NCBI GenBank assembly: GCA_003707065.3
Contig: PPXM03000002.1
Coordinates: 1,178,001 to 1,242,000 of the forward strand
DNA length: 64,000 nt
Direction: 5' to 3'
Origin: Trigonopsis variabilis
Taxonomy: Eukaryota > Ascomycota > Trigonopsidomycetes > Trigonopsidales > Trigonopsidaceae
A model generated the notes under the pieces. The model was not told the origin of the DNA, did no database searches, and worked only from the letters and a program-made list of their open reading frames with translations. Shown one piece after another: positions 1-64,000 of the stretch. Each line of letters starts with the position of its first letter. Within the stretch, counting starts at the first letter, position 1. The position numbers were made by a program, and so were the translations under genes.

Positions 1-2
1 GA

Positions 3-236
3 GACTTCCTTTCAATCAAGACCCTTGTTCCGCAACTATCAGGGATCAGAGCCATAGATTTTGCCGTACAAGCGAGAGAACGACTTCGTGAAAGTTCTAG
101 TTTTCAACTACAACAAATGCGTACCATTTTATATCACAATAACAAACTTAGTTCAAGTACGATTCAATGTTTTCTACTTCAATATATCATGCGTGAACAT
201 ATTGAGATACCAAGTATTCGTTGCTGTAATTTGTAA
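3..236 (+). CDS. Possible 3' end of a gene entering from the left edge
   Basis: One frame is open from the window edge to a TAA at 234-236, 77 codons in AT-rich sequence. The peptide looks like real helical protein, with stretches such as AIDFAVQARERLRESS and QLQQMRTILYHNN, whereas the competing frame (from position 61) reads like non-coding sequence. I recognise no family. It could be the C-terminus of a plus-strand gene whose start lies outside the window, or a chance open frame. There is no splice or start evidence inside the window. Confidence 0.25.
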   Translation, partial: DFLSIKTLVPQLSGIRAIDFAVQARERLRESSSFQLQQMRTILYHNNKLSSSTIQCFLLQYIMREHIEIPSIRCCNL

Positions 237-845
237 ATTACTGTACCAAATAGGAGGTGTTACGAATATCTGCTTTCTAAGATTCATACTAAAGAGGGTC
301 ATCTATATAATACCGAGTAGATTAGAAAATCACAGATACCAGCAGCCTAGAATGTACGCAGATCTATCTCAGTTAGACTGTTGATGGCATCGCTAGTGTT
401 AAAAAATGCTTTTTCTTTAACTGTCATCGATTTGCCTCTATAGTAGGTTATATTATGAAACCAGTTGAGCTAGCGGTCATACAAATTAAACGAATAGGAA
501 TCTCCCATTGACAGCTACATAGAGAAAGGCGAATAACAAACGTTCTAGACAGGCAGATCTCGAAAGGACAGAACTATTCTCATAAACCTTCTATACGCCA
601 GAATATCGCAGTGTCATTATTGTTGATTATTGTATATGACCGAGAGAGTAAGGAATATCTAGTCTCATAGTAAGAGTCTAGATCACAACACAGTCAAAGT
701 TGAGGACTGAGAGTCCGTGTAACTTTTCCATAAGATAATAGTTATATGATGATTCTCGGAGACATAAAGGAAAAGACTCCGATCTTTAATTGGACAACGG
801 CCGACGAGATCATCTTAGAGAGGAAACGTCCAACAACCAATTATC
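237..845. other. No gene seen
   Basis: About 600 bp between the edge frame and the stop of SNX3. No open frame with coding character, no RNA gene and no repeat was seen. It probably holds the 3' UTR of SNX3 and intergenic DNA. Confidence 0.4.
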
Positions 846-1537
846 CTATTGCCATTGATTCTGATGTAAGCATAGAAATAAAGATTTAATGGTTACCTTA
901 TCCCATTGAGGGTCTTGTATGAAAGCACAGAGAACCTTTGAGCCTGTTTGCAATAACGGATGGCCAGCAACGCTTGAATTGAGTTAGTACTTTTTGGTCA
1001 ATTGGAACCATACATTTGAAGAAATCGCTCCAAGCCTTCTCTACGATGCTCAATAACATCATCTGAGAATCGATTTGTGAACACTTTACCGGGGAGAGGA
1101 GGGATGGTAACTCTTGATGACTCGCTCTCCAGAATGTCGCGGAAGCATTCGAAATCACTGTATCTTCTTCGAACCGAAGAGGTCCTCAACTTGAACGCAG
1201 GTATATTTGTCTTCAAGTCAATAAAAGAGTCCAGCAGTGAACTTACTCTACAGACGATCTCATAATCAGTATACATCTTTCTGCCGAATCCTGAAGTTAG
1301 AGACCCAAAGATCGTGTAGCTAACCATGCGTTTGAGGATTTTTAACCTGAAGTTAGATTCAGCTTATTTGTTCCTCCAATCGCTAACCTCTATTTCCAGC
1401 ACATTCTCGGGAACACCGTAAATCTCATCAAATGTCTGTTGTTTGATTTCTGGCCGGGCCTCGAAGCTTCTAAAGGCTGCAGAGCCATCGGATTCCCGAC
1501 TTGTCGGGGTATTAAACTGATCTTTGTTAGAAGTCAT
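846..1537 (-). CDS. SNX3: Sorting nexin 3 (Grd19/Snx3), PX-domain protein
   Basis: Endosomal PI3P-binding sorting nexin that retrieves cargo from endosomes to the Golgi with retromer. Five exons join cleanly: 1537-1388, 1346-1325, 1290-1247, 1210-1014 and 972-846, giving about 179 aa. The PX domain fills most of the protein. Family-typical stretches are [42 protein letters not shown] and [19 protein letters not shown]. The RRYSDFE and PPLPGK motifs are the PI3P-binding core. Exon 2 is only 22 nt and encodes VKNPQTHG, which is exactly the family residues needed. Introns are 41, 34, 36 and 41 nt. The last 18 residues after QDPQWDK are unlike relatives, so the very 3' end (a further intron or another stop) is uncertain. 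REC8 is divergent, 1.5 kb away. Confidence 0.92.
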
Positions 1538-3083
1538 ACTGCGATAAGAATGGTTGACGGTGGGCTGAACCAGACGCTACCGCGTGTAACGGTGAGGCAA
1601 GGTGACCTTGTCTGAGGTGGATTAAGCGACAAACCATCGCAGTTAATGTACTTATAACCATACCTATGGGAATCCCTGAGAGTTTCGAATGCCTCTATCT
1701 GACGGAGAACTTCTATCTAGTACTGCTCTTTTTGTCGTACATTCGAGGGAGTTATTCTCTATTGCGAAAAGACTACTTTTTCATTTGAAGCTTAGCTTTA
1801 ATGAAGGATCATGACTATGGCTTTCTCTTCAACGCAGGAATGGTACGTGTCATTTTGAGTTTATCCGGTTCATTACACATCATGCCTCAGGTATACCTAT
1901 TATATTGATACCTCATGTACAATAGAAGACAGTTTAGGACTGAAATCTATCCTCGAGACATAATCTCATCTCTTTTTTCTGTTATCGTGAATCTCTCTAG
2001 ATCTTGTAACGGATTTGTCACGTGCTCGAAGCAGCAGAGGGGCCTTAGTTCCCTTAATGTCTGAACTCCAGGAAAATGAACTATCTGATTGAGCTTAGTG
2101 AATAGATAGGAAATTCATTCTCTTTGACAGTTTTCATCAATCGTGCCACTTAAAGGAGGAAGCCATCGTGATCACGTGACACTGAATTCGCTGCCAGTGG
2201 ACTTAGAGTGACCCGATGACAGTTACCAAAAGTGCACGTTGGGTCATAGAGATAGTACTATAAATATCCAGGGCTTACACTGATATCCATGATAGTTCGA
2301 TGGTTCATTCGCATATAATGCTCTAAAACTCGAAATCAAAGGGGCTCACGCGCATTACTGGTATAATTGCTGAATTAATATGCGAGTGAGCAGTCATTTG
2401 GTGTCTACACCGAGTTGTATGCAGAGAAATAATAAAAGAGCATAGTAGATCAATAGGCCTTTTCAGCTAATGTGGATATCAAAATAAGCACCCATTCCAG
2501 CCATGCCTAATACACCCATGGTACGATTTCAGAAAATTATGTTTTCTGGTCGCTCTGTTTGGCTATTTGTATACTTCGAAGAGGCATAGTACCCAGATTC
2601 CTTACCATCGGAGTTAGAAGTAGTTATTCAGTATCATCTGCTTCTCTATGCACGTGACTCGCATTTAAGTTTCACACCGAGTTTGCTCTTCAGGGTGAAG
2701 CAACGTCGTTTCCACAGTTAACGATTGCAAATGGTTATGAATGAGGACTAAATGGTGCACCTCCACCTGTGAGTGCCGAGATATCCAGGTGCTTTATGCC
2801 GCAACGATAAACCTTACGAGTATACCCGAGGGGCCTCGAAATCCACCTTTACAGTACGAGATATCTATTATGACAGCGCCTATATGGCTTGGCTATAAAT
2901 ATATACCCCTGGTGTATTTGAAATGATAGACCATAATTAGTTTAAGGTGCAAATCCAAGACAAAGACAATGTGACTGAGAGAATGTTTCCAGGACAAAGG
3001 GCAGTGCGTCTGAGGAAGACTATATGGCCAAGACCATTTTGCTCTGTCAAAACATTGATTGCTGACGGTTCCCATCAAGTGCA
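1538..3083. other. Long divergent intergenic region SNX3/REC8
   Basis: About 1.5 kb between the starts of SNX3 (-) and REC8 (+). Short open frames occur on both strands, but none has clear coding character or family resemblance. Several CACGTG or CACGTGA-type E-box cores are visible (for example near 2651). TATA-like TATAAATATA lies near 2894, about 190 bp before the REC8 start. I see no repeat, RNA gene or transposon. Confidence 0.4.
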
Positions 3084-5419
3084 ATGTCCTCTTCTCTAGA
3101 TTATTCCCAAATATTGGAGGAAACAGGTCTTTTTTGGTACATTGAATCTATACGTTGCTAATAACAGGCTTCTAGCGATACGTACCCGGGATGTGCAAAA
3201 ATACAAACGGAAGAAGGCAAATTTCCTTTCAAAAAATGTGCTAAAACTTTTAGGCAATCTTGGAAATTAATGTAAGCAATGCTTGCGATACTATTATTCA
3301 TCGCGCGAAACCCCTAACCCTTCGGTTGAAAAGTCAATTTCTTTTTGGCATCACCTGTATCTGTTGGAAACAATACTCTTACACTTTTAGTATGTTTTCC
3401 TCAATTGATGAACTAACTTGACTATTAGAAGATGCGTGGTCGATGTATATAAATAGCAAGCCTAGAATGAAATCGATGATTAAGAAGAAGAAGAAGCGGA
3501 GACCGAAGGTAATCCGAGAAGATTCTGTAATCAATACTCCTGAGCCTGTTTCCTCTCCCGACTATAACGTGGGTTCCATGCCTCTTTTCTCTCCCGACTA
3601 TAATGCGGGTTCCATGCCTGTTTTCTCTCCTGACTATAACGCGGGTTCCGTGTCAGCTTCCCCTTCCGACTATAGCGGAGGTCCTCTAGACATTATATCT
3701 ACTCCCTCTTCTGGCAATAGCCCCAATCCTGCAACTATTTTCCCTCCCGACCATGACTTGGCTTCGGTATTGCCTGCTTTCTCTGACGATATTTCCAATC
3801 TTGTTTCTGTTCCCTCTGCTGATTATATGCCCAATCCTGTACCTGTGCTCCCTCTCAGCCACAATGCAGATCAATCATCTCATGACGCCCCTGAGCTAGC
3901 ACCGATTGTGCACGGACAGCCTTTTAGTCTACCTGTACAATCAAAAAATGAAGGCTCTTTAGGTGATAGTAGCTCAAAGTCGGGACCTGAATCCGCTAAA
4001 GTACAACCATGGACGATTTGCGACGCTCCAGATTACGTACAAACTAACGAAAGCACATCAGCTCATGCTGGTCCGTCAACAGAAGTTGCTAATGAACCAA
4101 ATTATACTCAAGATGAAATAAATTTTTCTTTTGGACCCGATCGCGACACTTATGATTTTCCTTCAATGGATTTTAGTCACGGGACAGGTACAGAAAATAA
4201 TGACTCGACCCATTTTGGGTCTATCTCTGAGGGTATCTCTGTTAAAGAACCTAACCTTCCTACCCCTAAACCTCGTCGTAGTTCTAGACTTCTACGCAAG
4301 AAAGAGAATGATCCTGATAACTACTACCCTACGAAAGTGAACGCTCTCAATAAAGGCTTTCGAACTCGGAGGGAGCGGACAAAGAAGAGAAAGCGACCGT
4401 CGAAGCGATCTGATGGCGAACTTGTGTCGAAACGCGTAAAGTCTTCAGGGTTTACATGCAAAAAAAATCAGGATAAGGCTGATGAAACCTCAGGGACATC
4501 GTCTAAGGTCAGCTCAGTGGAGCATGTCACCAACTATTTCGGGGGTGAAATTATCCCGGTCGGGGAGCCTGGACACTCGAATGAAATACCAGCCGCAGAG
4601 CATCAGGATAGCACATTACAAGAGGGCGCCAGTCATTTTGCTGACGATTATTTCTCGAAAGAAGATTTTAACGACGATCTTTACTCGGTCAAGGGAGATG
4701 CCGGTCCTGTTGGACACGAGGTTATCGCGGCCAAGGAAAATACCAATCATTTTACCGACAATAATATCGCAGATGGAGATGTCGGTCCTGTTGGACACGA
4801 GGTTATCGCGGCTAAGGAAGATACCAATCATTTTACCGACAATTATATCGCAGAAGGAGATGCCGGTCCTTATAACGATGGTTATTCTCCAGAAGGGTAT
4901 GCCGGTACTTTTGAGAACGATTATTACCCAGAGAGAGATTCCAGTTCTGTTGAAGATGAGGTTATTCCGGTGAGGAGATATAGCAATATTACTAGAGAGA
5001 TAGATAGCTTATCTGAAAGACCTTGGAACTTAGAATATCATCCCTTAGACCTGCCTTATGAGACTTCATCAACCGGTCCGCATGATCTCGGCAAGGATCA
5101 CGGTCTATCGGGGAAAGGTGTAACGGAAGCTTTTCCTTGGATTGAACCCAAATCTCCTCCATTCACTGCACTAGAGCATGCTGAACGCCGGCTTCAGTTG
5201 GCTAAACAACAAGATCGGAATAACTTTTATGGCTTCCTTGTTCGGCGTATGGAATCACATACCGCAATAAGTCTAGATGATCTGGTTTGCAAGACTACTC
5301 AACGAAATATAGTGGCAGCAACATTCGACAACATGTTGACATTGCTTTCACACGACCTGATCGGTGCAACTCAGGAGGAGCCATATTACCCGATCATGAT
5401 TACTGCCGCAGCTGCGTAA
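3084..5419 (+). CDS. REC8: Rec8/Rad21-family kleisin, probably meiotic cohesin Rec8
   Basis: Kleisin subunit that closes the Smc1-Smc3 cohesin ring. Four exons (3084-3136, 3168-3216, 3254-3389, 3429-5419) give 742 aa. Residues 1 to about 95 form a divergent N-terminal kleisin domain; recognisable stretches are DYSQILEETGLFWLLAI, KPLTLRLKSQFLFGI and WKQYSYTFKDAW. The last ~70 residues are the winged-helix domain that binds the Smc1 head, ending in TQEEPYYPIMIT. The middle is long and disordered, with two repeat blocks and a basic stretch (RRSSRLLRKKE, TKKRKRPSKR). The domain lacks the usual MFYS start and is far less conserved than mitotic Rad21, and the WKQYSY stretch resembles Rec8, so I favour the meiotic paralogue. 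Introns are 31, 37 (GC-AG) and 39 nt. The first exon is the least certain part. Confidence 0.85.
3555..3690 (+). repeat. SPDYN peptide repeat in REC8
   Basis: About four imperfect 12-residue units, of the form SPDYNAGSMPVF, lie near the N-terminus of the disordered linker. The DNA copies are close to identical in the first three units and decay in the fourth, which points to recent local duplication. Confidence 0.8.
4703..4864 (+). repeat. 81-nt tandem duplication in REC8
   Basis: Two in-frame 27-residue copies start at 4703 and 4784, each beginning GPVGHEVIAAKE and continuing TNHFTDN. They are followed by degenerate partial copies (YNDGYSPEG, FENDYYPER). The two copies differ at only a few bases. 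Confidence 0.85.
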
Positions 5420-5664
5420 TGTAATAAATAATATACAAATGTTCATACTCATAATCGTAGATTGCCTAGAGGCTGTGACGGCATTGCTACAAATGTACTC
5501 GCAGCACCTTGGAGCGATCATAATTAGAGCGTGCGTCTCGAGTAGGAAGGGTATTGGCACGTGACTGTAGATCCAGAATCTCTTTCTGGCCTTTTTTGAG
5601 GCGAGCACCCCGAAAAAGTTGCATAAATATCATAAAAAAACAATAACTAGCAACTTTCTCTTTG

Positions 5665-6118
5665 ATGGCTGGTCTGATTTCTCGCTTTAAGAGAGAAAAT
5701 AAACCGTGTCACGTGAGTTCTGATGAAGAGGCGCTGAGCGTCAAGCTCTTGCTCGAAGTGGAACAAAATATCAGTACAAGACCTAGCCAAGTATGTTAGT
5801 TTAATTACCTACTCCTGTATATCTCCTCCGAGTCTCGATCTGACACTAAATGTCACGTAATAACGATTTGAAAGCCTTTTCAGTCCTTACGAGGAACGCG
5901 TGCCGATAATTAATTAAGCTCTTCACTATTACCGCAGACTAACGGAAATACTTCTCTTTGACGGTCTTTCCCAATTCTTCTCTTTAGGGCACAACTCACG
6001 CAAGAGAGTCGTAGCATTAAGCGTTCCCGCTGAGCTTAGGGCCCGTTTCGTACAACATTGGGAATTACAACTTTCTGTTATTAGCCAGAACGTTCATTCC
6101 CGGGTTCCTCCTTTGTAG
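5665..6118 (+). CDS. Small unrecognised gene, exon model uncertain
   Basis: Three coding-like segments lie in order on the plus strand. 5665-5790 opens with ATG and encodes MAGLISRFKRENK...EVEQNI, with donor-like GTACAA at 5776 or GTATGT at 5791. 5850-5899 opens with its own ATG (MSRNNDLKAFSVLTRNA) and ends at a donor. A 38-nt intron then joins it in phase to 5938-6118, which encodes LTEILLFDGLSQFF and VVALSVPAELRARFVQHW before a TAG. The last two segments make a consistent 76-aa protein. Joining the first works only through the 5776 donor. I recognise no family. The composition is helical and clearly protein-like. It lies between REC8 and APC5 on the same strand. Confidence 0.5.
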
Positions 6119-6383
6119 GCTTAGTCGTTACATAAATAGATACTTATGGAATATGTAAAAGTCCTCCTACGTTTTAATAGAAACGCCTACAAGCGTTGTC
6201 CCTTTTTTTTTCGAATTTAACCAAGTTTTGAACAATCAGAGCGGTCGGGTAAACTGTCGCGACTGTCTGCGTGCCTGTAACTATTGGAGCATAATCCCAA
6301 CCTACTGCTTGCTTAACTCACAAAATAAAGGATCGCGCAGGCACTGCTGCCGATAGGCTCCTTTGCATAATTTCTAAGTAAGA

Positions 6384-8765
6384 ATGGGTCTTGCTTTAAA
6401 GGAATGGTCCTCAGAAAGCCCTCCTAGTGTCTTCTTGACACCTCATAAGTTCACAGTCTTGTGTCTGTTATCTATCTATGCGGAAGGCCTCGTTCCTGAT
6501 CGAAATAAAGCATTGTTTCTAGCAATTGTTAACCATCATATTAATTCGGCAAGCGGGGCAGCTCTACCGGCTCCATGTATTGATTTATCGAGTTCCTGGA
6601 CGAGTCAAAGCTTGGTACGGTTGTTTGAAAATGCTACTATAAGCGATGAGATATCGAATGATTCTTTTTCTTATTCTATCTGTGACTTCAACTCTTTATC
6701 GAACTGCTACAGCTCGGTAGTAGGAAGATCGCTCTATGCCATTCTTCTTCACCGAGTCTGGGATGGCTGCCAAACTTTGAATGAGTTTATGGACATTGTA
6801 CCAAATATTAGGAAATCGTTAGTGACTAAAGTCAGTTGGTCGCAAGATGAGTCTAATAGTTCTCAGAAGAACCGCTTTGCCTCGAGTTCGGTCATTGGAC
6901 GATTCATCCGACGATGCGCTGTTGAATGGGAGAATCTTCGATTTGCCGACTGCATTGCTCAGTGGGATGCTTTCAAAGTCTATCGACAGCCTAGTGCGTC
7001 TGACTGGGCCAAGAAAGCCTCATTTGACCCAGTTGATCATACTTCGACGTCGTTGACTTCTTTAATGTCTGTCCCTGAAATACAAAAACTATTGAGTCCT
7101 GATCCTGCTCCGCCGGTTGCCCAGGATGACCTGCTGCGAATCATAAATGCCTTGGTTGAACGCATGCAAGTCTTGGGCATCCGGCTGGACCCCGCCTCTC
7201 TTGACTTCTTTCGTCAACAATCTCTCACTCCAATCTCTTCCTCTAGCTCTAGTCTCTACGCGAACTTTTTAGATACCTGGCGTTCTGGAAACTATAACCA
7301 GTCTTTTGATGCCCTTCATGCATTCTATGACCACTGTCTTACTCGAGACACAAACGTTTATCATTACGCTTTGTTAAGCTTAGCTACTCTACAAAGCGAC
7401 TATGGATGCTACGATGCTGCTGCGCAGGCAGTGCGAGAGGCTATCGTCGCTGCCAGAGAGTCAAAAGATAACAACTGTCTTGTTTTGTCTCTCTATCTTC
7501 TCGAACATATCCGGTCCCAGGCTCCTTCTGTGGTATCAAGATCCGACGATCAACAAATATTCACCTTTCTTAAATCCAAGTCAAGCGTCCTCCGATCAAG
7601 TGTCCAGACTTCTGCTTATATTGCCGACGTTCGCGCCGCCTTGGCCCTTCCCTATTGCTTGACAAATGTGTTTGACTCTCTAGCCCAGTCACTTATCTCT
7701 ACTGCTGCTTCTACTGATCCGAACTCCCTAGCTCCTTATTTTCTTTCTCAATCTGTCGTCTGGTCACGTCTTGGTCTCGAAAGCCTGGCTCGGACGGATC
7801 TCCATACGGTCATTAGTCTAAATGCCCCTTTAGCATCGGACGACTACGTAAAGCTGTATAGCTCCCTCGCCGTGCTAGAAATCAAAGCTGGTAATTTTGA
7901 TGACGCGCGGCAGGCCCTGCTCACAGCCGGCCCTTTGGCCACTGGAAACTTCTCCGCGGCAGAAGTTTGGCGCTGCAGAACTCTTTCCGCTCTCGTTCAG
8001 TCCTCCATATATTCGAATAATCTCGTAATGGCCCGTTCAGCGCTTGATCAGTTGGCACGCTGCCAACATGACGAAACAGCGAGGTCTGATATCCTTTTCC
8101 TCGAAGTTGGATATGCTCTACACACCGGCGACCGCGAACGCCAAGCTGAAAGTTTAGAAAAGTTCGAGACACACTCTTCAGACCCGCAGCTTGTTATTAC
8201 TGCCCTTTTTCTCCGATGCGACATGCTTGCTCGCGCGAAAGAGTGGCCTTCTTTGCTAGCAGCAGCGGAGAAACTGGACAAAGCCTCTAACCAGTTTCAC
8301 TTGCATATTCTGCGATTATGGGCACAAGCATACATAGCTTTAGGTCTCATTCAAAGTGGCAAGACTGACGAGGCTTTAGCAATCCTTGACTCGGCCATGC
8401 CTGCTATTCTTGAGGGCGGAGACTGCACGCTCTCTGGGTTGGCATTCAGGTTGGTCGGAAATGCTGTTCTTGTTGCTGTTTCAAAAGGCAGGTCTGATGA
8501 TATAGCTTGTCAGAGCGCTATTGTTTGTTTCAGGAAGGCTCAGCTCCATTATAGGAAGCTCGGGGATCTAGATGGTCTACGAGCATCCTTGTATGGAGAA
8601 GCATCAATCCTCGGTTTTCTTGGACAGGAGGACGAACAGCAGCAGGCACTGGATTTGGCTCGTAAACTTCAACGTCTCGAGCCTAAGCTGCCTGTAGTGT
8701 CGATGTATACCCCCACAGAAGACTTGATCGAGCTCATACGAGTCCCCGATTTCAATGTACAGTAA
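6384..8765 (+). CDS. APC5: Anaphase-promoting complex subunit 5
   Basis: Scaffold subunit of the APC/C ubiquitin ligase, which triggers anaphase by destroying securin and cyclin. Intronless, 793 aa. The N-terminus LTPHKFTVLCLLSIYAEG is the typical Apc5 opening. Around residue 320 the signature stretch YALLSLATLQSDYGCYDAAA followed by QAVREAIVAARE matches the Apc5 TPR-like domain, and the rest is a run of degenerate helical TPR repeats to the C-terminus. Length is within the family range. ATG at 6384 is the first in frame and opens directly on the conserved N-terminus. No intron is seen, in contrast to most neighbours. Confidence 0.9.
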   Translation: MGLALKEWSSESPPSVFLTPHKFTVLCLLSIYAEGLVPDRNKALFLAIVNHHINSASGAALPAPCIDLSSSWTSQSLVRLFENATISDEISNDSFSYSICDFNSLSNCYSSVVGRSLYAILLHRVWDGCQTLNEFMDIVPNIRKSLVTKVSWSQDESNSSQKNRFASSSVIGRFIRRCAVEWENLRFADCIAQWDAFKVYRQPSASDWAKKASFDPVDHTSTSLTSLMSVPEIQKLLSPDPAPPVAQDDLLRIINALVERMQVLGIRLDPASLDFFRQQSLTPISSSSSSLYANFLDTWRSGNYNQSFDALHAFYDHCLTRDTNVYHYALLSLATLQSDYGCYDAAAQAVREAIVAARESKDNNCLVLSLYLLEHIRSQAPSVVSRSDDQQIFTFLKSKSSVLRSSVQTSAYIADVRAALALPYCLTNVFDSLAQSLISTAASTDPNSLAPYFLSQSVVWSRLGLESLARTDLHTVISLNAPLASDDYVKLYSSLAVLEIKAGNFDDARQALLTAGPLATGNFSAAEVWRCRTLSALVQSSIYSNNLVMARSALDQLARCQHDETARSDILFLEVGYALHTGDRERQAESLEKFETHSSDPQLVITALFLRCDMLARAKEWPSLLAAAEKLDKASNQFHLHILRLWAQAYIALGLIQSGKTDEALAILDSAMPAILEGGDCTLSGLAFRLVGNAVLVAVSKGRSDDIACQSAIVCFRKAQLHYRKLGDLDGLRASLYGEASILGFLGQEDEQQQALDLARKLQRLEPKLPVVSMYTPTEDLIELIRVPDFNVQ

Positions 8766-10292
8766 AAATAAGTCAAAGTTTTAATGAAAAATGTTGAACT
8801 ACGGACTCAATAAGGGGCGACCAGGCACACGTACCCTGTGATTAATCACAGGACTCCTTGGCGGATATACGGATGCTGCCCAGCAGTATCGTATTCACTA
8901 AGTAAGCTTTCCGACTGGATCGATCAAGACCATCTCGTTGATGAGAGTTTTCATTTGTTGCATTGAACAAAGAAAAAGAAAGGAATAAAAAAAAGAAAAA
9001 GTAGAAAAAACATTGCAGCCGACACTTGACCAACAATGAAAATTGAATGAGATGCCCCAATCCAGTCTAAGCCTTCCCCCTGAATCATCCATCAACACTC
9101 AAGTGTCGAGAGTTGATGAAAGATCCAGACTCGAGACCGTTGAGAGGCAAATCAGCATGATTCCTTTTATAGTCTCTATCATAAAGAATAACCAATATGA
9201 ATTCTCGATCCTCTTTTGGTGCGACTGCTCTCTTCCCCCCCTCTTGAGAACAAGCCAGAGACCACATCTGGTGCTTGGACCCAAGAAGTTACTATGATGG
9301 AGTCGCACTGTTGTTCCGTTGTATGTGAATTACAGAGAATTCAACATAGCCTAGAAACCAGTACCAGTACTGCGGAAACAACTCCCACAGGCTATTAAAG
9401 CATCTTTCCGTCGGTCAAGATGGAGCATCTGCAGTGATCAAGAGGACCAAAGCAGGAATATGCCTCACCTCTAGTTTGGTATTGAAATCAAAAAAGAGGC
9501 CATCACACGGAACCTCTGTCAACGCGTGATACGAGGCTGCCATTCACATGGCATTAGCATCATAGTCACTTGTGGCAAAATGCCGCGCACCAAAAGATCT
9601 CCCAAAACCCACAATCCGCAGGGAGCCTCAACGATACTGCAAGCTGGGTCGAGTAAACTCAACCCTCAAGGGCTTCATGGTCTTTCCATCTACCAGTGTA
9701 CGGCTCGCGCCCGGGACTCTGGGGAAATCAGTAAACTTCAACTTGATCGGTCATGACCAATCAAGCCAACCATGATTATAATCCAGATAATCGTTATCAG
9801 GATCATATTACAGTATCGGACACTATGCGGACGACGAGAAAATCCTGCCCATCATGCTAGAGGCAATTTCTCATGACACCAGCACGATAAGGGGTGGTGG
9901 CGCCTTATATGGACAGAGACGGCCGGGTAATTTTTCTGAAACAAGTCTTAATTACACGATACATTTGAGCGAGGGCGACATATAGACCCCAAGCCTACAA
10001 GTTAGAACAACTAATGATGGCGATGGAAAGGAAAAGAAGATTAAAATGTATAAGTGGCGAAGAAGATATTAAGGAGGTACTTTTTTGACAGATCATTTAC
10101 GAGAAGACAAAGGCGATAGAAACAGTCTATTGTCAAAGGTGCAGGAAGCTTTTATGGTAGAGTTTAGGATATTTTATTCTGAGACCGCGGTTATTACCAT
10201 ATATACAGACGGGTAATAGAATACACTGAGAGGAGTAAGAACAGGAGGGGTTAGTATGAGAGACCAAGATAAATAGGAGGAGTAGTGATCGA
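8766..10292. other. 1.5 kb without a gene (APC5/RIM2 convergent 3' ends)
   Basis: Only short overlapping open frames without coding character occur on both strands. A purine-rich tract (mostly A with G) runs from about 8968 to 9011 on the plus strand. There is no tRNA, no inverted terminal repeats and no recognisable transposase. Because it separates two 3' ends, most of it should not be promoter. Its length is unusual for this compact window. Confidence 0.4.
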
Positions 10293-11404
10293 TCATGAGA
10301 AGAGTCTAACAATGATATCCCAGACGCCAAACATGATAATGCTGTTGGGGACCGTTCGCATAAGATGAGGAGTCAAACCACCGTAAAGAGCAGCAAAGCC
10401 TTCTTCGCGGAAGACCAAGGCGAAACACTGAAACAAACCAGTATATTTTGGTTTACCATTTGCAAATATGGGGACTTGTCGTAGCCGAGTCCGAACAACC
10501 TCGTGAGGATAAGTAATCATAGAAGCCATTAATTTGGCGATACCAGCAGCGCCCGAGGTAGCGAGCCAGCCATTGAAGGTATCCATAAATGACTTTTCTA
10601 AGCCTCTCTGAGTCCGGTCGAGTTCCTTAGCTCTGATGTAGGATCCCATTTGCTCGTATAAGACCCACTGAATACTGCTTTCTACCACACCTAGGTATGA
10701 AGCTGTCAAACCTTTATAGAGACCCTTAATCCCTTCATCATGAACAACCTGTCGAATGCAGTCGATCGAATTTTTGTACTGACGGGACCCCTTCCCTATC
10801 GCATCATGCTTTTGTTTATCAAGTTGTAGTCTGGTCTTGACGAGCCAAATTGGATTAGTTGCAGTTGATGTAGCAATGCCAGCAAGCGCAGCAGCACCTA
10901 AATGAACTTTTGCAGATTCTTTTCCATCATTAAACGTATTTGCAATAATGGCTTTTCCATTTCCATACACAAAAAAGTTAATGGACCGTGCGGGAATGAC
11001 GCCCACTAGATTGGGTCCTAAACCTTTAAACAGCGCTCTAGGACCTTCAACTTTGTAAATATCGCCTATAATCCGACATGTGTCTTGAATATGCCATCCC
11101 AGACTCTTCATAAGCCCCGCATTTTGCCGACTTGCCAAGGTTTTTTTCCGATAAAGATCACTCTGAAGTCTTGTTTTAACCACATCAAATGGAGCAGTGA
11201 CTAATGATCCTGCCATTCCACCTAAACTTATACATTAGTCTAATATCTTTTCTTCTGAACTCACCCTCCGGCAACGAAATGCACCCAAGGTCTCTTCACT
11301 TTGAGCTCCTCTTTCCTGAGGTCCTGCTCAACGATCTCGGGATTCGGCACATCCTGAGAATGTTGAATTAATACCTTTGGAGGAGGAGGATCGATACGTG
11401 TCAT
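10293..11404 (-). CDS. RIM2: Mitochondrial pyrimidine nucleotide carrier Rim2/Pyt1
   Basis: Inner-membrane carrier of pyrimidine nucleotides needed for mitochondrial DNA and RNA synthesis. Two exons (11404-11265 and 11226-10293) around a 38-nt intron give 357 aa. Three mitochondrial-carrier repeats are visible, each with its signature: PFDVVKTRLQ, PIWLVKTRLQ and PHEVVRTRLR. Six membrane helices follow from the fold. The N-terminal PWVHFVAGG and the insertion in repeat 1 fit the Rim2 branch. The intron splits the first repeat at FVAGG|LGGMAG; the acceptor TATAAG rather than the downstream TTTAG is needed to keep frame. The start MTRIDPPPP at 11404 is the first in-frame ATG. Confidence 0.92.
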
Positions 11405-12014
11405 CTTCCGTCCTTTCCAACTTCGATTGTGGATTCCCACTTGTTCGTTGACAGACTACAAAATCTTTCTTCCCAACCTCGGACTTTGAGGTGTGACATA
11501 AGGGGACCAACAGTTTCCCAATCTAGGGTTCTCATTCTCCTGCTTTGGTCAATTAGAGATCAGTTACTAGCGTGATTGAAATGTTTTACCGATTTTCTTA
11601 ATATATAACCGAGCATAACAGAATAAAGAGAAAGCCGGGCCATCGATAGTCCAGCCACAGGCTTATCTCATTCACATCTGAATCTAAATTCCTTTTTGAT
11701 TATTTTACAGGTACAAGTTTCTTTCTGAACATTCTCTCATTATAACGTAGGGCAAGCAAAACCGTTTTACCGTAGCAGAAATCTATTCCGACCTTGAGAG
11801 ACCCTTCTTATAAGAGGCAGGGAGGCATGGTCTCTAGTCTCTTTCCCATAATTTCTGGGCCGTTTTCAATTACTTATGAGAAATTGTACAGGAGTCATTA
11901 TGACTATGAAAACGGATTTTTGGATTGAAAACAGTGGATGTATCGTCGGAAGCTTGCATCGCTACAATTGGCATCCTACATCTCTACTACAAACTCTACT
12001 TGCTCGCTGCAACG
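11405..12014. other. Divergent promoter region RIM2/SLU7
   Basis: About 600 bp between two divergent starts. It contains AT-rich segments but no open frame with coding character. No specific binding site could be assigned with confidence. Confidence 0.4.
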
Positions 12015-13408
12015 ATGAGCGAGGCGAACGAGAATGAGAGCAAGGATGAAAAGAAACCTATAGTATTGTACGACGAGGACGGACATGTTGTGAACCCTCA
12101 CATTCCTAGTAAGTTGATTGGACGGCGGTTTACTGACGATACCAAGAGTTTATTTCTGAGGCTCCCTGGTATGCAAATTCTTCCGAAGGTTATTCACTTG
12201 ATCATCAAAAAGCTGCCAGTAAGAAGGTTGTTGATATTAATACCTGGTACAAACGAGGAAAGCCGCAGACAGCGACCGCGACTAAATATCGAAAAGGGGC
12301 TTGCGAGAACTGTGGATCGATGAGCCACAAGACGAAAGACTGCCTCGAGAGGCCGAGGAAAATTGGCGCTAAGTGGACAGGTAAGGATATCGCTGCCGAT
12401 GATAGTATCCAAGAAATCGATTCAACGTGGGATAGCAAACGAGATAGATGGAATGGGTATGATCCAGAAGAATACAAGGCGGTAGTGTCTAAATACGAGG
12501 CCATCGAGAAGCTTCGACAACAGCATCTGGCAGAGAATCCCGAAGCAGCGGTAAACGAGACAGACGAAGGTGACAACATCAGCCAAGAAGTTGATGCGAC
12601 TACTAGAATGACCACTCGGACGCTAAGAATGCGAGAAGATACCGCAGCATATCTCAAAAATCTCAACGCCGACGATACGAGTTATAACCCCAAGACACGA
12701 ACTATGAAGACAGGCGATGATTTATTTAGACCTGATGATGACTTTGTTAAGCAAGGGGGCGAGTCTGATGAATTTCGAAAGTTCACTAAATTTGCGTGGG
12801 AAGCCGCCGAGCAAGGTGTCGCTATCCATCCTGAGGCGAATCCTACTCAGGGTGTTGTGTTGAGAAAGAAATTGGAAGCTGAAGCATTAGAAAAACAAGA
12901 AGCTGCGAAGAAAAAGCTGTTTGATAAGTACGGCGGGGAAGAATATTTGAAGAGGGCTCCACCAGAGGTTCGAACTACACCGCTCAGCTCTTTTGTCGAA
13001 TATACTGAAGAAGGGCGTCGAAAAGTGAAGGCTCCGGACGGTAAGGTAAAGTCAAAGTACGAAGAAGATGTTTTTCCTGGGAACCACACTTCCGTTTGGG
13101 GCTCTTATTGGAAAGATTTCAAGTGGGGTTATGCATGCTGCCGGCAGTTCGTGAAGAACGCTTATTGTACGGGAGAAGAGGGCTGGAAAGCGGCAGAGCG
13201 AGCTCAAGAGATAATGAGGCAACAAATGGCTGACGAAGCTCAGCAGGCTGATGCTGGAGATGAAGATGAGAAAAGCAAAGTCGAGAAGAAGGATCTAAAT
13301 GAGAGCAATAAAAGGAAACATGATGAATGGCAAGTCACCGAAGAGGAGATGGAGGAATATAGGAAGAAGAGGCATTTCAAAGAGGATCCTATGGCAGGAA
13401 CAGTTTGA
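12015..13408 (+). CDS. SLU7: Pre-mRNA splicing factor Slu7
   Basis: Second-step splicing factor that helps select the 3' splice site. Two exons (12015-12108, 12147-13408) around a 38-nt intron give 451 aa. The zinc knuckle is CENCGSMSHKTKDC, a CX2CX4HX4C pattern near residue 95. The Slu7 core follows, with KWTGKDI, WDSKRDRWNGYDPEEY, ATRMTTRTLRMREDTAAYL and the C-terminal PGNHTSVWGSYW. Splicing joins NPHIP to KFISEAPWY, the family sequence. An upstream in-frame ATG at 11925 belongs to an unspliced frame and is not used in this model. Confidence 0.95.
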
Positions 13409-13489
13409 GGTAAAGCTGTGTGTATAATAAATAACGTGTATGATAATATAGCGATACGAAAAACAAACTGGCAGCTAAATCTCACTTTA

Positions 13490-13813
13490 TCATATAACAA
13501 ACTCCGATTGGTGAGGAGGGGCTGAAACCAGGAGTGGATATTGCAATGGGATCTCTTTGTCGCCAATTGTAATCTTGGTTCCTGCGTACCTATGACACTC
13601 GACGACAGTAGGAAATTCAATGTGATAGAAACCTTTATGCTCACGGACCCGTAATTTCGGAAAAAGATCGGCATCTGGGGACGTCAGATCACGGATTGCA
13701 TGAAGGACTTGATCTCGCGAGAGATGGTCCTAGCAGGCAAGGAGAAGTGTCATAGAAGAATGCTTTATTTCTTTAGCATCGTCATCTTTATGAGAATGAT
13801 GGAACCCAAACAT
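13490..13813 (-). CDS. Uncharacterised small gene crossed by an in-frame TAG
   Basis: From ATG at 13813 the frame reads MFGFHHSHKDDDAKEIKHS and SMTLLLAC. It then meets TAG at 13732-13730 and continues in the same frame for 80 codons to TGA at 13492-13490. The second part is clearly protein-like: DHLSRDQVLHAIRDLTS, LFPKLRVREHKGFYHIEF, RYAGTKITIGDKEIPLQYP. I recognise no family. TGCTAG could be an intron acceptor, but no suitable donor lies in the first segment. The options are an unseen upstream exon, stop-codon read-through, a decaying gene, or a base error. It lies downstream of RPS9 on the same strand and convergent with SLU7. Confidence 0.45.
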
Positions 13814-14174
13814 GCGTGATTCGGGAGACTTCGATCTGACGCGGCCAATGCACGTCGTCATTTGGGACTAGTAATGTAACGATAAGACCACGTGATAAGT
13901 CCCATCCGACCATGAGATTATTCATAGTAAAGCTCACGGTAGGAGTTGATATCAGTAGTATGAAGATGGAATTTGTGGCTAAGGGTAATGTGTAGTTGGG
14001 TAGACTGCTTGTGATAGTGAGCTAGATGCGCGATAGCGTGAGACAGGAGTAGCGAATCACAGGTCGCCCAATATAAATGCAGACTGAAGTTATAAAAGCC
14101 ATAGTGTCAAGGAAGACCAGTGTGACTACGTCCGTCATATACCATAAGGGATACTTTTTTAGATGTACAGTAAT
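13814..14174. other. Gap between the small gene and RPS9
   Basis: About 360 bp holding the RPS9 3' UTR and probably the promoter of the minus-strand small gene. A CACGTG core lies near 13889-13894. No other coding signal was accepted. Confidence 0.35.
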
Positions 14175-14759
14175 CTACTCCTCATCCTCCTCGGCCTCTT
14201 CATCATCACCGCCGGAAGCAGCAGCAGCGATCTTTCGTCGCTTAACACGACCAGGACGGCCACCACCATAGGGAGAAGTAAGAGCAAAGTCGATATGCTT
14301 TTGGGAATCAAGTCGGACCATAAAGGAAGGCACGGTGACGATTTGCTTGCCGACTCGGATGTGTCGTTGTTGGATGAGAACCCGAGCGTGGTGAATAGAC
14401 TTGGCAAGACCGAGCTTGAAGACTTGAGTTTGGAGACGTCGCTCCAAGAAATCCTCGAACCGGAGGGCAAGCACGTAATCGAGCTTCATCTTGTCTTCCG
14501 ACAAGACACCAGTTCGCACTAACCGCCTAATGAGAGCATTACCCTCGAAAAGTCGTTTGGGGTCCTTTTCATCACGGGTAAGAAGATCTCGAGCAGCACG
14601 ACGGATCTTGGACAATTGGAGACCGAGACGATAGATCTCACGCTTGTTCTTGAGACCATATTCACCGACAAGTTTCAATTCGGCGTCGAGACGAGACGAC
14701 TCATAAGGACGTTTAGGGACCGAGTAGGTCTTTGAGTAGTTTCGAGGGGCGGAAGGCAT
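14175..14759 (-). CDS. RPS9: 40S ribosomal protein uS4 (Rps9)
   Basis: Primary-binding protein of the small ribosomal subunit body, important for decoding accuracy. Intronless, 194 aa. The eukaryotic opening [20 protein letters not shown], the Rps9 N-domain [20 protein letters not shown], and the S4 RNA-binding domain ([39 protein letters not shown]) are all present. The C-terminus is the usual acidic tail after [10 protein letters not shown]. The initiator context has A at -3 (GACACC before ATG), which suits a highly expressed gene. Confidence 0.98.
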
Positions 14760-15400
14760 GGTGTCGACAGAAGAGAATGAGAGCGATGCGTTGTCGCTTG
14801 GTTCAGCGTCATCACGTGGTGTGACGGCAACAGGGTTCGCAGCAAGACCTCACCTTAAATTACCCGGACTTCTCCACAACGGCTTAGTCAATCTCTCGTA
14901 TCTCCCAATGTAACGGCTGACCTGGAATGTCGCCATATCCGGCAATCACTGATGGCATTAGTCGAGAGTGGAAGAAAGCGCATGAAATAGCGAGGTTGGA
15001 ATAAAGTTTAGTATCTGGAATTTTATAACTTACTACCTTGTTTGGTAGGAATTAGGGCTGTTGCCAAAAGCTGATTGATCTTACCGAAAAAGACAACAGG
15101 CGGGAAGAAGAGATTCGTGTAGCACGTCGATAGTAGGAAATTCAACAGAGACATATATTTTAGGGAAAACAATTTACATAAGGAAGTGAAATAGCGTTTT
15201 CAGCCCTCAGAGATGAATGAATTTTAGTAGGATGGGCGGCTGTTGTTGCTACGAGGCGGTTCGTCCCTGCTACATTGGCCCATCACAGTTCACAAAACCC
15301 GATAAAGAGTCAAGGTCTGTGAGCCGTTTCAAAGACAGATTGAAGCTTACTGTTGGAGGCTAGGCGATTCCCGTGATTGGAATCCTTAGATTTATGTATT
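14760..15400. other. Divergent promoter region RPS9/DCAF11-like
   Basis: About 640 bp between divergent starts. A CACGTGGTGTGACG stretch lies just upstream of RPS9 (near 14813). No coding signal. Confidence 0.4.
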
Positions 15401-17386
15401 ATGTCTTTCAGCGAATCACATATTTATGATCCAGACCAAGATGATGACCCGTACGGACTGGACGAAGGAAACGACGAGATAGAGGAGGATGAGGAAGAGG
15501 CGAGCAATATGCAGATATTTGCTGATGAAGATTCTGATTCGGATTTGGACTACGAGGTTCGGGCGACAAGACGTCCGTTGATTGAAGAACCCGATGAAGA
15601 CGAAGACGAAGATGAGTATGAAGCCGAGGAAGAGGATATGCATGGAGATGCCCACCAATCCAGACGGAGACGAGGTTCGTCGCCTTCTCCACGGGTCACG
15701 GAAGCTCTTCGAAGATATAATGCTAATCTTCTTGCTCTACAGCGAAGTGGGGATGGCGAAATGTTAGATGATCATGCTCTCAACCTTTACGAGCTGGAGG
15801 AACCGACCACTTTGCTTGAAGCTTTGGCACTCCAAAGTGGGTTTCCATTATCAAGATACATAACTCGGGGATTCAGAATTCCAGAATACTATAATGATAA
15901 CGAGGAAGAGGAGGAGGAAGAAGAACTTCTAGACTGGGAAGACACAGCTGAAGCAATGCACCTGGCCGACATGAATGGAAACAATGACGATGACATGTAT
16001 GATGAGGAAGAATACTTAAATGAGGAGCGCATTGCTCGATTCACGACATTCTCGAGATTCTCCCGGAGTCGCAGACTTCAACGCCGTCATCGGCTTCCTC
16101 CTGTTCCAAACCCTGAAATCCAGAATATGGTTTCAATAGGAGCTTTTGGAGACGTTGGGGTTTTTTCTGATGATGATTATGAGCTGGCATCAAATAAACC
16201 AAACAAGAGGTACGAGCAATGCCTGAAATATGCTTTACGGAGGGAAAGGGCGCCGGTTGGGAGTAAACCGGCGGCGCTGGCTGCCGTTGAGCTTCCTGAA
16301 GATACCGACGTCGGATATATCACCAGTTCCACTAATGTTTACAATTGTGGATGGAGCCCTGATGGTCGATTATTCTACTACACCGGCCAAGACCATTTCT
16401 TTCGACTATATGATGCTTCTGGCACAGTAGGATTATATCGACCTTACCAGAATAATCATATAGAGCATAACAGGTGGGCTTTGACAGACGTTGCGAGTAC
16501 GAAAGCAGGCGATGCTTTTGCTGTTTCGACCATTACCTCCGTAATCTCCTTGATTAGGGCCACCGGTGAGAACGACGAACCAGATAAGATCGAAGTTGGT
16601 CGTGGAGCTCCTGATAGGCTTCATTTTGGAGTCTGGTCTGTCCAGTTCTCGGACGATGAGCAAGATCTACTTTGCGGGACCAATTTAGGTGACGTTCTTG
16701 TCTATGGGCTAGGTAATGGGAGGATCAAGAATACGTTTGAGTGCTCCTCTGAGGTTAATTCGGCAAGATATACCGGAGTTGGCCACAATACTATATACGC
16801 TGGATTGGATGATGGTACTATCCGTGTCTTCGATACCCGAGTGCCTCGCTGTGTGGGAGGATTTCTGGGTCATACAGAAGGAGTCACCAGCGTCTGTTCC
16901 CGGTACGATTACTATTTGGTCTCGAACGGCAAGGATCAGACGGCGAGACTGTGGGATGCCAGAAAGATGCACACTGCACGCAAAATGCAGCAGCCCAACG
17001 AGCAGTTTTGTACCCAATATGACTATCGATATGAACGGTATCACGGACCACGTCTATCTAAGCACCCAGATGATATCAGTTTAATGACCTACACTGGCCA
17101 TTGCGTTCGTTATACGCTAATTCGAGCCAAATTCTCCCCTCAGTCAACTGGACAGCGATACATCTACTCTGGCTCCGCTGATGGAAAGGTTTTTGTCTGG
17201 GAGCTAGACGGAACCTTAGTCACAAAGTATGATATAACTGTCCCCGAGTCTCAAGATGACGACTGTGTTATAAGAGATGCCACATGGCATCCAACTCTTC
17301 CATTATTAGCAATAGGGTCATGGGCTGGAGGTTACGGCTGGGATAGTAATAGCCAGGGGGTCCACTTTTACGGATTTGATGCTTAG
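15401..17386 (+). CDS. DCAF11: DCAF11/WDR23-like WD40 protein
   Basis: Probable substrate receptor of a Cul4-Ddb1 ubiquitin ligase, by homology to DCAF11. Intronless, 661 aa from ATG at 15401; an upstream in-frame extension lacks an ATG. Residues 1 to about 200 are strongly acidic and disordered. The C-terminal ~370 residues form a seven-bladed WD40 propeller. The DCAF11 signature region is YNCGWSPDGRLFYYTGQDH followed by FRLYD. Repeat edges seen include GTNLGDVLVYGL, AGLDDGTIRVFDTR, VSNGKDQTARLWDARK and YSGSADGKVFVWEL. The conserved tail WHPTLPLLAIGSWAGGYG closes the propeller. Confidence 0.85.
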   Translation: MSFSESHIYDPDQDDDPYGLDEGNDEIEEDEEEASNMQIFADEDSDSDLDYEVRATRRPLIEEPDEDEDEDEYEAEEEDMHGDAHQSRRRRGSSPSPRVTEALRRYNANLLALQRSGDGEMLDDHALNLYELEEPTTLLEALALQSGFPLSRYITRGFRIPEYYNDNEEEEEEEELLDWEDTAEAMHLADMNGNNDDDMYDEEEYLNEERIARFTTFSRFSRSRRLQRRHRLPPVPNPEIQNMVSIGAFGDVGVFSDDDYELASNKPNKRYEQCLKYALRRERAPVGSKPAALAAVELPEDTDVGYITSSTNVYNCGWSPDGRLFYYTGQDHFFRLYDASGTVGLYRPYQNNHIEHNRWALTDVASTKAGDAFAVSTITSVISLIRATGENDEPDKIEVGRGAPDRLHFGVWSVQFSDDEQDLLCGTNLGDVLVYGLGNGRIKNTFECSSEVNSARYTGVGHNTIYAGLDDGTIRVFDTRVPRCVGGFLGHTEGVTSVCSRYDYYLVSNGKDQTARLWDARKMHTARKMQQPNEQFCTQYDYRYERYHGPRLSKHPDDISLMTYTGHCVRYTLIRAKFSPQSTGQRYIYSGSADGKVFVWELDGTLVTKYDITVPESQDDDCVIRDATWHPTLPLLAIGSWAGGYGWDSNSQGVHFYGFDA

Positions 17387-17753
17387 GAGTACTTGAAATG
17401 ATCGGACTTATATACAGAGACGTAAGCTTAACTAGACGCTTTGCTCGTTGGACAGACCTGATCTCGCAGCGGCCAGTTGCCATACCAACTTGGCGACGAC
17501 TAAAACTTTCCATCCTTCAAGTCACTTGCTGTTCCAACCAGAGAGATCCATCGTTCTCAGAAGTTGAGTGTTTGTATTATTATAGGTCAAAGAAAGGTTG
17601 TGTGGACATAGTGCCGCTGTTGTATATATCTATATCGGTCAACTTTGGTCTGTGCGTGTCTGTGTACAGTATTGCTAATATACTTGTCGCCCTCTTGTTG
17701 TGTGAACTAGTCTAACTTTATCCAGACGTTAAACTGTATCTTATAGACTTGTC
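17387..17753. other. Intergenic region
   Basis: About 370 bp between two plus-strand genes. It holds the 3' UTR of the WD40 gene and the promoter of the RRM gene. A short GT-rich run (TGTGCGTGTCTGTGTACAG) lies near 17651. No coding signal. Confidence 0.4.
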
Positions 17754-18719
17754 ATGGCTGAAGGATCCCATCCAGAACTTGATTATGACGACTACGAACC
17801 TTCTGATTCCAGACCTCCTCTAAGACCTCGAGATCGAGACAGAAACTATGGTCGTGATGACCGCAACAGGGACCCTCGATCGAATGATCGGTTTAGAGAC
17901 CGTCGACGGCCGGATTTCCGTGACCAAGGCGATTCAAACCAAGGCTATCGATCTCCTTACAATCGACAACATTCACCAGAGAGAGAGCACACAAGTGCAA
18001 GTGTAACACGAGCAGTCATAATCGGAGAGTTTCCCTGGTGGATCACTGATGACGAGGTCCGAGGATGGGCTGACAAATCTCATGTCGAAGCAGATATTAC
18101 TGATCTGACATTCAATGAACATAAAATCAACGGCAAATCAAAAGGATTTGTCTATGTCGAATTTTCTCAAGAGGCCAACGCCGAGGCTTATCATCAATAT
18201 GTAACCGACCATGTTTTGGCAAAGTATCCCGGATGTCGAGTCGACTATGCTACGCCAGGAATGAACACCTTCAAGTCTCTGCCAAAAGACCCTCCTCCAC
18301 GACAACCTGGCGGTTTCAGAGGCGGATTCAGAGGCCGTGGAGGCGGTAATTCGGGATTCAGAGGTGGTTTCCAACAGCCGTCAGGTGGCCCGTCTTTCCG
18401 AGGCCGCGGCTCTCCTGCTCCTGGACCCGGTCCGAACGTCGCCGCCCCTTCGAATGCCCCGAGCGGTCCGTCTGGTCCGGGTCGCGGAATGATGTTTAAT
18501 CCGATGTTCCCCGGATTCCCTGGTATGCCTCCATTCATGCCAGGCATGCCCGGTATGCCAGGAATGCCGGGAATGCCAGGAATGCCAGGAATGCCGGGTA
18601 TGCCAGGTATGCCAGGAATGCCGGGAATGCCAGGCCCTGGCGCTAATAACAATAACAATCAGGGTCCTGGTGCCGGAGACGGAAACAACCCTCATGGTGC
18701 CAAGAGACAAAGAGAATGA
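17754..18719 (+). CDS. CPSF6/CFIm68-like RRM protein
   Basis: Likely RNA-processing factor related to the large subunit of cleavage factor Im. Intronless, 321 aa. The N-terminal ~80 residues are rich in R, D and S. A single RRM follows (about 83-165), with RNP2 [15 protein letters not shown] and RNP1 SKGFVYVEF. The WWITDDE motif after RNP2 is typical of CPSF6/CPSF7. The rest is low-complexity: [13 protein letters not shown] boxes, a proline/glycine segment, then eleven MPG units. The C-terminus AKRQRE is basic. A generic RRM protein cannot be excluded because the RS tail of animal CPSF6 is absent. Confidence 0.75.
18537..18635 (+). repeat. Eleven 9-nt Met-Pro-Gly repeats
   Basis: Eleven consecutive nonamers of the form ATGCCNGGN encode MPG. 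Variation is confined to the third positions of the Pro and Gly codons, so peptide identity is kept while the DNA has diverged slightly. Confidence 0.95.
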
Positions 18720-18824
18720 TTGCCATCCCTTTACTTGTACTGAAAAGAAACTGAAATTCTGCAAACATACGCTCTGTAGCCTATAAATTTACGAGAAAGC
18801 ACCACCTCATATCATCATTGTACA

Positions 18825-21800
18825 CTACTCTTCGTCGGAGTCAGGTCTGTAACTGTACTTGCGAATCTCTCCCAGTCTCTTTCGGGCTTGCGACAACTCT
18901 TGCTCGAGTTTCAAGATCTCTACTTGCTGTTCCATCTCTCGCGTCTTGGTCTCATGAACACTCATCGACGAGTAGTCCTCCAATTCTTCTTCCTTCCCAC
19001 GGGCCTCTAGAATATCCTGAACCTTTCGAACAAGGCCTCTGCAAGCACCCGTGACCTTTCTACTGGCGTCTTCCAATCTCTCTTGAGTCTTGGACATGTA
19101 AGATGCTCGAACTCGCGAGGCAGCAACCAGCTGAGCAGTAGAGGCTGCAACCTCGTTTGAAGCCACAATCAGCTGCTCCAGGTCGTTTCTTCCACTTATG
19201 ACGCCATCAGCAGTCTCGATCAGAATGTTGGTAGCTTGAGCAACCGATTTTGCGGCCGAAATGAGACCTTCGGTCCACTTGTTGTGTTTTTTGTAGAAAG
19301 CAGTCCTGCTCCCACTGCCTTTGCCGGCAGCCACAATCTCCCGTTGGGATTCGGTAGCGGCTTTGATCAGCGCAGCAATGGCACTGGTAACGGCGACCGC
19401 AGCAGCCAAGATAGCATCATTGACTTGAATATCAAATGAAGACAGAGTGGGGTCTTTCGGACGCTGCATTAATTCCGAAAGTCGGGCAGTAGCAGCGTCA
19501 ATGGCTTTTGCAGCCGCACCAAGTTCATTGTCGACCAAATCGCCAAGATCGCCGTTGGCCATCTTTATCTTTCTTGAGGACGGAGCCAATAATTCAGCTT
19601 GCTTACTGACCCGCTGCAGACGTTTTTGCACATCAACGTTCAAGGCAATCACAAGATCTGTCTTCTGGTCTAGGGAGAGGTTCCGAATTCGGGATGAGAG
19701 TAGACCGTTGAAGAATTTCTCGGCAGAGTCAGCAGAAGCCTTGGCAGCATTCATAATCGCATCAACGGCCGAGTCATTGGGCGCGAGTCTAGTGACACCC
19801 TTTGCATTGATCAAGACATCAGCAACAGCACCGGAAAACAGAGATTCTGCCTTGATAAGTTCGACATGGTCAGCGTTGGGGCCATCAGCAATATAATTGT
19901 TGAATGCCATAGCGAACTCAGTGGCCGTAGATGATGCTTTCTCAACAATTGAGAGAAGATATTGAGGAGAAGCGCTTGTATTACCACCCTGCATGGGTGA
20001 TTCTAATTCATAGATTGCATCCTGAATACGGGCAGAGCCAGAAAGAAGAATAGCATCAATGAGGCCCTCGAGTTTACCAAGATGAAGTCGGAGCATCTCA
20101 TCCACTTGAGAGTCCATAGCATCGTCAGCATCCCTTTGACTCAATTGTAGTTCGTTCAACTTAAGCAAAGCTTCATCCATACCAGCTTTGTAAACCTCGA
20201 GTTCCTCATCCTTCTCTTGCAACAGTCGTTCGGCGTCCCCTCCCAAACCTTTTTCTCGAGATGCTAGTTCTTGGTTGGCAGTCTTCAATTCATGGATTTC
20301 AGCAAGGAGAGTAGATAGTTCATGTCCTTTTGTGCGTTCAGCACGGTCAAGGTCATCCTTTGCTAAGCGGAGTTCTCGTTCGAGCCTGCCAATTTCGTCA
20401 GATGTTCCGCTGCGAGCCCTGTCAAGCTCATGTCGAGCCCGATCACGTTCTCTGATCAAATCAGCCAATTCCAGATTCTTCGCCTTAATATCTCGTTCCA
20501 ATTTCTCTCGCTTGGCGATTGCTTCTTGAGCAGAAGCAGCCTTGAGAGAAGCCTGTTTATATTTAGCCATCAAGTCTAGATGTTCTTGACGTAATTGAGT
20601 GTAAAGTTTAGCAAGAGCCTCATACTTTGTCTTCCATACATTGACCTGCTCCTGTAAGGCCCGGACCTGCTCGTCCTTGGACTGAAGTTGGAGATTTGTG
20701 TTGGCACTAACGTTGGCCAACTCACTCTCCAGCGCTTTGACACGACGGTCATATTGTTCTAGCATGATCTGATCTTGGTTAAATTGACCTTGAAGACCGA
20801 GAAGGTCCCGTTCCAATTCAGCAACGCGACCTTGGGCCTGACTGGCCATCTGCTGTTGTAGCAGGGCTTCCTGGGCAGCTCTTTGCTGCTCGGCAGCATG
20901 TCTCTGTTGGCGCTCGAATTCCTGTTGCTGTTGAAGAGCCAGCATTTGCTGTTGTTGGCGCTCCTGCTCCATTTGAGCTTGGATCCGTCTTTGTTCTTCT
21001 TCGAATTTCTGTTGTTCGAGCTGCTGCTGTTGTTGCTGGGCCCAGAATTCTGTCATATCTTGTTGAGGTTCTGCCTCGGCCGGAGGAGGAGTCGGCGTCT
21101 CGGCGATAGAAGGCTGAGTAGAAGGACGACCAGGAAGACTAGGTGTTTCTTCATCGTCTGCGAAAAGATCAGGAGGAGTAGGTGACAGTCGAGGAATAGT
21201 GATTAAGTTGGTTAAATAGCGAAGATTTGAACATTCGGAGTAAAAGTCCAAGAGTTGATAATGTTGGACGTCGTAGCGCTCCCGTAAGGGCTCGAGAGCT
21301 TCATCAGAATGTGTGGTGGCATGCATAGCTCTCATCATGGAAGTAATAAACTTGTATATTCCATAGCTCTCGGCAACGAGGGGAACCAAGGCCGAGATTC
21401 TGCATTCATTCCGGCTTCCCGGTAATATTCGAGCAAAGATCTGTTTGGAAAATGCTCCTATATCATCCTGTAAATTCATCAAGTCAATGATGCTTTCATA
21501 TCTGATTGTTAGATATCTCGACTTTGGTCAGCGCTCATACCCCTCGTCAGGATTGTTAATGGCCTTCAAACTGACGTATTCCTCGTATTCAAATGTGCCT
21601 AGAACATTAGGGTCTTCTTTTGATATATATCGTACCATTGAACTCAGGATGCAGACGATGAAATTGAAGTTTCCGCAATAAGAAGTCGATATATTCTCGG
21701 ATCAAGACTCCATAGCCTTAAACGTCAGTAAAGCAGTTGAAATTTCATTTCCCCACCTCCTCGAGACCCCGTATTAGGAGTGGATCTTAACAATGATCTT

Positions 21801-22098
21801 AGCCAATCGACATTATCTTGAGCATCTCTCAGGGTCGAAGGATGCCCTTCTTGGAGAACCTTGTGGATGAGAATTAACGCCTTGAACGTTTGAATTTCAT
21901 CGTTATAAATAGGTAAAATCCTTAATGCTTGCCAAAACGGACGAGAAGTCTTATGATCCCATGTATAAATGATACAATCTGATCTTAGCTACCGAACGTC
22001 AAGCCTCTTGCTTCCTTACTTCGAACATGTTTTCGTTTCGGTGCCAATTCTTCGAGATTAGTAGCCTTTTTAAGACTGGTTTGAAGATCCATCGACAT
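18825..22098 (-). CDS. SLA2: Sla2/End4, clathrin-actin endocytic adaptor (HIP1R family)
   Basis: Couples clathrin and PIP2-rich membrane to F-actin during endocytosis. Five exons (22098-22020, 21978-21757, 21716-21636, 21598-21541, 21501-18825) give 1038 aa. The N-terminal ANTH domain (to about 270) shows APKRKHVRNCIVYTWDHK, SRPFWQALRILPIYNDEIQT and LIHKVLQEGHPSTLRDAQ. A Gln-rich segment and a long coiled coil follow (about 300-620, for example QQQLEQQKFEEEQRR). The C-terminal I/LWEQ (THATCH) actin-binding domain contains LEQLIVASNEVAASTAQLV, and the protein ends in an acidic SDEE. Introns are 41, 40, 37 and 39 nt, all within the first 600 bp of the gene. Confidence 0.96.
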
Positions 22099-22867
22099 GA
22101 TGAGCCGATTCTTTCACCTGCTTATTGGATAAGACACACAAAAGATCGGGATGCTGTCGGTTGCGACGGGCAAGGTGGAAGCCGACTGTTGTACGCAATC
22201 AGATGGTCCTCCCAGCTGCTGTGCGACAGTTACTCAGCCTATATTGAGGCGGCATCTCGGAGATCCAGCAAATAGCTATCAAACTATTCATGTAGAAGGA
22301 ATATACGGGCTAATGTTTGCCTCCTTATTGCTTGAGCTGTGTATCCGAGTATGATACTTGATCATGTTGCTATATCGGTGGGACAGTTTGTGTAAAGATT
22401 AATGTAAATCGATTGGTCTATCGATTGGGCTATCGATTGGCTATCCATAATAGCGGGCCTTTTGTGTTAGGCAGCCGATGCCCTATGAAGCGTGGATTAT
22501 TAACAATATCGTACTCAGTCTATTATTTATTCAAACCGATTAACGTACAAATGCACTCATGCTATCCCTGCACTATATTTTTAATAAAAGGATATCTAGT
22601 GAATACAATTTCTGACACAAAGCTGAATTTCATCTTCCGAAAATCCTCCCTCATTGTCTTGTTATCTTGCTCTTCTCGCGATGAAACGCCGTACTGATAG
22701 TTACACGCAGTGCCCAGAATTACGGGTGTTGACCTTCTCTTGACAACGAAATTTTTTTTAATCTTTCTTCATCCTTCTCAACTACCGCCAGTCGAGACTC
22801 TCCAATCCACCAACCTTTAACTTTTTCTAAACCCTCTAAATCTCACTGAGCGCGTTTTGGCCTGTTT
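22099..22867. other. Divergent promoter region SLA2/eIF1
   Basis: About 770 bp between divergent starts. A short direct repeat is seen: ATCGATTGG occurs three times between 22409 and 22440. A pyrimidine-rich tract precedes the eIF1 start (22740-22860), as expected upstream of a strongly expressed gene. No coding signal. Confidence 0.45.
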
Positions 22868-23518
22868 ATGACCTCTATTGAGAACCTAAAGACATTCGGT
22901 ATGTGCATTCATTTCTTTGTCCTTTAAGATAGTTTCTAATGTTCTAGATCCTTTCGCCGACACTGGTGATAACGACGCTAGTCAGCCTGCTAATAATATC
23001 CGTAAGTGATTTTTTCGCCCCTCTTTTCCGTCGGGTGGCGTCACCTGTCACTCTGTTGTTCCGATAAACATTTTCTGGAGCCTTTATTGGCGGAGTCCAA
23101 TCTCTTACTCTACCCTATTACTATTTTTCTTTTTTCTTACAATTTTTCTAACTGGGCTTCCTATCACGGTTGGAATGGTGATTAATGCCTATGCCTCAAA
23201 GTCAACGGGGTTGCCACCGCAACAGCTACTCGGTGACGGAGGATTGGAGGACGTTTGCTAATTGGTCTAGATATTCGTATTCAACAGCGAAACGGTCGAA
23301 AGACTTTGACAACCGTTCAAGGTGTCCCTCCTGAATTTGACCAAAAACGGATCTTGAAAGCCCTCAAGAAAGATTTTGCATGCAACGGCAATCTAGTCAA
23401 GGATGAAGAGCTCGGTGAAGTCATTCAGCTCCAAGGTGACCAGAGAGTCAAGGTGTTGGGTTTCCTCAACGAACAGCTCCACATCCCTAAGAAGATCATC
23501 AAGATCCATGGATTCTAA
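22868..23518 (+). CDS. SUI1: Translation initiation factor eIF1 (Sui1)
   Basis: Start-codon stringency factor of the 43S complex. Three exons (22868-22898, 22948-23001, 23271-23518) give 110 aa: MTSIENLKTFDPFADTG, then HIRIQQRNGRKTLTTVQGVP, DQKRILKALKKDFACNGN and QGDQRVKVLGFLNEQ, i.e. the complete SUI1 fold. Intron 1 is 49 nt. Intron 2 is 269 nt, by far the longest seen here. The ATG has T at -3 (GTTTATGAC), a poor context. In many eukaryotes eIF1 mRNAs keep a poor context so that eIF1 limits its own synthesis (established for the family); that this applies here is inference. Confidence 0.97.
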
Positions 23519-23976
23519 GTGTCTCGAGGCCTCAACCAGTGCTCCCGTATCTCTTTCACTCTTCTCCTGGGACTACCCATTCGATATTACACGACCGCAT
23601 AGGGATCTGGCAAGGTAATGGGCATAATTCATTTTATAATCATGTTTTCTATTATGGACTGCCTCGCACATCGAGCATGGAAGGGGCTCTTTTGACTGAA
23701 CTGGTGATTAAGAATTACTTAAAGTCCGTCATCAGGCCTGCATGTGTCAAAGCAAGCTCACATGCGCATGGTTGAATGCCCTTTGCATTTGTCAGTCTTG
23801 TAGTGTCGGTTGGGAATCTGGTGAGATCTGTGTCTGGTTATATACTGTTTCACGGCTGGTTGGGTGCATGTTCGTTCGAGAGTTGATACACTTATCGTGT
23901 TTGCTTTTTTTTCTGTCTTTATCTATCGTGGTTTTTTTATTACATCAAATGCGTATCTCTAATTACATGCAGCGTA
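23519..23976. other. Convergent 3' region eIF1/NVJ2
   Basis: About 460 bp between two stops. A T-rich stretch (23905-23945) probably contains poly(A) signals for one or both genes. No coding signal accepted. Confidence 0.4.
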
Positions 23977-26900
23977 CTAGATGGCATTGTCCATATCACC
24001 ACTGTCTTCCTCCGTGTCCGGATAGAGACTCGACGATACACTCTCGGCCGGAACATGATGGGAAGAAGCAGGCTGTAAGGCATCCTCATCAGCTGTACTA
24101 CTCGTAGATGTTGCTATCTTCTTCATCGCACTACTGTCAAGGCCAGACATTTCCTTGGTGGTTATCATTTCACCTCCAATTTGATCAAGATCTGCTCCCA
24201 CGGTACTCTGGCCCTTCGCGCCCCCTCCTCGGATAAGATTTTCTTCTCCTGTATCTTTGGGTTTGTCAAAATCCTCAGCAAAGGTCTCTTTCTTGGGCGT
24301 CAAGGGCCGCTCGCGACGAGGAATAGGTGGGGGTAGCCCAGAAGGAAGCCCCATGTCGGAATTTTGGCGCGGCGGGAGGGCAGGAGGAACAAGACCATTG
24401 TTAATAAGACCTTTAAATTCAACGGGGCTGATAGGGACACTCTCCAGTACACCACTAGAAGGAACACGGCGAACGGAATGACTTCTTTGGGGAATTGGAG
24501 GAGGAGGATCAAGAGAAGGATGGGCCAGTACGGTTCGCGAGCGAGTAATGGAAATATTCTGCGCGCCTGGAATAGGTGCGTGAGCAATATTTGCCCTATC
24601 AGGAAGAGTAGGAGGGATGCCAGGAGGCTTCCGCGATGTCTCGGGTTGCTTCTCGTCGGAAGATGCTTCAGCTCCGACCATTTTCCTTGAAACCACCCGT
24701 TTCTCTTGCTTGACCGCTCCTCCTAATGGTTGATTGAGAGAAGACTGTAATACCTTAGCATCATGTTCGTGAGATAGAGGCAGTGAAATATCAGAACCAT
24801 GATTTGAAGAGTGCAGAGGAATGGAAGGCGGGCGAGCAACGGAAGGTTCAACAAAAGTGGGTATTTTCATGGCCACTTGAGGCTTATATGGGTCAGTTGT
24901 ATCGGAGTTCGGGAGGAAATATGAAGGTCGTGGCTGGTTTCTTTTCATAGAGTTATCAAATATAGAAGGACCATCGTCATATTGAGAAGGATCTTGCTGG
25001 TCATCTTCGAGGTTTTCCAAGGTGATTGGAGTACCCACAGTGTAGGTATGAGGTTTAACTGAATTGGTAAGTCTATCTGATTGCACCTGTGATGCAATCC
25101 TTCGGGCATTTTCTCGCTGCTCTGCAGTCTTCTTGGCAAAGTATCGCGAACCCCATTTCTTCACCGCCATAGAGGCGCTAGAGGCCGAATATGCTAGTGT
25201 TGAGGCTGCTCGGTCCATCTTTGTAGATTTAGGGGCAGCATACGGTGTATATCCAAATCCTTCCATGGTGTGGTAGGGGCGTTCCAGGGAGGCACTCGAT
25301 CCGCCGCCATCAGGCGAATGACTCTCCTCTTCGCCGTTAGGTGAATGAGCGTCAAGTTCAGATTCAAATTCATCGGCTAGAGAAGGTGATAAAGCATCTG
25401 ATGAGAGCAGATTCGGAGAAGACTGGGCCTCATAAGGACTACCAGGACTTAGAGGAATAGACATGGGTGATGCCGGCATAGGATCGGGAGAAAGGATAGA
25501 TAGTCCATCGGAGATTTTGTCGGATCCTTTATCAGACACCTTGTCAGGTACCTTCTCCGGCACTTTCTCCGACATTTTCTCCGATACTTTATCGGTCTTT
25601 TTTTCGGGCACATTATCAGACGGCTTCTCTCCAGCTTGAATTGACGAAGAATCATCTGTGGGATGACGTCGACGCAGATGTTGAACATTGGACAACGACT
25701 CTTCTCCTACAGGCTTTCTAGACACCGCTGTAGAGGCTGAGATGACGGAGATAGGTAAATTATTTGAAGGGATGGCGTTGGCAAAGGCGGCCTCTGCAGC
25801 AGCTTTAGCGGCCAAAGAGGCTTCACTATTGGATGCATTGAGAGGATTTGATTCGGTCAAGTTGGCAGCTGCCAGCAATGAAGCAGCAGCATGATCCCAT
25901 ATTCCTCCTCTGAATAGCTCTCCCGACGTGTCATAGAAGCTTATGTCATCCATAGCTGGGCTAACTAAAGCTTCCTTAACCGAGTCCCTGATGCGATTCT
26001 CAATGACTCTTGTAATCATGGAGCTGGTGATTTGACGAGAACTGACTACTGGCTCGACATGGAGATCCATGTCGGGTGGCGATGAGAAGGCGTACCATAG
26101 ACGGTTCGAAGGAGGAGGCTTTATCCGGAGCAAGACTGTTCCTTTAAGTTTTCTCAGCATTAGCGAAAGAACTAACGCGACTTCGCGTTGTTTAAATCGA
26201 GAACCGAATTGAAACAGCGCTTTTGTCGTCACTTCAGCTCTGAAGTTCCCCGCATAGGATACGTCGACTTCGACCTCTAATAGACCATCCGATGTAAGCT
26301 CCTTTAGTCGAGGATTTGTGAAATAAGGAGCAGCGCTACCACAAGACACGTGAGTCAACTTGATATCGTCAATAAAGTTAGGTCGACGGATTCGGACTAA
26401 CTTCTTTTCGATCCTTGATCGCACCCAGTCTTCCATAACTTTGGTTTTATGAAGAGAGAGGAACAGTCGGCCAATCAAGGCGTTTAGCCATCGACTGTGA
26501 AGTTGAGCGTCTGACGAGTGAAGGGTATTTATCATCTCAACCATTGCTTTGGGATTCCAGACCAAAGGAATCGCATGGATTGTAGGATCCATAAGTCGGG
26601 ATTGAGAGCTTTTATTGAATTGTTTTGTTCCCCTGACGAGGGCAAGATAGAAGTCCTCTTTCTCGGAACAGTTATCCGAGAAGAGATAAAAGGCTTTAGG
26701 AGGAGGTGTACTGACGTCCTGGGGAAGAGGAGTTCCGACAGGAATTAAGCAAAGACTATTGCGCTTAAGAAATAACTCCCCGTCGCTGAGATTAGGAGGC
26801 CAAATCGATACTTCATGATTGGCCAAAACGATCACTTGGCGAACTTTCAATTGCTGCTCATCTTCGTATAAGAATAAATTCCCATGCCTGACAGTTAGTA

Positions 26901-27403
26901 TAAAATGTAAGCTGAAAGCGAAAGCACCTTAACACAGCAAAATATCTCGCCTTCCCAGGGGACACCGAGGGCCCTCCTTCACCAGTCTTGGCTTGATTCT
27001 GAACTCCCTTCGCTTGTTTCGAAGATTTTGAGGATTTGCCTCCTAGTAATGTCTTATAAATTGCCGAATACGAGCTATCTCCTGCTGTCCAGTCACTTTT
27101 AGGAGGGTAAAGAATGAACTCCCTTGTCACGGTCAACCAACCGGTCTGATGAGCCTCCACCCCAGTTTCAGGCTCCTTCCGAATTATTTCTTCAACCATT
27201 TTATAATCAACAGCTTCACCGTCGATCTTGACTCCATCTTCTTCAAGAAGCGGCGCGTCATCGTCGTCTAGCTCCTTTGATCTGACCTCGCTGACGTCGA
27301 TGCTGGAGTAAATTAAAGCATATGCAAACACTGAAAGTAGTACTAATGGTATAAATGTGATGCCTCCCACCAAATACCAGAATAACGATGACAAAAATGC
27401 CAT
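23977..27403 (-). CDS. NVJ2: Nvj2/TEX2-like SMP-domain lipid-transfer protein
   Basis: ER membrane protein that moves lipids at membrane contact sites. Two exons (27403-26928, 26887-23977) around a 40-nt intron with a perfect TACTAAC branch give 1128 aa. A hydrophobic N-terminal anchor (FWYLVGGITFIPLVLLSVFA) is followed by a PH-like domain beginning TGWLTVTREFILYPP. The SMP lipid-binding domain starts near DWVRSRIEKKLVRIRRPNF and runs through LTSDGLLEVEVDVSYAGNF to VSPAMDDISFYD. The C-terminal ~600 residues are disordered: a K-[ED]-V repeat, Pro-rich PPIPRRERP and PPPIPQRSH segments, and an acidic end. This tail is longer than in the yeast protein (770 aa). Confidence 0.9.
25495..25625 (-). 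repeat. Lys-Val/Glu peptide repeat in NVJ2
   Basis: About ten degenerate 4-residue units ([DE]K[VMI][PS]) of the form EKVP, DKVS, DKGS follow each other in the disordered tail. The DNA is a degenerate 12-nt repeat. Confidence 0.7.
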
Positions 27404-30012
27404 GGCCAGGACGAAGAGCCTCTGGAGATTCAGTTACAAGGCGACGGACGATGACGGCAACCAAGTCCCAAGGCCTCGTGTCTCGATCGACAGGCAGCGA
27501 TTACCGAACGAAATTTCTCCTTTTAACTTTTTAAAAATTGGAACAAAGTTTTGGGGCTCTAGAACATGCTTTAATGTTTCAAGGTGTTGTTTGTGTTTCT
27601 GTTCTGCCGAGAAAGTGAGGAGAAGGAGTTTAAAAAGATACTGATCAGTAAACATTTGAAAAGAAATCAATGCAACTATAGTTAATAGAGATTCAAAATA
27701 GATAAGATCGAATAATTGAAGGTCTGGTCGATTACTCGGTTGAAAATCAGTGAGAAGAATCAGTTGGTCGAAAAAGACAAGTTTAAGGAAATAAAACTAC
27801 TACAACTGCTTGTCTGCTCAATAAAGCTAAATATAGTACTTCAATATCATAGAGACAGAGGTCATAATCTATACAGATAAATACAGAGACGTCAGTTGTC
27901 ATAGTCAGCTGGTTTATCTGTCCGCCCAATGCGAGCCTTATAAGTATCTACGACTTCCTTACCAAAATCTATGAGAAAATTATGGTCTTCTCTAGTCGGT
28001 AGATCTCAGTTCCTTATGCGTCGCCGGTCAATAGTTACTCAAGAGAATTTAGTCAATGAGAAACCCTTCTCATGCCGCGACTAAAAGTCGACATATATGT
28101 GAACTAATGGTCAACTTAGGAAGACAAAGTAGCACGAATGTACAGATCTGTTCGCTCCAGTCAGGGGATCTTTGGCCGTCAGAGAACCGCTGACAAACTT
28201 GACATACTGGAGAAATACAAGTTCGTCCGTGCTCGAGAAATACAGACTTGCATAATTGCTCTCACCCATAAAAGAAGACGAAAAGATCAAAAAATCATGA
28301 TAGAACTCAAATAGCGAATACCTAATACCTCGGCAAGCCCAGCTGGCACACATATTGATGATGAGGATATCTTTTCATGAAGACATGTATTCTGAGCACA
28401 TCCAAAGTCCTATCGTGGATAAACTTGGCGATAGTTTCTACTCCAGATTTCATTTTCATGTTTTTTATACCCAGATGACCTGAAGCGCCAGGCGAATAGA
28501 GAACCATATCTAATACTTTTGTATGATAGGATAGTGTATGTTCAATATGGGAATCAGCTAATAATCACTCAAATTCACAAAACTGTATTTTCTATCTAGT
28601 CACTCTGTCTAGTATATGCTCCTTTCTTTACCAAAGACATCTGAGATAAAAGTAATAAATTTTCTGATGCCTTTAATGCATTTACTTAGTGCTAATAAAT
28701 AGCTGTAATGATAAGCTAAGGACAAAGAAGTACTATATCACTGAACGACATTGTTGAGACAGGTTCACCTGGGTATTTCTTTCACCACTCTTCAATGTTC
28801 GACGCCATTGCCGTGTATCGTGGCCTGAGCCGCACAGCTCATCTGTGGAGTAGAGGATGCAAGCCATTCCATATCCATTCTCCTTTCGACCTTCAATCGA
28901 CTTATTCATGTGCAATCGCTCTACGGTAACAAATATAATTATGGAAATGAAGTAGTTTACCCCTTGGATGGTTGAAAGGATCTCTTTTTGTTCTAGCTTG
29001 ATGGTCATGAGTCTTTATATCTGTTAGGACGGCACGCCATTGTCTTCGGTTGCAGAATTTACATCTTCTAGTCATTCTCATTGTGATTCTGGTCTTGTGA
29101 TTTCGCGGTTTCCCTTGAAAATCTCTGCAATTCGGCGTACAGTTATCTCCACGGGCAACCTTTCCCTAATGGGAATAGAATGAGACACAATTGTTTGTTT
29201 TCCGAATAACCAATAACACCAAGGCTGATGTAAAAAGCAAATAGACAAGCTATGCAATGAAGAATGTAGAAAAATCACATCACTATGGCATTGAAGGAGT
29301 TAGCTGTACTCCAATGGTCGTGTGAATTGCTAATTTGACATTCGAAACAATGATAGGATTCTCGTCACAGCCGTCGTGACCATTTTCATACTACTCAATA
29401 ATCATATTACTCTTGTAGAGTCACTCAATGGCGTCGAAGAGGAAGACTGCATATCCTACTTCGCTCCTACAAATCAAAATGCTCTACATAGAAGGAACGG
29501 GACCAGGCGTCTCGTTAAAAGGAAAAAAAGACCAATTGAGAGTGTAAAGTAGCTGGGGTTAAAGAATGCTTATGAGATAATTGAGACTAAAACTTACTCT
29601 ACTTGATTGGGAAAGAAATGCTAAACCCGGACTGGATACTAAAACGAACGCTTCAAGAATTGACTAACTAGTAACCCAATCGATAACCTCGTGGAACGAT
29701 CAATGCAAACGGAAAAAAGTAGATTGTCGATTGTTTCAGACTGGGCTCGAGAAGGAGACCCGAGGGTGCCCTTCCTCAGTTACCGAGAGGTCGTCGACCA
29801 AAGCTCATTGGGAGATGAAGGCTCATCACCCCACGCTCGGAAGTTCGGAAACGGAAATGAATAATGAAAAGAGCAGGGAATATTGGAGCGCCTCAATTGG
29901 CTAAAACTAGATTATTATATAAATAAATAATATGATAGATAGAAAAGAAGCGAGTATAAGTTAGTAGAAGGTCGTAGTACCTTCTAGCAACGGCCTGTTA
30001 CGCCGCATTGGA
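27404..30012. other. 2.6 kb region with unresolved coding-like pieces
   Basis: AT-rich sequence between the starts of NVJ2 (-) and HSP104 (+). No complete gene could be built. Minus-strand pieces with protein-like character occur at 28507-28322, 28004-27892 and around 29190-28900 (one short frame there begins MRMTRRCKFCNRRQW), but phases could not be joined convincingly. No transposase, reverse transcriptase or terminal repeats were seen. It may hold an intron-rich gene, a decayed gene, or only long promoters. Confidence 0.4.
27892..28507 (-). other. Unresolved minus-strand coding-like segments
   Basis: Segment A opens at ATG 28507 and runs to a GTATTA donor at 28328; it encodes SGVETIAKFIHDRTLDVLRI and KRYPHHQYVCQLGLP. 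A terminal segment after an acceptor at 28005, 28004-27892, encodes REDHNFLIDFGKEVVDTYKA and ends at TGA. Between them two overlapping frames are both open (28300-28110), so the middle exon is ambiguous. Unrecognised. It could be a real multi-exon gene or a remnant. Confidence 0.3.
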
Positions 30013-30020
30013 GTGACGCC

Positions 30021-30056
30021 TTCCAGATTTGGAAACGAGGTGGTGAGGGTATATAA
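30021..30056 (+). promoter_or_regulatory. HSP104 core promoter: TATA box with heat-shock-like palindrome
   Basis: TATATAA at 30050-30056 lies 35 bp before the HSP104 ATG. Just upstream, TTCCAGATTTGGAA (30021-30034) is a palindrome of TTC/GAA units resembling a heat-shock element with imperfect spacing. Further TTC/GAA pairs occur at 29652-29659 (TTCAAGAA, correct spacing) and in the inverted repeat AGAAGGT...ACCTTCT at 29966-29985. Binding by heat-shock factor is inferred from these sites and from the gene's identity. Confidence 0.45.
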
Positions 30057-30090
30057 GGGCAAGACAATACAATGGCGAGCTATCAACATA

Positions 30091-32751
30091 ATGTCTAATT
30101 TGGAACTTACAGACCGTGCTACCAAGATCATTCAAGATGCGGCAGAAATTGCCCAAGAGCATGCAAATACTCAAATTACTCCTATTCATTTATTATCGGC
30201 CATGACGGCTCCCGAACCGGATGGGTCTCCTTCCTATTTACGAACGATTGTTGAAAAGGCGAAATATGACTGGCAAGAGCTCGAAAGGACAATCAATCGA
30301 GCTGTGGTCAGACTTCCTACTCAAGATCCTGCTCCCGACCAGGCTCTCCCTTCATCGGCTACGTCAAAGGTGTTACAAGGAGCTAACAAGTTCAAACAAC
30401 TCCAGAAAGATTCATATATTGGCCAGGATCACATCTTACTAGCTTTATTGGAAGATCCGTCGATTGATGCAGTTTTGAAGGAATGCCGGATTCAACCAAA
30501 GACATTGGAAAGTGCGCTTACATCTATCCGAGGCAATCGACGGATAGATAGCAGAGTCGCAGACACTTCCCAGCAATTTGAATTTTTGTCGAAATATGCA
30601 GTTGACTTGACTGCAAAGGCCAGAGAAGGCAAACTGGACCCGGTAATTGGTCGAGAAGAAGAGATTCGTCGATGCATTCGAGTCCTGGCCCGACGGACCA
30701 AGTCTAATCCTGTTTTGATTGGTGACCCTGGTGTTGGTAAGACTTCAGTTGTCGAAGGAGTCGCTCAAAGAATCGTGGATGGCGATGTTCCCAATATCCT
30801 GGCTGGGTGCCGATTGATGTCGTTGGATTTGGGAGCATTGAAAGCTGGAGCTAAATACCAAGGTGAATTCGAAGAGCGAATTAAAGGCGTTTTGAAAGAA
30901 ATCGAGGAATCTAAAGATATGATTATCTTGTTTGTTGATGAGATCCACATGCTTATGGGCGACGGCAAGACCGATGCTGCCAACTTACTCAAGCCTATGC
31001 TTGCCCGAGGTGACCTTCATTGTATCGGCGCCACTACTGTCGAGGAATATCGAAAGTATATTGAAAAGGATGCTGCTTTCGAACGTCGGTTCCAGAAGAT
31101 TGACGTGAAGGAACCAAGTGTGCGAGAAACGATTGCCATTCTCCGAGGTCTTCAGAACAAGTATGAATTGCACCATGGTGTTCGAATTCTGGACTCTGCT
31201 TTAGTCACTGCTGCCCAATTGGCTTCTCGGTACCTCACTTACCGAAGAATGCCCGATTCGGCTGTTGATCTTATCGATGAAGCTGCTGCTGCTGTAGCTG
31301 TGGCCCGCGACTCACGACCAGAGCAATTAGATACGATGGAACGCCAGTTGCAGCTTCTTCAAGTCGAAATCAAAGCATTGGAACGGGATGCCAGTGCAGA
31401 TGTCACTACCAAGGATCGACTCGAACAGGCTAGACAAAAGGCAGCCTCAATTGAGGATGAGCTACGTCCCCTACGTGAACGATTCAACGAGGAACGAAAA
31501 GAGTTTGAAGAAATTAATGAGCTCAAGAGACGAATGGATGAACTTGAAGTCAAAGCTACTGATGCCGAACGTCGCCGCGACACTGCGACCGCTGCTGATT
31601 TGAGGTACTTTGCTATCCCCGATGTGAAGAAACGCATTGAAGAATTAGAAAAGGAGAAGGCCGAAAAGAGCAGTCAAATGTTGGAAGATGTCGTCACTTC
31701 TGACAAGGTCGCTGAGACCGTTGCTCGACTCACGGGTATCCCAACCCAGAAACTCACTCAAGCGGAAAACACCAAGCTCATTAATATGGAACGCGAGCTT
31801 GGAAGACAAGTTGTTGGCCAGGGCGAGGCAGTGAAGGCTGTGTCCAATGCTATCCGGCTTCAACGTGCTGGCTTGGCCAATCCTAATGCTCCCGCTTCTT
31901 TCCTCTTTATGGGTCTTTCTGGATCTGGTAAGACTGAGTTAGCAAAGAAATTAGCTGGATTCTTGTTTGCCGACGAGAAGGCCATGATCAGAATCGACTG
32001 CTCTGAGTTATCTGACAAGTGGTCTGCTTCTAAGCTTCTCGGCGCTGCCCCTGGTTATGTTGGTTACGAGGAGGGTGGTATCCTGACTGAGGCGCTTCTC
32101 CGTCGTCCTTACTCTGTTGTTCTGTTTGACGAAGTCGAGAAAGCTGATCCAGCTGTCCTCACTGTCCTCTTGCAGATTTTAGATGATGGTATTGTCCACG
32201 CCAGCTCTGGAAAGCTAGTCAACTGCGCCAACTGCATCATTATCATGACTTCGAATCTTGGAGCCCAATGGGTTGAAAAGTGCCCAACGGATCACATCGA
32301 CCTTGTGACCCGAGATCATGTTATGGATGCTGTTCGAGCCCACTTCCGACCGGAATTCTTGAATAGGATTTCCTCAATTGTGATTTTCAACAGACTATCC
32401 AAGAAGAATATTCGGAAGATTGTTGAACTTCGTCTCAAGGAAGTGGTGCAAAGAATGGAAGCTGCCAACAAGAATATCACGCTGGATGTCGACAGTGCTG
32501 CCAAGGACTATTTGTGTGAACATGGATACAGCAAGGACTTGGGAGCGAGACCACTAAACCGTGTCATCCAAAACGAGATTCTTAATCCCTTGGCTGTCTT
32601 GATCCTTAAGGGACAAGTATTGGATAAAGAAACTGTTCACATTACGGCTGATTCTAAGGGAATCAAGATTCAACCTAACCACGAGGCTGACACAGAGATG
32701 CTTGACGAAGACATGGATGGTGATTATGAGATGGAAGATGAGTTAGATTAA
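30091..32751 (+). CDS. HSP104: Hsp104/ClpB disaggregase
   Basis: Hexameric AAA+ chaperone that threads aggregated proteins through its pore with Hsp70. Intronless, 886 aa from ATG at 30091; the frame is open further upstream but has no in-frame ATG. The N-domain starts [23 protein letters not shown]1 has Walker [14 protein letters not shown] and Walker [12 protein letters not shown]. The coiled-coil middle domain (about 410-530) separates it from NBD2, with [16 protein letters not shown] and [11 protein letters not shown]. The acidic C-terminus resembles the yeast Hsp104 tail. A short overlapping upstream ORF starts at ATG 30072 and stops at 30098, across the main start, but may lie before the transcript start given the TATA position. 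Confidence 0.98.
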
Positions 32752-32887
32752 GTGCTTTTTAATGAATAGTTTGATTTATGGTACGAAACGTTGTAGTATT
32801 GAATTAGCATACTTTACAATAGATCTATTTTACACCGAGAATTGGAATGATGCGAAGGTATCGAACGTAATAATGATTAACAGGAGA

Positions 32888-34870
32888 TCAAGTACCTCTC
32901 CAGACTCGCTCGTAAAATCTGAAGATATCTCGTTGATTCTCACTGAATATCACTTTAGTGCCTTGATTCTCTTTTCCCAAGAACCTGCCATCTTGATATC
33001 CGATCTTGTAGAATGCCGAATATGAGTATTGTTCGCAGTCGATATTCTTTATCCAGCCCATTCTGATTACATCAGGATCATACTTTTCTGTCAGATTCAA
33101 GTTGTATTCTGGACCAGGCGGAACGATGAGAGCTTGAATATCACTAAGGCCAGAGTCTTCAAATTTGCAGGAAGAGAATCCTGAATTCATCCAAAGTAGC
33201 GTTTGGTCGTCCTGATCAGATAGATGAGAGGGGTGGATCGAGGGAATCGAGAGCCCATCCGGAGACAATACTCCCGCAGATCCTGCCCAGTAATGGTTAA
33301 GATGGAAGTTCTCATTACCCATGATAATCAAACCTAGCCAAAAGAGCTCTTTCTCTCCATAAACCTTTTCTCTAGATCCTTTCCAGTTGTTTAACTGAAT
33401 AGCTCCAAGAATACCATCAAAATGGTCCGATCGTCTCATCAAAACAACACCGCTTTCCATAGTATGGTACAAGTGCTCATTGAAAAAGGGGAGATTCCAC
33501 GTGAACTCGGTTGGTAAAGGTACATTAAAAAGAGAAGAATCCAGTTGAGAAGGCAGGGCCGCCGAAAAGAAGTCAAGGTTGTGCTGATATGCGTAGACAG
33601 AGATCTGCCGATCTTTGAAGAAGTAGGCGCCCGTGTTCTCATAAGGAGCAGACTCGAACAATTGCTTAGGAGGGACCAACAGACCCACATCAGCATCTAG
33701 TAATAGCATATCTTGGAACGAGTTGAACATCACTGCTAATAACTTATTAGCAAAGACCTCGAAGAATGACTTATATTCTTCGGTGATACAATTAGAAACA
33801 TCGACAAACCAGATGTCTTGCTTGGGAAAGTCCATTGAGACGTTGTGACTGACTTCAGAATAAATATCTTGAGGATAAAAGACGGTGTCACTTCTTGCGG
33901 CCTCAACCAGCGCATTTCGATTTATATAGTTGAGATCATTCTTATAGACGATTTGAATAGGGTAATGATTATCCAAGGCTCGCAGTAGATGGATTAGCCT
34001 AATAACATCGTCAACAAACCCATCGCTAACTGATAGGACTATACCCTTTCCGTTAAATTTGCCCTTGAATTCTTTCAACCAAAAGGATGAAGAATCAGAA
34101 GAGGCTCTTCTGCCCCGTTTAGAGCGACTGGATTGCACGTTAACCGAAGGACCTTGGCCAGTAAAAGATGCGAAGTGTCCAGATTTCACTGATGAGCCTG
34201 AGGTATTTTCGACCTGCGATTCACCGCGACCCGGGTCTGAATTATCCTCAATACTCTCGTAAACCGGTAAATCCTCCAAGACTGTCCCATTCCACCTAGT
34301 GTATGTAGGCAGAGTACGGGTCAACCAAGGGAACAAACGACCTTCCAAGTCCTTCCATATCTTGTCGTCGAACTCTGCAGGTTCCGAGTCTTTGAGATAG
34401 CAATTAACAAAGATTCTGAGTGATTCGAGTTGATCCAACATCCTCTGGTCATATTCTGTAGTGTAACCGAGAGCCTTTCGCCGCGTCTTTCTCAGATACT
34501 TGGCCAGTTGCTCGGGCATGGCTTTTGAAGTATCAAAATTATGATCTGCAGCCCATTTCGCAAACTCAACCTTCATCCATAGATCTTCAGAATAGGAATA
34601 AGCATTATACTCCCGGTCTTTCATGCTCTCGATCTTCTTATCTAGTCTGATAAACTCTTCAAAATACCTCTTGCAATGTCCCCCCTCGCTTAAACTATCT
34701 TTGGGGTCCTCCTCTTTCATCTTCATCGTGATTGTTTCGTCTTGTTGCTCGGACCCTTCCCCATGGAGAGCAAATTTGGCATCATTCAGGTCCTTCAATG
34801 ATAGCAAAGCTTTAACCAAGAATAAAGCAACCGCCAGTAATATTAACAGCCGACGAATCCTAAAAATCAT
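32888..34870 (-). CDS. MNN1-family alpha-1,3-mannosyltransferase
   Basis: Type II Golgi enzyme that adds terminal alpha-1,3-mannose to glycans. Intronless, 660 aa. A short cytosolic tail (MIFRIRR) precedes one signal-anchor helix (LLILLAVALFLVKALLSL). A stem region with low-complexity Ser-rich sequence follows. The catalytic domain (PF11051-type) shows GIVLSVSDGFVDDVIRLIHL, the nucleotide-binding DxD region DMLLLDADVGLLVPP, and the downstream HYWAGSAGVLSP region. It is convergent with HSP104, with 136 bp between the two stops. Exact linkage specificity cannot be told from sequence. Confidence 0.88.
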   Translation of the reverse strand: MIFRIRRLLILLAVALFLVKALLSLKDLNDAKFALHGEGSEQQDETITMKMKEEDPKDSLSEGGHCKRYFEEFIRLDKKIESMKDREYNAYSYSEDLWMKVEFAKWAADHNFDTSKAMPEQLAKYLRKTRRKALGYTTEYDQRMLDQLESLRIFVNCYLKDSEPAEFDDKIWKDLEGRLFPWLTRTLPTYTRWNGTVLEDLPVYESIEDNSDPGRGESQVENTSGSSVKSGHFASFTGQGPSVNVQSSRSKRGRRASSDSSSFWLKEFKGKFNGKGIVLSVSDGFVDDVIRLIHLLRALDNHYPIQIVYKNDLNYINRNALVEAARSDTVFYPQDIYSEVSHNVSMDFPKQDIWFVDVSNCITEEYKSFFEVFANKLLAVMFNSFQDMLLLDADVGLLVPPKQLFESAPYENTGAYFFKDRQISVYAYQHNLDFFSAALPSQLDSSLFNVPLPTEFTWNLPFFNEHLYHTMESGVVLMRRSDHFDGILGAIQLNNWKGSREKVYGEKELFWLGLIIMGNENFHLNHYWAGSAGVLSPDGLSIPSIHPSHLSDQDDQTLLWMNSGFSSCKFEDSGLSDIQALIVPPGPEYNLNLTEKYDPDVIRMGWIKNIDCEQYSYSAFYKIGYQDGRFLGKENQGTKVIFSENQRDIFRFYERVWRGT

Positions 34871-35581
34871 CGACTTGCGCCCAATGTAAACAAAGATTCT
34901 AACAGGCCCAGTTCTTGGAGCCCGTTAGGTTAGATCAAACAAAATCAAAAAATTGCACTAATCTTAATGCTGTTCTCAATTTGCAGCCACGTATGTTGCG
35001 ATTTCTGAACAATAACAGCACTCTTTTTCTCCCGCCGAATCGCCTTTTCGGGCACTCAACCTCCGAAGATGGGTAGTGTTTTTTTGGCCACACCCGCCAA
35101 GTCCTCTTCTGGGTAGATCAACACGGCCCTATAAATAGCCCAAACCAAGCTTGGCACGACATCATCGCAAAACCCAGGCATCATATCTGACAGCACTTGA
35201 CATTTCCAATTATCCTGCCGTATTGTTTACTGTTCGCAACAGCCAGATTTCCTCGTCAGCTGACAAAAGTCGGTATCGGTTGGTATCCGGGCACCGTTGG
35301 ACGGTAAAGTAAAGATTACAGCCAGGTTGGCTATGCTAGCAATAATTCTCCAAATTATATAAAATGAGTACGACAAGAAACTTGATACAAGGAAACTATC
35401 CCTATAATAAAACTAATCCTTATCCACCCATCTCCTTTTCCTTTGTAGGAACATATTGCTCTCATAAACTCATACCCCAAGACATCTCCATCGTAATTAC
35501 CTTGTTACATATTATGCACGCTAGTCCATCAAAAGTATTAGAACGTATATATCTCTCCTTAAATAAACACAAGACTCCTAT
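34871..35581. other. Gap upstream of the mannosyltransferase, downstream of MED12
   Basis: About 710 bp. The part next to 34871 should be the mannosyltransferase promoter. An open plus-strand frame from ATG 35364 runs to 35708 into the MED12 3' end on the opposite strand; it resembles no family and is treated as chance. No RNA gene or repeat seen. Confidence 0.4.
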
Positions 35582-38500
35582 TCACGGAAATTTGATTGCA
35601 TCAAACAACGATAAACTCAATGCTGCGTCATTATTGCAATTCCCTGATAGACCGGCTTCCTCCAAAAGGTCCATCGAGCGGACGTTCAAAATAGACGGAT
35701 TTATATAAACAAACTGGGGCTTTTCTTCTCCATCCTGGACACTGTCATGCCGCTCATCGGTCGGTAGCAAAGCCGCGGTCTTGGGCCAATTCAAACTGGG
35801 CTCTCGTGTTCGACTGGTTGCCCCGGCAGTCGAGGGGAAAGTTGCTGGCGCTGTGTAGTCTGCAACGGGATCGCTCATGAGCTGGTGCACCGAAAAATCG
35901 TTTCGAATTAGTGTCCCACTTCCAAGAAGCACATTGGGCCCATGGCCAGGCATATCTGAAGACGCCACTGAGACCATGGTCAAAGTCCTTGGCCGATTAG
36001 ATAGAGCTTCAAGCCCAGTAACGGAATTCACGCGACCAAACAACAAAGCCGAGTCGTTGGAATACAGGTCGTCGATAGTATCGACATGCTCTTTGGCAGG
36101 TTCTTCGTCGGAATCATCGCTGCCAAATAGACTATCGTCTTCACTCTCTTTGTCTTGGGCTCTCTTCATCAACATGATGTTATGCATGTAATGCTCTCCA
36201 AAATATCGCCGAGTGAAAACCGATCTAAACTTCTTTTCACGATTACCTGTACCTTTCTCGGTGCGGGGGTCGGGCGAAGAAGAAACCATGGGAGAAAATA
36301 TGTCGGGTGCCGGCGATTTGAAGGCAAAAACTGTAGATGAAGAGATGGTCAGACTTGAACTGTCCACGTGAGACAAATACTCGGGTCGGCTGGAAAACGA
36401 TACTCCTGGAGTTGCTGAGCTTGGAGATCCAGTTGACTTTGGTGCCGACGGACTCGGAGTGGACGCCGAATTCTTCCCGATAGCACTGCCGGTATTACCC
36501 GTAGGACTTGATTGAAATGTAGCTCCTGGGCTTTGAATAGGATTAGCGTTAACGCTGTTTCTTAAGAGGCTGCCACCATGAGCCGTCGTTGTATTTGAAG
36601 CTTGCAGGGGCTCACAGGGTAGAGGTACACTATTGAAAACCAACGACGTGGCAAAAACCTCGGTTTTGATAGGGTTGTCGCTTCCCAAGGTCTGATAGGG
36701 ATAGGGAATCTCGACCAGACACGAAATTCCGTCAAAGAAATGGTACTTAAAATCATTGTCATCTTCAAATAGCCCAGATTCTCCCAGTCGACAGAGAGAT
36801 TCGTACAACTTCTCTCGATCATCAAAGCTTAGCATTCGACCTTCGAACGTTCCGTGCAGGATAGCATCATAGGCTGTATGTCCACAATAGAATGATATTA
36901 ATTTTGCAATCAACGACAATGCATCCTTAATCAAAGTGACCTGCCCAAGACGCATTTCCTCTGGCCGGCGAACCATTGCCCAGAGAGCATTCAAGACTGA
37001 GAACCTTGACACAAAGTCAGAAGGTAGCGAGATAGAAGAGAGAATCGAATCACTCACTAAACCGTCCAGTAGCGAGGACATTATAGGAACCAAGTTCTTA
37101 TTACCAAGAAGATCACCAGGCGATTCGAGATCATCAGGTAGAGTGCGTTTCAGCGATCGCTCCAGATAAACAGCAGGAAAGTCGGGCGAAGTCATCAATC
37201 GCTCAAACAAGTAATCGACAAATTCAGCACGCACAGAGATCGGAAACGATACCAGGAGACTAGCAAAGTGTTCATCCGAGGTCGAGGTCTTTGAAGACCG
37301 GACAATGATATCCTCAAACAAGGCTTTCTGGTTGGCCTGATTTGGATCCATATATTCAATATAGAGACGCAGCATAAACTGATAAATGTTGGCATAGTAA
37401 TGGTTGTAATTTTTCTCCAGATAAGTCAATAGACTCTGTCCCTCATCCTGATGGTCCACTTGGTTCAAAATGTCATTCATCATCTTCCATATGAATTCCT
37501 TGAATTTGTCTTTAGAGAGATTATGACTTTCAAATGAAATATAACATTCGATGAATAAATTCAAATCATGGAAAATCAATCGAGTAAGTAAATCATTCAC
37601 CGGCTTATAGAGGGATAGAATCAAGTCTTGCTGGTCACTGCGAACCAAGTTATCTAGGACAACTAGTAAGGCAAGAATCAAAATCCGAGGATTTTCCAAT
37701 CCTAGTTTGCGCCGTTCAGCCTCGATATAGACTCGTTCTGAGGGTCGAAGCACAAGGCAATCGTTATCAGAGTCAACCAATAATTGACAGAGAATGGCAG
37801 ACACAGCAATCGGCAGCTCAGGCTCACAAAAGTCGTAGTCCTGCGAGATCATTGACAGAAACTCATTAGTCAATTTCTCCAAAGGATAGCAATCATAGCC
37901 AACTAGCAAATAACAGATATACAAAATTTGTCGTTTATCAATGATCCGGCAATTCATCAAGTCTGCAGATAGCGAAGACTCCACACCAACCAGTCTCTGG
38001 GCCTCCTCTTGAGCAATAAACCAGTTCGGCGAAAGCTGATACCGAAGCCATTTATTAATGACATGATAGTATCGATCAGAATCAAAGTCTCGAATGAACA
38101 GTAAAAGGTCAAAAAGATCCAGTGATAACAGTACCGACGACTGCTCAGACACGACCTCGGACAACCGATCGAGTAAGACCACGAGTCTCGAGCTCAAAGT
38201 TGCTCTCTCACCTTCACAAGAATATCCAAAGACATTTTTTAAGGCACTGGTCATCTCACTATTCTCTGGAGTCCCGAGGGATGTGGGGGTCTCCAAATCG
38301 AAATTAGATTTTATGAGGTCACTATTCAGAGGTAGTTTCTCGCACAAGACTGTCTCTGATAAATAGTTTAAGAACCCATAACTGATGCGTTTCTTGAATT
38401 CCGATGCTGGCTTGAAATGAGCAATTAGACTCTTGATAAGAAGATCAATGCTGGTGAGGACTGAAAACATCGTCAAATTCCGAAAAACATAAGCAGTAAG

Positions 38501-40954
38501 AAAAACGAGGATGTCCCTTCTCAAGAGGTTCTGTCGAGTCAACAGTCCTACAGTCACAGCCACTGAACCTTGAGGATATGATAGCAAATGGAATATCGAA
38601 AACACAACCGCCAGATCGTCAATGCTTAACCATGTTATCAACTGCGCGCTCCGAGTCTGCTGTTCAGATTGCATATATAACCAGTGAACAAGCTTGGCTC
38701 GATAAGGCCCGATCAGAGCGTCTATATTAGCCTTTAACCTTTCTCCATTCCAGTACGCGGCGTTTGAGTCTTGTCTAGCGCCTGAGTACCAGCGAGGTAT
38801 GATCAATTTAATCTGCTGCATGATGTCATTGAGCTGATTATTCTGTAATTCTTGGTTGTAGTGTCCAATTCGGGAAAGCAGCACAACTTGCTGATTGATA
38901 ATTGATTGGGGATGATTTTCAAATGTCAACATTGAAAGTATGTGGCTATGCAGGGAGACCAGACTCTCATCAGCAGAGCCAAAGATATTTCTGCCAATCA
39001 AGAAACGAAAATAGCCGCCTAAAAATAGACTTCCTGATAACATTAAAGAGTTCAGCAGCATCGAAAATTTATAAAGGTCAATAAAACTAGTGTAGCTGGC
39101 AAGATGACGCAAGAAATCCAGTATTCCTCTGGTAATCCGGTTATGATCCAGCCTCTGCAACCCTTGAGAAACCAGTTCGACACCATATTCAAATTGTCGA
39201 CACAGACTGCATGCCCAACAAATAGTGACCTGAATGATATTCTCCAAAGGAAGACCAGTAGATAACCAGAATGATACCATTTTTGAAATATCCACTGTCC
39301 CGTTTAGAGTGTCCATATAATGGATAATATGGCGGTCGCCGTTCTTATATGTAATAACTCCCTCCGAGCCTGAACTAATGAAATCATTTCGCTTTTTTAT
39401 CAATGGAAAATTCTCTGATTTCAATATAAAAGACAGATCAGGATAGGTCTCGATAACATCCAATAATCCGCGCCACCTCCAAGGAAGCACGAATGCCTGA
39501 GGACAAAAAGACCAAAGATCCTTCAAGACTTTAGTCAGAGACTCTTTGAATTGTGATTTAAGAGCATCATCGTCCAAGGAATCGGATTTGAGTAGTCGAT
39601 CCATTATAACCTCAACCAAGCGTCTAGCGTAAAAAGCGTCGTGAGATAATGACTCCCAAAGCAGGTTCACAAATTCCATTGTCACCAAGATCGCCTGTGG
39701 CTTACAATAAGTAACCAAGTCTATAGTCCAAGCCAAAAAAAGGTTTCGGTCTATCAAGGCTTCGTAGTACAATTCAACTGAAAACCTTAAAAGGTATGTA
39801 AGTCGTTCAATCCAGGTATCTTTGTCGAGGTTTGGCTGAGTGGAGTTTGAAGGAGACTGCTGAGGTTTAAGAGAAGGCGTAGACGTGTCCACAGGGGTGG
39901 TAGGATTCGAAGTATTTTTATTTGAGGGCAGTCTTATAGACCCAGAAGCACGGCCAGAGCCAGTCCCGTTACTTGATGATGGCCTAGGCTGGAGGGCAGA
40001 GAGAGTTTTTGGTTTAGATGGCTGAGCTTGGCTAATAACTAAGGCCTCATTAATAATATCTTCAACGCAAGACAGTAAGCTTAACGTCCAACCTTTCAGC
40101 CATTCATCCTCCATATCTCTAGATGATCCTGAAGAAGCTTTGATCGCTCCCTTTCGCCGTAAGCTTCTCAGCTCATTGGCTCCGATACACCGGGATAACC
40201 ACACTGCTCGCGGGATAGGAACATTCTTTAGATAAAGCTGCTCAATGAGAGGTCGATCTTTAAGTCCATGGGGAATCGTCCGTAAGAGACGTTTCAAAGG
40301 CACATCAATATTAGCTAGATCTCGCAGCCAAACCTCGCGCTTCTGTTCTGTAAGAGTCACCCTTGGTAGAGGTTTGAATGTCGACTGAGAGGGAAAATGG
40401 CCCAATCTTCGTCGCTCCTTACAGGTCTCTTGAAACATAGATGACAAAGCAGACAACGTAGACCGACTTCTTAGTTTAGGGTAGAACTGAGGAAAATCAT
40501 TTTGAGAAGTTCGTTTCTGAAGCGCCTAAGATGTTAGCCAGCCATAACGCACGCAAAGGCTCTTACCAAGTATAACAATGGCTCGTGGAAGCCATTGCGT
40601 ACCATCTTTATGGTGAGTCTATCTTCAATTCCATTTCCTTTCCAAGGTGAGAAATCCGGATATTCAATCACATCTACAAGAGTCAGAATATGAAACCTCA
40701 CACCATTGGTACTCACGAGAGTTCTCAGAGAAGTATCTCGGTATGCTATTCGGCGGCCTTGCATGATATGTCTTCATTGAGGCTGATTCTTTGGGATTTG
40801 TGTAACCCGACTGTCTCGATAACAAAGGGCCACCTGCTGGCTTAGGGGTATTCAGAGAGGATGGACTAGCCGAGCTTCGACTTAGGCTAGCTTCATCAGT
40901 GTTCCCTTTTTCGCCTATGATACCTCTTAGTTGTCCTTGAGTCGAAGTCATCAT
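35582..40954 (-). CDS. MED12: Mediator kinase-module subunit Med12 (Srb8)
   Basis: Activates Cdk8-cyclin C in the Mediator kinase module. Three exons (40954-40717, 40673-40567, 40525-35582) with 43- and 41-nt introns give 1762 aa. The N-terminal Med12 segment reads RPPNSIPRYFSEN, then HVIEYPDFSPWKGNGIEDRL and VRNGFHEPLLYLALQKRT. The fungal Med12 region KNVPIPRAVWLSRCIGANEL follows. The middle is a long helical domain; the C-terminal ~400 residues are Ser/Thr/Pro-rich. Both introns lie within the first 450 bp and the last exon is 4.9 kb. It is tail-adjacent to a 711-bp gap. The N-terminal exons complete the conserved start, which supports the model. Confidence 0.93.
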
Positions 40955-41212
40955 TGCTGCATTTAATAGAAGTCCAAGAACTCGACCTGGCCTCTATATC
41001 CTGGATCTCACTCTATAACTCAGAGAAGTTGCCCGAGAATGTATCTCAATTTCACTTCAGTCTATTAATTCCAGGGTTTCTCTATCCTCTTTCTTATCCG
41101 AACTTGAAACGAAATCGTCAGTGGAGGAGCTCGATTAGTCGATTGTCCGTTACAAAAACGAAATACGATCCCACCTAGTAATCAGGCCAACCCTCCTCAT
41201 ATACTAACTCAT

Positions 41213-41518
41213 TCATTTAGAACGTAACAGACGAGCTACGTCGTGAATGACTATCGTGGTCTTCTCTCCAGCAAGGTCCACAATCGTTGAACCATTTTTC
41301 TTAATTGATCCTACTCGCTTGATACATTCTGGACTCTTTGTCTCGCTCTTTGTCACCTCTGATTTCTTTTGATATTTCTTATATCCAGTTCTAGCTATGT
41401 ACAATAATGGACTAGAATATACACAAATTTCAGCGTATCCTTGTCTTTCAGATATAATTGTGGAACAGATCTCTCGTACAAACCTTCTCAAAGCTGCTTG
41501 ATGGCCAGCCAAACTCAA
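41213..41518 (-). CDS. Unrecognised small protein, 5' end missing
   Basis: An open frame of about 100 codons with protein-like composition (ALRRFVREICSTIISERQG, SPLLYIARTGYKKYQKK, STIVDLAGEKTTIVIHDVA) ends at TGA near 41213. The frame contains no ATG, so the start must lie in an upstream exon within the ~145 bp before Asterix (41519-41663); ATG AAA AAA ATC near 41600 is a candidate, but I could not match phases. The last 20 residues faintly resemble the end of a histone fold, which is not enough to name it. Divergent from Asterix. Confidence 0.45.
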   Translation of the reverse strand: MSLAGHQAALRRFVREICSTIISERQGYAEICVYSSPLLYIARTGYKKYQKKSEVTKSETKSPECIKRVGSIKKNGSTIVDLAGEKTTIVIHDVARLLRSK

Positions 41519-41663
41519 CAGTCACTTCCTTTAAGCACAATTGAGCAATATTAAGTCCTTTGATTGTTTACACTTCTCGCCTCCTTATGATTTTTTTCAT
41601 GGGGCTTGGGTCTCTTATCACTAGGTTAGTGTATCGTCTTCACTTCTCTCTAGTCAGCCAATC

Positions 41664-42219
41664 ATGTCTACAACGCCGAAGACTAATAAAAAGGATCCTG
41701 TCAACTCTTCAAGAGTCATCCAGTATGTATTCAGTGTATTTGCTTAGTTGCCTAACAAAAAGCTATAAGTTTCCTGCTAGAGAAGACAATGAGAATGGGG
41801 CCCGTTCCGTTATCAATACTACCATGCCCATGATGGCCATGTTTCTCAGGTATTAATCTCCTTTTTAACCTACTTACTTTAGAAATAAGTACGATTGATT
41901 CGGAAAGTGCATTAACTCGAGATATTTGGCTTGGGGAAGTCTGGCCTCCGCCCTCCAGCTCTGGCTCGCCGAACGTGGAAACACACAAGGCTCAAATAGC
42001 GCCTACATGCAGGCATTGTATGCTATTGACCTTTCAAATCTGACCCTTTAGTTCCTCGTTGATGGCTGTTTTGGTCTGCTATCTTGACGTTAGTATCTCG
42101 TTCTTTTTTTTCGCAGCTAAACCCAGTTCATCGTCCCTACTCGTGGCTACACAGGAGCTGCCGCTAAGGCCAGTGCTGAAGCAGCAGCTGCCGTTGCAGC
42201 TGCCTCTTCATCGGTATGA
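41664..42219 (+). CDS. WDR83OS: Asterix/PAT10 (WDR83OS family), ER multipass-protein chaperone subunit
   Basis: Small ER membrane protein of the PAT complex, which shields nascent transmembrane helices. Six exons (41664-41722, 41763-41849, 41883-41888, 41922-42017, 42052-42088, 42127-42219) give 125 aa. Family stretches are NTTMPMMAMFLRNKYLAWGS, ASALQLWLAERGNTQGSN and AFSSLMAVLVCYLDFIVPT, with an Ala-rich tail. Three hydrophobic helices are implied. Introns are 40, 33, 33, 34 and 38 nt. Exon 3 is only 6 nt and supplies the N-K of the conserved RNKY motif. None of the exons is long enough to show as an open frame of note, so the gene is easy to miss. Confidence 0.92.
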
Positions 42220-42467
42220 TTTATGTATTTTGTCTAGAATCGAGGTCGCATGGCTAACCATATATATGTATTAGACTGTAGAACTTAGTAAATTACACTA
42301 GCTCACTCTCCTCCGAGAAACTAGTCATACAACGTTATCATAAACTTCCAAACAATCTCTATTCTTCACTCGTCTGAAGAATCACGGATATCGTTCTTAC
42401 TTCACATCTTCCTCCACTGTCCCTTAATCCACATTTCCTCTAGAACCTGAAGAAAGGATAGAGACTT

Positions 42468-44560
42468 TTATTCTGCGTCAAAGATCACATACGCATTCAG
42501 GAGAATCGTTTCAACCACGCGGCTTTGAAAGCTCATATCTGAAAGGTTGTTGTAATTCGATCCAAGCAACGATGGACCCCAGACAATACCCAAATTATAG
42601 ACAGACATCCGATTTGTGGCTTCATGCTCTTGGACCCTGTATAAGTGGAACACAAGAAATCGGAGTGTTGTGTAGTTCGCATCAGGTAGTTGATTTACAA
42701 TGCCGTGGATTGCATCCCGTCTTTGTATATCATGCTCGATCTTAGCAGCATTGATGAAATCGTCATGAAGCTCAGACGTCAATAAAGGATCAGGAAGCTC
42801 TCTGAAGAACTGTTTCAGAGCCCCTGCGACACTAGTTATATCATTGAAAAATGCTTCAGGCTGAGAAAAATCCACATGAGTTGGATCAGTGTCAAATAGG
42901 GACTTGATTTTTTGTATATTGTATGTCGACCCGCTTGTACGATAAAGACCCTCAACGTCCAAGCCAAACTTATCAACCGCTTTGACGCATTGATAGACAG
43001 CGATAGGGACCGTTCCCCCTTCATGGTCAAGAAGATCTTCGAGATTAACTCCGAATGTGGCATGGATAACAGGAGAAGGGAATTCTTTGTTAGAGGCTGT
43101 CGGTTGAATGGGTAGTGATGGCTCAGTTATGGGTTGAGAAGAGACCGCTCCTTCGGTTTCATCACCGGGCTGCGGCTGTGATAGTGGCTGCTGTTGCTGC
43201 TGTTGCTGCTGTGCCTGCGGCTGCTGCGTTTGCTGTGGTAAGCTAGCTGCGTTCAAGGAAGAAGGCGCATTCGACGGTATATTCAACGTTGCACTCGTAC
43301 CAGTAGAAGGTACAGAGTTACTAGGAATAATCTTATTCGTCTGCTGTTGAGGAGGCAAAGTAGGAACGGTGATAGAAGCGTCTTTGGCGACCTTTTTGAA
43401 GTAGTTGAAGAAGTCAAGCTCGTTGTCGACCAAACAGGCAAGATCTCGCATACTAAGCGCAGCCGAATTAGCGCTACGAACAGGAGAAATGGCCATGCCT
43501 ACTGCGAGCGCGTGAGATTCGCAGAGATTGGCAAACTTCTGCAGTTGCAAAGTTGTACCCGAGTCACATTCATAGACTAGAGCTTTGAGCTGTCGCACAG
43601 TTTCTGGGCGAAGCGTTTTTATAAGCTCTTGACGAAGTCTAGTAGCAACAGAGACTTTCTGCTTATATTCGTTTTCGGCAACCCAAACTTTCCGCTGGAC
43701 CTCTTCCTCATATTGCGGCCCAGAATGGCGTGATGACTTAAAACCAAAAGTCTTCTTCGAATCTCCCAGCTTTACACGATCCAGCTCATCACAGAGTGAA
43801 TCATATTTATTCTTAGCCTATTAATTAGAAACTGCAGAGATATTCCTAATACCTTTTCCATCATCGCTTCGGCATCTGCAACATTCTTTTCATTCTTGAG
43901 ACCGCTCTCTTTTAGACTTTTTCTTGCCTTCTCCGTTGTCTTGGCTAGATCCATCAACTCATCGTGCATGTTGGATAGTGCACTGACGTAAGTTGCCGAG
44001 GAGTCTATAATTTTTTCATCGACACGGACAATCTCCTCGAACTGATGAGCGAGGCTATCCTGGCGACCTTCTGGTCGACGGATAGCTTCGCGTGTATTCT
44101 TTATAAGGCGGCGCAGATCTAGCCTGGTTAGACATAAAATCTCATTCGGGCCAAATAAGGATTCAAACGTACCTGACGCATGATTTTCTTCAATTGCTGC
44201 CTTTTTCTTCACATAAGTAGCAAGTTCCTAGAGCCAGTCAGTTATGAAACGTTATTTTCACAGGCTGAGACAGGGATGAAAGGCAGCATATAGTGAGTGA
44301 AAATAAAACTTACCTTGCAAGATATTATACTCTGTTTCAAGCGTTTAAGTAACGAAGTGACTCCAACCTAAACAAAAGTCAGTAAGGAGAAAACTCAGCT
44401 TCACTTTGCAATGACATACATTAGAGTGAATAACTTCCTTGACAATCGGATCATCTATCAATGAAATTGAAGATGCCGGTGGAATAGCAGTAGTATTTCC
44501 AGAAGAGAGCGGAGAATCTTGTGAATCAATAGAATTCGCGGTCGTCTCTGTATTCCGCAT
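42468..44560 (-). CDS. RGD1: Rgd1-like F-BAR and RhoGAP protein
   Basis: GTPase-activating protein for Rho-family GTPases with a membrane-bending F-BAR domain. Five exons (44560-44420, 44367-44314, 44227-44173, 44118-43853, 43817-42468) give 621 aa. The F-BAR part spans about residues 45-330, with LKRLKQSIISCKELATYVKK, IKNTREAIRRPEGRQDSLAH and AKNKYDSLCDELDRVKLG. A Gln/Pro-rich linker follows (QTQQPQAQQQQQQQQP). The C-terminal RhoGAP domain has the arginine finger in GLDVEGLYRTSGS and the signature NLGIVWGPSLLG. Introns are 52, 86, 54 and 35 nt; the third uses GGCTAG rather than the upstream AACCAG as acceptor, since only it preserves frame. RAC1, a possible substrate class, lies 2 kb away. 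Confidence 0.94.
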
Positions 44561-45177
44561 GTCGAGGGTTATTCCAGTCGACGCAGGTCAAAGGCCAAAC
44601 AGAACAGTCTCCTTAGAAAATAATATTAATAAGGAGCCGCTAAAAAAGTCTTAAGTCAAACGAGTATAAAGATACAGTCGCGACTTTCTTTTAAGGTAAT
44701 AATTATATGTGGGTGTGGATGAAAGAGTAACGCCTCGCCCTGTGTCTTTTGCTACATCGATTCGGTTTCAACTGTTCCACTAGGCGAAACACAGTCTACT
44801 CTGTATAATTTTTTTTGTAAACCGGGCCCAATACTTTGTCTAACTTCAATTTATTCCTCTATTGTTAATCAATTAGTTTGAACAAGAGCCACGGTAATTT
44901 GGTGTCGCGACTGTCGTCATGTCATTCATTGCCAAGCCTACAACTGATTCCAGACATGATATGAGAACATGCTCCATAAATTAAGGCAGTAGATTTTCCT
45001 GTAATTTGGATTAGACAAGAGTTGATATCAAAGTTAGAGTTCGAGCTGACCGTAATTATGACCTTTAGTCAAGGAAATTTATGTAAGGCAAGCCAGATTC
45101 TTTGATTTCCCAGTAACAGAAGTCTAATAGGATTTGACGGTTCATTGGACTGCGAATATAATCTTAATGTCTCCTTG
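44561..45177. other. Divergent promoter region RGD1/JMJD7
   Basis: About 620 bp between divergent starts. AT-rich; no coding signal, repeat or RNA gene recognised. Confidence 0.4.
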
Positions 45178-46284
45178 ATGGTGGAGCTACAGGATGAAAA
45201 TATCCTAGATAAACTAGCCAATACGTTAATTAGCGAAGCTGAGCTCTATAATGGACGAGAGCTGGAACGTATATCTGATATCACGGTAAGTCGATTTGCC
45301 CTTCAGGTCTCTAGGAAATGGCCATTTATAATAAAAGGTAAGATCTAAATCATCCTCAAACTAATTATACTGGCTGTGCTCGAGATTGGCCTGCTTTTAG
45401 CGACAGAAAATGGACACGGGACTATTTATTGTCTACACTTGGAGATCACCCCATTGAAACAGCAAGTACTCCCAATGGGTAAGAGATTTTGAAGGTTCCA
45501 GCTGTCTTCTGACTTTATGAGGTATGCGGATGCTCCCTCGGGCAGATATTTTGTCGAGCCGTTCACAGAAATGTTGCCCTTTAATGAATTTCTTGATATA
45601 CTACAAAAGCCTGACGGTCCTCCTATTTATATGCAATCTCAGAATAACAATTTTCCCAGACAATTTCATCAACTACAGAACGACGTCCTACTGGAATTTC
45701 CTTGGGCTACCGAAGTCTTAGGAGAAAGACCAGAAGCAGTCAATCTCTGGATTGGCAATGATAAATCCGACACCTGGCTTCATAAAGGTACAGCTTAATA
45801 TATAATACGAAACTGATGAACAAGATCACTATGAAAATATTCATCTTCAAATTATTGGGAAGAAGGAATTCTATCTCATTCCTCCTTTTGCCTTCCCTTG
45901 GCTTTATGGTGAGTAGCAGCAGGTTTAGAGTCTAAAGCGACAGAAAGAGAATACATTAGAGCAAGTTACGGACCAATATCCAAAGGCAAGAGTGAAATAA
46001 TTCCATTTGAACCCATCACTGAAATCCCTTGCAGTCCCATCAATCCATATCGAGAAGAACTCGAACCATCAGATGATTTCGCACTCTATCATAAATATTG
46101 TCGACCCATAAAAGTCACCCTTAACCCCGGTGAGGCTCTCTATCTTCCACCTCTGTGGTATCATTACGTGAAGCAACATAATGATCCCTCCAACCAGATG
46201 TGTATCTCATTAAACTATTGGTATGACATGGACTTTGCCGGATGGTATTGGGCTACTTACTCTTCTTTGAGAAGCTTGGCATAG
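45178..46284 (+). CDS. JMJD7: JMJD7-type JmjC oxygenase
   Basis: Fe(II)/2-oxoglutarate oxygenase related to the JMJD7 lysyl hydroxylase. Five exons (45178-45337, 45373- or 45385-45478, 45522-45787, 45825-45908, 45944-46284) give 318 or 314 aa. Family stretches are SRKWPFIIKG, DWPAFSDRKW, NGYADAPSGRYFVEPF and FPWATEVLGERPEAVNLWIG. The iron ligands are the HxD of LHKDHYEN and the distal His in YLPPLWYHYV; the C-terminal NYWYDMDF is typical. The junction after exon 1 is ambiguous: the normal AG acceptor drops four residues (GCAR) that the family length requires, while keeping them needs a TG acceptor. Both keep frame. Confidence 0.9.
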
Positions 46285-46608
46285 ATAGCTTAGTCTTGCT
46301 TGACTTGTATGGTGAGCTAATGTAAATGGTGCGCTCGTTGAGGTCGAGCCCCTGACAAGATACGGTAGCGGGCAACCCACACATATTGTAACAGTACTCT
46401 CTGTCAAATTTCTTTTCAAGACCGATTAACTGTCATTGTTCCTATATTGGGCGCCGGCGCTTTCTTTTGAACTATTGATAGAACTGAATATCCACGCTTT
46501 TATTTCTCGTTGCGCGGAAATTGCTCTATCCTTATTTACCGTTTTGTCCTCAGACCCCCCTTGAATTGAACTGGCTGCTGACGACGAGCATAGAGTCACG
46601 CACAAGAA
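46285..46608. other. Intergenic region
   Basis: About 320 bp between two plus-strand genes, holding the JMJD7 3' UTR and the RAC1 promoter. No coding signal. Confidence 0.4.
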
Positions 46609-47417
46609 ATGTCCGCATCAAATAAAGTTAATAATGGGGCTCAGAGCATTAAATGCGTCGTTGTGGGAGATGGGTAAGTGATTTTGGCTCGATCAGCTTT
46701 CAGGTGGATTCTAGCGACCGCCTGCAGTCTATAGGATGTGTACTAACGGCCAGTGCCGTGGGTAAAACTTGCTTGTTGATAAGCTATACGACAAACGCCT
46801 TTCCAGGTGAATATATTCCTACAGTGTAAGTCTTGTGAGACTTTTATTGTCTGTAGCTAATGGAGCAGATTCGATAATTACACGGCTACCATCCGTGTTG
46901 ACAACCAACCTGTCAAATTAGGGTTATGGGATACTGCTGGACAGGAAGACTATGACCGCCTGCGGCCGTTATCGTATCCCCAAACAGATGTCTTCTTAGT
47001 CTGTTTCTCTGTCGTTAATCCGGCTTCATATGAAAATGTCAAAGCTAAGGTAAAGTGAATATCAAGCTATTCTGACTTTAAGTGGTACCCTGAGGTATCT
47101 CATCATAGTCCAGGTACTCCGATAATATTAGTGGGGACCAAGCTTGACCTGCGAGACGATCCAGCTACTGTTACTCGTCTACGTTCCCGTCGGCAATCAC
47201 CAATATCGTACGCCCAAGGGCTTGCTATGGCCAAAGAGATCAAAGCGGTGAAGTAAGTTCCAATGACTGGAAGACTATCAGTATTAACATGCTTAGATAC
47301 ATGGAATGCTCTGCTTTAACTCAACAAGGACTCCGGGCTGTATTTTATGAGGCCATCCATGCCATTTTAGCTCCTCCCAAGGAGACAAAGAAGAAGGATA
47401 AATGTGTTGTGCTCTAA
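46609..47417 (+). CDS. RAC1: Rac-type small GTPase
   Basis: Rho-family GTPase for polarity, actin and NADPH-oxidase control. Five exons (46609-46673, 46754-46825, 46869-47049, 47083-47252, 47297-47417) give 202 aa. All GTPase motifs are intact: G1 GDGAVGKT, effector loop EYIPTVFDNY, G3 [19 protein letters not shown]4 TKLD, G5 ECSAL. The effector region FDNYTATI and the [20 protein letters not shown] stretch are Rac-like rather than Cdc42-like (Cdc42 would have DNYAVTVM and FPEVHHHCPG). The polybasic tail KKKDK precedes a CVVL prenylation box, predicting geranylgeranylation. Introns are 80, 43, 33 and 44 nt; the first has a perfect TACTAAC branch. Budding and fission yeasts lack Rac. Confidence 0.96.
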
Positions 47418-47672
47418 TTCAGCGTTGGATTGCATTGGATGATTCGATATTGAGACTCTGTTGGTTGCGGGTTTAAATTTTGTTCTTTTGTCGGGGATTC
47501 CGTCTGTTAAAGCGTTTCATATGAGAAGATGTGGGGATAATGTCATTCAAACTTTGAATTGATAGTCCCGAGAATGTGGAAGAAACGATTATGATGTTCT
47601 AAGCATTCCATTAGAAAGTGGTAGATAAAAAAAATCTATAAATACAAAATTTTTCAAACTAGCCCATGCCAT

Positions 47673-48351
47673 TTAGTCCACTCGTCGCCGTCTAGAAGGA
47701 TGAACGTGAGACTCATCCTCGTCACCACCCTTTCGCTTTTCTTTCTTCTTTTTACTTTCTTCTTCGACCCTCTCGAGTCGTTCTTGATTCAATTGTTCAT
47801 TCTTCTTTTTAATTTTCTCTTTTCGTTTTTCAGAAGAACCTCCTCCTCCAGCAGTAAGCTCGATATTAATTTTCCGTCCATCCAATAGGGTATGGTGGAA
47901 ACGTAAGCACTTTTCCATGTTTTCACGAGCCTCATTTCCTTGGAATTCTATGAAAGAGAACCCTTGAATTCGGTCTTCTTTTTTTGACCGAGGAAGTCGT
48001 ACAGTAAAAGGCTTGCATGTTTTGAAATGACTAGTCAGAGATTCGATCGTCGCACTATAAGGCAGATTACCTATAAATTAGTATTGAAAGTCGCACTAAA
48101 ATACCTATGAAAGCGATATATTTTCTTTTCGAGTCAGATTTCGCTTCAGATTTTTTCTCCTCTTTGGGTTCCTCAATTATTTCCTCTCCCTTTGAGATCT
48201 TCTTGGCCTTTTCCTTGAATTTCTTTGCCTTTCTCTCCTTCTTTGATAATTTCTTACCATCGACAAGCTTGTCTTCACTTATTTTCTCTGATTCCTCCTT
48301 TGACATTTTTTGAGAGGGCAGGATTTTTTGGGACAAATTGGGAGTTTTCAT
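47673..48351 (-). CDS. NOP6: Nop6-like nucleolar RRM protein
   Basis: Likely early 40S ribosome-assembly factor. Two exons (48351-48105, 48070-47673) around a 34-nt intron give 214 aa. The N-terminal ~75 residues are lysine/glutamate-rich. One RRM follows, with RNP2 KYIAFIGNLPYSAT split by the intron and RNP1 RIQGFSFIEF. The C-terminus is a charged coiled region (KKKNEQLNQERLERVEEE) ending in basic PSRRRRVD. ATG at 48351 is the longest start; 48306 is possible. It lies head-to-tail with CMS1, another pre-ribosome factor. Confidence 0.85.
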
Positions 48352-48524
48352 GTTACACTAAACGCCATGTAGTGATCTTTTGGGAGTAAGCATCGTCAAG
48401 GAAAACGAGAAAAGTGACTTTTTTACTCGTTGCTTCTTCCCACCATTCGCCCAAGTGTAGATAAAAATTGTTACGTTATGGCCATGCGCAGTACAAAAAT
48501 GATCTATTAATAGTACAGTTTAAT

Positions 48525-49588
48525 CTAAAATACAAGTATTTTTAAATCCGGGTTCGCCTTAAGGATCTTAGTAATCGTACCCGCCATGTCCATGTAATTC
48601 CAGATATTCTGTTTTTTCACGTCCAAGTACGACGAGTCAAGTATGATTTTCTTAATATCCTTGGGTTCTAGGACATCAATGTCATTAGTTCTGATTCATC
48701 TCATATTCTTACCCGAAGAGAGCAGTTTGTTGATTCTTCCTGCCGTGGTACATCCGACAGCACACGAGCCAGTTTCAATGAGATCCTTATCCGCTTTGAC
48801 AGAGTTTTTGCTAATCAATTTCATAGATCCAAAAGGGTTACTCTTGGACATGGTATTTCGAAGAGCTCGGTTTACATCACAAGCTCGAATAGCCGACATA
48901 CAGAAAATCAAAACAGACGCACCTTTTTTCACATTCGGTGAGCTCTTGAACTTGAAGCGTTTTTTTGATCTGAGGAACGCAGGGGGCCCTTGCGCTTCTA
49001 GTTCGGGCTGACAGTCTATTCGGTCAGTCTCAAGTTGTTCACACCAACTCACATTTATAAATAAACTGTGCATAGTTATTATCGTTTCGTTTCTCTTTAG
49101 GCCAATCGCTAGTTTCAATGAACGCCGTCTTTGGAACCTTCAATTCCTCGAGCTCCAGAGATGAAATATCAGGATTGTCCAGTTTTAGACGTTTCACAAA
49201 ATAATCTGCCAGCAGCTCAGGATCCATAAGCCCTACGCTTGCTTTTGTCAAGGCATCTGCTTCAGATTTTTCTCGTTTCTATTTCATCAGATCGCCGTTA
49301 GCAGATTCTCACCTTCTCCTTTAGTTTTTCTTTGTCACCCTTCTTTCTTTTCTTGTCTTTGGATTGTAACGATTCTCTGGTTTTATCTATAAATATCTTT
49401 CCTCCTTCTTTTACTTCAACTGAAGAATTCTCAAAGTCATCTTCCTCTGAAGCTAACGATTCGCCCGACCCGGCCGAGAATTCTTCAGCAGAAGAAAACT
49501 CAGACTCATCTGAAACAGCGACTTCATATTCTAAATCATCCTCGAGATCGTCTCCTTTCAGTTGCTCGACTTTCCGCTTAGCTACCAT
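48525..49588 (-). CDS. CMS1: Cms1-like 90S pre-ribosome protein
   Basis: Homologue of Cms1/CMSS1, found with U3 snoRNP and the 90S pre-ribosome, with a helicase-like but ATPase-dead fold. Four exons (49588-49313, 49278-49053, 49015-48713, 48667-48525) give 315 aa. The N-terminus is acidic and Lys-rich. Core motifs are GLMDPELLADYFVKRLK, ASVLIFCMSAIRACDVNRAL, AVGCTTAGRINKLL and the C-terminal KDIKKIILDSSYLDVKKQN. Introns are 34, 37 and 45 nt. The last intron matters because without it the conserved C-terminal helix is lost and the frame stops 4 codons later. Confidence 0.88.
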
Positions 49589-50004
49589 ATTGACTGGGAA
49601 TTTTTTCGCTCGTTGGGAGAATTCGCTTGTTGAATCGAGTAATAGATGATTGTAGTCACTTACCCACTTAGTCTATAACTTCTCCACAACACACCCGAGG
49701 TGAACCAGTCTTAGCCTTCATAGTTGAATTCAAATTAGCCTTGTACTTCTATAACACAAATGGACTTTCGTGGCCATCTGACTTGTCATGACAAATGAAC
49801 TTCAACCAAGTCTATTTATCAGATGTCCCGCTGCAATCGAGCGACTAGTGCAGAAAATGTAGTCTCATAACACTGGAGATCTTACTTTAAGGCACAATTA
49901 GGAGTTGCTGTTCTTTCCGTCTTGTCCATTACTGCGCCTTTGTTGGTTGTCACTTAATCTCTAGGCTGCGCGTCTGTGGGCGCTCATCTTTGTTTAAATG
50001 AGCA
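49589..50004. other. Divergent promoter region CMS1/CENP-T
   Basis: About 420 bp between divergent starts. No coding signal or clear binding site. ATG at 49999, six bases before the CENP-T start, is out of frame. Confidence 0.4.
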
Positions 50005-52452
50005 ATGTCTTCAAGGAAGGGTGGTTCTGAATCTTCAGATCAAAATATCATACCTTCTAGGTTAACATCCCCTTCAAGACGAAGCATTGTTCAGTCACCC
50101 CGACAGCTGCGCCCAAATGTTAAAGATTCACGTCAACTGCCGCATCGAAAGCGTCCTGATCCTGGGCACGACGATGATAGCGAGTTACACGTATCGAGAA
50201 AGGAGAAAATATCTGCGACTGTAAGAATTTACTTTCTGATTCTTTACTTTTTGCTTTATCTAATTATCTAGTCTGTCCAGTTGTCTCAAACTTCAGATGA
50301 AAGTACTCAAAAAGCCCCGATGACGCCAAGGGCCCAAATTCAATCTACTCTACGATCGAGGCTAGATATATCTCCTACTGGGCATGCAGAGAACGGTAAA
50401 CATGCGCTATTTACCCCTGCACGAGAGCGATCTTTACGCCAAGCTCAGTCAGTCCCTAATAAGTCGCGTCGATTGTCACGCCAGAAGCGTCAAAATATAG
50501 AGCATGAGAGCGACAGCGAATTACAGGTACGAAAGGATGAGACTCCCTATAAGACTCTTGTTCAGCTCTCTCGAGCTTTAGATGAAAATGTTCAGAAACC
50601 ACCTACAACTCCCACGTCACGAATTCAATCGAATAAGCGGCGAAAGTTGAATTTTCCACCTACTCCATACTCTGAGAAAGCAAAGGAAGCTCTAGCTACT
50701 CCATCAAGATTACGGCAAGCTGAGAAAATTTTGCGGGTTAAAAGGAAAAGCCTGCGCAGTGACCTACGAGCTTTGAGCCGAGCTTTGACCAGTGAAGACT
50801 CTTCTCAACCTCTCGTCGAAGTCAAAAATGCGGCTCCTCCGAGTGAACACGAGAGTCTATCACCTCCAGAAAACTTGCGCATACCGTTCAAGACTATTAA
50901 AGAGGTTTATGAATCACATGACGAGCCGAATAGGCAGCAATCTGACGAACAAACAAATGTCATATCGCAGGGTAAAGAATGGCCAGGCGCTCTAGCAACA
51001 CCGAGCAAGGAAGATCGTATAACAATGCTGACAAATACTGTCTCTGAATCAACCCAGGAACCACCTTTGGAAGAGTCAGCTCCAATAATCAACAGGAACC
51101 TTGTACATCATACGGAGGCTGAACAATTTGAGATTCGAATCCCTGAAGATTCTTACGATGAGACACAGCAGCTCAGTGCCGCCCCTAATTCAAGCGATTC
51201 TCCATTTGGCGATGTGGAGCAACTTACTCCACATCGAGAAAGCAGTATTGTACAAAGGGATACTCAAGAAGAGTTGAACATGAGCAATTCTCCTAGTGAA
51301 GACAATTTTCAGGAGGACAATGGAGCTAAGAGTACTGCACCTGACTTTTCTGAGGCAGAAGAAAGCAGATTGATCTCTACAATATCAGCATCAAATCCAC
51401 TGGAGATTACGCAGATGCGTGAGGGTTCAGTTTCAGGGTTTTCGCAAGCCTCTTCACCTACTGTCACGTTAGCAGAGGCCGTTGGGTCGCCGACTGATAT
51501 CGCTTTGGCAGAGAAGACCATTGAACGTGCTAGCCAAGTGCTTGAAAGTGTAAGTAATGGAGCTGAGACGGCTCAGGAAATACCCATGGAATATGAGTCA
51601 AATGATAAGAGCCATGAACAGACAACAAGGGAAAATGATGAGATATCTGGAAAGGAACTGGTAGAAAATGAGGACTTTAGCGAGTCTATGCAAGAAAGTA
51701 TAATAATGGAGATCGATGACAAGAGTACAAGTCTAGAGGAGCTGCAAGATATCGTTGATACTGAGTATCAGATAGCCACTGAAGAGATATTAGATGAAGC
51801 AGGAGAGTTATTTGAAGTGGAAAACGAAAATCTGAATGGTTCTGTGGAAAAAGCAAGCTTGGGAGATTCCGATACGCCCGAAGAGCAAATGATAGATGCT
51901 CTTGATGACTATTCACTTCAAGAAATGCAAGAAAACCAAGAAGACTACGAAAATGAAAGAAGACGCTCATCTACGGCTCAAAACCTACTGGGAATGGTAT
52001 CAGACGCATCAGATAATGAGCGCAGTCAGCGTGAAATGATAGTAGGTGACTATAGTCTTCCAGAACTGAAAGTATCTCCTAAGGTTGCTAAAGGCACTAA
52101 AAGACGTGGAAAGTCAGAAGAAATTCTCCCGCCAACATTGGTTAAAGGACTCTTGAATAAAGGCTGTCTTCGGAATGTGTCGAAGGGAGTCCTTGAAGAA
52201 GTCCTTGATGTCTCAAAAACCTTTTTCAATCAGTTAGGAGAGGATTTGTCAGCTTACGCGTCCCATGGATCTAGGAAAACGATTGATGCGAGTGACATGT
52301 GTCTGTTACTTCATCGCCAAAGGCTAATTTCGAAACAACAGCCTCTGTTTTCTCTCGCTCATGAATATTTACCGCGCGAGTTACTGGTGGAGGTACCATT
52401 CTCCTCGAAGGCTTCTAAAAGAAAGCGGAGAGATAAACACTCGGATGAGTAG
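50005..52452 (+). CDS. CENPT: CENP-T (Cnn1/Cnp20), kinetochore histone-fold protein
   Basis: Inner-kinetochore protein that partners CENP-W on centromeric DNA and recruits Ndc80. Two exons (50005-50220, 50272-52452) around a 51-nt intron give 798 aa. The N-terminus is basic with many TP/SP sites (MTPRAQIQS, PPTTPTSRIQ, ALATPSRL), the kind of CDK sites that create Ndc80-binding motifs in this family. A long acidic disordered middle follows. The last ~115 residues are the histone fold: LPPTLVKGLLNKGCLRNVSK, EVLDVSKTFFNQLGEDLSAY, ASHGSRKTIDASDMCLLLHR. It then has the CENP-T extension LAHEYLPRELLVEVPF. Identification rests on this C-terminal block. Confidence 0.92.
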
Positions 52453-52602
52453 AATACGATGATTTTCATGAATGATGAGTGAATGGTGAATGGATGGCAT
52501 GTCGTACAGGGACTCCAGGTTGGTAATGTGAAAGATTATGGTTGAATGCACGAAAGCACAATGTACACTAGATTGAAACTATATACAGGGGGGTCAAGTG
52601 AG

Positions 52603-53536
52603 CTATGAATAGCGGCGAGCGTGAAGGATTTTGCCTGCCTGATAACCTTTAGGTTGTCTGAGTTTTCTGAGGAAAATGAAGAACATAAACGAGGAAAAAG
52701 CGCTCAGTCCAAACCATGTCACCACATACGAAAGATGAGCGTTGCGTACATCGAGATCAGCGTTGGCTCCGACTGGAATGCCTAGACGCTCACATTCATC
52801 TGCATGATATTCCAGTGCGTCTTCGTCGTTGGAAATTAAAGCTTGAACATAGAATGGACGGGAGTTAGTCCACTTAGCCATCTCTTTGATATTCGCAAAA
52901 TACCATTCATTCTTTTCTGGGACGTTGTCAAACATCAGTCTAGGTGTCTCTTGCCCTTTGCGTACCATACATTCAACGGCCACTTCTCCTTTAGGAAGAC
53001 CTTCTGGCCGACTTCGCTGGTCTCTTTTATCTTTTTTAATCCAGCCTCTATTGACAATGAACTTTTCACCTCCGTTAGATGGCTCAAATGGCGTATAGAC
53101 CTGAAATCCGTCCACTCCATCTCTTGTCCTTGGGCCGACCAGCATCTCTTGATCATGACGAAACTTACCAAGTATAATAATCCGACGGTATTCGTTCTCA
53201 TCAGCAAAATTATCTGGTATGTGTTCTGGTAAAATGCTAATAGGACTAGTCATCCGTTCTTGCAGCGTGGCTATTAGTTTCCTTTTCCACTCTAATCGAT
53301 CAATCTGCCAGCATCCCAAGCCAAATGATACAATAGGGATCAATCCTATTGTCAGATAATAATCCTCTATCCCTCTTACCGAGAAGTGTTAGCAAAGCCT
53401 TGTGCTTGAAATCATTCTTTTGATTGACCCGAATCGGCTTCCAATCAACAGATGATGTGACTGTTCTCTTGACAAGCTTTGGCTTCAGAATTGTCCTTAT
53501 CCCAGCAGAGATTCTGGAATGATATGGACGGAACAT
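52603..53536 (-). CDS. SHY1: Shy1/SURF1 cytochrome c oxidase assembly factor
   Basis: Inner mitochondrial membrane protein needed to build the haem a site of complex IV. Two exons (53536-53380, 53345-52603) around a 34-nt intron give 299 aa. The basic N-terminus looks like a mitochondrial presequence. Transmembrane helix 1 ends in the SURF1 signature GLGCWQIDRLEWK. Conserved loops are YRRIIILGKFRHDQEMLVGP, GFQVYTPFEPSNG and VNRGWI, and helix 2 is LSYVVTWFGLSAFSSFMFF. It is convergent with CENP-T. Confidence 0.95.
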
Positions 53537-53983
53537 TCTATTATAAGGCGACAGATGAAGTCAGTTGGGAGGTAACCGGCCTGACAGATTAGGGACCTTA
53601 GTGTTTTAGAGATATCTGACTTTCCCTTAGATAGCAAATACATTATAAAACCGCTCAGGTAAGCCTGACTTCTATGGCCTAGGTCCATAAAGCCACTGAG
53701 AGCTGTATCATATATTAAACTATAAGCTGCAATATCGCTCACGTAAGTCATATGGAATTTCGAGAATTGTGAACCAAACTTTTCCAAGCCCGTAAGAGCT
53801 AGCGCAATCCAAAATAGCTACTCTACATGACCAGTAAAGGCATGAAAAAGAAAAACTTAGATGACTCTTGAAATCCGACTGGAGAGTGTATCCCGATCAG
53901 TCAAGAGCAGCGTCACGTGCACATGCATGGCTCTGGGTCGCGGGCAACGTCACCTTTATCCCAACCTCAAGCTCGTCCTGGTA
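53537..53983. other. Divergent promoter region SHY1/UBXN4-like
   Basis: About 450 bp between divergent starts. A CACGTG core occurs near 53914-53919. An open frame crosses the UBX start region on the plus strand but has no coding resemblance before ATG 53984. Confidence 0.4.
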
Positions 53984-55430
53984 ATGTTCAGCACGTCGCC
54001 TTCAGAGAGTATCAATAGATCTCTTCAAGAGCACAAGCCGTTGCTCGTATTGCTTGTGGATTCGTCAGACCTTAGCAATCGTTGGAATGATTTATACTTT
54101 TCCAACGTGAATGTCAGTCTGATGTTAATCTACAACTAACTTTAAGATTATCAACTTGATTGAATCAACCTGTGTGGCTCTCAAACTCACGGTGGGAACT
54201 CCGGAAGCTCTCCATTTTAGCCAGATGTTTCCGATTCTCTCAGTCCCTGCCGTCTATTTTGTACAGTATGCAGTTTTGTGACGACAGTGGCTGACGTTTA
54301 GTAATGGAAAGGCTATGGATTATTTCAACGCCAATTCAAGACCTTCCTGGTCTTCCAAACTTATATTTGATCGACTTGTTGAAGCCATACAGAAACTCAG
54401 CGTCCCTATCGATGCGCAGATCGCAAGTGCAGCCTTTCCCGACGAGCAACTCGATCACAATCCTCCTACAAGCAACTTTGGAGTAGAAACAACGTTACAA
54501 CAGGAGTCCCTAGGCGTCTTCGTTCAAGATCAACCCAGTAATGGTGATGATGTTATATCAGATAGCACTCAACCTTGCCAGTCTTCGCACGACCACGCTC
54601 TTGATCAGGACTCTATTCAGCCACCAGAACACCAATCATCTTCGCAGCCACAAACTTTCGAACACCCGACCTCTTCTTCTTCTTCCAGCCCTTCTCCCCG
54701 TGTCGAAGCTGTCAAGTCGAGGAGAAAAGAGCTTGGCAAGGAAGAGGAACCGAAGAAAGCAGAACAAAAAAGTCCACCTCAAGTGGACCCTCAGGTCCTC
54801 CGTCACCAACAGAAAATTTTGGAAGAAAGGAGGCGAGATCAAGAAGAACGAAAACGTATTCTCCGCCAGATCGAGGCAGACCACCCTGAACGACGGCGAC
54901 ATTCTTCGTCTGCTCCGAGCCCTCCTCCTCAACCGAAACAAGAAAAGAACACTCCTCCTACAAGAGATCCCACAAAATGTGCATTATCATTTAGATTATT
55001 CAACGGACATTCAATAAAAAGCACCTTTGATAACTCTGAAAGTCTTAGCGCGGTACGGTCCTTTGTCGATAGTCATCGCGACGACGGTGATCAACCTTAC
55101 TCCTTCTATCAATCCTTTTCCAAGAGATTATTTAGCCCTACTGAGGAAGACCAGAGCCTTTCCGACTTGGGTCTTTCTCCCTCGTCAGCCTTGATTTTGC
55201 GGCCTCATAAGAATGTGAGCCAAGCGTATCAACCTTCCCTGGTAGGATCTATGGTCAAAGGAGTCTATGGAGCCGTGAGTGAGACGGCTTCATGGGTGTA
55301 TGGGTCTTTATTTAGAGGATCTGAACCACAGGAAAGGTCTTCGACGAATGAGCACAAAGACAAAGATGATGACAAAAGAACGACTTATAACGGAAATACG
55401 GTCAACCTTGAAGATTCAAAAAAGGATTGA
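53984..55430 (+). CDS. UBXN4-like UBX-domain protein
   Basis: Probable Cdc48/p97 cofactor acting at the ER. Three exons (53984-54106, 54147-54265, 54302-55430) with 40- and 36-nt introns give 456 aa. The N-terminal ~115 residues are thioredoxin-like, as in UBXN4: HKPLLVLLVDSSDLSNRWND, FPILSVPAVYFVHNGKAMDY. A disordered Ser/Pro segment, a charged helix (KILEERRRDQEERKRILRQI) and the UBX domain (CALSFRLFNGHSIKSTFDN) follow. The C-terminal segment LVGSMVKGVYGAVSETASW resembles the membrane-associating part of UBXN4; yeast relatives are Ubx6/Ubx7. It is tail-to-tail with SHQ1, only 36 bp apart. Confidence 0.85.
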
Positions 55431-55466
55431 TTTCATGATATGGTGAACGATATTGTAGAATAAGAT

Positions 55467-56981
55467 TTAATTATCTGGGAGAATTGCAAGAGAAGGTTCT
55501 GTCTCTGACTCGTCGTCACTATCTTCAGCATCTGCCCGTCCGGCATGCTGTGAGACGTAGCTTTCAATTTCTGCCAGGTCCCAAAGTGTATCTTCCTTTG
55601 TAGTCTTTGTTGTTTTGATTTCGTGAGCCATACTTCTGATGACATTGTCATTAGCTTGCTGGATCCAGGCGGCATAGTCATCAAGAATAATTTTGCTATA
55701 AACGTAATATAGATCGTGGAAAGAAAAAAGATGACAGCACTCTAGTAACACTTCTAGAATCATTCGGCGACCTGCCCTAAAAATAAGATAGACGTCATCC
55801 CATATTCGTTGGATTAAGTCAAAATGACGATACAGCGGATATGCCAGAGCTCGTCTGGAAGTCGATATCATTACACTTTTAATGGTAGAAAAATTATCAT
55901 CCAGGCAGGAGATATTTGGAGCAATTTTTCCGATTGTCCAAGCACTTTCGATTGTGTGTTCGCCAAACGTAGTTCTATAATCGTAGGCAAATCCAAAAAT
56001 GATCGGGATGAGACAGATGTAGGTCTGCTTTGGGTTCGACAGAAGATCTAAGAGTAAGCAGGAAGCCAACAGTTTTCTTACAGCTTTTTCTTGGAAGCTT
56101 TTCCATGGTCTGGAGCTCAGATGGTGACAATTGAATATCAGGGCAGCATGTCTCATCTGGGTTATTCTCTAACCATGATACAATCGGTTCATATAGTGGA
56201 GCCTTCCAGCTAATCACTGAGGATATTATGTGATCAGGATCCAAGAAGTCAGCAGCATAATAGTCAGGGTCGAATTTTTCATTTTCTACTTTGATTCGAA
56301 AGGCCGACCTAGACAATGAAGTCGAATGTTCTGGGGCAGTAAGTTCATTTATATCATTGCCGTTCTGAACTGACTTATCAATGAGATCAGAGTAAGCATT
56401 ATTGAAACCGTATGCAGCGGACAAGCCCATGGAAGGCTCCTCATGGACCGTCTGAGGAATTTCCCAATTGAACTGTGAAGCTAGAAGTTATATTTTTGAT
56501 TCATATAAACATTTACCTTGCTCAAACTCAGTCAATTCTTCATGATCTTGAGATAATTCTTTAATCAATGGTATAGAATCTGGTTTGGACGATTGATTCG
56601 ATTCCCCTAGTCTTGCCAGAAGCTTAGTATGAAGATCTAAATCAGGGAAGTATTCTCCTTTTGTCTCTTTTGTCAAAATTATGGTCATTAAGTTGGAGGA
56701 GCTGTCATAGCTAGCTTTTGACTCCTCGTCATCGACCAGATTTCCCGGGAATCTGAGCCTGAAACATAAGACATACTGCTGCTTTGTACTACTTACCGAA
56801 GATAATATGGATTTAGGTTGAACACAAAAAGATTCTGGTCGACAAAGATCTCCACGTCTTGAGTCTGTTACCAGTAAGATACCTGCATCAGAGCCCGTCA
56901 ACTCACCTTGAGATGAATGATTTTGAGTTCTATCATTACCGAGTTATCATCCTGCTTTATGGTGAATTGAGGAGTGATCAT
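55467..56981 (-). CDS. SHQ1: Shq1, H/ACA snoRNP assembly chaperone
   Basis: Chaperone that holds the pseudouridine synthase Cbf5/dyskerin before H/ACA RNP assembly. Five exons (56981-56907, 56864-56797, 56758-56517, 56480-56082, 56047-55467) give 454 aa. The N-terminal CS domain reads MITPQFTIKQDDNSVMIELK, VEIFVDQNLFVFNLNPYYLR and RFPGNLVDDEESKASYD. The Shq1-specific C-terminal domain shows YDYRTTFGEHTIESAWTIGK, ALAYPLYRHFDLIQRIWDD and ECCHLFSFHDLYYVYSKII. The tail is acidic. Introns are 42, 38, 36 and 34 nt. Confidence 0.95.
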
Positions 56982-57130
56982 ATCAGTGACTCGAGGCCCA
57001 AGAGCTAGTGCAAAAAGTAGCAAGGCAAGATCTATAGAAGCGATCAAACTCCCAACGGGCAAGCCCTTTTGCCAGAAAAACGCTACAGCGAGCCTAGCTT
57101 TATTGGCTTTAGTTTAGCCCCAAAAGAATC
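56982..57130. promoter_or_regulatory. 149-bp bidirectional promoter SHQ1/CIA30
   Basis: Only 149 bp separate the ATG codons of two divergent genes, so both 5' UTRs and core promoters must share it. No TATA box of good quality was seen. Confidence 0.6.
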
Positions 57131-57919
57131 ATGTTGAAGAATATCACAAAGAATCTATTCAAATGTAAGTATAGTTACAGGGATTAGTTGGCTGATTTAA
57201 AGTCGTTCCAAGAGGGAATATTGGGCAGAGTGTCCAACAAATATCGCTGCTGGATTTCCGTGGTGGAGCCAATTTCAACAACGTCATTGTTCGATCAGAT
57301 GAAGAAATAGGAGGATACTCTAAGGCAGATTTGATCTACGATGAGAATGAGGATGCTGCACACTTCACAGGAAATCTATCTCTGGACCTACCTGCCAATA
57401 ACCCTGATATCATTCGATCGGGTTATGCTATGTTCCGGTCTCTAGAGCCCAAACGGTCTTTTTTTAGCAAGGGATATTTGGACCTTTTTAATATGGCATA
57501 CTTTGCATTAAGAGTGAAGGGAGACGACCGCCGCTATTTTGTCAACGTCCAGGCCGAGAGCTCAGCTCCGAACGATTTGTATCAACATCGACTTTTTTTG
57601 CGCAACCCGGGAGAGTGGGAAACTGTCATTGTAAGAATACTCTTATTCTGATCTCTGCTGACCTCAGATCCCTATATCCGATTTTATTTTGACCAATGGA
57701 GGTGTTGTCCAAGATCAGGAGCCCATGTATACCGAACGGGTTCGAACGGTTGGTATTGGACTAATCGAAAGAAAACCTGGGCCTTATAGTCTTTATATCC
57801 AGTGGATCAAAGCCATTAATGACCCTTCTGTTCTTGACTTACCCTCCATTCGTTCATCCCACTCAAAAGAGACACGCTCGGTTGGTGAAGCAGAACTTAA
57901 TGAAAAATCAACTCCATGA
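57131..57919 (+). CDS. CIA30: CIA30/NDUFAF1 complex I assembly factor
   Basis: Mitochondrial factor for assembly of the complex I membrane arm. Three exons (57131-57164, 57203-57630, 57668-57919) with 38- and 37-nt introns give 237 aa. The CIA30 domain fills the protein: LLDFRGGANFNNVIVRSDEE, RSGYAMFRSLEPKR, ALRVKGDDRRYFVNVQAES, DLYQHRLFLRNPGEWETVI and ERVRTVGIGLIERKPGPYSL. Exon 1 encodes a short basic N-terminus (MLKNITKNLFK) compatible with mitochondrial targeting. Its presence implies that the organism keeps complex I, unlike budding and fission yeasts. Confidence 0.94.
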
Positions 57920-58230
57920 ATGGTTGAAGTTACGAGACAAATGTATGAAGTAATATTGATGAATGTTGTTTATTTTACTCGACACTTCAGAAGCTCATAT
58001 CTGTGACTTCTCTGTTCTCCTTTCCAATATTCTACCGTAAAACGTTTTCCCGCATACGCTGCTCATATAATGTGACAACGTTGTCCAACATGTTCCAGCA
58101 TGAACAATACAAAATGGTCAATCTGTCTTGAGAATTTGATATGAAGTTATAGAAGCGTTCACCTGTATTCACTGGATCATTCTATAATAACATACACAAC
58201 TAATTCCAAGTTTCTAATGACTTTTTGAGG
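57920..58230. other. Convergent 3' region CIA30/ADE1
   Basis: About 310 bp between two stops; AT-rich, no coding signal. Confidence 0.4.
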
Positions 58231-59191
58231 TTATTCCCATTTTTTTCCGGTGATAGCTTCATAAGCTTCGACATATTTAGCTCTGGTCTCTTCAACAATT
58301 TCAGCCGGCATTGAGACCCCAGGTTTACCCTTAATATCATTGGCAATCAGCCAATTCCTGAGAAATTGCTTGTCATAGCTATCTTGGCCTTTTCCCACCT
58401 GATAACTATCTGCTCTCCAGAATCTTGATGAGTCGGGCGTCAAGACTTCATCAGCCAAAATTATATCACCAGTGTTAGAGTCATAGCCGAATTCAAACTT
58501 TGTGTCGGCAATTATGATTCCTCTCTGATCGGCGTAGTCAGCAGCCTTCTTGTAAAGAGAAATGGCCAACTTTGCAACGTCATCGACGAGATCTTTGCCT
58601 AATTTCTCTTTGACTATCTTCTTAGCTTGTTCTGTGTTGATGTTCTCATCATGTTCGCCTTGTTCAGCTTTGGTCGAGGGGGTAAAAATCGGCTGAGAGA
58701 ACTTCTGGCTCTCTTGAAGACCAGGCTCCATTTTGATTGAGTGGACGGTGCCAGACTTTTTATATTCGTTCCAAGCTGAACCAGTAATATATCCTCGTAC
58801 AATCACTTCCAAAGGGATGATCTGATATTTTTTAACGATCATGGATCGACCGTCTAGCTGATCTCGATAAGGCTCGAGTTTACTCTTAACAGAAGGAGCC
58901 AAGTCACCTAGATTGGTAGAGATAAGGTGACTGGGACATTCATCAGCCAATAAGTTGAACCAGAAAGCCGATAATTGGGTAAGAATCTTTCCTTTATCAG
59001 GAATACCCTAGACAAATTAGCCTTCCTCGAGTATCCGGACTCACATTCTCCATAATAACATCAAAGGCCGAAATCCGGTCAGTAGCCACAAAGAGAAATG
59101 AATCATGATCAATCTCATAGATATCTCTAACTTTACCTCTAGCAATTAGAGGTAAAGCTCCATGAAGGTCTGTTTTCACCAAGCAAGACAT
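58231..59191 (-). CDS. ADE1: SAICAR synthetase (Ade1)
   Basis: Purine biosynthesis enzyme that joins aspartate to CAIR. Two exons (59191-59045, 59007-58231) around a 37-nt intron give 307 aa, matching the yeast enzyme (306). Motifs seen are ARGKVRDIYEIDHDSFLFVA, TDRISAFDVIMENGIPDKGK, PLEVIVRGYITGSAWNEYKK, IIIADTKFEFGYD and the active-site region ADEVLTPDSSRFW. All are intact. Confidence 0.97.
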
Positions 59192-59371
59192 TTTTGACGT
59201 TTTTCTATTGCACACGGAAAAAACCCAGACTTTGCTGTCACTGTAGTTACCTAGACAACAGTCGAGAGTCCCCGAGCAGTATTATGAGCCAGATCATGAC
59301 ATATCAAAGTGATTTAACAGAGTGATAGCTGATTATTTATAAACATTAGCAATGGATAGAATAGGCACCTC

Positions 59372-59939
59372 ATGGCCCTTGGAAAGAAACGAGCTCGATC
59401 CAGCGGCCATGAAGACAAGAGATGGGAATCTGCGGAACGCTCACTGAACGGATCATTCGATCGCGTCAGAGCAATACTTTTGGGAGATGTTCAAACCAAT
59501 TTGCCTGATAGAATAAACCGGCTTCAAGCTATTATCGCTGAGCACTCCTTGGCGAAAAATGAGGCGAAAGAGGTGGCTTATAAGGAATGTGCTTGGTCTG
59601 CTCTTTTTTCTCTGAAATTAAAACAGTATATTACAATGATACTCTACAAGTAAGCTAAGCTTTACTATATTGCGGTACTAATCTCACAGAGATGGAGCTT
59701 ACAACAAGCTAAGTCGGAATGAAATCATTCCTCCATCAAGGATTGAAGCGAGAGTCATCCGAAAGGGAATGCTCGACTCCTGTTTAGAAGCTCATAGAGT
59801 AATCTATGGTCTCATGAAACTCTGCAAAGGACAGGATTTCACGTTTGAAGAGCATATTAGTGTGATACAAGAAGCTCTTATGCTGAATATCCAGCTACTC
59901 TATGAAATTATGAATAACAAGGACCTTCTCGATCTCTGA
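59372..59939 (+). CDS. Unrecognised helical protein
   Basis: Two exons (59372-59649, 59690-59939) around a 40-nt intron with a TACTAAT branch give 175 aa. The basic N-terminus MALGKKRARSSGHEDKRW resembles a nuclear localisation signal. The rest is predicted helical (INRLQAIIAEHSLAKNEAKE, CAWSALFSLKLKQYITMILY, HRVIYGLMKLCKGQDF, ALMLNIQLLYEIMNNKDLLD). No membrane helix, no zinc motif. I do not recognise the family; size and composition would suit a small subunit of a nuclear complex. An in-frame start further upstream was not found; ATG 59352 is in another frame. Divergent from ADE1, with 180 bp between starts. Confidence 0.75.
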
Positions 59940-60500
59940 TAATTTCTAGATAGATGATGGATATTATTGGCAATTTTTACCGTAAAAAAAGTCCTCTGAA
60001 ATCAAACAATCGTATTGAGATCACTGGTGATATGTTAAAGACATTACGTTGCTGGTCCGCTATTCGGTCAGTCGTACGTGTAACCACAAGCCATATAAAT
60101 GATGTAGTAGATTATCATCCTTAACCAATATATCTAACTACCAAAAAATTGGCTGAGTCACTTGAGTCCTCCGCATAAGAACACTATTCTTTGTGTCAGC
60201 ATTCCGTGCGGCGGGTGCGGCGAGTATATGTATCGTTTCGAGCCGTTCTAGCTTTCTGACATTGCCATCTCTCTAGTTTTCCAGGGTGTCCGCGGAAATA
60301 TAAGCAGTCTTACCGCATACACTTGGTTATTTTACTCTTTACAAGCTACTGCATCTGAAGTGGCTTCCTTATATCTTTCTTTTTATTTCTGCGATCTATT
60401 TTTACTGTCTTTTTTGTCATTATTGCCGTAAGACTGGTGACGCTTTTGTGACTAGACTTTGTTAAAATATACTTTCATAGAAGAATAAGACTATTTCATA
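59940..60500. other. Promoter region of the three-RRM gene
   Basis: About 560 bp between two plus-strand genes. A T-rich stretch precedes the downstream start (60355-60420). No coding signal, repeat or RNA gene seen. Confidence 0.4.
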
Positions 60501-62721
60501 ATGTCTTTGAAGGATTATGACCAGGTTGAATCAATACAGACAGCTTCAATTGAAGCAGACATGTCTGATTTGTCTTTGAACCATGACCACGCAAGCGAAG
60601 ACCGTCATACCGCACATTCGCCTTCGACTTCACCTATTTCCTCTTCAGATGTGGTTCAAATTCTTAAAGGTAGTATATATTTATTTTATGGCTTGCTCTC
60701 TTTTTCTCTGATATCATATTCATATCGCTTCCTGCAGTCGATGTTTGATGTTGATCTCGCTCTGGAACGAGCGTAGAGTTGCAAATTTTGATCTGTGCTA
60801 ACTTTATAAGATAAGCAAGCATCCTCTCCTTTTAAATCGCATGTCATATATAATCTAAATGGCAAGAGAAAGGAAATTACCCAGGATGACCCATTTATGA
60901 CCGTCAACACTAAAGCGACCGCTGAGCAGTCATCCTGCCCGGAGTCTCCTCTCGAAGATCTAATGTCTGATTCCTGTGATTCTGATGATGCTTTCCCTGA
61001 TGGGGACTTCTCAACTTCTACGTTTATTTCCAGCCGCAAAGTTTCCACAGCTTCCACAAATACTAGTGCTCCTGTCCGCGGCAGGCCCTCCTCCTGTGTA
61101 TTCGTCGCTAGGTATTATGAGTCTCTTGCTTTATCTTAACATTTCAAGTCTGGCAGCTTCTTGCTCTGATGAGCACTTGCATAAATCGGTGACTAATCAT
61201 TTCCGAAAGGTATAGTTGGATCTTCACTTAGCGTGGCTAATTCATAGTGGGGAGATATCTCTGTTAAAGTTCTTCGCGATTCATCCAATCGTCCTTATGC
61301 GTTCGTTCAATATTCTTGCGACGATAACGCCCTGAAAGCTTTGCGAGAGGCACAAAATAACATTCTCGATGGAAGAGTAATTCGCTGTGAACCTGCACGA
61401 GTGAATCGTACACTGTTTGTCTCCAAGCTGCACAGTGCCACATCTATAAAAGCTAGTGTAAGTCTGAAGATATAAGCCGTACTAATGTCTGCTTCAGGAA
61501 GTTAAAGCATTGGTATCTGAATACGGGGAAATAGAATCTATGGTCATTTCAAATGATAGCTATTCCAGTTCATCGCGCACCGGTGTCTATGTTAAATTCG
61601 TCTATAGAGACGATGCCATCCAAGCCTATATTGTAAGTGTCCTCCGGCCAGAACAAGGTTAACATTGCTCAAGGCTTTGCGATACAGCAATTTCTGGCTT
61701 ATTGAATGGGCCCAGAACATTGATCAAAACAAGACACATTATACCCCTCCATCATCGCTGGACAGGTTTTCTATCTTCATTGGTAATCTCAACCCCGATG
61801 AGATATCAAAGGAGCTTCTCTTAGAGAGATTCAGCAAGCATGGTAACATAACCGAATCCAACTTGATTATACGTACGGGAAATGATAAAGGGTCTCCTTC
61901 TTCTAAAAGAACCGCGTTTGCTTTTCTGAGATACAGTAGTGCTGAGGAAGCAGGCGCAGCCATTAACAAAGAGGTAACGAGTTGATTCCGCAAGAATACT
62001 TACCTAAAAGGACGGAGAGACTTTCCTAGACTTCAAGGTCCAAGTGCAACTCAGGGAATTTCATATTAATGCTCCAACAAGAGAGCCATTCAGATCAGCT
62101 TCTGCGCGGTCTAGGTTCGGGATGAAGTCGTTGCCCACTGGCCCAGTGAGTGAACAGGGTGATATTTTGCTAAGACTTCAGGGAAGTGAGGCTATAGCTG
62201 GGGGGCCGAATAGCTATGTAATCAAGAACCAGGTGAATCAGCATCTTCCCATGATGGCCTATCGTCAGAATATGTACATGAATAACCAGCCATTTATCTC
62301 CCAAAATACCGGAGTCGTTCATAAGGGAGCTAATTCCCAATTTTCTGGAGTACAAATCCCTGTTTCTCCCGATGCGATGATGGGGTATTATGGATATTAT
62401 GGTGACCCATACTATAATCAGACGCCCACTAGTGATGAAATAAGGGATGTTATGGGGTATTCTCAGATTATGTACAACCATCCTTCGGCATTTCTCGTTC
62501 CTCCGGCCTTTCAATTTCCGTACCACGCCTTTGACGGTCAATGGATCTATCCATCCATGTATCCGCCCGAGGTAATGATGGCAGGGATAAGTGGATATGG
62601 GCAAGCAGGAAGTATTGAATCAAAAGGAAATGTGAACAGCATGAATGGAAATGTGGGGAGCGAAGTCGATGTCGGACCGCCTGAGACAGAATCCGGGGAA
62701 AGCTCCGGTAACGAAAAGTAG
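60501..62721 (+). CDS. Three-RRM RNA-binding protein
   Basis: Probable mRNA-binding regulator. Seven exons (60501-60669, 60811-61111, 61149-61209, 61248-61457, 61498-61632, 61674-61973, 62011-62721) give 628 aa. The Ser/Asp-rich N-terminus is followed by three RRMs. RRM1 is CVFVASLAAS with RPYAFVQYSC; RRM2 is RTLFVSKLHSA with RTGVYVKFVYRDDA; RRM3 is FSIFIGNLNPDEISKELL with RTAFAFLRYSSAEEA. The C-terminal ~200 residues are low-complexity Met/Tyr/Pro/Asn-rich (YYGYYGDPYYNQTP), as in granule-associated RNA-binding proteins. The YRDDAI and FIGNLNPDE motifs match a fungal three-RRM family, but I cannot assign a specific yeast name. Introns are 141, 37, 38, 40, 41 and 37 nt. Confidence 0.88.
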
Positions 62722-62901
62722 GAAAGTTGACTTAAGCAGAAAGAAAAGGGAGCATAAGTAAAGGTTGCAACTTGCTTGGAGTAAATTGCAAGTGTGTGCT
62801 AATTGCATTGTTTGGTGGTTTTAGAATAGAAGTTAAACTGATTAGCACGAGCCAGCGTAGACGTGATACAACCGCAGCAGAATATTCTGCTCCGATCTGA
62901 C

Positions 62902-64000
62902 ATGCCACAACCCCCAGAGGAGATTTACCACATCAAGCAGAGTGGCTCGTCCAGCCATAGCCTTGTCTATCCCCGACCTCCAAGGGTGGCTTTTCGCAGA
63001 AGTCGGAGCGGGGGACCAAGACGCTCGCCTCATGTGGATGTCACCATCGATAACAGATTACCTCTCTCATATTTCCAGAACGACCTCCTCCGTCTTATAC
63101 ACTTACTCAAGATCGATGGCTGGAAAGACGTACCTGTCTCACGAGCTGAAGAGCTTGATATTTCCCGGCTGAGCGGGGCGCTGACGAATGCAGTCTACCG
63201 AGTCTCGCTCAAAAAAGGACCGCCTTCTCTCTTGCTGCGAGTTTACGGGCCTAATGTTGGTTTACTGATCGACCGGGCATCAGAACTGAAGGTTCTTGAG
63301 AGATTGGGAGCTCTAAATATCGGACCGAAGATGCTGGGTACGTTTGGGAATGGGCGCATCGAAGAGTATGTGGACGCTGAGACGCTCGGAAAGCTCGATA
63401 TTCGGGATCCCGAGACAAGTATTGGGGTATCCAAGCGGATGAGAGAGCTTCATGATGGAGTGGGTCTAGAGGAAGACGAACGGAAGAAGGGTGCTAGCGC
63501 ATGGGTTAAAATTGACATGTGGAGCAAGGCGGTGGAAAGGCGGTTAGAAACATGGAAGGAAGAGGGTAAATCAAAGGGCCGAACTGCCCTTGGCAGCGAA
63601 TGGCAGGAATTTAAGCAGGCAGTGGAGAAGTATCGGCGGTGGTTGGATGAACGGTATGACCTGAACAGCGAGAACTTTAAGAAAAAGCTTGTATTTGCCC
63701 ATAATGATGTGAGTATAAATGAACGATGGAAATCTCTAACAATTTAGACTCAGTATGGCAATTTGATGAGAGTGAAACCTCCAAAGGGCTCTCCTTTGTT
63801 AATGCCCAAATGGGAGCATCGCCAGTTAGTCGTCATTGACTTTGAATACTCGGGCCCAAGTTTGCGTGGGTATGATATAGCCAATCATTTCTGTGAATGG
63901 ATGAGCGATTATCATACGGCCGATCCCAAAGACGCTTATATCATTCACAATGATGCCTATCCGACCCATTTTCAACAGGAACGATTTCTTCGAGCCTATG
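62902..64000 (+). CDS. CKI1: Choline/ethanolamine kinase, 3' end beyond the window
   Basis: First enzyme of the CDP-choline or CDP-ethanolamine pathway. Exon 1 is 62902-63708 and exon 2 runs from 63748 past the right edge, around a 39-nt intron; 353 residues are visible. Basic N-terminal extension, then the kinase fold: SGALTNAVYRVSL as the nucleotide loop, LLRVYGPNVGLLIDR, RIEEYVDAETL. The catalytic motif, created by splicing, is LVFAHNDTQYGNLMR, and the choline-kinase motif is VVIDFEYSGPSLRGYDIANH. ATG 62902 is the first in frame. Choline versus ethanolamine preference cannot be told. Confidence 0.93.

Follow-up and report, generated by a model that had tools for sequence, protein, structure and literature searches.

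The closest described counterparts of the arrangement reported here come from fungi and plants. For the cgs2 microexon of S. pombe, the work of Romfo and colleagues of 2000 reportedly pointed to intron definition: skipping is said to have resisted induction, a neighbouring intron was reportedly retained when packing was too tight, which was explained by steric occlusion, and intron definition is said to have favoured the nearer donor. For the P450 genes of Phanerochaete chrysosporium, a shortest exon of 6 bp (two residues) and introns ranging from 21 to 620 bp are reported (PMC1184071). The study of the 1-nt exon of Arabidopsis APC11 prefers a model of intron definition in which the two introns leave consecutively, and according to its abstract a constitutive 6-nt exon was already known (PMC4674806). 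The switch-like Xlr2 microexon of the filamentous fungus Trichoderma is described as varying in inclusion with glucose and as deciding a DNA-binding domain (PMC11121469). Finally, the introns that flank small microexons in plants are reported to be removed consecutively and often detained, with retention being commoner than skipping (PMC8831610).

The locus that we describe lies in a window of 64,000 nucleotides (the whole stretch of Trigonopsis variabilis DNA that was analysed), where two 33-nt introns bound the hexamer AAATAA in the predicted gene for Asterix, a small chaperone for membrane proteins and subunit of the PAT complex. Like cgs2 as reported, it would combine a fungal microexon with intron definition. 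It resembles the Phanerochaete P450 genes in being a fungal 6-bp exon among small introns, but there the frequent small introns measure 45-55 bp and the genes form a multigene family (PMC1184071), whereas here two 33-nt introns and the exon share 72 nt of a PAT-complex gene found in one place by DNA search. The APC11 exon is likewise ultra-short, is constitutive, and has had consecutive intron definition proposed for it; it is a plant case shown by experiment, whereas ours is a predicted exon in a fungus with very short introns. With Xlr2 our locus has in common that both are fungal microexons, the glucose switch being a feature of Xlr2. The likeness to plant small microexons is a conserved coding function, and we propose here the same consecutive removal and the same prevalence of retention over skipping. 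In plants, however, late removal falls more often to the upstream intron, whereas we expect it of the downstream intron.

Six-nucleotide exons are already known, and what is distinctive here is compactness, a mere 72 nt (41850-41921) accommodating both introns in full as well as the exon. None of the open-licence papers listed deals with the Asterix AAATAA exon, which is weak evidence of its absence from print. The locus offers a clean natural case for exploring the lower limits of intron definition, in a small gene for which the protein family tells us which splice is right.

The Asterix locus and its candidate microexon

The inferred Asterix gene occupies 41664-42219 on the + strand and comprises six exons, whose five introns measure, in order, 40, 33, 33, 34 and 38 nt. 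Its predicted product has 125 residues with the hexamer and 123 without it. The features are as follows.

41664..41722, + strand: exon 1, with the start ATG at 41664 (conceptual splice)
41723..41762, + strand: intron 1, 40 nt (conceptual splice)
41763..41849, + strand: exon 2, with the first hydrophobic segment, ending in ...MFLR
41850..41882, + strand: upstream intron, 33 nt, 5' of AAATAA, GTATTAATCTCCTTTTTAACCTACTTACTTTAG in the window letters (GTATTA...TAG; best-scoring branch A 41876)
41883..41888, + strand: candidate microexon AAATAA, 6 nt, phase 2, completing R and encoding N and most of K
41889..41921, + strand: downstream intron, 33 nt, 3' of AAATAA, GTACGATTGATTCGGAAAGTGCATTAACTCGAG in the window letters (GTACGA...GAG; best-scoring branch A 41915; weak acceptor)
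41922..42017, + strand: exon 4, YLAW... and the second hydrophobic segment
42018..42051, + strand: intron 4, 34 nt (window letters)
42052..42088, + strand: exon 5 (conceptual splice)
42089..42126, + strand: intron 5, 38 nt (window letters)
42127..42219, + strand: exon 6, with the stop TGA at 42217-42219

The preliminary description had placed two 33-nt introns around AAATAA at these coordinates, and this is correct letter for letter. With a GT...TAG intron on one side and a GT...GAG intron on the other, the 6-nt segment falls well within the length limit for microexons that we applied (at most about 27-30 nt). The two introns give no evident sign of duplication, being equal at 13 of 33 positions in an ungapped comparison. 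For intron 1, a 58-nt alternative ending at 41780 was rejected; it has the worse score (6.04 versus -1.6) and loses the stretch HYKFPAR, which partly aligns with YK...PA of human Asterix. The gene lies in one place in its own genome by DNA search; a search with PF03669 gave no match in this genome and none in 14 control genomes, and is uninformative on copy number.

Inclusion of the hexamer reads CTC AG/A AAT AA/A TAT TTG GCT TGG, or L-R-N-K-Y-L-A-W, which contains the family motif RNKYLAW as had been claimed. Joining 41849 directly to 41922 keeps the frame and deletes N-K to give L-R-Y-L-A-W, also as the preliminary description stated. We enumerated every parse with one or two GT/GC-AG introns, each at least 20 nt long, between 41835 and 41927. 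Five of the 16 parses stay in frame through LAWGSLAS, and FLRNKYLAW is produced by only one, that with the two 33-nt introns and AAATAA.

How often such an arrangement should arise by chance depends on what is counted. When the 72 nt were simulated with a first-order model, 38 of 300000 runs produced an in-phase N-K hexamer that followed an AG, preceded a GT and left 28 nt or more to either side; among the genomic GT..AG stretches 66-78 nt long in the 264 kb sample, 6 of 23645 contained one. Hexamers with such flanks are common when any encoded content is accepted (2516 of 100000 simulations and 953 of 23645 genomic stretches), and so the evidential force lies in the encoded residues. The AAATAA arrangement is more than chance.

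Conservation of the encoded residues

On its predicted sequence, the gene is that for Asterix, the PAT complex subunit (PF03669), in agreement with the preliminary description. The Pfam ASTER profile gives 26.9 bits for the included form, above the cut-off of 22.7, and 18.6 bits for the skipped form. As a query on its own, the spliced protein recovered no protein at E 0.01 among 418 candidates, and the search of solved structures with it returned only an unrelated chain (E 0.32). Searches seeded with alignments gave 576 animal matches (E 0.01) and 179 fungal matches (E 0.1), and the best 120 of each were aligned. The RNK form of the window was part of both seeds, and the fungal seed had a second RNK-bearing sequence besides, which biases the fungal set toward RNK-type proteins. 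The animal rows mostly have [KR]xK instead of RNK and are still gap-free at both columns.

Among the best 120 of the 179 fungal relatives, the first column holds N in 119 and S in one, and the second is divided between K (66) and R (54); none of the 120 has a gap at either column. The best 120 of the 576 animal relatives are equally free of gaps at both columns, with K in 119 and E in one at the second; one animal row is gapped at the preceding basic position. Taken together, the best 120 of each list leave no gap in the N-K columns (240 of 240 relatives). The named fungal records are Pezizomycotina, as judged by their names, and both sets of 120 include nameless metagenome records. In these best 120 of each list, the commonest motifs are RN[KR]xxGW in fungi and [KR]xKWCAW in animals, and the window has the corresponding basic motif before [AG]-W in its RNKYLAW. 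A profile of the 120 fungal relatives, built without the window protein, scores 88.1 bits with inclusion and 73.1 with skipping. Human Asterix (PDB chain 7tm3_5) aligns without gaps across FLRNKYLAW/MLKLKWCAW, and the skipped form needs a two-residue gap.

A simple hydropathy scan shows three peaks, the first of them low (0.86), followed by an alanine-rich tail. With the hexamer included, the 7-residue mean falls to -1.21 at the polar RNKYLAW, which separates the first hydrophobic segment from the second. In the skipped form the minimum is raised to -0.33, leaving a near-continuous hydrophobic stretch in which the polar turn is lost. Asterix is described as binding marginally hydrophobic transmembrane segments via an amphiphilic surface (PMC13261788; PMC11186639). 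For fungi, the former paper describes a CCDC47-containing translocon with SND3 and 'probably' with Asterix (PMC13261788).

Two records in the fungal list (P0137 and P0210) carry Asterix (PF03669) together with a SUI1/eIF1 domain (PF01253) in one protein, and some Hortaea records in that list bear the SUI1 label alone. The Asterix-SUI1 records may reflect a true fusion, a shared transcript or merged models of neighbouring genes.

Introns, small exons and splice signals

The genome, 11.35 Mb in 15 contigs, has tiny introns. A small gene model trained on the window and the 200 kb to its left (264 kb in all) called 85 genes at a score of at least 20, with 120 introns. Of these introns, 109 are at most 60 nt long (median 37, range 30-56), 10 do not exceed 33 nt and 11 reach 72 nt or more. 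The preliminary description had called the two introns tiny; with 10 of 120 called introns no longer than 33 nt, this is a short yet ordinary length in the genome. A single 72-nt intron belongs to the long tail of the distribution, yet is possible. The branch site reads CTRAY, and of the 119 introns in the last training round, 106 have their branch A followed by 6-10 nt; in both 33-nt introns 26 nt run from the donor to the best-scoring branch A, with 6 nt thereafter.

Short exons, which the preliminary description had called rare in fungi at this length, are not peculiar to the Asterix gene. Besides the 6-bp exon reported for the Phanerochaete P450 genes (PMC1184071), the neighbouring 200 kb holds predicted exons of 15 and 25 nt. 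These are the two of 66 called internal exons that measure 1-27 nt, one further call of length 0 being an artefact. The 15-nt exon, GATGGCCAACGCGCG, lies on the - strand of the window's own genome (C2), to the left of the window (L021:4891-4905). It has predicted introns of 31 nt and 36 nt on its two sides, and would supply MANAR of a homeodomain recognition helix (QINDWMANARKR). Homeobox_KN scores 50.1 bits with this exon and 33.0 without it, and skipping would keep the frame while deleting the residues with which homeodomains contact DNA. Its predicted gene also holds the length-0 artefact exon and probably fuses two genes, and the homeodomain part alone was used. The 25-nt exon (L010:2581-2605, + strand, also in C2 and left of the window) contributes SIAVFSTK to the early part of a D-lactate dehydrogenase, which over its whole length matches solved enzymes such as 3wx0 (E 4.2e-113), where LAVYSTK is found at that place. 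In a genome with introns this short, ultra-short exons may well arise as a matter of course.

The two 33-nt introns differ in their signals. With length left out, the signal sum of the upstream intron is 9.53, the 15th percentile of short introns, and that of the downstream intron is 4.96, below all 109 short introns sampled. A GAG acceptor like that of the downstream intron occurs in 3 of 120 introns. Intron 5, at 5.10, is also below all 109, and the pair that skipping would join (41850/41921) reaches 5.40 with no length term, slightly more than the downstream intron. The sample consists of introns called by the model itself, and hence is biased to strong ones. With the structure fixed and the length term included, inclusion scores 5.6 nats and skipping 0.7, the extra intron having been paid for.

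Left to itself, the ab initio model did not call the Asterix gene at a score of at least 8. Confined to this locus, it chose the upstream intron and the hexamer, then joined the downstream donor to the acceptor at 42051. When starts were no longer penalised, it kept the upstream intron and the hexamer and read on to the stop after RNKYD, and with a start bonus it split the gene into fragments. Support from the gene model is therefore stronger for the upstream intron than for the downstream one. This carries a warning for annotation, in that the gene is easily missed or mis-joined, and our model made both errors. An annotation pipeline that allows no exon under about 10 nt would delete two residues whose columns are filled in every one of the 240 relatives compared (the best 120 from either list).

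Retention has consequences that can be read from the letters. Retention of the downstream intron introduces an in-frame stop after RNKYD, at 53 residues; if the upstream intron or both introns are retained, the stop falls after 50 residues. RNA folding of the 72 nt and of the surrounding 112 nt was no better than that of shuffles (z of 0.07 and 0.60), and a structural bridge is therefore unsupported. At 41871-41891, TACTTA at the best-scoring upstream branch site complements TAAGTA at the downstream donor over 6 bp, a pairing that could render recognition of both sites mutually exclusive. The upstream intron has a second branch candidate, TTTAAC, 8 nt 5' of the branch A at 41876.

Order of splicing and alternative readings

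We believe that AAATAA is a genuine microexon of the Asterix gene, present in most or all productive mRNA by way of intron definition, and give this a probability of about 0.88, a figure that refers to inclusion whichever intron leaves first. The microexon is probably real, and most likely constitutive. Exon definition is implausible for a 6-nt exon by size, as the preliminary description had recognised. Because the genome has tiny introns, we would expect intron definition to recognise each 33-nt intron, U1 binding the donor while SF1, U2AF and U2 occupy that intron's own branch point and acceptor. The earlier proposal that intron definition acts on both introns at once now appears to be the least likely mechanism, and consecutive removal is favoured, also by two plant studies (PMC4674806; PMC8831610). 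Only 13 nt separate the best-scoring upstream branch A (41876) from the downstream donor (41889), so simultaneous complexes would be implausible; through steric exclusion, the two introns could hardly hold complete early complexes together, and would be removed one after another.

We lean towards the upstream intron being excised first, because its 3' signals are much better. By analogy, plant data would favour downstream-first removal, against the order that we predict (PMC8831610). If the upstream intron were removed first, the downstream intron would then sit behind an ordinary 93-nt exon. The main by-product should be RNA that retains the downstream intron and stops after RNKYD, rather than the in-frame skipped form. 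Retention with a premature stop is thus the likelier of the two by-products.

A reading compatible with our preferred one, but unlikely in our estimation, holds that regulated retention of the downstream intron, with the stop after RNKYD leading to RNA decay, sets the dose of Asterix. Consistent with this, the downstream intron and intron 5 have the weakest signals of the gene, the retained form stops at 53 residues, and introns that flank plant microexons are often detained. However, intron 5 is about as weak (5.10), which means that this weakness may merely reflect relaxed signals, and detention in plants affects the upstream intron more often (PMC8831610). A slightly more doubtful elaboration is a self-timed off-switch, in which the strong upstream intron would leave first and the weak downstream intron, with its GAG acceptor and TTAAC branch site, would be slow, such that controlled retention sets the amount of Asterix, perhaps with membrane-protein load. 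If this were true, the 72-nt block would be a test bed for the minimal spacing of two complete spliceosomal introns.

It is rather improbable that the microexon is alternative, with included and skipped forms both made in useful, regulated amounts to yield two Asterix proteins. A length of 6 nt is an in-frame length, the 3' signals of the downstream intron are weak, and Xlr2 of Trichoderma offers a switch-like fungal precedent (PMC11121469). Against this, the residues that skipping would delete occupy columns without a single gap among the 240 relatives compared (best 120 per list). The weak acceptor at 41921 gives skipping no advantage by itself, because inclusion uses it too. In S. pombe, moreover, the nearer donor is reportedly the one favoured under intron definition. 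The preliminary description had anticipated a second in-frame isoform; the frame is indeed kept, but its usefulness is doubtful given the ungapped N-K and the loss of the polar turn, and a functional skipped isoform is unlikely on the conservation of the encoded residues.

We consider it very improbable that 41850-41921 is a single 72-nt intron, with the hexamer being chance sequence and the Asterix of this species having lost N-K. Introns of at least 72 nt do exist here (11 of 120), the reading frame would be kept, and once length is disregarded the signal sum of 5.40 slightly exceeds the 4.96 of the downstream intron. However, this reading would have to accept the loss of residues that all 240 relatives compared (best 120 per list) show without a gap, a Pfam score under the cut-off (18.6 versus 22.7), the loss of the polar turn and a lower gene-model score (0.7 versus 5.6), and the right hexamer would have to arise by chance, at about 1e-4 to 3e-4.

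In a stwintron, a splice site of the external intron is re-formed once the internal one has been cut out and no exon is left, and in a recursive zero-length exon an AG is followed immediately by a GT. A nested or recursive arrangement of either kind, with no real exon, has a negligible chance of being correct, since despite the two adjoining introns and the closeness of their splice sites, its end product would be without N-K. As candidates, both forms were rejected on the letters: the junctions CAG/AAA and TAA/ATA create no new GT or AG and six coding bases remain, and six bases separate the AG at 41882 from the GT at 41889.

Elsewhere in the window, several coding repeats were observed. An array of the 9-base unit ATGCCAGGA, in 10.9 copies, lies at 18537-18634 inside the predicted gene 17754-18719, whose product looks like an MPG repeat tail behind an apparent RNA-binding domain. 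The predicted gene 3443-5419 contains two more, a 36-base unit in 3.6 copies at 3544-3674 and an 81-base unit in 2.2 copies at 4694-4870.
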